Of a stretch of 36,420 nt of DNA, positions 1 to 36,420 are shown piece after piece. Location: NCBI GenBank assembly GCA_022792415.1, contig JAAWAY010000151.1, positions 1 through 36,420 of the forward strand, read 5' to 3'. Each line of letters begins with the position of its first letter. Within the stretch, counting starts at the first letter, position 1. A program made the translations under genes and the position numbers. The notes under the pieces are model-generated. The model searched no databases. It was given only the letters and a program-made list of their open reading frames with translations, and had not been told where the DNA came from. The stretch comes from Eggerthellaceae bacterium. GTDB lineage: Bacteria > Actinomycetota > Coriobacteriia > Coriobacteriales > Eggerthellaceae.

Positions 1-59
1 GTAAGGTGAGCGTAAGCCTGATGCCGTGCCGGCTGTGCTAACATGGTGGGCTGTGCTGC

Positions 60-142
60 GGGGGCGTGGCGGAACTGGCATACGCAGCGGACTTAAAATC
101 CGCCTCTTCGGATTGTGGGTTCGAGTCCCACCGCCCCTACCA
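60..142 (+). tRNA. tRNA-Leu (anticodon TAA), CCA encoded
   Basis: Acceptor gggggcg/cgcccct, anticodon arm cggacttaaaatccg, short variable stem, T-arm gtgggttcgagtcccac, terminal acca. Confidence 0.95.
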
Positions 143-185
143 CCTGGGCTTTCTCTGGAAATCTACTTTCTAACCAGGGTTAACG

Positions 186-202
186 CGTGCCAATCCGTGC
201 CA
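186..202 (+). repeat. Direct repeat CGTGCCA-N3-CGTGCCA, candidate integrase arm-type sites
   Basis: CGTGCCA at 186-192 and 196-202 (10 bp period), between the tRNA and the integrase stop. Confidence 0.45.
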
Positions 203-213
203 TCTAGGCAAAT

Positions 214-1290
214 TCAGCCGTTTTTGAGCAGATTATCCAGGCCCTCGGCGGCCGCTACGTCTACGCTCTCATGGGGCCTCAGATAGTACGCGGACGTAAT
301 GCCTATTGTCGCGTGGCCTGCCCTGCGGGAGACGGCCAGGATGTCAGCCCCTCCCTCGAGTGCGAGCGTCAGGGAGGTGTGGCGAAGGTTCTTGAGCGTG
401 ATGCGCTTGATGTCGGGCGGTAGCGTGTCCCTCCATAGCGTGTAGACGCGCGTCACGCCGTTGGGACTCAGGCGGCCGCCCTTCGAGTGCAGCATGACGG
501 GGCCTGTACCCCTAAGCTCGTTGAGCCTTGCCGCGAACGACGCCGGCAGATGAACCGTCCGCTTGCCGAACTCTGTCTTGGTGGTGTCCTCGTGCGTCCT
601 GCCGCCGACGGACGTTATGGCGTTGTCGATGACGACTGCACCGTTCTCTGATATGTCTTCCCAGTCGAGAGCCGCTATCTCAGAGCGCCGAAAGCCGCCT
701 CCGATGGCGAGGAGGACTATAGGCTCCGCCTCGGTGCCCCTGGCGTGTTCAACGTACTTCTCAGCCGTAGCCGCATCGAGTACGTCTGGGCGGTACGCCT
801 CCTTCTTCGGGGCCTCTACGCGGCTGCACGGGTTGGTGTCTGCCAGATCCCACTTAACTGCCTTGGACATGATCTGCCGCAGGAGCTTGTACGCCTCGAA
901 CCGGCGCGACGCTCCATCAATCGACCCCAGCCACGTCTCGACCGTCAGGGGCGTCACCTGCTCGACGAGGAGATTCCCGAGGTACGGCTCGACGAGCCTT
1001 CGGTAGTTCTTCTCGTAGGCGTAGACGGTGGTGGCCCTAAGATGCTTCTCGCAGTATGGGAGGTAGTAGCGGTCGAACAGCTCGCTGACGGTCAGCCGCT
1101 CGCGCGCCAGGGCAGACGATCCGGCCTTCGCCAGGAGCTCTGCCTTCACGCGCTCGGCCTGCTTGCGGCTCCCGCGCACGGTGCGGGTCGTGCGCTTACG
1201 CTTGCCTGTCTTGGGGTCGCGCCCAGCCTCGACGCACACGCGCCATACGCCGTCGCCTGCCTTGTACACGCTCCCTTCGGCTGATCGCAT
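214..1290 (-). CDS. int: Tyrosine recombinase/phage integrase
   Basis: N-terminal AP2-like and SAM-like core-binding domains; C-terminal GGGFRRSEIAALDWEDI, LKNLRHTSLTLALEGGADILAVSRRAGHATIGITSAYY. Confidence 0.95.
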   Translation of the reverse strand: MRSAEGSVYKAGDGVWRVCVEAGRDPKTGKRKRTTRTVRGSRKQAERVKAELLAKAGSSALARERLTVSELFDRYYLPYCEKHLRATTVYAYEKNYRRLVEPYLGNLLVEQVTPLTVETWLGSIDGASRRFEAYKLLRQIMSKAVKWDLADTNPCSRVEAPKKEAYRPDVLDAATAEKYVEHARGTEAEPIVLLAIGGGFRRSEIAALDWEDISENGAVVIDNAITSVGGRTHEDTTKTEFGKRTVHLPASFAARLNELRGTGPVMLHSKGGRLSPNGVTRVYTLWRDTLPPDIKRITLKNLRHTSLTLALEGGADILAVSRRAGHATIGITSAYYLRPHESVDVAAAEGLDNLLKNG

Positions 1291-1360
1291 TTACTCACCT
1301 CCTATGGGCGCAAATAAGCAACCCTTCCACCAAGGGCGCTGGTTCCCATGGATTCCTTTG

Positions 1361-1975
1361 TTACAGGTCTAGATCAAACCTGCTTTGATCATCATGGCTT
1401 TGGTTTCTGTTCTTGTTCTTGTTTACGTTGATGACAACTTGTCCGACTACTGTTGCGCCTAGCAAGGTGTACGACCAAAAGACGGTGGCGTCGCCTGTTA
1501 TGACGAAGGCCACTATGACGCCTCCGACCAGTAAGATGTTGAAGAAGAACGATAACCATTGCTTTAGCACGTCTAAGCGCGCAACTTTGCTTGCTATGTA
1601 ATCCTCGCGTCGGGATGCATCGTCGAAGATAGCCTTCACTTGGCGATCTTGCCAGTCAATGATTTTCTTCTGAACATCAGGCGGATATGCTTTGAGGGTT
1701 GCCGGGTCGGGTATCGGGCCTGATGAAGCGATTGCCCAGTGGGCTTCGAGGCGAGATTCGATCTGCGATTCTGTGTCAGAGGCTATTTGCCTTGCGATTT
1801 CCTCTGGAAGTTCGCCAAAGCCTGCATCAAGACATTGTGGTTGTAGGTCTTGACCATGCGCTCCCGGGACTCCTTCTGCATCTTGTGCAGTTTCGTCGTG
1901 TCGGCAATATCCGGAATTGTCAGAAGTTCCAATGAGGTCATCGCCAGACACCTCCCCGTTTCCGTTGTTGGGCAT
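1361..1975 (-). CDS. DUF2335-like membrane protein
   Basis: SGPIPDPATLKAYPPDVQKKIIDWQDRQ motif followed by two C-terminal TM segments; ATG at 1975 preceded by AAGGAGGG. Confidence 0.65.
   Translation of the reverse strand: MPNNGNGEVSGDDLIGTSDNSGYCRHDETAQDAEGVPGAHGQDLQPQCLDAGFGELPEEIARQIASDTESQIESRLEAHWAIASSGPIPDPATLKAYPPDVQKKIIDWQDRQVKAIFDDASRREDYIASKVARLDVLKQWLSFFFNILLVGGVIVAFVITGDATVFWSYTLLGATVVGQVVINVNKNKNRNQSHDDQSRFDLDL
1783..1941 (-). CDS. Small overlapping ORF, 52 aa (MTSLELLTIPDIADTTKLHKMQKESRERMVKTYNHNVLMQALANFQRKSQGK)
   Basis: ATG at 1941 with GGAGGTG 7 nt upstream, open in a different frame inside the 1361-1975 gene; below the ORF-track length cutoff. Confidence 0.4.
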   Translation of the reverse strand: MTSLELLTIPDIADTTKLHKMQKESRERMVKTYNHNVLMQALANFQRKSQGK

Positions 1976-2102
1976 TTCGCCCTCCTTGTCTCGACCTAGT
2001 TTATACCAAACCATGCAGCGCTTTGCGTGAGAAGCAATTTTGTTTCCGCGAATACAACAGCGCTAATCGCATAACGCTGTTGTATTCGTTTGCTAGCTCT
2101 TC

Positions 2103-2633
2103 CTAGAATTCCAGAGATACGGGCGCGGCAGCTACGACATCTACCGTCGCTCCGAGGGTGATCATCTCAAGGTTCATCGAGACGGTCTTTATCTCATCGA
2201 GGTTAGAGATATTCGCCTGCTTGAAGCTAAGCATGATCTGAGCGACAGCCTTGTTTCCGGCCTGAATCTCAGCGCCACCAAGAGAGTCGATGTTATAGCC
2301 GTTAACCACGAGGGTTCCCTGCTCGGCGACGAGATTGACATCCTTGTCGGTCTTGTTCTCGACGATGAGGCTTAGTATCCCCATTCCTGCCGGGCCACCG
2401 TCCTCAAGGCTGCCGAAGGTGACGGTCATGTCTGCTCCGTCGTATAGGACGGCCTTCTCTTCCTCGGCGGGAACATCTGATGATGTCGGCGCGCTCGCGT
2501 CGCCACCCATTTTCGCATCGCGCCCGGAAAGGTACGAACCAAGCACCGCAAAGCAGGCTATAGCGGCAATTAGCAACACAATGAGGATCGCGGCACGTGT
2601 GCCGCATCCAACCTTCTTCTGTTCCTTCTTCAT
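2103..2633 (-). CDS. Membrane-anchored extracytoplasmic protein, DUF4352/Ig-like fold
   Basis: KKEQKK + TM segment AAILIVLLIAAIACFAVLG, then beta-rich domain (GMGILSLIVENKTDKDVNL...). Confidence 0.6.
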   Translation of the reverse strand: MKKEQKKVGCGTRAAILIVLLIAAIACFAVLGSYLSGRDAKMGGDASAPTSSDVPAEEEKAVLYDGADMTVTFGSLEDGGPAGMGILSLIVENKTDKDVNLVAEQGTLVVNGYNIDSLGGAEIQAGNKAVAQIMLSFKQANISNLDEIKTVSMNLEMITLGATVDVVAAAPVSLEF

Positions 2634-2709
2634 TTTCCCTCCCAGTGTCCAAATCGATCTTTCACAGCAAGAAACCGGCTATGGGGGGGGGTACCACCCG
2701 TATCATGGC

Positions 2710-3363
2710 CTACACCAGCTCCCTTGCGGCCTGGTGCCACACCATCACGCCCTCAAGGTCAAGCTCGCGGTCATCCTCGCCCTCGCGGAAGATGATGTCC
2801 TCGAACTCGTCGCTGTAGCTGTCAGGCGACAGCATCAGCACCTTGTTTCCACGAAACATCCTGCGAAGGATCAGCTCGCCGTTGAGCCTCGCACATACCA
2901 TCGAGCCGTTCTGCGGCTCAATCATGGGGTCTACCACGGCCAGGTCGCCGGGGTTCGCCACCCTGTCAACGCAGTGGCCGTCAATGATGACTACACGTCC
3001 GTGCGGATGCGCGTCAGCCACGCTCTTGGGAACCTCGACCATGGCCCCGTCGATGGTGAGCGGATCGTCGAACTCTCCGGCATGTGCGTGCCCAAGGTAG
3101 GGGAGATAGGCGCTATCCGATGAGCCGACTATGGGGAGGCCAAAAGATAAATTACGTGTATCACCATAAAGAAGTTCATTTTCGGACACTCCAAAGTAAG
3201 AGCACAACGCGTCGATGTGCTTTTGCAGGCGTGGCCTCGGAAGACTGTTTTCCCAGTCGCTAATAGACGGCGTGGATGCACCAACGATCTCCGCTAACTC
3301 CTCCTGAGTCAATCCGGCGTTTTTTCTAAGCTCGCGCAACTTCGTGTTGAAAGGCGTTGTCAT
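2710..3363 (-). CDS. CI/LexA-like repressor: XRE HTH + S24 peptidase-like domain
   Basis: TKLRELRKNAGLTQEELAEIVGASTPSISDWEN HTH; C-terminal GRVVIIDGHCVDRVANPGDLAVVDP...GSMVCARLNGELILRRMF. Start at MTTPFN preceded by GGAG. Confidence 0.9.
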   Translation of the reverse strand: MTTPFNTKLRELRKNAGLTQEELAEIVGASTPSISDWENSLPRPRLQKHIDALCSYFGVSENELLYGDTRNLSFGLPIVGSSDSAYLPYLGHAHAGEFDDPLTIDGAMVEVPKSVADAHPHGRVVIIDGHCVDRVANPGDLAVVDPMIEPQNGSMVCARLNGELILRRMFRGNKVLMLSPDSYSDEFEDIIFREGEDDRELDLEGVMVWHQAARELV

Positions 3364-3543
3364 GGCAGCTCCAAACTTGAAATTGATGCCTTTCATTTTT
3401 GCATGTGAAAATAAATTTTAAAATAATCTTTAAATTTATATTTATATAGCTTTGAAAGCAGGTTATGATATCAATCATCAAGTTAGAAGCTATATACTTG
3501 ATCTGTACCCGCCCCGACAAGGAGCGGGGAGGAAGGGAAGACG
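3364..3543. promoter_or_regulatory. Divergent AT-rich lysogeny control region with operator-like dyads
   Basis: Between divergent repressor and early genes; TGATATCA palindrome 3466-3473, ATCAAGT/ACTTGAT inverted repeat 3477-3483/3496-3502, -10-like TATGAT 3464-3469 and TATACT 3493-3498. Confidence 0.7.
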
Positions 3544-3645
3544 ATGAAGCGCTACTTCAAGGATACCTACGGCTGCACCGCGTCTATCGCGGAAACCGAT
3601 GGCGGGTTCCGCCTCCGCGTGGCTAACGGTCACGGCCGCGAGTAG
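3544..3645 (+). CDS. Small early phage protein, 33 aa (MKRYFKDTYGCTASIAETDGGFRLRVANGHGRE)
   Basis: First ORF after the control region; purine-rich SD ggggaggaaggg upstream. Confidence 0.55.
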   Translation: MKRYFKDTYGCTASIAETDGGFRLRVANGHGRE

Positions 3646-3697
3646 CGCCAGAGGGCTTCGCGGGGGTTCCCATAGAGGCCGCTGAGAGGAGGTGATG

Positions 3698-3937
3698 CAC
3701 ATGAAGCGAGGGTACAAGGGCTGGAAGGGGCCGCTCGCAGATGCCGTCGAGGGGATGAGCAGGGAGGCCCTGGCGGTGGCCATGGACGTTACGACCGTGA
3801 CCGTCGACAAGTACATGCGAGACCCCGAAAAGCAGCGAGGAATCCCGATCGACATGCTTGCCGGCATCCACCGGGCCGTCGGCCCTAAGTGCAAGGCGCG
3901 GATCGAGAAGTTCATCAATGACCAGCTGGTCGCGTAG
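3698..3937 (+). CDS. Small HTH-like protein
   Basis: MHMKRGYKGWKGPLADAVEGMSREALAVAMDVTTVTVDKYMRDPEKQ; gaggaggtg SD. Confidence 0.6.
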   Translation, partial: HMKRGYKGWKGPLADAVEGMSREALAVAMDVTTVTVDKYMRDPEKQRGIPIDMLAGIHRAVGPKCKARIEKFINDQLVA

Positions 3938-3950
3938 AGAGGAGAGAGAA

Positions 3951-4304
3951 ATGGGTGAGAACCGAGAAATGATTGACTTCGGTCTCAAGGCAGCCGAGGC
4001 GTTCCTCGAGAAGAATGGCTACGAGATCGTGGAGCGCGAGTGGCGAGGCGAGGCCGGGGAGGTCGACCTGATCGCCCAGAGCAGAGATCGGATCGCGTTC
4101 ATTGACGTGCGCACCCGTCGCGGCGAGTTCGCCCAGGAGCCCTACAAGCACGTATCGCAGGCGAAGTTCGAGGGCCTGATGACCGAGTACCTGGGCATGG
4201 GGGATGCGATTCCCGGCTCGCGCATCGGCTACGACATCATCTCGATCAACGTGGTCAGCGATTGCCGCGCGATCTTCCGCTACCACGAGAACGTGGCGGC
4301 GTGA
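3951..4304 (+). CDS. YraN/UPF0102-like nuclease-fold protein
   Basis: GLKAAEAFLEKNGYEIVEREWRGEAGEVDLIAQSRDRIAFIDVRTRRG matches the GE-V/I-DL...VEVKxR layout. Confidence 0.65.
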   Translation: MGENREMIDFGLKAAEAFLEKNGYEIVEREWRGEAGEVDLIAQSRDRIAFIDVRTRRGEFAQEPYKHVSQAKFEGLMTEYLGMGDAIPGSRIGYDIISINVVSDCRAIFRYHENVAA

Positions 4305-4507
4305 GCGCGTGGGAGCGCCCGCTCACCTGCAAGGAGGTGGGCGACAGGGCGGGGCTGAGCGCCGAGTACGTGCGCGCCGCCTGCCACCGGGGCAAGGGCT
4401 TGCACCCGCTCCCGCACACCACGAGCGGGGAGAAGCGGCCCGTCATCCGCATCAGGTGGTCGACGTTCGAGCGTTGGTACGAGGAGGAGGAGCTTCTTAG
4501 GGCATGA
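4301..4507 (+). CDS. Small DNA-binding protein, excisionase/MerR-like HTH
   Basis: GTG start overlapping upstream stop; LTCKEVGDRAGLSAEYVRAACHRGK...IRWSTFERWYEEEE. Confidence 0.55.
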   Translation: MSAWERPLTCKEVGDRAGLSAEYVRAACHRGKGLHPLPHTTSGEKRPVIRIRWSTFERWYEEEELLRA

Positions 4508-4968
4508 GGTGGGACGCGAGGCAGGAGAAGGTGCTGTTCGACCACGGCAACAAGGGGGCCAGGTGGTGCCGCGACGAGATCGCCAGGGTTACCGGGATCA
4601 GCCGCAGCGTGGAGGCAACCGAGCGCCATGCCAACCGCATAGGCGCGCCGATGGTCGTGTACGAGGTCTGCCCGGTATGCGGGCGGGCAACCCGGGTGAT
4701 GCCCTACAAGGGCATGTGCCGGGCCTGCAACTACGAGCGCCTGTACAAGGAGCAGGCGGCGTTCGCGACCCAGATCAAGGCCGAGATCCTGAAAGGGGGT
4801 GAGAGCGATGCGGAGAGGGTCAACCGGCGCAAGTACAACGCGCTGCGCGGCCAGAACGGGCGTGCCTGCAAGGAGCATGGCCTGCCGACGTACCGGGAAA
4901 CGAAATGTGTGCATTTGGCAGATTTGTCGGAAGAAATGTCGGAACCCAGGTCAGAGGCCCGTTTCTAG
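4504..4968 (+). CDS. HTH + zinc-ribbon protein
   Basis: ATGA overlap; IARVTGISRSVEATERHANRIG and CPVCGRATRVMPYKGMCRACNYERLY. Confidence 0.55.
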   Translation: MRWDARQEKVLFDHGNKGARWCRDEIARVTGISRSVEATERHANRIGAPMVVYEVCPVCGRATRVMPYKGMCRACNYERLYKEQAAFATQIKAEILKGGESDAERVNRRKYNALRGQNGRACKEHGLPTYRETKCVHLADLSEEMSEPRSEARF

Positions 4969-4972
4969 GCAG

Positions 4973-5007
4973 AAAAAATGCGCCCCGCCAGCCAAGCAGA
5001 GGGCGCA
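4973..5007 (-). terminator. Rho-independent terminator for minus-strand transcription
   Basis: TGCGCCC (4979-4985)/GGGCGCA (5001-5007) perfect stem; on the minus strand it is followed directly by TTTTTT. Confidence 0.55.
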
Positions 5008-5118
5008 CAAGGCTAAGAGCCGACCTGATTCTAACACGGGCGGCTGGGCGCTGGGAATACCGATGGCGCTACTAGAGCTGCTTGTATTCGTCGACGTGCT
5101 GCTCGGATAGGAGGAGAT

Positions 5119-5436
5119 GTGAGCGAGCCGAGTAACCAGATGCAGCTACCGGGCTGCTCGATGTCGGGCGAGGAGCTGATGCGCGAGGCGCGAGCCTGGG
5201 CCGATTCCCACGAGGACGAGTTCCGGTGGTTCTGCGCGGAGGCCCTGCGCGACAGCCGGCGGGGCTACGCATCGGCCGACTACCTGCTGCAGACCATGCG
5301 GCGCCGGTACCGGGTGAAGGTGAAGAACGCGTACGCGCCCGCCCTGGCCCGGATCGCGATTGAGAAGGACAGCCGGATCACCTTCCGGCTTGCGCGAAGC
5401 AAGGTGGACGGCTACTGCAACGCCGTCCTGCGATGA
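5119..5436 (+). CDS. Hypothetical phage protein
   Basis: GTG start with taggaggag SD; ATGA overlap with next ORF. Confidence 0.65.
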   Translation: MSEPSNQMQLPGCSMSGEELMREARAWADSHEDEFRWFCAEALRDSRRGYASADYLLQTMRRRYRVKVKNAYAPALARIAIEKDSRITFRLARSKVDGYCNAVLR

Positions 5437-5447
5437 GAGGAGAGATA

Positions 5448-5732
5448 GTGAAGATCAAGGGAAGCATCACCGAGAAGGATCTGGACAAGATCATCCAGGC
5501 AATTCCCGAGGAGATGGAGGACGGGAGCATAAAGGAGGCCTTCTTCGCGGGGATGACGGCCTTGGCTACCGCGCTCAAGGTCAACGGCGAGAAGCCCATA
5601 TCGGACTGGGAAGCCGCCATGGAGGACATGTTCGATCTGTACAGGATCAAAGTCATCGTCGATAAGGTGGGCAGCACCATCATCGAGGAAGCGAAGAAGG
5701 CGGGCTTCGAGGTGGTGACCGAGGATGACTAA
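5448..5732 (+). CDS. Hypothetical phage protein
   Basis: GTG start after agaggagag SD (ATG at 5433 is the alternative); coupled to next gene. Confidence 0.65.
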   Translation: MKIKGSITEKDLDKIIQAIPEEMEDGSIKEAFFAGMTALATALKVNGEKPISDWEAAMEDMFDLYRIKVIVDKVGSTIIEEAKKAGFEVVTEDD

Positions 5733-6726
5733 CGCGGTGGAGGTCGAGGCAGAGGTCATCGAGGAAGGCGCCCTCGCCATCGACGTGAAGGGCATCAACG
5801 TGAGCCTGGAGGGGCTTCAGCAGCGCGCCCTCGCCATCAACGACGCCATAGCCGAGGCGGCCAAGGCGGCCGGCGAGCTGGAAGCGGGCGACGACGTGAT
5901 CAGCGGGATGGCCCTCGATGACGTGAAGCGCGGCGAGCAGGCGCTGAGCAGGTGCATCACGGCCGCCGAGGACGCGCGCAAGGCCTTCAACGGCGACTAC
6001 GACACGCCCAAGAAGCGGATCGCCAGCGCCTACCAGGAGGCCATGGAGGGCGTGAAGTCCCTGCACGAGCGGTACAAGGCCCGCCGCCTGGCGGCTGAGG
6101 ATGAGATCAAGGCCGCCCACTACCAGGCCCTAGAGGACGCCTACCAGGACTTCATGGCGGGCAACGGCCTGGGCGAGCTGGCCGAGGCGGTTCCGCTTGA
6201 GCGGTTCGCCGAGCGCAAGTGGTGGGATTCGGTCGCCAAGAACTTCAGCGAGAAGGGCGCGGCCGACAAGATGATCAAGCGTGCCACGGAGATCGTTGCC
6301 GACTGGAACGCGCTCAAGAGCGGGCAGTACCACTTCCCTACGCAGGCGCAGGCCACGTTCTTCCGCACGCTATCGCTGCGCGAGGTGGCCGAGCAGGACG
6401 CCCTGGCCTACGAGGAGGCCCTGCGAGTCGAGGCAGTCAACGCCGAGGTTCAGGCGAATGCGGGCTACGCCGAGTCCTACTACGAGCCGGTTCCGGTGTA
6501 CGAGCCTGAGTCTCCCATCCCCGACATCGTGGCAGAGGCTGAGGCTGTCGTGGCCCAGGTTCCGCAGATTCGCACGTATGTCATCTGCGCCGACCTCACG
6601 CCCGAGCAGTACGCGGGCCTGATCGACTACTTCAGGAGCGTCGGAGCCCATGGAATCCCGCTGGCTACTCCATTTGACGGATGGCAGCAGGCCAGCGAGG
6701 CGGTAAAGGAGGCGTGCCGTGGCTAA
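5725..6726 (+). CDS. DUF1351-like phage recombination-associated protein
   Basis: Coiled-coil protein with KRIASAYQEAMEGVKSLHERYKARRLAAEDEIK, directly before Bet/RecT. Confidence 0.7.
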   Translation: MTNAVEVEAEVIEEGALAIDVKGINVSLEGLQQRALAINDAIAEAAKAAGELEAGDDVISGMALDDVKRGEQALSRCITAAEDARKAFNGDYDTPKKRIASAYQEAMEGVKSLHERYKARRLAAEDEIKAAHYQALEDAYQDFMAGNGLGELAEAVPLERFAERKWWDSVAKNFSEKGAADKMIKRATEIVADWNALKSGQYHFPTQAQATFFRTLSLREVAEQDALAYEEALRVEAVNAEVQANAGYAESYYEPVPVYEPESPIPDIVAEAEAVVAQVPQIRTYVICADLTPEQYAGLIDYFRSVGAHGIPLATPFDGWQQASEAVKEACRG

Positions 6727-7438
6727 CGAGCTATGCAAGGTGTACGAGGCCGACGGCGAGGAGATCACGCTGAACCCGGCCGTGGTGACGCGGTACATCC
6801 TCGGCGGCGACAAGAACGTGCCGGAGACGGAGATGGCGAAGGCCATCATGACCTGCGCGGCGCGCAAGCTCAACCCGTTCAGCGGCGATGTGAACATCCT
6901 GCCGCACTACGACAGCGCATCCGGCACGACGAAGCTCACCGTGGCCCCGTCCAAGGACTTCTACCTGCGGCGCGCGATGGCAAACCCCCGATTCAGGGGC
7001 ATCGACGACGGTATCACCGTCCTGGTGAACGGCCAGATGGTTAAGAAGCGCGGTGCGGCCGTCTACAAGGAGCTGGGCGAGACTCTTATCGGAGCGTGGG
7101 CCGCCGTGTACGTTGACGGGTTCGTGGAGCCGGTGCGCGTGGAGGTGAGCCTGAACGAGTACGACCAGCACCGCGCGCTCTGGAAGTCAAAGCCCGCCAC
7201 CATGATAGACAAGGTGGCCCAGGCCCAGGCGCTGCGCAAGGCGTTCCCCGACCTGTTCACCGGCACCTACGAGCCCTCGGAGGTCGGCCTGGACGAGCCA
7301 CAGGGCGCCCCCGTCGACGTGCGTGAGATCAGCGCCGCCGAATGGGGCGTCGAGGACGCCACCGGGTACGACGCGCTGGATATTCAGGAGGTGCCCGACG
7401 GCGAGGGCCAGGGCGTCTACGAGCTGGAGGCCTTCTGA
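6719..7438 (+). CDS. Single-strand annealing recombinase, Bet/RecT family
   Basis: TCAARKLNPFSGDVNILPHY...KDFYLRRAMANPRFRGIDDGITV...KPATMIDKVAQAQALRKAFPD. Confidence 0.85.
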   Translation: MANELCKVYEADGEEITLNPAVVTRYILGGDKNVPETEMAKAIMTCAARKLNPFSGDVNILPHYDSASGTTKLTVAPSKDFYLRRAMANPRFRGIDDGITVLVNGQMVKKRGAAVYKELGETLIGAWAAVYVDGFVEPVRVEVSLNEYDQHRALWKSKPATMIDKVAQAQALRKAFPDLFTGTYEPSEVGLDEPQGAPVDVREISAAEWGVEDATGYDALDIQEVPDGEGQGVYELEAF

Positions 7439-7731
7439 TGGCGGCCCTGGTGGCGATCTCGCCCGATGACATCCCAGCCGTGCGGGGAGAGGACGACATG
7501 GCGCATAGGCGCGCCGCGTGGAGCAAGGGGATCATGGACGACTTCGTGGCGTCGGGTGAGAGCGCGGCCGAGGTGACCCAGGGGGTCGACGGCAAGCCGT
7601 TCGCGACGCCGAGGGACGTGGTACGTCACGCGACCATGCTGCGCAACCACTACAACAAGCCCGAGTACAGGGGGGTGCGCGTAATGCAGCGCCGCAACCG
7701 CCTGTTCGTAGTCAAGGAGGACAAGAAGTGA
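7438..7731 (+). CDS. Hypothetical early phage protein
   Basis: MAALVAISPDDIPAVRGEDDMAHRRAAW...; ATGA-coupled. Confidence 0.65.
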   Translation: MAALVAISPDDIPAVRGEDDMAHRRAAWSKGIMDDFVASGESAAEVTQGVDGKPFATPRDVVRHATMLRNHYNKPEYRGVRVMQRRNRLFVVKEDKK

Positions 7732-8243
7732 GCATCAACATCGTGAGCATCAGCGGCAACCTGGGGGCCGCCCCGACCCTCCGGCAGACCCAGAGCGGGA
7801 TGTCCGTGCTGGGCTTCAGCGTGTGCGTCAACGACCGCCGCAAGAACCAGCAGACCGGCGAGTGGGAGGACGTGCCCAACTGGATCGACTGCACCATGTT
7901 CGGCACTCGCGCCCAGAGCCTCTCCCAGTACCTGCAGAAGGGCACCAAGGTGTCCATCGAGGGCAAGCTCCGTTGGAGCCAGTGGGAGCGCGACGGCCAG
8001 AAGCGCAGCAAGATCGAGGTGATCGTCGACGAGCTCGTGTTCATGTCGACGAACGAGAGGCCCGCTGCGGCCCCTGCCTACCAGCAGCCGCCCTCGTACG
8101 CCTCGCAGCCCAACATGGCGCCCCAGGCGGCCCCCCAGCCCGTCTACGCCCAACAGCAGGGCTACGCGCCCCAGCAGTACGCGCAGCCCCAGTACGCGCA
8201 GCCCGCGATGCAGGGCATGTACGACGAAGACATCCCTTTCTAG
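7728..8243 (+). CDS. ssb: Single-stranded DNA-binding protein
   Basis: OB-fold MSINIVSISGNLGAAPTLRQTQSGMSVLGFSVCVNDRR...WIDCTMFGTRAQSLSQYLQKG; Q/P/Y-rich tail ending DEDIPF. Confidence 0.97.
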   Translation: MSINIVSISGNLGAAPTLRQTQSGMSVLGFSVCVNDRRKNQQTGEWEDVPNWIDCTMFGTRAQSLSQYLQKGTKVSIEGKLRWSQWERDGQKRSKIEVIVDELVFMSTNERPAAAPAYQQPPSYASQPNMAPQAAPQPVYAQQQGYAPQQYAQPQYAQPAMQGMYDEDIPF

Positions 8244-8251
8244 GGGCAGAC

Positions 8252-8875
8252 ATGGGTTTCTACGTGCAGGACGACTTCTGGCTAGCCATCGAGGACGCCC
8301 CGAAGAGCGCCCAAGACGCCCTGTTCGGCGCGCTCGTCCGTCTCTACTTCACGGATACTGACGAGCCGCCGAAGGGAGCGGCGAAGGGCGTGTACATAGC
8401 CCTGCGCGACCGCGTCCGCAAGGCGAGGGGCAAGTCTCACCCAGGTGTGGCGGGCCGTAAGTCCGGGTCTGATTCGGGCGATAGCGGGAATCAAAACGTA
8501 AATCAAAACGCAAATCAAGTCGAAATCAAAACCGAATCAAACACTGAATCAGACGGCGAATCAAAACCGAATCAAACGGAAATCAAACCTAAAAAGAGGG
8601 AGAGGGAGAGGGAGGAAGAGACTGAGGAAGGTCAAGACCGTGGAAGGGCGCGCTTCCGCGCCCCCACCCCCGAGGAGGTGGCGGCCTACGCCGCCGAGAG
8701 GGGGATCGCAGTCGACGCCGGGCGGTTCTGCGACTTTTACGCCTCGAAGGGCTGGAAGGTCGGCAGATCGCCCATGACGGACTGGCAGGCGGCGGCGCGT
8801 AACTGGGCGCGGCGCGACGAGGAGCGGAAGGAGGGAGGCCATGTCGACCTCGGCGAGTTCGCGGGCTGCTTCTAG
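8252..8875 (+). CDS. Replisome organizer/initiator-like protein
   Basis: N-terminal GFYVQDDFWLAIEDAPKSAQDALFGALVRLYF, low-complexity linker, C-terminal FRAPTPEEVAAYAAERGIAVDAGRFCDFYASKGWKVGRSPMTDWQAAARNW; precedes DnaC-like loader. Confidence 0.75.
   Translation: MGFYVQDDFWLAIEDAPKSAQDALFGALVRLYFTDTDEPPKGAAKGVYIALRDRVRKARGKSHPGVAGRKSGSDSGDSGNQNVNQNANQVEIKTESNTESDGESKPNQTEIKPKKREREREEETEEGQDRGRARFRAPTPEEVAAYAAERGIAVDAGRFCDFYASKGWKVGRSPMTDWQAAARNWARRDEERKEGGHVDLGEFAGCF
8489..8589 (+). repeat. Nine AATC-initiated repeats (consensus AATCAAAACCG), candidate replication iterons
   Basis: AATC starts at 8489, 8501, 8513, 8524, 8535, 8547, 8559, 8570, 8581 (spacing 12,12,11,11,12,12,11,11). Confidence 0.8.
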
Positions 8876-9530
8876 GCCCGTGCCCATCGGGGAGCTGATG
8901 CGGATGAGGCCCCCGAGGCTCATCACCGACGAGGAGGCGGCCGAGATCGAGCGGCGCGAGGCCGAGTCCGACCTACGCACGAGGATCGCCCGGACGGGCA
9001 TACCGCATCGCTACCGGATGGCGACGCTTGCGACATGTCGTCCCGAGGCTGTGGAGTACGCCCGAGCGGTTGTCGAAGGAGAGGGTGTGAACCTCATCCT
9101 TACCGGCCAGGCCGGGTCGGGCAAGACGTACACGGCCTGCGCGGTCGCCCGGGGAATCCTCGGGAGGCGCCGGATGTCTGCCCGGTTCGCCACGATGACC
9201 GACATCCTGTCGGACGTCAAGCGGGCCTACGGCAGCGCGGAGCGCGAGGATCAGGTCATCGACCACTACGCCAACGCCGGGCTGCTCGTCATCGACGACC
9301 TGGGCAAGGAGCGGGCGAGCCAGTGGAGCCTGCCGCTGATCTGGCAGATCGTCAACCGCCGCTATAACGCCGTGAGGCCGACGATCTATACGACGCAGTA
9401 CGGCGACCAGGCCCTGGCGGCGAGGTTCGCCGAGGGGGGCGGGGACGGCGAGTACGCCCAGGCCCTGATGCGGCGCATCACCGACGACCGTCGAGCCGTG
9501 ACGCTGAGGCTGGCGAGGACGTATGCCTAG
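8841..9530 (+). CDS. DnaC/IstB-like helicase loader ATPase
   Basis: Walker A LTGQAGSGKTYTA, Walker B LLVIDDLGKE; overlaps previous ORF. Confidence 0.9.
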   Translation: MSTSASSRAASRPVPIGELMRMRPPRLITDEEAAEIERREAESDLRTRIARTGIPHRYRMATLATCRPEAVEYARAVVEGEGVNLILTGQAGSGKTYTACAVARGILGRRRMSARFATMTDILSDVKRAYGSAEREDQVIDHYANAGLLVIDDLGKERASQWSLPLIWQIVNRRYNAVRPTIYTTQYGDQALAARFAEGGGDGEYAQALMRRITDDRRAVTLRLARTYA

Positions 9531-9870
9531 CGGGGCGGATCTTCAGGCGGCCCTCATGCAGGCCATGGGGGAGGCGCACGAGGCGCTTGACCGCATGGCT
9601 GCCCTGGGCGCCGCCAAGGCAGAGGCCGAGCGTCAGTACCGCATCGCCAAGCGCGTCCGGATCGTCTGGGAGCGCGGCAACGGAACGCCGGTGACGATCA
9701 TCGGTGACGTGGTGTGCGGCTATGACGACATCGCGCAGCTCAGGTTCGCCCGGGACTGCGCGGAGGCGGAGTACGACGCCAACCGCGAGGCGCTTCTGCT
9801 GGCCAAGAAGCAGATCGACACGATCCGCGAGGTAATAGCCAGGGAGTGGAGCGCGGCCCATGGGCAGTGA
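9523..9870 (+). CDS. Hypothetical phage protein
   Basis: ATG overlapping upstream stop. Confidence 0.6.
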   Translation: MPSGADLQAALMQAMGEAHEALDRMAALGAAKAEAERQYRIAKRVRIVWERGNGTPVTIIGDVVCGYDDIAQLRFARDCAEAEYDANREALLLAKKQIDTIREVIAREWSAAHGQ

Positions 9871-10111
9871 CCACGGCACGGTGGCTCGCTACGTGGCGGG
9901 GTGCAGGTGCAGCCGCTGCGCCGAGGCCGCCAGGGAGTACCGCAGGGGCCTGCCGGGGAAGCGCGAGTACTGGGAGGCCCGCAGCAGGGCAGACCGGAGC
10001 GCGCGGCTCAGGGACGCGCTGTTCGCCGCCGAGCTGCACGACCACGCCTGGGTTTACATCCCGGGGGAGGGCATGCGGAGGATAGACCTGCCGCCGATGG
10101 AGGAGCGATGA
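9860..10111 (+). CDS. Hypothetical protein, Cys/Arg-rich N-terminus
   Basis: MGSDHGTVARYVAGCRCSRCAEAAREYRRG; coupled. Confidence 0.6.
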   Translation: MGSDHGTVARYVAGCRCSRCAEAAREYRRGLPGKREYWEARSRADRSARLRDALFAAELHDHAWVYIPGEGMRRIDLPPMEER

Positions 10112-10410
10112 ACGAGTACCAGCGCGAGCTGATGGGAAGGCCCGCGATAGAGGCCCCCTGGTGCCCATTCTGCGGTCGCCCGTGGTCGAGCAGGCACCAC
10201 ATAGTGCCACGCTCGCAGGGCGGGGCCAAGGGGCCGACCGTGACCGTGTGCGGGATGGGCAACGAGAGCGGCTGTCACGGCCTTCTCCACCACCACCGGC
10301 TGCACCTACGGTGGAAAGGCGGCTGGGAGTGGCTGATGACTGATCGGGCGGTGAAGTACGAGGCCGCCCTTGCGATGGAAGGATGGCAGAGGCTGTGGGA
10401 TGGGTCATAG
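10108..10410 (+). CDS. HNH-like nuclease
   Basis: CPFCGRPWSSRHHIVPRSQGGAKGPTVTVCGMGNESGCHGLLHHHRLHL. Confidence 0.75.
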   Translation: MNEYQRELMGRPAIEAPWCPFCGRPWSSRHHIVPRSQGGAKGPTVTVCGMGNESGCHGLLHHHRLHLRWKGGWEWLMTDRAVKYEAALAMEGWQRLWDGS

Positions 10411-10643
10411 AGCCCTGGTACGCGCCCGCTGACGTGGCCGATGCACATGAGCAGTACCGGCGGGCCTGCGAGGCGGGCACGTGCGGAACGTGCAAGCGCG
10501 CGGCGTGGAACGGCGATGTCGGCGTGTGTCGATGGATGCTCAGCGCCGATGACATAGAGGATTGCTGGGTAAGCCCCGAGCTGAGGGCGCGGGACATGGA
10601 ATGCGATTACGAGCCGAGGTACGGCTACGTTGGAAGGGAATGA
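10383..10643 (+). CDS. Hypothetical Cys-rich protein
   Basis: CEAGTCGTCKRAAWNGDVGVCRWMLSADDIEDCW. Confidence 0.6.
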   Translation: MAEAVGWVIEPWYAPADVADAHEQYRRACEAGTCGTCKRAAWNGDVGVCRWMLSADDIEDCWVSPELRARDMECDYEPRYGYVGRE

Positions 10644-11392
10644 TGATGGACAACGAGAAGACGCTCGCGGAGCGCATCCGCGAGATTACAGACCACTATG
10701 CGTGCGCTCCAACGGCGATAGCGTCGGCTGTCACCGGCAAGAACATCAACGCTTGGTGCGTGAGCAGCAGAAAATGCGAAGGTTGCAAGGTCAACTTCTA
10801 CAACCTCCTCGCCGACGCCATCGAGCGCGAGGTCGACGCGGTGGTGGAGGCGCAGGGCCGCGGCCTCGAATGCAGCGCCCACCACGTCATGAGGACGTGG
10901 GCGGATCGCAAGGGCGTCCCGTGGGGCAAGGGTGAGAGCATCACCGAGTGGCTGTCCCGCAACTTCCTGCCACGGCCGCGATTCGAGGACGGAACCCCCG
11001 TGAAACTCGGCGACATGGCCGCGGGCAAGATTGGGTCATTCGAGATAAACGGAATAGAGTGGGCCGGGAGCAAAGAGGACTACGCCATCTGGAAGCTGTG
11101 GGATGGCGAGGACATCGAGCACGCGGCGATGCAGGGAGGCCCCAGAACGCGCGTCAAGCGCATCCCTGACCCCGAGCCTGACACGCAGGAGCGCATCGAC
11201 GAGGACGCGATGAAGTCGACGTCGGGATACTGGGGTTGCTGCAAAGAACCATGCAGCAGATGCCCCGCGCTCATCGACGGGAACAAGCCATCGAAACACT
11301 ATGGCGTGCAAGGCTGCTACGAGGCCCGCAGCCTTGACCTCCTGCGCCGCCAGCGCGAGCTGGACGCCAAGACGATGGGGGGCGCGGCATGA
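10640..11392 (+). CDS. Hypothetical accessory protein with EDGTPVKLGD module
   Basis: Shares PRFEDGTPVKLGD...RVKR with the 12680-13387 product; ATGA overlap. Confidence 0.65.
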   Translation: MMMDNEKTLAERIREITDHYACAPTAIASAVTGKNINAWCVSSRKCEGCKVNFYNLLADAIEREVDAVVEAQGRGLECSAHHVMRTWADRKGVPWGKGESITEWLSRNFLPRPRFEDGTPVKLGDMAAGKIGSFEINGIEWAGSKEDYAIWKLWDGEDIEHAAMQGGPRTRVKRIPDPEPDTQERIDEDAMKSTSGYWGCCKEPCSRCPALIDGNKPSKHYGVQGCYEARSLDLLRRQRELDAKTMGGAA

Positions 11393-11709
11393 GCGGAGGT
11401 CGCTTCAACTACCAGGAGATCACCACAGCTGATGAGTTCGACGGCGTGTGGCGCGACGAGGAGATCAACGAGCTGTTCTCCGACCTGTTCGTGCGAGGGT
11501 TCGGCCACCAAGACCAGGGGCTGGTCAAGTCCCTCGACCTATACCTGTCCAACGACATCGGCGAGGAGGCCTACCGCGAGCAGGTGGCGGCCTTCAAGCG
11601 TAAGTGGTTCGGGCGCACTCCCGAGCAGCGCGTGGAGTTCTACCAGGGGAAGCTGCAGAAACGCTGTGCCGAGCTGAAGGCCGAGCTGGCGGCGGGAGCC
11701 ACGTCATGA
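11389..11709 (+). CDS. Hypothetical phage protein
   Basis: MSGGRFNYQEITTADEFDGVWRDEEINELFSDLF...; ATGA overlap. Confidence 0.65.
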   Translation: MSGGRFNYQEITTADEFDGVWRDEEINELFSDLFVRGFGHQDQGLVKSLDLYLSNDIGEEAYREQVAAFKRKWFGRTPEQRVEFYQGKLQKRCAELKAELAAGATS

Positions 11710-11777
11710 GGGCCGGGGCGATCCTGCTCCTCCTCCTGGCCGCCTACGTCGCCAGCGAGGGGGTGAGGTGCCGATGA
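11706..11777 (+). CDS. Very small single-TM peptide, 23 aa (MRAGAILLLLLAAYVASEGVRCR)
   Basis: ATGA overlaps at both ends with neighbouring genes; below ORF-track cutoff. Confidence 0.5.
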   Translation: MRAGAILLLLLAAYVASEGVRCR

Positions 11778-12124
11778 GGCTCTACGTCATAGGCCGGGTG
11801 TCCGGCATCGAGCATGACAACCTGCCGGCCTTCGAGGAGGCACGGGCCGCGCTCAACGAGGTCGGCCACAAGGCGGACATACCGCACGACTTCGTGCCGC
11901 CACTCGCAGACCACGAGCGGGCCATGTTCCTGAGCATCCGACGCCTCACCCTCGGCGAGGCGGACGGCAACCACCCGGAGCTGCCGCTCATGGCCAACAT
12001 TCGCCCCTACTACCAGGGCGTGGCCATGCTGGACGACTGGGAGCAGTCGGAGGGCGCCCGCGTCGAGAAGATGGTCGCCGAGGCGAGCGGCATCGAGTGC
12101 AGGCCGTGGCGGGGGTGGCTGTGA
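11774..12124 (+). CDS. DUF4406-like (deoxyribosyltransferase-fold) protein
   Basis: MRLYVIGRVSGIEHDNLPAFEEARAALNEVGHKADIPHDF. Confidence 0.7.
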   Translation: MRLYVIGRVSGIEHDNLPAFEEARAALNEVGHKADIPHDFVPPLADHERAMFLSIRRLTLGEADGNHPELPLMANIRPYYQGVAMLDDWEQSEGARVEKMVAEASGIECRPWRGWL

Positions 12125-12375
12125 TGACCGAGGCCATGGCGTCCTACGACGGGCGGGGTCTCGTGATAGGCCGGCGCGTTACGCGCTGCGCCGACTGCGG
12201 CAACGCGAGCCCCGTAGACCCCGCAGACCTCCCGTGGCTGCCGGGGGACGCCGCAGATCAGACCACGGGCTACTACGGCTGCGCGCACTTCGCGCGGCAT
12301 GACGACAGCGGCTCCGAGGCGTGGCTCGTCGAGGCCGACGGGTTCTGCGCCTGGGGGTTCGAGAGAGGAGATTAA
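12124..12375 (+). CDS. Zinc-ribbon-like small protein
   Basis: VTRCADCGNASPVDP...GCAHFA. Confidence 0.6.
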   Translation: MTEAMASYDGRGLVIGRRVTRCADCGNASPVDPADLPWLPGDAADQTTGYYGCAHFARHDDSGSEAWLVEADGFCAWGFERGD

Positions 12376-12687
12376 ATGAGCGACTTCTACAGGTTCCCGG
12401 CGATGAACGACCTGGGAACGTACGGCTCCGACGAGCAGCTGGCCTACATCCAGGGTGAGATTACCGAGGCGATCTTCGCATGGTCGACGTGGTATACGGC
12501 TAAGTGCGACCCGCTGGTCGACGTCGATACTCGCTCCGACTTGCGAACAGAATACGGCATGGAGCTGATGGACGTCATCCACTCCTGCGAGACGGCACTG
12601 CGCATGGAGTTCGACGAGGACGAGGCAGGGGCCATGCGCTACCTCGTCATAGACAAGAACTGGAAGAGGGGGTACTACGGTGAGTAA
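12376..12687 (+). CDS. Hypothetical phage protein
   Basis: MSDFYRFPAMNDLGTYGSDEQLAYIQGEITEAIFAW; agaggagatta SD. Confidence 0.6.
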   Translation: MSDFYRFPAMNDLGTYGSDEQLAYIQGEITEAIFAWSTWYTAKCDPLVDVDTRSDLRTEYGMELMDVIHSCETALRMEFDEDEAGAMRYLVIDKNWKRGYYGE

Positions 12688-13387
12688 GCTGATACACGAG
12701 CGCCTGCGGGATTGGGCGGACATCGACGCAGACGGCTCGGCGGAGCGCGCCGTGCGTAAGCTGTGCGAAGTCCTCGGACTTGATCATGATCCGTGGAGTT
12801 GGTATGCCGGACTGCGCACCTGCGCCCGAGTCATAGCCAGCGAGGTTGAGCAGAACTACGCTCCGCTCCCACGCTACGAGGACGGAGGGCCGGTGCAGAT
12901 CGGCCAGGTCATCGGCGGCGATGAGATAGCCTCCATCGAGTTCCGGCACCAGGGAAACTGGTCGGTCAAAGACCATATCGGGGAAGACATCCAGTCTGGA
13001 AATGTCTATGACCGCGTGAAGCGCCCGGCTCCCAAGCCCCTGGGCGCAGACGGCGCGCCCATCGAGGTGGGTGACACGGTGTACGTTGTGCCGGGCGACC
13101 ATTGCGACGAATATCCCCTTCATGGGTTCTTGTCGGGAACCAAGGCCGTCGTTCATGTTTGCGATGACAGCAGACACAGAGACTATGGGCGCATTTGCAT
13201 CAAAAACGATACGGGCACTACCGGCTATCCGAAGCCCGATCAGGTTACACACCGCGAGCCGGACAGCCTGGACAAGCTTCTCGCCGACACCTCGGCCCGC
13301 GCCGCCGCTATGAGCGGCATGACCGAGGACGAGGTGCGCGTATGGGCCGACCGCCTGGCCGCGCTGATCGAGGAGGCGAAGCGATGA
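12680..13387 (+). CDS. Hypothetical accessory protein with duplicated (E/A)DGxPxxxGD module
   Basis: PRYEDGGPVQIGQ and GADGAPIEVGDTVYVV; GTG start. Confidence 0.65.
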   Translation: MSKLIHERLRDWADIDADGSAERAVRKLCEVLGLDHDPWSWYAGLRTCARVIASEVEQNYAPLPRYEDGGPVQIGQVIGGDEIASIEFRHQGNWSVKDHIGEDIQSGNVYDRVKRPAPKPLGADGAPIEVGDTVYVVPGDHCDEYPLHGFLSGTKAVVHVCDDSRHRDYGRICIKNDTGTTGYPKPDQVTHREPDSLDKLLADTSARAAAMSGMTEDEVRVWADRLAALIEEAKR

Positions 13388-13617
13388 GGAGCGAGAAGGC
13401 GCTGATGATGAACATGACGGCCCTGGTGTCTAACAGCGAGGGGGACATGGTCTGCATGAACTGCAAGCACACGTTCAGCGTCGTCCACTGCGACCCGAAC
13501 CCGTTCCCCATGTCCGACACCCGATACTGCCCGAACTGCGGGGCGCTCGTCAGTGACTTCATCAGGCTGCCCGAGGGCAAGACGTTGAGCGACTTGGTCA
13601 GGGAGGATGAGCGATGA
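13384..13617 (+). CDS. Zinc-ribbon protein
   Basis: CMNCKHTFSVVHC...RYCPNCGALV. Confidence 0.65.
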   Translation: MRSEKALMMNMTALVSNSEGDMVCMNCKHTFSVVHCDPNPFPMSDTRYCPNCGALVSDFIRLPEGKTLSDLVREDER

Positions 13618-14183
13618 GGTACCGCAAGAAGCCCGTAGAGGTCGAGGCGTGGCTGATTGGCAGCGAGGAGAAGATGCCGGGATGGCTGCTCGACGCCATG
13701 AGTAGCCGTATCGCCATGGAGCGCGTCGACGGTTCGGGATGGCTAATTAAGACGCTTGAGGGTGACCATTTCGGAAACGTGGGGGACTACATCATCCGAG
13801 GGGTCAAAGGCGAGCTGTACCCGTGCAAGCCCGACATCTTCGAGGAGACGTACCTTCCAGTCGATGACAGCCTCGGTGAGGAAGGCGGGGCTACGAGCGT
13901 TGAGCTGCTGCCCTGCCCGTTCTGCGGGGGCGAGGCTGTTCCTCCGAACGATCGAGATCACCACGTCTCATGCTCTAAATGTTACGCCAGAGGCTCGAAC
14001 TGGGCAGAGTACGATTCGGCCGTGGCCGCATGGAACGCCCGCGCCGAGCGCACCTGCGAATGGCGCGAGGACGTCGACGGCGGCCTGTATTGCTATGACA
14101 CTGAGTGCGGCCGGGAGTACCGATGGTCTGCGCTGCCGCTGCTGAACTACTGCCCGGGCTGCGGCGCGAAGGTGGTGAGGTGA
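13614..14183 (+). CDS. Three-part fusion: small phage domain + Lar-like zinc module + second zinc ribbon
   Basis: MRYRKKPVEVEAWLI...GDYIIRGVKGELYPCKPDIFEETY; ELLPCPFCGGEAV...AVAAWNARAE; CEWREDVDG...YCPGCGAKVV. Confidence 0.75.
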   Translation: MRYRKKPVEVEAWLIGSEEKMPGWLLDAMSSRIAMERVDGSGWLIKTLEGDHFGNVGDYIIRGVKGELYPCKPDIFEETYLPVDDSLGEEGGATSVELLPCPFCGGEAVPPNDRDHHVSCSKCYARGSNWAEYDSAVAAWNARAERTCEWREDVDGGLYCYDTECGREYRWSALPLLNYCPGCGAKVVR

Positions 14184-14503
14184 TGGGTATGGACAGGACG
14201 TGCGGGTCGTGCATCAGCTACTACGGCGGCGAGTGCGAGTGGTACGAGCTGGTTGACGGCCAGGAGGTTCACCGCGTCGTCTCGCCCGGCACGCCTGCCT
14301 GCGAGGACTGGGAGGAGGCCCCGGACATCACCGAGCGCCAAGGCCGCATAGACGACCTGCGCGGATGGGCCTCCTCGTCCATGGAGTGCTGCGACGAGCC
14401 GGAGTACGCGCTGTTCTCCACGATAGTCGACGCGATCGAGGCATACAGGCGCGAGAAGGGCTACGCGGCATCGAGTGGCGATAGGGCTACCGATGAGGGC
14501 TGA
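14183..14503 (+). CDS. Hypothetical Cys-containing protein
   Basis: MGMDRTCGSCISYYGGECEWYELVDGQEVHRVVSPGTPACEDWEE. Confidence 0.65.
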   Translation: MGMDRTCGSCISYYGGECEWYELVDGQEVHRVVSPGTPACEDWEEAPDITERQGRIDDLRGWASSSMECCDEPEYALFSTIVDAIEAYRREKGYAASSGDRATDEG

Positions 14504-14663
14504 CCTGGCGCCCTGCAGGTGCGGAGGTAAGCCCGTCCGAAGCAGCACCAAGACGCGCAAGGGCATGCGCTGGCGCACGGGCTGCCCCTCATGCGGAAGG
14601 AGGACTAGGTTGTACCGTCCGTATGGAGGGGACATCAGGGAGTGGAACGATATGAACGCGTAA
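14493..14663 (+). CDS. Lar-like zinc-ribbon protein, 56 aa
   Basis: MRADLAPCRCGGKPVRSSTKTRKGMRWRTGCPSCGRRTRLYRPYGGDIREWNDMNA. Confidence 0.6.
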   Translation: MRADLAPCRCGGKPVRSSTKTRKGMRWRTGCPSCGRRTRLYRPYGGDIREWNDMNA

Positions 14664-14694
14664 GGTGCCCAAGGCATTAGAGAATAGATGAAGC

Positions 14695-14726
14695 GGGCCG
14701 GGGATTTCTCCCTGGCCCTTGGTTTT
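14695..14726 (+). terminator. Putative intrinsic terminator ending the early/accessory operon
   Basis: GGGCCGGGGAtttCTCCCTGGCCC hairpin followed by TTGGTTTT. Confidence 0.5.
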
Positions 14727-14780
14727 GATACGGGGCAGTCTTAATTCGCGATTAGGTGTTGTGGTGGGGAATATGATTGA

Positions 14781-15419
14781 TTACCTGCTTGCGTAAATTT
14801 CGTAGGCCTCTAGCTGTTCCTTCATCTTTCTTTCCCCATAGCGAACAAGGTCTAAGACCTCCTTTCCCGGCAGGTTGAAATGGTACGACTTTAGGAAATT
14901 GATGATGCTCCGCTCAACGTCTCCCGGGTCTGTTATCTCGTAAGACTCCATCACTGCGTTTTCGGGGAATTCCTCGTCAAAGGCACCGTATCTGACCGTC
15001 ATATACAGGTGGTCTTCGTCGCATTTTCCGTTAGGGAATACGTCAAAGTCGTAGGAGTTTATTCCCGACAAAACATGATCGTAGTATTCCTCCAATTCAC
15101 GGTCTTCCTTTCCGTTTTCCTTGATCCGGCTCAATGCGCCGCTACGAGAAAGGGCGCGCATGATGTCGGAAGAGGCCTCAGGCTCCGTCCATGCCTCGGG
15201 AATACAAGAATCGATAATAGCGCCAGAATGGGCATCTCCGAACAGGAGGAGATTAACGGCGGCGATGAAGGAATAACCCGGCTCTTGCTCGCCGCGCTCT
15301 ATTCGGTACAGCGTCGCAACTGGGACTTTGAGTCCGAGCGCGCTCAGGTCGGCCACGAACTCATCTCCCTTGCGGTAGCCGGCCTCTGTTCTCTGGTATC
15401 TGAGAAGCGCCCCATACAT
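14781..15419 (-). CDS. HTH (XRE-like) regulator with unknown C-terminal domain
   Basis: MYGALLRYQRTEAGYRKGDEFVADLSALGLKVPVATLYRIERGEQEPGYSFIAAVNLLLFG; sole minus-strand gene in the central region. Confidence 0.7.
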   Translation of the reverse strand: MYGALLRYQRTEAGYRKGDEFVADLSALGLKVPVATLYRIERGEQEPGYSFIAAVNLLLFGDAHSGAIIDSCIPEAWTEPEASSDIMRALSRSGALSRIKENGKEDRELEEYYDHVLSGINSYDFDVFPNGKCDEDHLYMTVRYGAFDEEFPENAVMESYEITDPGDVERSIINFLKSYHFNLPGKEVLDLVRYGERKMKEQLEAYEIYASR

Positions 15420-15463
15420 GCTTCGGTTGAACAAGGTGATTACACTCCTCGCACTGGCTTGCA

Positions 15464-15549
15464 GTATGGCGAATAGCATACGTTACTTTACAACAATTAC
15501 AAAATATGGAAGTATGTCGATAATACGGAAGGAGGTGATCGTATGACGA
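15464..15549. promoter_or_regulatory. Three GTATGNCGA motifs in divergent intergenic region (candidate operators)
   Basis: GTATGGCGA 15464-15472, GTATGTCGA 15512-15520, GTATGACGA 15541-15549; first two also carry GTAT...ATAC dyads. Confidence 0.5.
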
Positions 15550-15752
15550 CGGCAGAAGATCGGGTTTTCCCAGACGGGCTGCCCGAGGCAATGAGCTTTG
15601 CTGCCTTCTCGAAGCTGCTCGGTGTCTCGCGGCCGCAGGGAGCCAAGATTGCAAGAAGTCGGCCAGATATGCTCATATGGTATCCAACCGAGAAGACCCC
15701 ACGGGTTAGAACAGATCTGTATCTCGAGATCGTTGGAAAGCAGAAGAGGTAG
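15543..15752 (+). CDS. Small HTH protein
   Basis: MSFAAFSKLLGVSRPQGAKIARSRPDMLIWYPTEKTPRVRTDLYLEIVGKQ; gaaggaggtg SD. Confidence 0.7.
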   Translation: MTTAEDRVFPDGLPEAMSFAAFSKLLGVSRPQGAKIARSRPDMLIWYPTEKTPRVRTDLYLEIVGKQKR

Positions 15753-15787
15753 GGCATCCCCGCGCCTGAAGAACAAGGGGATGCCCT
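15751..15787. promoter_or_regulatory. Perfect 11-bp inverted repeat/RNA hairpin between HTH gene and antirepressor
   Basis: AGGGCATCCCC 15751-15761 / GGGGATGCCCT 15777-15787, 15-nt loop, no following T-run. Confidence 0.7.
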
Positions 15788-15826
15788 GAAACAATCCCGG
15801 ACGATGCCGGAGAAAGCGAGCTGATT

Positions 15827-16636
15827 ATGGCTCAAAACATCGAAACGTTCAATCATGAGCAGTTCGGATGCATTCGGGTTGTCAACATTGGCGACGAGCC
15901 GTGGTTCGTCGCCTCTGATGTGGCAAAGGCGCTTGGCTATGCTAAGCCGAACAACGCAGTTTCGCAGCATTGCAAGGGTGCCCTAAAACGGGGCACCCTT
16001 CCGACGACGGGAGGGCCGCAGGAATTCTCCCTCATCTCGGAGCCTGACGTGTTTCGTCTTATCGTGTCGAGCAAGCTTCCGTCGGCCCAGAGGTTCGAGG
16101 CCTGGGTGTTCGAGGAGGTGCTTCCGTCAATCCGAAGGCATGGAGCGTACATGACTCCCGAGAGGATCGAGGAAGCGCTTCTCAATCCCGACACCATCAT
16201 CCGATTGGCGACCGATCTCAAGGCCGAGCGTGAGCGCAGGGAGACGCTTGAGGCTGACAACGCCAGGCACCGGGCCGCCATAGGCCGGTTGAGGCCCAAG
16301 GCGGAGTTTGCCGAATCGACCCTTGACGCCAGTGGCAGCTACACCGTGACGGAGGCCGCGCGCCTGCTAAACCAGATGCGGGGCTGCAAGATGACGCGTG
16401 ACCGCCTGTTCGCGCTGCTGCGGGCCGACAGGATGATCGAGAAGCGCAGCCGTCAGGCAACCGCCGTCGCCATAGAGCGCGGCTACCTGTACAACCATGT
16501 GGGTCGTTACATCGACCCGGCGACCATGGAGGAGAGGCTGCGGGAGCCGTATGCCCGCCTCACCTCCAAGGGCCTGAGCTGGTGCGTAGACCGCTATGGC
16601 GGGGGACAGCTGAGGATCGGGGAGGGGGTGGCGTGA
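15827..16636 (+). CDS. Phage antirepressor, Bro-N + KilAC (Ant) domains
   Basis: GEPWFVASDVAKALGYAKPNNAVSQH...SEPDVFRLIVSSKLPSAQRFEAWVFEEVLPSIRRHGAYMTPE...; C-terminal AARLLNQMRGCKMTRDRLFALLR. Confidence 0.92.
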   Translation: MAQNIETFNHEQFGCIRVVNIGDEPWFVASDVAKALGYAKPNNAVSQHCKGALKRGTLPTTGGPQEFSLISEPDVFRLIVSSKLPSAQRFEAWVFEEVLPSIRRHGAYMTPERIEEALLNPDTIIRLATDLKAERERRETLEADNARHRAAIGRLRPKAEFAESTLDASGSYTVTEAARLLNQMRGCKMTRDRLFALLRADRMIEKRSRQATAVAIERGYLYNHVGRYIDPATMEERLREPYARLTSKGLSWCVDRYGGGQLRIGEGVA

Positions 16637-16830
16637 TGCATCCCCAGGACAGGGCGGTTCGCGCCAAGCAGATGATCGAGGGACTTGAGGAGATCATCCT
16701 GGCGCTCATAGAGAGCCCCGACCCCTGCGAGAGATCTCTTGTGGTGCTTCACGAGATAGCGATCATCGCCGGGGACGAGCTGGCGCCCGTTGTCGAGAGC
16801 CTAGACCCTAGCGTGCACAACGTGGCCTAG
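16636..16830 (+). CDS. Hypothetical small phage protein
   Basis: ATG overlapping antirepressor stop; MHPQDRAVRAKQMIEGLEEIILALIESPDPCERSLVVLHEI. Confidence 0.6.
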   Translation: MHPQDRAVRAKQMIEGLEEIILALIESPDPCERSLVVLHEIAIIAGDELAPVVESLDPSVHNVA

Positions 16831-16851
16831 GGGCTATAGAAGGCTCCGTAG

Positions 16852-16878
16852 CTGGCCGTCCCATAGCGGGGCGGCCAG
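16852..16878. terminator. Strong hairpin, possible terminator or regulatory structure
   Basis: CTGGCCGTCCC / GGGGCGGCCAG stem (one G-T), 5-nt loop, then tttgc. Confidence 0.45.
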
Positions 16879-16880
16879 TT

Positions 16881-16900
16881 TGCTACACGCGTTGCACAAT
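16881..16900 (+). repeat. 20-bp exact repeat copy 1: TGCTACACGCGTTGCACAAT
   Basis: Identical to 24901-24920. Confidence 0.95.
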
Positions 16901-16937
16901 AGCGGGGCGGGTCTCGGTTCCCGCGATTCCTCCTTGC

Positions 16938-16973
16938 GGGGCGGCGGTCTTTCTTCCCTTTCTACGCCGCCCC
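16938..16973. promoter_or_regulatory. Perfect 9-bp inverted repeat with 18-nt pyrimidine-rich loop
   Basis: GGGGCGGCG 16938-16946 / CGCCGCCCC 16965-16973. Confidence 0.5.
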
Positions 16974-17002
16974 ATTGGAGGCGAAGGGAGGAGCGCAACG
17001 CG

Positions 17003-18064
17003 ATGAAGGAACAGCCGGAGCTTTCGGTTCACGAGGTTCCCACGGGGAGCCTGCTGCCGTACGCCAACAACGCCAAGCTGCACAGCCAGCTTCAGGTTGA
17101 GCAGATAGCCAACTCGATAGAGGAGTTCGGCTTCAACGATCCCATAGCGGTATGGGAGAACGGGCGGGGCGAGCTTGAGGTCGTCGAGGGCCACGGGCGC
17201 GTTCTGGCGGCCCAGAAGCTCGGTATCGACCTGGTTCCCGTGATCTACCTGAATCACCTGTCAGACGAGGCGAGACGGGCCTACACGCACGTTCACAACC
17301 AGACAACCCTCAACAGCGGGTTCGACTTCGATGTACTTGACCGTGAGATAGCGGAGCTAGACTTCGACTGGCGAGACGTCGGGTTTGAAGTGCCGGAGAT
17401 CGCAGAGGCGCCAGATGTGAAGGTGGACAGGCCGTACGGCGCCGAGATGCTGCGCAGCGACAGGGAGTGGAACCTTCTGCTGTGCAGCCGCGAGGACTGC
17501 GCGGGTGAATGGGAGCTGCCGACGCTGGATCCAGTCGACGCAGACCCGCCCGACCTCATAGGGTTCAACTACTGCAAGAGTGCCCGCGACTTCTCGCCGG
17601 GCGTCCACTTCTGCATAGACGACTACCAGTTCGAGCGCGTGTGGCGCAACCCTGGGGGGTACTTGGAGACGCTGCGCATGTTCGACTGCGTTGTGTGCCC
17701 GGACTTCAGCGTCTACACGGACATGCCGTACCCGATGAAGTTGTGGAACATCTACCGCTCGCGGGCGTTGGGTCACTGGTGGCAGAGCGAGGGCCTGACG
17801 GTCGTCCCGAACGTTACCTGGTCTGACGAGTCGTCCTTCCCGTACTGTTTCGACGGCATCCCCAAGGGCGGGACGATATTCATCTCGACCGTGGGGGTGA
17901 CGCGCGACAAGAATGCCCGCAGGCTCGCGCTCATCGGCATGGAGGAAGCGCTGAGCCGAATAGGGCCTTCCAGGCTCCTTCTGTACGGGTCAGACCTCGG
18001 ATACGACTTCGGGGGATTGGAAGTGAGGCGCTACGAGGCGAGGCGCTTCGGAAGGGACGACTAG
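17003..18064 (+). CDS. ParB-like N-terminal domain fused to DUF4417-like domain
   Basis: VPTGSLLPYANNAKLHSQLQVEQIANSIEEFGFNDPIAVWENG...VVEGHGRVLAAQKLG; then DLIGFNYCKSARDFSPGVHFCIDDYQFERVWRNPGGYLETLRMFDCVVCPDFSVYTDMPYPMKLWNIYRSRALG. Confidence 0.85.
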   Translation: MKEQPELSVHEVPTGSLLPYANNAKLHSQLQVEQIANSIEEFGFNDPIAVWENGRGELEVVEGHGRVLAAQKLGIDLVPVIYLNHLSDEARRAYTHVHNQTTLNSGFDFDVLDREIAELDFDWRDVGFEVPEIAEAPDVKVDRPYGAEMLRSDREWNLLLCSREDCAGEWELPTLDPVDADPPDLIGFNYCKSARDFSPGVHFCIDDYQFERVWRNPGGYLETLRMFDCVVCPDFSVYTDMPYPMKLWNIYRSRALGHWWQSEGLTVVPNVTWSDESSFPYCFDGIPKGGTIFISTVGVTRDKNARRLALIGMEEALSRIGPSRLLLYGSDLGYDFGGLEVRRYEARRFGRDD

Positions 18065-18487
18065 GTGGCAAAGAGCATAGATGCCATGAGAAAGCTCAGG
18101 GCCAAGGGCGGCAGTAGCGGCCCGTCGAGGATGGAGGAGACGCTGTCCGAGGTTCGGCGCATGGGGTATGAACCGATGGAGAGGGTCAAGGTTCCAGACC
18201 TCAGGGGCCGCGCGAACGAGGCGTACGAGAAGCTGAGCGCATGGGCGTACGACTCCGGAAAGGGAGACCCGGGCGTGGGGCGCATCAGCGCCAAGACGCG
18301 AGAGCAGATGCTCGCCAAGGAGCGCGCCGCGTACGCCAAGAGGGCGAACGCCAGCCGCAGCGGGAGATGGCACGAGGACGCGACGCGCGGCATTACGCGC
18401 GAGGAGGCCGAGAGACGCAACGACGAGGAGTGGAGGCGCGAGAAGAGGCGCCACGCCCGCGTCATGAGATACCTGGGGGCGTCTTGA
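18065..18487 (+). CDS. Hypothetical basic protein
   Basis: GTG start directly after upstream stop; MAKSIDAMRKLRAKGG. Confidence 0.65.
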   Translation: MAKSIDAMRKLRAKGGSSGPSRMEETLSEVRRMGYEPMERVKVPDLRGRANEAYEKLSAWAYDSGKGDPGVGRISAKTREQMLAKERAAYAKRANASRSGRWHEDATRGITREEAERRNDEEWRREKRRHARVMRYLGAS

Positions 18488-18894
18488 TGGCTAAGGGCAA
18501 GGCAATCCTGAGCAAGCTCCGAGCGAAGAGCGCAGAGGCCGGTGACGCTTTCACGAGCGCGCCTACCTCTACACCCAAGAAGACGGCTGCGAGGAAATCT
18601 CAGCCCAAGAGCTCGACAGGCTATGAGAAGCGCGATTACGACAATGCCAGGGCAGCTGGGTTCAGCCACGAGGAGTCTGTCGCCAGGGCGAGGTTCGCCG
18701 CGCAGAAGAGAGCTGGCCTAAAGGCGAAGTACACGGGGAGGACGGCCGAGGAGAACAAGGCCATCGCCGCGCGGAGCGTAGCTGAGAGCTGGGCGAAGGT
18801 GTCGAGCACGAACTATGAGAGGGCGAGAAAGAGCCAGGAGGCAGAGGTCGAGGGATGGCTCACGGGTCGCAGGAAGAAGCGGAGACGTTCGTAG
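18487..18894 (+). CDS. Hypothetical basic protein
   Basis: MAKGKAILSKLRAKSAEAG...GWLTGRRKKRRRS; overlapping start. Confidence 0.65.
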   Translation: MAKGKAILSKLRAKSAEAGDAFTSAPTSTPKKTAARKSQPKSSTGYEKRDYDNARAAGFSHEESVARARFAAQKRAGLKAKYTGRTAEENKAIAARSVAESWAKVSSTNYERARKSQEAEVEGWLTGRRKKRRRS

Positions 18895-19275
18895 GTGTCG
18901 CGGGAGAAGCTGACAAAGGACGACATAGCCAAGGCGGTTGAGATGAAGCGGGCCGGGGTCATGCACAAGGACATAGCGGCCTACATCGGGGTGACCGAGG
19001 AGACCTTTTCCCGCTGGGTGAACCACCCGAAGACGGACAACCAGCGTCAACTGGCGCAATCCCTTAAAAAGGCCGAGTCCGACCGCAAGGCAAGCCTCCT
19101 GACCATCATCTACAACACGGCGGTGCGAGACCCGAGCAAGTGGCAGGCCGCCGCATGGCTCCTTGAGCGACAGTACCCGGACGAGTTCGGGCAGCGCCAG
19201 CGTCAGACTGTGGAGGCGAAGCACGAGGACGAGGCCCCGAGGTTCTACTTCGACGCGGGTGAGGCCCGTGGCTAG
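18895..19275 (+). CDS. Terminase small subunit-like HTH protein
   Basis: MKRAGVMHKDIAAYIGVTEETFSRWVNHPKT...DPSKWQAAAWLLERQYPDEFGQR; upstream of TerL. Confidence 0.8.
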   Translation: MSREKLTKDDIAKAVEMKRAGVMHKDIAAYIGVTEETFSRWVNHPKTDNQRQLAQSLKKAESDRKASLLTIIYNTAVRDPSKWQAAAWLLERQYPDEFGQRQRQTVEAKHEDEAPRFYFDAGEARG

Positions 19276-20557
19276 CGTCAACGTAGCCCCGCTGATCATC
19301 AGGGCGTTCCATGCCATATTCCAGCAGGTGATGGAGGGCGCGGGCGGTGAGTGGTGGATGAAGGGAGGGCGCGGCTCCACGAAGTCGAGCTTCATAAGCA
19401 TCTGCATCGTCCTCCTGGTCATCACGTTCCCGTGGGCCAACGCCGTGGTTGTGCGCCGCTTCGGTAACACGCTCCGCGACAGCGTGTACAGCCAGATCCT
19501 ATGGGCCATATCCGAGCTTGGGCTTGGCAGCTACTTCAAGGCCACCGCCAGCCCGATGCAGATAACCTACAAGCCCACGGGTCAGCGCATCGTGTTCCGC
19601 GGCATGGACGACCCGTTGAAGGCCAAGGGCGTCAAGTTCGAGAAGGGCTACTGCGCCATCATCTGGTTCGAGGAGCTTGACCAGTTCGCCAACTGGGAGG
19701 TCATACGCAGCGCCCTCAAGTCGTTCAAGCGCGGCGGCAGCGTGTTCTGGACGTTCTACAGCTACAACCCGCCGAAGACGCTCTGGTCGTGGGTAAACCG
19801 CCAGGCCCTAGAGATGGGGCGCAAGCCTGGGTGCGTGGTCAACCACAGCACGTACCTGGACGTGATGGAGGCAGGGCACGCGGACTGGCTGGGCGATCCG
19901 TTCATCGAGGACGCCGAGTGGCTGCGAGACACCAACGAGCAGGCGTACCGCTGGGAGATGTTGGGGGAGATAACCGGCACCGGCGGCAACGTATTCGACA
20001 ACATCATCGACCGGCCTGTCACGGACGCCGAGATAGCCACGTTCGAGCGACCGAGGAACGGCGTCGACTGGGGCTGGTTCCCCGACCCGTGGCGATTCGT
20101 GCGCGGCGAGTACCAGCCGGGCGCCAAGCGCCTGATCCTGTTCGATGAGCACAGCGCCAACCGGACGCTGCCCGAGGACACGGGTAAGGTCATCGTCGAC
20201 GCGCTCACCTACCCAGACAAGCCGGGCGATGAGCCAAGGTTCCACCGGCAGCGCATCTGGTACGACGACACCCCAGACGGCAAGGCGCAGGGCGCCGTGT
20301 ATCGCCGGAAGCTGGGCCTGGACGCCAGGCCGGCCGCGAAGGGCGGAATGCGCGAGCTCTCATACCAGATGCTGGCCGGGCTGCGCGAGATCGTCATCGA
20401 CCCCGTCCGATGCCCGCTCACGTTCGAGGAGTTCAAGCTCAAGGAGTACGACAAGGACAGGGACGGCAACTGGATCGAGGGGATACCCGACGGCAACGAC
20501 CACAGCATAGACGCGGTGCGATACATGATGATGAAGGACTTCAGGAGGGCTGCATGA
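19268..20557 (+). CDS. Terminase large subunit, PBSX-type
   Basis: GGRGSTKSSFISI Walker A, GYCAIIWFEELDQ, nuclease region HSIDAVRYMM. Confidence 0.95.
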   Translation: MASVNVAPLIIRAFHAIFQQVMEGAGGEWWMKGGRGSTKSSFISICIVLLVITFPWANAVVVRRFGNTLRDSVYSQILWAISELGLGSYFKATASPMQITYKPTGQRIVFRGMDDPLKAKGVKFEKGYCAIIWFEELDQFANWEVIRSALKSFKRGGSVFWTFYSYNPPKTLWSWVNRQALEMGRKPGCVVNHSTYLDVMEAGHADWLGDPFIEDAEWLRDTNEQAYRWEMLGEITGTGGNVFDNIIDRPVTDAEIATFERPRNGVDWGWFPDPWRFVRGEYQPGAKRLILFDEHSANRTLPEDTGKVIVDALTYPDKPGDEPRFHRQRIWYDDTPDGKAQGAVYRRKLGLDARPAAKGGMRELSYQMLAGLREIVIDPVRCPLTFEEFKLKEYDKDRDGNWIEGIPDGNDHSIDAVRYMMMKDFRRAA

Positions 20558-21942
20558 CGAAGGAAGCGACCTACACTATCCCCGGCCACGTGCGGGGCTA
20601 TATCGAGAAGCTGGGCTACGAGGTGCCGAGCGACCAGATGGAGCCGTACATCAGGAAGTGGATGGGGCTGTACCGAGCCGAGGGCAGCTTCTGGGACTAC
20701 AAGGACGACGACGGCACCCGCTCATATGAGATGCACCGCCGCACGATCCGCCCGTTCAAGCGCGTGTGCGTGGAGTGGTCGAGCCTCATCCTGGGGGACA
20801 AGACGACCATCGGCACGAGCGAGAAGGCATGCAACGACTACCTTGACGCCCTGCTGCCGCGCATCGGCTTCATCAGCAACGGCCAGGCCCTGATCCAGCG
20901 TGCGTTCGCCCTCGGCACGGCCTGCTGGGCAGCGTGGTTCGACAGCCGCACCGGGAAGGTGCAGGTGCGCCGGTACGACGCCCGCATGATCATCCCCCTC
21001 ACGTGGGATGACGACGGAATCCAGGAGATAGCCCTATGCACGCGCGTCACCGTCAAGGGCAAGGTCTACGACCAGCTGCAGCTCCACCTGCTCGGCGATG
21101 ATGGATACGTGATCATCAACCTGTACTTCGACGATCGGGGAGAGCAGGTTTCATTCGACGGCGTGATCGACCGGCTAGAGACACATTCGCAGGAGCCGTG
21201 GTTCGCCGTCATCAAGCCCGCGCTCGACAACGACCTGGTGGACATGTCGCCCTACGGCGTGAGCGTGTACAAGGACGCCGTAGACGCCCTGAAGTCTGTT
21301 GACATGGTGTACGACGCCATGATGACCGAGGTAGACCTGGGAAAGCTGCGCATCTTCCTCTCAGACCAGATGTTCGAGGTGGAAGACGAGAACGGAGAGA
21401 CGAAACCGGCTATCCCGTTCGGGCGCAGCGACGCGACGATCTACCGCCAGGGCTACTTCGAGTCTGAGGGCGGGAAGCCAATCTATGAGTACGCCCCGGC
21501 CCTGCGCTCGGATGCCCAGTCGCACGTGTACCGCATCTCGCTTCAGACCATGGGCGACCTGTGTGGTTTCGGCCTCGATTACTTCGACATCGACTCCTCA
21601 GGCGGCCTGCGCACCGCGACAGAGGTGAGCGCCGACAACTCCCAGCTCATGCGGAACCTCCGAAACCATGAGAAGGGCATACAGACGGCTGTCGAGACGA
21701 TCATCCGCGCAGTCCTGCAGGCGTCCTCGTACGTCGGCGTCGACCTTCCCGAGCCCAAGCAGGTGACCGTGCAGTTCGATGACTCGATCGTCCAGGATAC
21801 CCCGGCCGAAAAGGCCCAGGACATGGCCGAGGTCGCTGCTGGCCTCATGCAGCGGTGGGAGTACCGCATGAAGTGGTACGGCGAGGACGAGGCCAAGGCC
21901 AAGGAGATGGCAGGCGCAGAGGCCATGGATCTGGGGGAGTAG
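20554..21942 (+). CDS. Portal protein, SPP1 gp6-like
   Basis: Length and position after TerL; YGVSVYKDAVDALKSVDMVYDAMMTEVDLGKLRIFLSDQMFE; RTATEVSADNSQLMRNLRNHE. Confidence 0.88.
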   Translation: MTKEATYTIPGHVRGYIEKLGYEVPSDQMEPYIRKWMGLYRAEGSFWDYKDDDGTRSYEMHRRTIRPFKRVCVEWSSLILGDKTTIGTSEKACNDYLDALLPRIGFISNGQALIQRAFALGTACWAAWFDSRTGKVQVRRYDARMIIPLTWDDDGIQEIALCTRVTVKGKVYDQLQLHLLGDDGYVIINLYFDDRGEQVSFDGVIDRLETHSQEPWFAVIKPALDNDLVDMSPYGVSVYKDAVDALKSVDMVYDAMMTEVDLGKLRIFLSDQMFEVEDENGETKPAIPFGRSDATIYRQGYFESEGGKPIYEYAPALRSDAQSHVYRISLQTMGDLCGFGLDYFDIDSSGGLRTATEVSADNSQLMRNLRNHEKGIQTAVETIIRAVLQASSYVGVDLPEPKQVTVQFDDSIVQDTPAEKAQDMAEVAAGLMQRWEYRMKWYGEDEAKAKEMAGAEAMDLGE

Positions 21943-21943
21943 C

Positions 21944-23704
21944 TTGCTCACCCCGGAGCAGATAGGAGACGCCGGCGAGCTTGTGGCCGGGGTGTACCGG
22001 CAGATAGAGGCCGAGCTGGTGGACTACCTGGTAGCCCGCATGGTGGAGGGCGACCTATCTGGCCAGCGCGTCCACACGGCGATCAACCTGCTGGCGCAGT
22101 CCATGCCAGATGATCTGCGGCGCATCATAGACGCCCACGCGGGCGAGATAGAGGAGGCCGTGGCGGCTGAGGTGAAGTCGCTTCTAGCATCGTCTGATTC
22201 GTTCGACCTTGCGCGCCTGGCGGCCGACGTCGGGGTGGGGGCGATGGCGGGTGCCCTCACGGCGCAGACGCTGGCCGTTACCAAGGCCGTCATGGGCGCC
22301 ATGCGAGCCGATAGCCTGGCGATGTCAGATGCCGCCCGGGCAAAGTTTCAGCAGTGGTCTACATGGGCCGTCACGCAGGTGGCGACGGGAAACATGAGCA
22401 GCGGTCAGGCCCTGCGCAAGGCCGTGCGCGAGCTTGCTGGCGACGGCCTGGCAATCCCGTTCGTGACGTACAAGGGCGACGACGGGCGCGTTACCGTGCG
22501 CTGCCACTGCGACGTCGCGGTGCAGCGCCAGATACGCACGCTCATAGCCCAGGGCGCGGCAGAGCTCACCATGCGGCGCATGGACGACCTGGGCGCGGAG
22601 TACGTCGAGGTGTCGAGCCACATAGGGTCGCGTCCCTCGCACGCGGAGTGGCAGGGGCGCGTGTACCACCGGGGCGGCGCCGCTGAGGTCGACGGGGAGC
22701 GCTATGAGGATTTCGAGTACGGCACGGGGTACGGCGGCAAGTGCGGCCCGTATGCGGCCCTGGGCGACCGCCTGCTGGGCGTCAACTGCCGCCACAGCTT
22801 CGCCCCGTGGGTTCCTGGCTCGCCCAGGGCGTACAGCCCCGACCCCAAGCACCCGAGCGGCCTGTCAAACGACGAGGTGTATGCCCTCACGCAGCGCCAG
22901 CGCGCACTAGAGCGCCACATCAGGGCCACCAAGCGCGAGGTTGCGGCGCAACAGCGCGTGTATGAGGCCGATCCTACGCCTGAGAACATGGCCGAGCTGA
23001 CGCGCCTCAGGGCCAAGCTCACCCGCCAGCAGGGCGATATTAGCGACTTCATCAAGGAGTCCAACGCGCGATGCAAGACGGGAACGGCGGTTCTGCGCAG
23101 GCAGCCCGACCGCGAGTGGACAGGTGACATGCCGAATGGCCCGCTGAAGCCGGTACGCGACAGCATCGTGGCGTCGTCGGGCCTGTCCGAGCAGATGTGG
23201 CTGAGGCAGTTCGACAACGAAGTGCTCACCGCGAAGCTCCCGGACGGAAGCACATTCTCGAAGACTGGAACGCCGATGGGCGTCACGCTCACTCCACAAG
23301 AGGCCAAGCAGCTCCACGGAGCCGAGCTGACCCATACCCACACGACGACCATAGGAGGCACGTTCAGTTGGGAAGACATCGATCTTACGGTGGCAACTGC
23401 CTCGCCCCGTCACACCGTGAACGCGACCTTGGGGAAGAGGTGGTACAGGCTGTCGCGAACAGCGGAGACCACGAGTGACAGAGCCGCACATTTTGTTAGA
23501 GATTTCCATACCAATGAGGCGCTGGTTCGCAACGCAGAAGAAGACAGAATATGGCGGGAAGAATACGAAACAGCGGGCGTTCCCCTAGACGATGCCGGCA
23601 GGAGAAAAGCCCTTGCTGTGGTAAAATCAGAGATGCACGGATGGCTGAAGGATCATGCCGTGGAGTATGGTTTCGAGTATACTTTCGGGAAGCTTGGCCA
23701 ATGA
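21944..23704 (+). CDS. Minor capsid protein (Phage_min_cap2-like) with C-terminal toxin-like extension
   Basis: HIGSRPSHAEWQGRVYHRGG...GVNCRHSFAPWVPG; C-terminal LTHTHTTTIGGTFSWEDIDLTVATASPRHTVNATLGKRWYRLSR. Confidence 0.88.
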   Translation: MLTPEQIGDAGELVAGVYRQIEAELVDYLVARMVEGDLSGQRVHTAINLLAQSMPDDLRRIIDAHAGEIEEAVAAEVKSLLASSDSFDLARLAADVGVGAMAGALTAQTLAVTKAVMGAMRADSLAMSDAARAKFQQWSTWAVTQVATGNMSSGQALRKAVRELAGDGLAIPFVTYKGDDGRVTVRCHCDVAVQRQIRTLIAQGAAELTMRRMDDLGAEYVEVSSHIGSRPSHAEWQGRVYHRGGAAEVDGERYEDFEYGTGYGGKCGPYAALGDRLLGVNCRHSFAPWVPGSPRAYSPDPKHPSGLSNDEVYALTQRQRALERHIRATKREVAAQQRVYEADPTPENMAELTRLRAKLTRQQGDISDFIKESNARCKTGTAVLRRQPDREWTGDMPNGPLKPVRDSIVASSGLSEQMWLRQFDNEVLTAKLPDGSTFSKTGTPMGVTLTPQEAKQLHGAELTHTHTTTIGGTFSWEDIDLTVATASPRHTVNATLGKRWYRLSRTAETTSDRAAHFVRDFHTNEALVRNAEEDRIWREEYETAGVPLDDAGRRKALAVVKSEMHGWLKDHAVEYGFEYTFGKLGQ

Positions 23705-23913
23705 CGGAAACTGCGAAATATAGGCTTGACGGAGATTGCGGTCGGCGGTCAGCCGAAGGCCAGGTGTTCCTTTTGCGCCAAGGGCATGGGGTTAATTTTC
23801 AAATGAACTCTGATGAGTTCATGCGCGAGCACTTGGACGACGTGGACTACGCGTTCTGGCGAAAGAAGAAGGAAGAATGCGAGCGGGATGAGGCAATGCT
23901 CCGTGGCCTCTGA
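23701..23913 (+). CDS. Small acidic protein coupled to the minor capsid gene (candidate immunity protein)
   Basis: ATGA overlap; MTETAKYRLDGDCGRRSAEGQVFLLRQGHGVNFQMNSDEFMREHLDDVDYAFWRKKKEECERDEAMLRGL. Confidence 0.65.
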   Translation: MTETAKYRLDGDCGRRSAEGQVFLLRQGHGVNFQMNSDEFMREHLDDVDYAFWRKKKEECERDEAMLRGL

Positions 23914-24268
23914 CGACCTCCCGGTGATCGTGTACAAGATCCTTGCATACCTATACGAGTGCATGAAGCACGAGCTGCCGCCATCGGTTAGCCAGGCCAA
24001 GGAGCTGTGCGAGGCTAACGACACCATGTTCGCGGCGGCGGCAAAGGCCGCGACCGAGAAGGGCTACGCATCGGGCATCGAGTGCAAGCGGTACATCACG
24101 GGCGGCTCCGAGGTCGTGTTCAAAGGCGCGAGTGTCACTCTAGACGGCGTAGAGTACCTGCAGGAGAACTCGACCATGAGAAAGGCCGCGAGCGTAGCCG
24201 GGAGCGCGTTCCGCGTGGCACTTGACGTTGCCATGCAGGCTCTCATGAGGGCGACAGGGGCGATATAG
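23903..24268 (+). CDS. YjcQ-like protein
   Basis: DDLPVIVYKILAYLYECMKHE...VTLDGVEYLQENSTMRKA (start GTG 23903 or ATG 23888). Confidence 0.7.
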   Translation: MASDDLPVIVYKILAYLYECMKHELPPSVSQAKELCEANDTMFAAAAKAATEKGYASGIECKRYITGGSEVVFKGASVTLDGVEYLQENSTMRKAASVAGSAFRVALDVAMQALMRATGAI

Positions 24269-24330
24269 GCATTGATCATGGCCCATGGAGGCCGTCTAAG
24301 ACTTTGTGACACCGGGGCTATCATGCCCGC

Positions 24331-24555
24331 ATGAACGAGATAGTCCCATGCATAGGATGCTCTCACTGCGCACGAGGCCACGAGGTAGGCTTCGTGGGCC
24401 GCGAGCTCATGGTCTGCACCTGCCGCGGCGACGAGGAGGTCACGGCCTCCGACGGCTGCACGCTCGGCACGCGCGGCCGACCGGCGCCCATCGCCCACGG
24501 GTGCGAGGTGACCACGGGCGGCCACGAGGCGGTGTACGGGTACGGCCATGAGTGA
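24331..24555 (+). CDS. Hypothetical Cys-rich protein
   Basis: MNEIVPCIGCSHCARGHEVGFVGRELMVCTCRGDEE. Confidence 0.6.
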   Translation: MNEIVPCIGCSHCARGHEVGFVGRELMVCTCRGDEEVTASDGCTLGTRGRPAPIAHGCEVTTGGHEAVYGYGHE

Positions 24556-24883
24556 GGCCCAGGAGCAGGCCGCCGTCATCACCTACTGCGAGCTTCGCGG
24601 AATCCCCGTCTACCACATCCCCAACGAGGGCAAGCGCAGCGTGTACGCCGGGGCAAACCTGAAGCGCCAGGGCCTTCGGGCTGGCGTGCCAGACCTCTGC
24701 ATCCCGGTGGCGCGCGGGCGCTACCACTCCCTCTACATCGAGATGAAGGCCGACGGTGGCAAGGTCACCCCCAAGCAGGCCGAGTGGATAGCCCTGCTCA
24801 GGGGCCAGGGGATGTGCGCCGCCGTGTGCGTCGGGGCCGACAACGCCAAGGCCCTCATAGACCGGTACATGGCCCTCGGATGA
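24548..24883 (+). CDS. VRR-NUC domain nuclease
   Basis: GIPVYHIPNEGKRS...GLRAGVPDLCIPVARGRYHSLYIEMKADGGKVTPKQAEWIALLRGQG. Confidence 0.9.
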   Translation: MSEAQEQAAVITYCELRGIPVYHIPNEGKRSVYAGANLKRQGLRAGVPDLCIPVARGRYHSLYIEMKADGGKVTPKQAEWIALLRGQGMCAAVCVGADNAKALIDRYMALG

Positions 24884-24900
24884 TCGGGAATCCGGCACTC

Positions 24901-24920
24901 TGCTACACGCGTTGCACAAT
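24901..24920 (+). repeat. 20-bp exact repeat copy 2: TGCTACACGCGTTGCACAAT
   Basis: Identical to 16881-16900. Confidence 0.95.
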
Positions 24921-25004
24921 CTACCCATCGCCACGCGCCGCGGAAAAAGCGCACCCGAAGCGCGCAGAGAAGCGCGGAAACAAACACTGGGAAGGAATGG
25001 GTAG
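24921..25004 (+). promoter_or_regulatory. Leader of capsid operon bounded by CTACCCAT/ATGGGTAG inverted repeat
   Basis: CTACCCAT 24921-24928 pairs with ATGGGTAG 24997-25004 immediately before the scaffold ATG. Confidence 0.5.
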
Positions 25005-25535
25005 ATGGCAGACGAGAAAAGCACCGAGACCGGTACCGAGGAAGAGGCGGCCGAGGGCGGTGCGCAGCAGAAGCCAGAGGATGACGCCGCCGAGGAGGGC
25101 GTGGTCGACAAGCACGGCCACCCTGGCATCAGCGAGGGCAAGTACGAGCGCGACATCAAGGAGCGCGACGAGCGGATTGCCGAGCTAGAGGCGCAGATCG
25201 CCAAGGCCGCCGAGACGGAGGCCGGGCGAAAGGAGCTTCAGGAGCAGATCGAGGCCCTGAAGGCCGAGAGCGCCGACAAGGAGCTGGCGTACAAGCTCGA
25301 GCTGGCCGGCTGCCTCGACGAGAAGGCCGCCAAGGCGCGAATTGGTGACTTCGACGGCGATGTGGCCAAGCTGAAGGAAGGCTGCCCCTACCTGTTCGAG
25401 CAGAAGGAGCAGAAGGGCTCCATGGGCCTCAAGCCCGGCGGCGCCCCGAAGCTGACGCGCGAGCAGATCCGCAAGATCAAGGACGCTGACAAGCGCCGCA
25501 AGGCCATCGCGGACAACCTCGATATGTACGAATAG
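25005..25535 (+). CDS. Scaffolding protein, GP20-like
   Basis: Acidic coiled coil KYERDIKERDERIAELEAQIAKAAE...; before capsid gene. Confidence 0.85.
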   Translation: MADEKSTETGTEEEAAEGGAQQKPEDDAAEEGVVDKHGHPGISEGKYERDIKERDERIAELEAQIAKAAETEAGRKELQEQIEALKAESADKELAYKLELAGCLDEKAAKARIGDFDGDVAKLKEGCPYLFEQKEQKGSMGLKPGGAPKLTREQIRKIKDADKRRKAIADNLDMYE

Positions 25536-25544
25536 GAGCATTGA

Positions 25545-26642
25545 ATGGCAGAGATGATCAAGGCGGCCGACCTGGCGAAGGTGTCCGCAATCGACTTCGT
25601 TGAGAGCTTCCACGAGGACATCCGCGTCCTGCAGGAGGTGCTGGGCATCACCCGCAAGGTCGAGAAGGTTCCCGGCCAGGTCATCAAGACCTACAAGGTC
25701 GTAGGCACCCTCGAGGACGGGGCCGTGGCCGAGGGCGAGGACATCCCTCTGTCCCACTACAAGACCGAGGTGGCCGGCGTCTTCGAGCTGACGCTTGAGA
25801 AGTACCGCAAGCAGACCACCCTCGAGGCGATCAACGACAAGGGCTACAAGCAGGCCGTCGTTGACACCGACACGAAGATGCGCCGCCAGGTTCAGGCTCG
25901 CATCCGTGGGAAGTTCTTCAACTTTATCAAGACCGGCACCGGAACTGCATCCGGCAAGGGCCTGAAGGGCGCTCTGGCCCAGACGCGCGCCGAGCTGACG
26001 GTGCTGTTCGAGGACTACGGCGTGGGCGACTCCGACCTGATCTACATGGTCAACCCCTATGACATCGCCGACCACCTCGAGGACACCGAGCTGACGACGC
26101 AGGAAGTCTTCGGCATGCGCTACATCGAGAAGTTCCTGAACCTGTACGACGTTCTTGAGTTCAGCGGCGTTCCCCAGGGCAAGGTCATTGCCACTGCCAA
26201 GGACAACCTCATCCTGTACTACACCAACCCGGCGAACTCCGAGGTCGGCAAGGCGTTCGACTTCATCACCGACGAGACGGGCCTGATCGGCATCCACCAC
26301 GACACCACGTACCGCAACCTCACCACCGACACGGTGGTCGTGTGCGGCCTTGAGTTCTACGCGGAGCTGATCGACCGCGTGGTCGTCGGCACCATCGCGA
26401 GCGATGGGGCCGCAGCGGCCGCCCTGGCCGACTTCGGCGTCCCGGTTGGCCCGGGCTACCCCGAGGACAAGGCGCTGGACGACATGACCATCGGAGAGCT
26501 CAAGGCCTACGCCGAGTGGAACGGCATCGACATCAAGGGCCTGACCAAGAAGCAGGACATCCTCGACGCGATCCTGCGCGCCGATGACGAGCCTGCGGAG
26601 GGCGAGCCTGCCGACGAGGCCGCCGAGGGCCAGGAGGCCTAG
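25545..26642 (+). CDS. Major capsid protein with C-terminal HeH/LEM-like domain
   Basis: Position after scaffold; GTLEDGAVAEGEDIPLSHYKTEVAGVFELTLEKYRKQTTLEAIND; C-term MTIGELKAYAEWNGIDIKGLTKKQDILDAIL. Confidence 0.88.
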   Translation: MAEMIKAADLAKVSAIDFVESFHEDIRVLQEVLGITRKVEKVPGQVIKTYKVVGTLEDGAVAEGEDIPLSHYKTEVAGVFELTLEKYRKQTTLEAINDKGYKQAVVDTDTKMRRQVQARIRGKFFNFIKTGTGTASGKGLKGALAQTRAELTVLFEDYGVGDSDLIYMVNPYDIADHLEDTELTTQEVFGMRYIEKFLNLYDVLEFSGVPQGKVIATAKDNLILYYTNPANSEVGKAFDFITDETGLIGIHHDTTYRNLTTDTVVVCGLEFYAELIDRVVVGTIASDGAAAAALADFGVPVGPGYPEDKALDDMTIGELKAYAEWNGIDIKGLTKKQDILDAILRADDEPAEGEPADEAAEGQEA

Positions 26643-26644
26643 AC

Positions 26645-27007
26645 GTGGAGGCGCCCGGCTACGACTTCTACGCCAACGAGTACGGCGGCGTCCTGATCGC
26701 CGAGGAAGACTGGCGCACGTACGCCGGGCCTGCCATGGCCTACCTCGCCCGCCTCACGGCAACGTGCCGCGTGACGCCCTACGCGCCCGATGGGCGTGAG
26801 CGGGCCGTATGCGCGGCCGCAGAGGCCCTTCACGGGCTGTCTGAGGCCGAGGGGCGGGCGGCGGTAAGGTCGGCCAGCATCGGCTCCGTCAGCACGTCAT
26901 ATGACGCCACGCGGGGCGGTGCGGTCGACCTGACGCCCAAGGGCAAGGCGGCCGCGCTGCTGCGGGCCGTGAGCCTCTACGTCCACGTGTTTGCGGGCGT
27001 GCGATGA
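26645..27007 (+). CDS. Head-tail connector-like protein
   Basis: Position; GYDFYANEYGGVLIAEEDWRTYAGPAMAYLARLT. Confidence 0.7.
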   Translation: MEAPGYDFYANEYGGVLIAEEDWRTYAGPAMAYLARLTATCRVTPYAPDGRERAVCAAAEALHGLSEAEGRAAVRSASIGSVSTSYDATRGGAVDLTPKGKAAALLRAVSLYVHVFAGVR

Positions 27008-27366
27008 TCGGCGCTCCCAACCCGCTCATATACGACCTATGCGACGACACGGTGACCGTGTACCGCCGCGAGGCTGACGGCACCGTCAGCCGGGTCGTGC
27101 ATCCCAGGGCGTTCCTCGATTACACGCAGGTTCGCACCGTGGGCAAGACCGGCAGCACCGACGCGTCCACCTTCCTCTTGGTGATACCTGGGGACGCAGA
27201 CGTTCGGAAGGGAGACAAGGTGCTGCTGGGCGAGGGGCCTGAGATCGACGGGGCGGCGGGGTGGAACTCGCTCATCCCGGCCAAGGTTGACGGCCTGGTC
27301 GTGGTTGGGAGCGTCGACAAGAAGCGATGGGGCGGCAAGGTAGCCCACACGGAGGCCGGTGATTAG
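27004..27366 (+). CDS. Head closure/minor capsid protein
   Basis: Position and size; ATGA overlap. Confidence 0.65.
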   Translation: MIGAPNPLIYDLCDDTVTVYRREADGTVSRVVHPRAFLDYTQVRTVGKTGSTDASTFLLVIPGDADVRKGDKVLLGEGPEIDGAAGWNSLIPAKVDGLVVVGSVDKKRWGGKVAHTEAGD

Positions 27367-27368
27367 GC

Positions 27369-27737
27369 GTGAGGGTGCGCGTCAATGTTGACATGAGGCC
27401 CGTTTACAAGGTCATGGAGGATCTGGGCGTGACGGAGCACGGGAAGGTGCAGCAGTACCTCACCGAGCGCGTGCTGTTCCGGATGCGCCGGTACATGCCC
27501 TGGCTCACCGGCCTCACGGCCAGCAGCCTCACGTCCGCCACATCCCCCACGACCATCGAGGTCAACGCCCCCTATGCCCGGTACCTGTACAACGGAAAGG
27601 CGCCGAGCGGCAGGGATCTCAACTACACGAAGACGCCCAACGCCCTGGCCGGCCCGCACTGGGACAGGACGCTGGCGCAGAACGAGGGGGCGGCCATAGC
27701 CCGCGAGGTCGAGGAATACGCCAGGAGCCTCCGATGA
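27369..27737 (+). CDS. Minor capsid/neck protein
   Basis: RRYMPWLTGLTASSLTSATSPTTIEVNAPYARYLYNGKA. Confidence 0.75.
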   Translation: MRVRVNVDMRPVYKVMEDLGVTEHGKVQQYLTERVLFRMRRYMPWLTGLTASSLTSATSPTTIEVNAPYARYLYNGKAPSGRDLNYTKTPNALAGPHWDRTLAQNEGAAIAREVEEYARSLR

Positions 27738-28189
27738 GCGACGCGCTTGAGGCGATGAGGGAGTTCGTCCGGGCCTACCCCGGAGCGGACATCCTTTCTG
27801 AGCTGGCAATCGACTACACGGACAGCATCCCAAACTGCGGGGGGCTGTTCCCGTCCGGCCTAGTCGAGGTAGCCCGCAGGCGCGACATCCTGGGCAACGC
27901 CTCCGTCGACTGCCAGTACAACTTCGCTTTGTACGCGGCCATGGAGAAGGCCCCTGGTGAGGACGAGGCGGCCACCTACAACGCATCGTGGCTGATGGGG
28001 TTCCAGGAGTGGGTGCAGGCGCAGTCCATGACGGGCCAGGCCCCCTCATTCGGGGACGATCCGCGCAACGAGAGCATAACGGCGCAGAACGGCGCCCTGT
28101 ACTCGGCCGAGGACGGGGGGACGGCCCTCTACGTCATACAGATATCAGCCAAGTTCACCAAGAACTACGGAAGGAAGCAGAATGGCTAA
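27734..28189 (+). CDS. Tail terminator/minor capsid C-like protein
   Basis: MSDALEAMREFVRAYPGADILSELAIDYTDSIPNCGGLFPSGLVEVARRRDILGN; position. Confidence 0.75.
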   Translation: MSDALEAMREFVRAYPGADILSELAIDYTDSIPNCGGLFPSGLVEVARRRDILGNASVDCQYNFALYAAMEKAPGEDEAATYNASWLMGFQEWVQAQSMTGQAPSFGDDPRNESITAQNGALYSAEDGGTALYVIQISAKFTKNYGRKQNG

Positions 28190-28730
28190 CGACACCACGT
28201 TCACCACGACGCCGGGGCAGACCATCGCCCGCGAGCAGCTTATCGCGTACCTGAACACGGCCACGGCGGCCGCCCCCGTGTGGGGCGCTCTTGGAACCCG
28301 CGTAGAGGATTCCAACATGGACTACGATTGGAGCGACGAGAGCAAGCAGGACGTCCTCGGCAACGTCCACTCCACCATGAAGAAGCCCATCATCACCCAG
28401 AGCTTCGACCCCTGCAACCTCGACTCCGGCGACAGCGCCATCTCGAAGGTATGGAAGCTGGGAGTGCATGACCAGGACGCCCAGGCCCTCTGCAGCATGG
28501 ATCTGCTGATCGTCCACCTCTACGCCGGCTCCACCGCCGCGCCCTTCGCCGAGCGCTACCCGTCCTCCATGGTCAAGCCCACGGGCCTTGGCGGCGAGGG
28601 CGGCGGCTCCATCGAGATGCCTATCGACATCACCTACGGCGGCAAGCGCGAGACCGGCACGGCCAACATCGCCGCCGACGGCAAGGTCACGTTCACGCCC
28701 GACGGCGCGGCGCCCGCCAAGGTCAACTAG
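28182..28730 (+). CDS. Major tail (tube) protein
   Basis: Position; beta-rich protein ending GGKRETGTANIAADGKVTFTPDGA. Confidence 0.75.
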   Translation: MANDTTFTTTPGQTIAREQLIAYLNTATAAAPVWGALGTRVEDSNMDYDWSDESKQDVLGNVHSTMKKPIITQSFDPCNLDSGDSAISKVWKLGVHDQDAQALCSMDLLIVHLYAGSTAAPFAERYPSSMVKPTGLGGEGGGSIEMPIDITYGGKRETGTANIAADGKVTFTPDGAAPAKVN

Positions 28731-28747
28731 CGGGGGGAGGAGGAGAA

Positions 28748-29200
28748 ATGGCGAAGAAGCTCTCTTTTGACACCGGCGTAGCCGAGTACGACATCAACGG
28801 CAAGGTGAAGGTGCGCTTCAACCCCACCGACAGCGGGTTCGTCGAGCGCCTGTACAAGCTGTTCAGTGACCTCGAGGCGAAGCAGGGCGAGTTCCAGGAG
28901 CGCATTGACGAGATCGGCGAAGACGGCGAGGCCATGTTCGCATACGCCGCAGAGCGTGATGCGGAGATGCGCGCGATGATCGACGGCCTGCTCGGTGACG
29001 GCGTGGCAGCCGCGCTGTTCCCCGGAATGAACTGCTACGCCCTGGCCGACGGACTCCCGGTGTGGGTGAACCTCATGTTCGCCCTTGCCGAGGAGGTGGA
29101 GAAGGCGTACGAGGACGAGCAGGGCCGCAGCGACCCGCGCATACGCGGCTACAACAAGAAGTACGAGGCCATGCGCGCGAAGTACAAGCGGGTGAAGTAG
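28748..29200 (+). CDS. Tail assembly chaperone-like protein
   Basis: Between tail tube and Gp15-like genes; KKLSFDTGVAEYDINGKVKVRFNPTDSGFVERLYKLFSDLEAK. Confidence 0.65.
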   Translation: MAKKLSFDTGVAEYDINGKVKVRFNPTDSGFVERLYKLFSDLEAKQGEFQERIDEIGEDGEAMFAYAAERDAEMRAMIDGLLGDGVAAALFPGMNCYALADGLPVWVNLMFALAEEVEKAYEDEQGRSDPRIRGYNKKYEAMRAKYKRVK

Positions 29201-29203
29201 CCG

Positions 29204-29797
29204 GTGTTCTACGACCTCCCTACATCGGTTGAGATAGGCGGCGCCACGTGGCCCATCCGCAGCGACTTCCGCGCCGCCATCGACATGATCCAGATCATGG
29301 CCGACCCGGAGATCGACGACCGTGAGCGCACCCTGCTCCTGCTCGAGGTGTTCATCGACGAGTGGGAGGAGGAGCGCGAGGACGGCGAGGTCGTGTCCCA
29401 CGGCTGGTGGGAGATCAGCACGTCCGACTACCAGGAGGCCGTCGAGAGGGCCTTCTGGTTCGTCGGTGGCGGCAAGGAGGGCGGCGGCGGGCGCAAGCCG
29501 AAGCTGATGGACTGGGAGCAGGACTTCCAGCTCATAGTCTCCCCCGTGAACCACGTGCTGGGCTTCGAGTGCCGTGAGGCCGAGTACCTGCATTGGTGGA
29601 CGTTCCTCGGCGCCTACTACGACATAGGCGACTGCCTGTTCGCGCAGGTGGTCGGCATACGCAAGAAGAAGGCCAAGGGCGTGAAGCTCGACAAGTCAGA
29701 CCAGGCGTTCGCGAGGGAGAACGCCGACCTGGTGAACCTGAAGGTGAAGGCCACCGCCACGGAGGAGGCGGTGTTCGATGAGTGGATTAGGGCCTAG
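29204..29797 (+). CDS. Gp15-like tail assembly protein
   Basis: FYDLPTSVEIGGATWPIRSDFRAAIDMIQIMADPEIDDRER...VSPVNHVLGFECREAEYLHWWTFLGAYYDIG; GTG start. Confidence 0.85.
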   Translation: MFYDLPTSVEIGGATWPIRSDFRAAIDMIQIMADPEIDDRERTLLLLEVFIDEWEEEREDGEVVSHGWWEISTSDYQEAVERAFWFVGGGKEGGGGRKPKLMDWEQDFQLIVSPVNHVLGFECREAEYLHWWTFLGAYYDIGDCLFAQVVGIRKKKAKGVKLDKSDQAFARENADLVNLKVKATATEEAVFDEWIRA

Positions 29798-29799
29798 CG

Positions 29800-32247
29800 A
29801 TGGCTGAAGACGGAAGCATAACGTTCTCCACCGCGCTCGACAACGAGCAGCTTGAGCGTGAGCTGAAGCGTGCCGAGCGCGAGGTGAAGGAACTAGAGGA
29901 CAAGGTGTCCAAGTGGAACGGCAACAAGTCGGCCATCGAGCAGCAGATGGAGAGCGCGGAGCGCGCCATCGAGGCCACGAAGGCCGAGATAGCCAGCCTC
30001 ACTGCCAAGATGGAGGCGGTGCCGGAGAACATCGGAGACCCTGACGCATACCTGCGGAGCCAGCAGCAGGTGAAGAAGTACGAGGCGATGATCGCAGACG
30101 CCAACGGTCACCTAGAAGGTCAGGTCGCCGACATCGACAAGCTGAACAACAAGTGGCAGGAGGCCGACGGCAAGGTCTCGCAGTACGGCGGTCAGCTCAA
30201 CACGGCGAAGGCGCGCCAGAAGGAGCTTGGGACGGAGTACGCCGCGTCGATGGGCAGGGCTGGCGCCGCGACGGGCAAGGGGCTTGCGGCCATGGGGGCC
30301 AAGTGGGACGCCTTCGCCGCGAAGGTTCAGGCGCACATCAAGAAGCTGTTCGTGTTCTCCTTAGTCCTGGGCGCGCTGTCGAAGATGAAGGACTACCTGT
30401 CCGAGGCTGTCAAGGAATCAGACCAGTTCTCTGCCAGCTTCGCCAACCTGAAGGCCACGCTCGCCGGGTTCGCGGCTCCCATCGTCAGCCTGGTGACCAG
30501 CGTCCTTACGGGCCTCATCAACGTCGTGACGTCGATGCTGATGTCACTTGCGCGCCTGATCGACATGGTTTTCCGCACCGATATAGCCGGATCCATCAAG
30601 GCGGCGAAGGACGCCGCTAAGGCGGCCGAGCGGGAGGCAAAGGCAAAGAAGAAGACGGCGAAGGCCGCCAAGGAGGCCACCAAGCAGATCATGGCGTTCG
30701 ACGAGATCAACGCCATGGCCGCCGACCGCAGCGCCGATACTGACACGGGCATAGGTGACGGGGGCGGCGCCCTCGACTGGGACGCCCTGGGCGCGGGCAA
30801 GATCGACGAGGCCCTGGCGCAGATCATGCTCATCCTCGGTGCGGCCCTGCTTGCCGTTGGCGCCATCCTCGCGTTCTCGGGCATCAACATCCCGCTGGGC
30901 ATCACGCTCATGGCCATAGGCGCGCTCATGATCTACACGGCGGCGTCAGAGCAGTGGGATAACCTGCCAGCAGAGGTTCAGCAGGCTATAACGGCCGTGA
31001 TGCTCGTCGTGGGATCGGCGCTACTCGTCCTTGGCTGCATCTTGGCGTTCGCGGTTCCCGGTGCCCAGGCGCTCGGCATCGGGATGATGGCGGCAGGGGC
31101 CGCCCTCCTGTGGTCTGCCGTCGGCATCAACTGGGACAGCATGGACGCCGAGATGAAGGGCGTCGTGTCGGGGCTCATGGGCCTGCTGAGCGCGGCCCTC
31201 CTCGTCGTCGGTGCCATCCTCTGCTTCTCCGGAGGGGGAACACCGCTCGGAATCGGCCTCATTGCCCTTGGCGCAGCCGGCCTAGCTGCTGATGCGGCCA
31301 TCAATTGGGACTCTATGCCTGATGAGATCAAGAACGTCGTATCGGTATTGTTTGGGGTGCTGAGCGTCGCCTTCCTTGTCATCGGAGCGGTTCTCGCCTT
31401 CTCTGGGCCAGCTATGGCCCCGGTAGGCGTCGGACTGATGCTCATAGGGGCTGGGCTTCTTGTGGCGAACGCGGCCCTGAACTGGGATCGTATGCCGCAG
31501 GAGGTAAGGAATACCGTCTCAACGATCATGACTATAGTCAGCGGGGCTCTGATAGTCATAGGAATCGTCCTGATCTGCACCGGCGTCGGGATTCCCCTCG
31601 GAATCGCCTGCATCCTGGCCGGAATCGGCTCGTTCGTCGCAGCTGTCGCCCTCAACACCGATTGGTTCCTCGGCATCGTGCAGGACATATGGGCGGGGGT
31701 CACCTCGTTCTGGAACAGCTACATCGCACCCATCTTCACCTACCAGTGGTGGGCCGACAAGTTCAAGTGCATCGCAAACGGATTGATCCGCGCGGTCAAC
31801 AACGGGCTCAACGCCTTCGGCGGCTTCATCAACAACGTCACTAGCGGCTTGTCTGGGTTGCTGCGCGGCTTCGGCATCGAGTGGTCGTGGTCGGTGAGGA
31901 TGCCTCAGCTGCCGTACCTGGCGCAGGGCGCTGTGATCCCGCCTAACCGCAAGTTCGCGGCCGTCCTGGGCGACCAGAAGAGCGGCTACAACCTCGAGGC
32001 ACCCGAGGGGCTGATCCGCCAGATCGTCCGTGAGGAGGCGGGCATGGGCGGCCAGGACATGGTGAACGCGGTGCAGCAGGGCATGGCGCTCGCATTGATG
32101 CAGATGCTTCCGATCCTCAAGGAAGACCAGGGCGGCGATGTTGTCTTGTCCCTGAACATAGACGGGGTGCAGTTGGCGGTTGCCAGCGAGAAGGGCCGGG
32201 CTACCGCCGTGCGGCGCGGGATGCTGAAGCCCGAGATCGTGTTCTAA
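29800..32247 (+). CDS. Tape measure protein
   Basis: 815 aa, N-terminal coiled coil, central hydrophobic repeats, position. Confidence 0.92.
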   Translation: MAEDGSITFSTALDNEQLERELKRAEREVKELEDKVSKWNGNKSAIEQQMESAERAIEATKAEIASLTAKMEAVPENIGDPDAYLRSQQQVKKYEAMIADANGHLEGQVADIDKLNNKWQEADGKVSQYGGQLNTAKARQKELGTEYAASMGRAGAATGKGLAAMGAKWDAFAAKVQAHIKKLFVFSLVLGALSKMKDYLSEAVKESDQFSASFANLKATLAGFAAPIVSLVTSVLTGLINVVTSMLMSLARLIDMVFRTDIAGSIKAAKDAAKAAEREAKAKKKTAKAAKEATKQIMAFDEINAMAADRSADTDTGIGDGGGALDWDALGAGKIDEALAQIMLILGAALLAVGAILAFSGINIPLGITLMAIGALMIYTAASEQWDNLPAEVQQAITAVMLVVGSALLVLGCILAFAVPGAQALGIGMMAAGAALLWSAVGINWDSMDAEMKGVVSGLMGLLSAALLVVGAILCFSGGGTPLGIGLIALGAAGLAADAAINWDSMPDEIKNVVSVLFGVLSVAFLVIGAVLAFSGPAMAPVGVGLMLIGAGLLVANAALNWDRMPQEVRNTVSTIMTIVSGALIVIGIVLICTGVGIPLGIACILAGIGSFVAAVALNTDWFLGIVQDIWAGVTSFWNSYIAPIFTYQWWADKFKCIANGLIRAVNNGLNAFGGFINNVTSGLSGLLRGFGIEWSWSVRMPQLPYLAQGAVIPPNRKFAAVLGDQKSGYNLEAPEGLIRQIVREEAGMGGQDMVNAVQQGMALALMQMLPILKEDQGGDVVLSLNIDGVQLAVASEKGRATAVRRGMLKPEIVF
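30778..31662 (+). repeat. Five tandem 58-60 aa hydrophobic repeats in the tape measure protein
   Basis: Conserved Trp codons at 30778, 30955, 31132, 31306, 31483, 31663; unit NWDxMPxExxxVVSxLxxxLSxALLVxGAxLxFSG....GxGLMxxGAxxL. Confidence 0.85.
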
Positions 32248-32256
32248 GGGGGGCTA

Positions 32257-32649
32257 GTGGCGAGCAGTCTTGAAGTGGGAACGAAGCTGAGTGACCTGCG
32301 TGAGGTGCCGGTCGAGCCCGACACGATCAACTGGGGCCTGAACGACATATCGTCCTCTGACGCGGGGCGCACCCAGGACGCCAACTGCACCATGTACAAG
32401 CACCGCATAGCGCAGAAGCGCAAGCTGTCCCTGTCGTGGCTCAACCCCACGCTCGAGCAGACGTCGACTATCCTCAAGATGTTCAACCCCGAGTACATCT
32501 TCGTTCGCTTCGTCGACCCATACGAGGGGCACTCCGTGACGCGTGAGTTCTACACGGGCGACAAGGCGTCGCCGTTCAAGAGCATAACGCTCAACGATCC
32601 GGCGAGAACCGTCCTGACCTCGCTCTCGTTCGACATAGTGGAGCGGTAG
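32257..32649 (+). CDS. Tail protein (DUF6711-like)
   Basis: GTG start; YKHRIAQKRKLSLSWLNPTLEQTSTILKMFNPEYIFVRFVDPYEG. Confidence 0.7.
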   Translation: MASSLEVGTKLSDLREVPVEPDTINWGLNDISSSDAGRTQDANCTMYKHRIAQKRKLSLSWLNPTLEQTSTILKMFNPEYIFVRFVDPYEGHSVTREFYTGDKASPFKSITLNDPARTVLTSLSFDIVER

Positions 32650-34803
32650 ATGATCAACGTATCGTATGAGTTCAAGGCAGCGGCGATTGACGAGCCGAAG
32701 TACCTCTCGAAGGCAGAGCTGGTGCTTGCCTCGGGCAAGCGCGTCAACCTGACCGGCGACGACTTCCTTGGCGAGTTCCAGTTCGACCACTCGACGTCGG
32801 CGCAGGGGACGTTCGAGGTCGGGGCGGCCGTGACCGGCAGCTTCCGCTGCTCCCTCAACAACATAGACCAGAGGTTCGAGAAGTACGACTTCACCGGCTC
32901 ACGTCTCATCGTCCAGCTCGGCCTGCTCCTACCCTCAGGGGTGGAGGAGTGGATTCGCAAGGGCACCTACTGGGTCGAGCAGCCCGACAGCTACAGCGGG
33001 CGCATAGACCTGTCATGCGTCGACTCGATGATTAAGTTCGATCGCCCCTACGATGACGTCACGACCCGGTACCCGGCCACCGCGTCAACTGTGGTGCGCG
33101 ACGTGTGCAGCAAGTGCGGCGTCCCCCTGGCGTACTCTAACTTCGCCAACAGCAATGTCGTGTTCAAGGTGCGCCCCGAGGGCTGCACGTGCCATGACGT
33201 GATCTCCTGGGCCGCCCAGGCAACGGGTAACTACGCGCGCATAACCAACGAGGATCGTCTTGAGCTGGCGTGGTACGACCCCTCGGCGTTCGAGGACGAG
33301 GATTGGCTTGACGGCGAGGAGTTCGACGACGGCTCGCCCTACCAGTCTGGCAGCAAGGCTGACGGCGGGAACTTCATCGACTACACGTCCGGTTACGTGT
33401 GCGACGGTGGAACCTTTGAGAACGGGAACATCGTCAACCTATATGCCTACAGCAGCGCGCAGGTTATGACCGATGACGTAGTGGTCACCGGCGTGCGCGT
33501 CACCGCCTCGGATGAGGCCAAGGCCGACGGATCGGCGGGCGAGAAGGGCGAGACGGCGCTGTCCGGCTCCGAGGGCTACGTCATCGAGATAGAGGGGAAC
33601 CCGCTCATAGCCTACGGTGAGGCGTCAGCTGCGGCACGCCGCATAGCGGCCCGCGTGGTGGGCCTGGTGTTTCGGCCTTTCGACGTGTCGAGCATCGGCG
33701 ACCCGAGCGTCGAGCCGGGAGACCCCTGCGTCATAACCGACCGGCTGCAGAACACCCATCGGTCGTACCTTACATCGGTGGGGTTCAAGGTCGGCTCCTT
33801 TGCGGCCTACAGGTGCAGCGCCGAGGCCCCGCTGCGCAACTCCGCCTCCTACGGCAGCGCGGCGACGCGGGTGATCAAGGGCCTTCAGTCTGCGATAAAG
33901 GCCGAGCAGACCGAGCGCGAGGCGGCTATCCAGCGTCTGAACGACGACCTTGAGAACTCATCCGGCATCTACACGACCAGCGAGCGCGATTCTGGCGGGG
34001 CGGTCACCTGGTACATCCACGACAAGCCAGCGAAGGCCGACAGCAAGTTCGTGTGGAAGGTCAACGCGGCCGGGATGGGGATCAGCGTCGACGGGGGCAA
34101 GAGCTACGCCTACGGCCTCGACAAGTGGGGCAACGCGATCCTCAACTCGATCTACGCCATCGGCATCAACGCCGACTACATAGACGCCGGCGCGCTGCGC
34201 GTGAAGAAGAACGGCAAGACCGTGTTCTGCGCGGACGCCGGGACAGGGGACTTCTGGTGGGACACGGCGTACAGCAAGCTCAGCAATGACGGGAAGCTCA
34301 CCGTGGCGAGCGGCAAGATCGGCGGCTTCACGCTTGAGAAGGACGCCATGTACTCGAACGGAAAGTCCGGGATCGACACGCTTGTCAAGGGCGTCTACAT
34401 GGGGCCGGATGGGCTGTCAACGTCAGGAACTCCCAATGGCTATAGGTACATGTCGTGGGTAACCGTCAAGAACGGCGAGATCAAGGGCGGGTGCTATGAC
34501 ACGTCTGACAAGAAGAACCATGACTCCGGGTGCATAAGGTTCGACTCGGGGAATTTCAAGTACGGCACCTCGTCAAACATAGAGATAGGCGGCAGGGAGA
34601 ACATCTCGCTCTGCTCCCCTTACCTCATCGTCAGTACGGCGAATCCCTACAACGCCTGGTCAACTGGGAAAACCGGCGTTGGGTTCACCGGAAGCCAGTT
34701 CGTAGGTACGGGCCTAAGGCAGAACGGGAACCTCATAACCATAGTCGGCAGGTACATGCATTTCGTCAACGGTATTTTCGTCGGTGCCGATACGTACCAA
34801 TAG
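32650..34803 (+). CDS. Tail-associated/baseplate hub protein
   Basis: 717 aa after TMP; SYLTSVGFKVGSFAAYRCSAEAPLRN and later receptor-binding-like region. Confidence 0.75.
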   Translation: MINVSYEFKAAAIDEPKYLSKAELVLASGKRVNLTGDDFLGEFQFDHSTSAQGTFEVGAAVTGSFRCSLNNIDQRFEKYDFTGSRLIVQLGLLLPSGVEEWIRKGTYWVEQPDSYSGRIDLSCVDSMIKFDRPYDDVTTRYPATASTVVRDVCSKCGVPLAYSNFANSNVVFKVRPEGCTCHDVISWAAQATGNYARITNEDRLELAWYDPSAFEDEDWLDGEEFDDGSPYQSGSKADGGNFIDYTSGYVCDGGTFENGNIVNLYAYSSAQVMTDDVVVTGVRVTASDEAKADGSAGEKGETALSGSEGYVIEIEGNPLIAYGEASAAARRIAARVVGLVFRPFDVSSIGDPSVEPGDPCVITDRLQNTHRSYLTSVGFKVGSFAAYRCSAEAPLRNSASYGSAATRVIKGLQSAIKAEQTEREAAIQRLNDDLENSSGIYTTSERDSGGAVTWYIHDKPAKADSKFVWKVNAAGMGISVDGGKSYAYGLDKWGNAILNSIYAIGINADYIDAGALRVKKNGKTVFCADAGTGDFWWDTAYSKLSNDGKLTVASGKIGGFTLEKDAMYSNGKSGIDTLVKGVYMGPDGLSTSGTPNGYRYMSWVTVKNGEIKGGCYDTSDKKNHDSGCIRFDSGNFKYGTSSNIEIGGRENISLCSPYLIVSTANPYNAWSTGKTGVGFTGSQFVGTGLRQNGNLITIVGRYMHFVNGIFVGADTYQ

Positions 34804-34813
34804 GAGGCTGATA

Positions 34814-35185
34814 GTGCTAATTAGCAACAAGCGCATGTCTGAGATGATCGACCAGCTAGCCCCGGTTCTAGAGAACAGAGACATCGTCGGATACGCGGCC
34901 GCACGCAACACGCGCGTCCTCCGCTCTGAGTGCGCAGAGTTCCTTGACATGCAAAAGCGCCTGATCATCGAGCTTGGCGAGCCTGTCCTGGACGACGATG
35001 GCAACCCTACGGGGGAGATCGAGCTAGCGTTAGACTCGCCGAGATTTGCCGAATTCTCAGAGCTTATCGGGAAGTTGGCGGACGTAGAGCATGAGGTGGA
35101 GTTGTTCACGCTCCCCATCGAAGAGGCCATCGGAAAGCTGACGGGTACGCAGTTACTCGCGCTCGACTGGATGTTTGAGGAGTAG
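34814..35185 (+). CDS. DUF1617-like tail module protein
   Basis: GTG start after taggaggct SD; LISNKRMSEMIDQLAPVLENRDIVGYAAARNTRVLRSECAEFLDMQK. Confidence 0.65.
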   Translation: MLISNKRMSEMIDQLAPVLENRDIVGYAAARNTRVLRSECAEFLDMQKRLIIELGEPVLDDDGNPTGEIELALDSPRFAEFSELIGKLADVEHEVELFTLPIEEAIGKLTGTQLLALDWMFEE

Positions 35186-35187
35186 AG

Positions 35188-35895
35188 ATGGCAATTCAGC
35201 ACAGACGCGGAGTCTACACGAGATTTGACCCCAAGCGCCTGGTGGCAGGGGAGTGGGCCATAGTCCTGTCGGGAGATCCCATCGCCTCCGACGGCATGGC
35301 CGCCTATATCTGCTTCGCCAGCGGTACGGTCAAGCGCGTGGCGACCTACGAGGACATGGCGGACTTCTTCGCCCAGATCAAGGACGACGCGGTGGCCTAC
35401 GTCTACGACGTGTCCACGGCTGACGCTAGGGCCGAGTACGAGCGCCTGCGCGACCTCATGGGGGATCAGGAGGCGGCGCGCGTGCTGGCCGAGGAGGGCC
35501 GCGTCTCAGCGGAGGAGCTGCGCGTCACCGCCGAGGAGGCCCGCGCCATCGCCGAGGCCGCGAGGGCCGCGTCCGAGGAGGGGAGAGACCTCGTCATCAA
35601 GGATTTCGAGCAGAAGGTTGCCGACGGCTTCTTCGACGGCGCCACCTTCCGCCCGGCGATCGACGAGCTGGGCAACCTCTCGTGGAGCAACGACAAGGGC
35701 CTCGAGAACCCGGCGACCGTGAACATCAAGGGGGAGAAGGGCAACGACGGCGTAGTGACAGAGCTGTCTGCCGGGATGTACGCCCTGCAAGTGGAGCCTG
35801 ACGGGCACCTGTGGCTCGTCTACGGGGACGGCGCGAGCCTCCCCGACCTGAGCATAAGCGACGACGGCCACCTGTGGCTGGGATTGGAGGGCTAG
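35188..35895 (+). CDS. Baseplate upper/tail-tip protein with coiled coil
   Basis: MAIQHRRGVYTRFDPKRLVAGEWAIVLSGDP...; EEGRVSAEELRVTAEEARAIAEAARAASEEGRD; GEKGNDGVV. Confidence 0.8.
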   Translation: MAIQHRRGVYTRFDPKRLVAGEWAIVLSGDPIASDGMAAYICFASGTVKRVATYEDMADFFAQIKDDAVAYVYDVSTADARAEYERLRDLMGDQEAARVLAEEGRVSAEELRVTAEEARAIAEAARAASEEGRDLVIKDFEQKVADGFFDGATFRPAIDELGNLSWSNDKGLENPATVNIKGEKGNDGVVTELSAGMYALQVEPDGHLWLVYGDGASLPDLSISDDGHLWLGLEG

Positions 35896-35896
35896 G

Positions 35897-36420
35897 ATGC
35901 CTAGGATCGACCTCGGGCGAGTGGTTGGGCGCGATGGCGGGTTCGGCCCCGTCCACGCCAACTACGTCAACAACGGCGGCGAGCCGAACGTGAGCGTGAG
36001 CATGGCGGGGGAGGACGACGCCAAGGAGTTCAGCTTCAACTTCGAAAACTTGGTGAACGACCCCATCACCTCGTCGGAGATCGAGAGCGTCGCCAACGGC
36101 CTCGACGTCGCCGACTCGTCCAGCACCCTCACGCTCACCGGCCTCAAGAAGCTGTGGACGATGATCAAGGCGAAGTTCGCAGCCATCAAGCACGGCCACA
36201 GCGGGTCGGACATCACCGACGGAACACTCTCGCGGGCCAAGATCGACCCCGCATTTGAGGGCGACATCGCCGATTTGGAGGCCGCCTGGGAATCGGTAGG
36301 CCAGGCGAGGCGTCTTACAAATATCGGATGCACGCAGTACAACGCTTGGATTGAGGTCACCGGGACGACCGGCGAAAAGAGGATGCTCGTCTTTAACGAC
36401 AAGGAGATCAGTGTGCAGAA
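35897..36420 (+). CDS. Tail fibre/receptor-binding protein, truncated by window end
   Basis: ATG after ttggagggctagg; MPRIDLGRVVGRDGGFGPVHANYVNNGGEPNVSVSM...AAIKHGHSGSDITDGTLSRAKI; open at 36420, so absent from ORF track. Confidence 0.8.
   Translation, partial: MPRIDLGRVVGRDGGFGPVHANYVNNGGEPNVSVSMAGEDDAKEFSFNFENLVNDPITSSEIESVANGLDVADSSSTLTLTGLKKLWTMIKAKFAAIKHGHSGSDITDGTLSRAKIDPAFEGDIADLEAAWESVGQARRLTNIGCTQYNAWIEVTGTTGEKRMLVFNDKEISVQ

Follow-up and report, generated by a model that had tools for sequence, protein, structure and literature searches.

A candidate replication origin of helically phased iterons within the initiator gene of an Eggerthellaceae prophage

Introduction

Is a cluster of short direct repeats in the middle of a prophage gene kept for the peptide that it encodes or for the DNA itself, and does it mark an origin of replication? 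The question arises in a prophage contig of an Eggerthellaceae bacterium (JAAWAY010000151.1, positions 1–36,420; this whole stretch of 36,420 nucleotides is hereafter the window), which encodes an integrase, a CI-like repressor, RecT, a single-strand binding protein (SSB), an initiator, a DnaC/IstB-like loader, an antirepressor and a terminase. A first-pass annotation had noticed nine repeats, read in all three frames, inside the initiator gene and had proposed them as a phage origin by analogy with lambda O. Origins within initiator genes are already known from lambda ori, SPP1 oriL and 80alpha, and the locus in the window would join that kind. Comparison of more than 240 related genes adds the generality and the modularity of this arrangement. 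A little-studied gut actinobacterial lineage also gains, for one of its prophages, a concrete, testable origin candidate.

Results

The initiator gene (8252–8875, forward strand; 207 aa) lies between the genes for SSB (7728–8243, forward strand; PF00436, E=3.2e-29; phrog_44) and a DnaC/IstB-like helicase loader (8841–9530, forward strand; PF01695, E=7e-15; phrog_50, DnaC-like helicase loader, E=7e-38), in the order SSB, initiator, loader; a helicase loader encoded next to the initiator is expected of a phage origin embedded in an initiator gene. The initiator falls in phrog_15768 (function unknown in PHROGs), and its initial label, replisome organizer, is right by gene context and architecture, a name that no curated family carries. 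The protein had no NCBIfam match and hence lacks the TIGR02220 C-terminal domain, which 80alpha ORF20 matches at 1.3e-38, and no lambda O-like family appeared among its Pfam, PHROG and NCBIfam matches. The initiator may work like lambda O; relatedness to the lambda O protein family is not supported.

An AlphaFold2 model of the initiator comprised two ordered domains with a disordered linker (about residues 66–130) between them. The N-terminal domain (8252–8449, forward strand; residues 1–66) has three helices (residues 7–15, 18–34 and 44–62), with pLDDT blocks of 83–96 over residues 1–60, and is the candidate iteron-binding domain; since a PDB fold search with this part of the model returned no significant match, we infer DNA binding rather than read it from a proven fold. 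No close relatives by N-terminal domain alone were found among the viral contigs searched. The C-terminal domain (8648–8821, forward strand; residues 133–190; FCDFYASKGW type), conserved in 188 distinct genes, is compact (pLDDT 95–98 over residues 141–190), and we propose it as a candidate partner of the helicase loader or the helicase. Iterons and tandem array lie wholly within the disordered linker, and the hairpin extends into the beginning of the C-terminal domain.

Nine direct iterons with the core RAATCAAAMC occupy 8489–8590 on the forward strand. Their AATC(A) starts, from 8489 to 8581, are spaced by 12, 12, 11, 11, 12, 12, 11 and 11 bp exactly as claimed at first pass, and so is their reading in three frames (gene frames 0, 0, 0, 2, 1, 1, 1, 0, 2, giving NQ, NQ, NQ, IK, ES, ES, ES, NQ, IK). 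The 46-bp superperiod also seen at that stage is true of the spacings (8489, 8535, 8581), but we assign it no meaning; relatives simply mix 11 and 12. The repeats form an A-rich island in GC-rich DNA, 8491–8590 being the second most AT-rich 100 bp of the window (37% GC vs 63% overall), and GC3 is 0.33 in the iteron codons vs 0.83 on their N-terminal and 0.92 on their C-terminal side, the value for the window's remaining genes being 0.86. A window-wide scan counted 62 pairs of repeated 6-mers at distances that are not multiples of three in 8481–8660; the next best 180-bp segment had 12, and the median was 1. The off-frame repeat score of the linker was higher than after codon permutation (mean 3.1) or synonymous shuffling (mean 16.0; both p<=0.005). 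AATCAAAMC, with at most one mismatch, occurred 12 times in the window, 7 times inside the iteron array; 4.3 occurrences were expected, and 100 shuffles gave at most 9. The initiator coding sequence thus holds nine candidate sites beyond both chance and the demands of the protein, and no second comparable repeat cluster was found anywhere in the window. GC skew, suggested earlier as a check, gave no origin signal at the iteron site. Just upstream, in the opposite orientation, a possible extra iteron (AATCAGACC, 8466–8474, reverse strand; 1 mismatch) may be due to chance.

Relatives were found by protein and alignment searches and chosen by protein similarity, mostly of the C-terminal domain, not by repeats. 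The searches gave 188 distinct genes that share the C-terminal domain of the window gene; the analysis covered 179 of them, in 169 clusters, with hosts among Coriobacteriia, Clostridia, Bacteroidales, Proteobacteria, Saccharibacteria and others; a second set comprised 74 independent clusters with another C-terminal domain (TIGR02220). Linker DNA of the relatives held a mean of 17.2 off-frame repeated pairs vs 6.05 expected after synonymous shuffling, an excess significant at 0.05 in 54% of genes, compared with 6–8% for N- and C-terminal controls.

Spacing of the repeats followed the turn of the helix. Pairs of repeated 6-mers within the iteron part of the 169 genes numbered 156 at a lag of 10 bp (10.8 expected), 407 at 11 bp (9.9 expected, a 41-fold excess) and 404 at 12 bp (26.7 expected), with further peaks at 20–24 bp (lag 22: 322 vs 9.5 expected) and around 30–36 bp. 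Across these relatives, lags of 8 and 9 bp were barely enriched (15 vs 10 and 44 vs 28 expected), and there was no enrichment at 13, 14, 25 or 26 bp (lag 13: 10 vs 11.3 expected). The dominant spacing was not a multiple of three in 59 of the 109 genes in which one was clear. The TIGR02220 set replicated the peaks at 11–12 and 22–24 bp (lag 11: 74 vs 3; lag 22: 135 vs 5), and neither set had the 10–12 and 20–24-bp peaks in its C-terminal controls. Because codons allow 9, 12 and 15 bp, whereas the helix explains 10–12 and 20–24 bp, helical phase and not codons sets the spacing. We regard this as the strongest evidence that the DNA is the selected object, as first suggested for the window alone: among the 169 relatives, iteron sequence varies widely, yet spacing clusters at one or two turns regardless of frame. 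Seven genes of the TIGR02220 set have a dominant spacing of 15 bp, a class that breaks the one-turn rule.

Downstream of the iterons lies a 31-nt homopurine tract (8591–8621, forward strand), noted at first pass and the only purine run of at least 20 nt in the window, which contains a 6-bp tandem array (AGAGGG x3.3) and is a candidate unwinding or strand-loading tract; it is strand-asymmetric and, after its first bases, not AT-rich. A small inverted repeat (GGTCAAGACC, 8630–8639), read in the sequence, also folds in the single-strand fold, and a hairpin follows just after the array (8640–8667; core GGGCGCG-CTTC-CGCGCCC at 8646–8663). As single-stranded DNA, 8625–8670 folds at -13.3 kcal/mol (z -3.4); the iteron stretch folds no better than shuffles (z +0.8). 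Because the hairpin overlaps conserved codons for ARFRAP, it could be incidental in the window.

Both sets of relatives have a common linker anatomy, with phage-specific iterons, then often a 5–6-bp tandem array and then often a hairpin. A metaprofile aligned at the C-terminal domain gave the order iterons, period-6 array, hairpin, C-terminal domain: the rise in repeats begins near -200, period 11–12 is strongest from -120 to -75 and period 6 from -60 to -45 (0.50, compared with 0.26 in the background), and hairpins fall between -30 and 0. A period-5/6 array was present at the matching position in 60% of the 169 relatives and in 0% of the C-terminal control. Stems of at least 6 bp end the array in 50% of relatives in the 169-cluster set vs 10% of controls, an enrichment that is weaker in the TIGR02220 set (24% vs 11%). 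We found no description of this general plan in the literature searched, whose coverage of subscription journals was slight. In most genes the hexamer periodicity was no stronger than the dipeptide repeat implies, as judged by synonymous shuffles, so selection on DNA and on protein is inseparable for the 6-bp arrays; only 5-bp arrays break the frame (13% at >=0.75), and the purine excess was just modestly above that of codon-permuted versions. Given the weak hexamer excess, modest purine skew, codon overlap and uneven hairpin enrichment, the roles that we assign to array and hairpin are proposals, whereas that of the iterons is well supported.

A reading of the array as DnaA-trios was rejected, autocorrelation being weak at period 3 (0.29–0.34) and strong at period 6 (0.50). 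In three relatives (L233, L238 and L239) it is the coding strand of the array that is rich in pyrimidines (TTCCTATTCC, TTCCTCTTCC); the strand asymmetry can thus be reversed relative to the gene. Hairpins after the array in L001, L016, L156, L201 and L213 share a CCTAACGG centre, with the stem closed by C-G around TAAC, and hairpins with this centre occur in unrelated hosts.

Iterons tended to change together with the N-terminal domain, which lends indirect support to this domain as their binding partner. Across relatives, iteron similarity had a partial correlation of 0.16 with N-terminal similarity and of -0.04 with C-terminal similarity. Staphylococcal genes of the 80alpha and phinm2 types have array, hairpin and C-terminal domain in common and differ in N-terminal domain and iterons, and phage 77 represents a third staphylococcal N-terminal type with a third iteron set, its hairpin unchanged and its C-terminal domain almost so. 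Closer to the window gene, L016 and L023 pair a window-like N-terminal domain with a TIGR02220-type C-terminus. AATCAAA-type iterons recur in L023 (N-terminal identity 33/62) and L241 (27/64), where they are read in different frames and accompany another C-terminal domain. Relatives that keep the linker peptide and lose the repeats had been named at the outset as evidence against a DNA target; these two show the reverse, retaining the repeats in other frames with a poorly conserved linker peptide. The more similar L016 (38/62, 61% N-terminal identity) has iterons different from those of the window gene, so iteron specificity is not a simple function of overall N-terminal identity, and the rule that iterons follow the N-terminal domain is statistical and not strict. 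The hairpin GTCGGGCAACCCGAC stands between array and TIGR02220 domain in staphylococcal L219, L221–L223 and most of L245–L324, with the loop changed to an AAA type in L250; L476, L451 and L481, which come from other phages, have hairpins resembling it.

Discussion

We consider it very probable, from sequence comparison, that the phage has its replication origin at 8489–8667, within the stretch of the initiator gene that encodes the disordered linker. How this origin would be bound and melted, receive the helicase and start replication we infer as follows. The N-terminal domain of the initiator would bind the nine iterons about one helical turn apart, so that a nucleoprotein complex would form on one side of the DNA and melt the strand-asymmetric 6-bp array next to it. 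Together with the neighbouring DnaC-like loader, the C-terminal domain would place the host helicase on the opened strand, and the hairpin may mark or stabilise the point where the opening ends. On this view the linker peptide would be a mere hydrophilic spacer, its sequence a by-product of the DNA.

The lambda O analogy drawn at first pass stands in that both have iterons in an initiator gene, but 80alpha ORF20 is the closer precedent (PMC5499656). ORF20 and ORF21 are necessary and sufficient for autonomous plasmid replication, and a deletion of ORF20 was not complemented in trans, which the authors took to suggest an origin embedded within it (PMC5499656); the 80alpha record DQ517338 carries an annotated rep_origin at 9674–9899. 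Like the window gene, ORF20 lies beside a DnaC-like loader gene and contains iterons, short tandem array, hairpin and C-terminal domain. Unlike it, the window gene has an FCDFYASKGW-type instead of a TIGR02220 C-terminus and another iteron sequence, and we saw no N-terminal sequence similarity between the two. In lambda ori, too, iterons in the middle of gene O precede a purine-asymmetric tract, A+T-rich with its purines almost all on one strand; binding of O opens this tract (PMC5043065, PMC7466680), and in the lambda sequence an inverted repeat, TCAGAGAATTCTGGCGAATCCTCTGA, follows it. In contrast to the nine short direct iterons of the window at about one turn, lambda has four internally inverted iterons of 18–19 bp at about two turns (20, 24 and 23 bp), and it uses loader P where the window phage has a DnaC/IstB-like loader; we set the proteins of the two phages side by side by role and not as homologues. 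SPP1 oriL, within gene 38, has direct repeats and an AT-rich unwinding element, gp38 binds there and loader gp39 takes part (PMC6316719). We liken it to the window by description and not by sequence, for its direct repeats inside an initiator gene and its helicase loader; it differs in having a second origin, oriR, and in encoding its own helicase.

Other explanations of the repeats place selection elsewhere. The linker might be a low-complexity protein segment expanded by replication slippage, its DNA repeats a side effect without any role as sites; it is indeed predicted to be disordered, in-frame repeats are present too, and 6-bp arrays encode dipeptide repeats, AATGAC x4 (NDNDNDND) having been read as a possible protein linker (PMC12403621). 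We regard this as very unlikely, because 10-bp and 11-bp spacing shifts the frame and gives different peptides, spacing in unrelated genes tracks the helix and not codons, codon choice is strongly shifted at the iterons alone and some arrays have 5-bp units. A control element in the mRNA, acting on translation or stability through the purine tract and the stable hairpin behind it, is barely credible: the window has no Rfam match except a tRNA, the iteron stretch lacks any folding advantage over shuffles, and helical-turn spacing has no reason at the level of RNA.

Initiators of iteron replicons often autoregulate, and helix-phased direct repeats suit any cooperative DNA binder, so the initiator or another regulator might bind the repeats to repress its own operon, with replication starting elsewhere. 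That we hold to be highly improbable, as the sites lie mid-gene and are followed in relatives by array and hairpin, the window offers no other such cluster, and 80alpha ORF20 could not be supplied in trans (PMC5499656).

If the repeats do form an origin, the relatives suggest a wider reading, which we hold tentatively and rate a little below an even chance: that one modular plan serves many unrelated N-terminal types, iterons travelling with the N-terminal domain and the 5–6-bp strand-asymmetric array and hairpin with the C-terminal domain, the array offering the C-terminal domain, the loader or the helicase a lattice for engaging one strand at fixed steps. Were this so, the dipeptide-repeat linkers common in phage replication proteins (ERERER, NDNDND, QTKPNQTKP) would be translated origin DNA. 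Exchange of N-terminal domain and iterons as one unit would account for changes in phage replication specificity, and in replicon compatibility, through a single recombination in the linker. For many prophages the comparison also yields a rule for finding origins, namely to look in the initiator linker for repeats every 10–12 or 20–24 bp and then a short tandem array.

Three further features of the prophage deserve mention. A tRNA-Leu (TAA) at 60–142, beside the integrase gene, is the likely attachment site. The most AT-rich stretch of the window (3381–3480, 21% GC) sits between the gene for the CI-like repressor and the genes that follow, contains imperfect 12-bp repeats (AAAATAAACTTT) and is probably the lysogeny operator/promoter region. 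At 35488–35557, a putative tail-protein gene carries a 21-bp tandem repeat with 30 in-frame vs 12 off-frame pairs, which looks like protein-level repetition and offers a useful contrast to the iterons.
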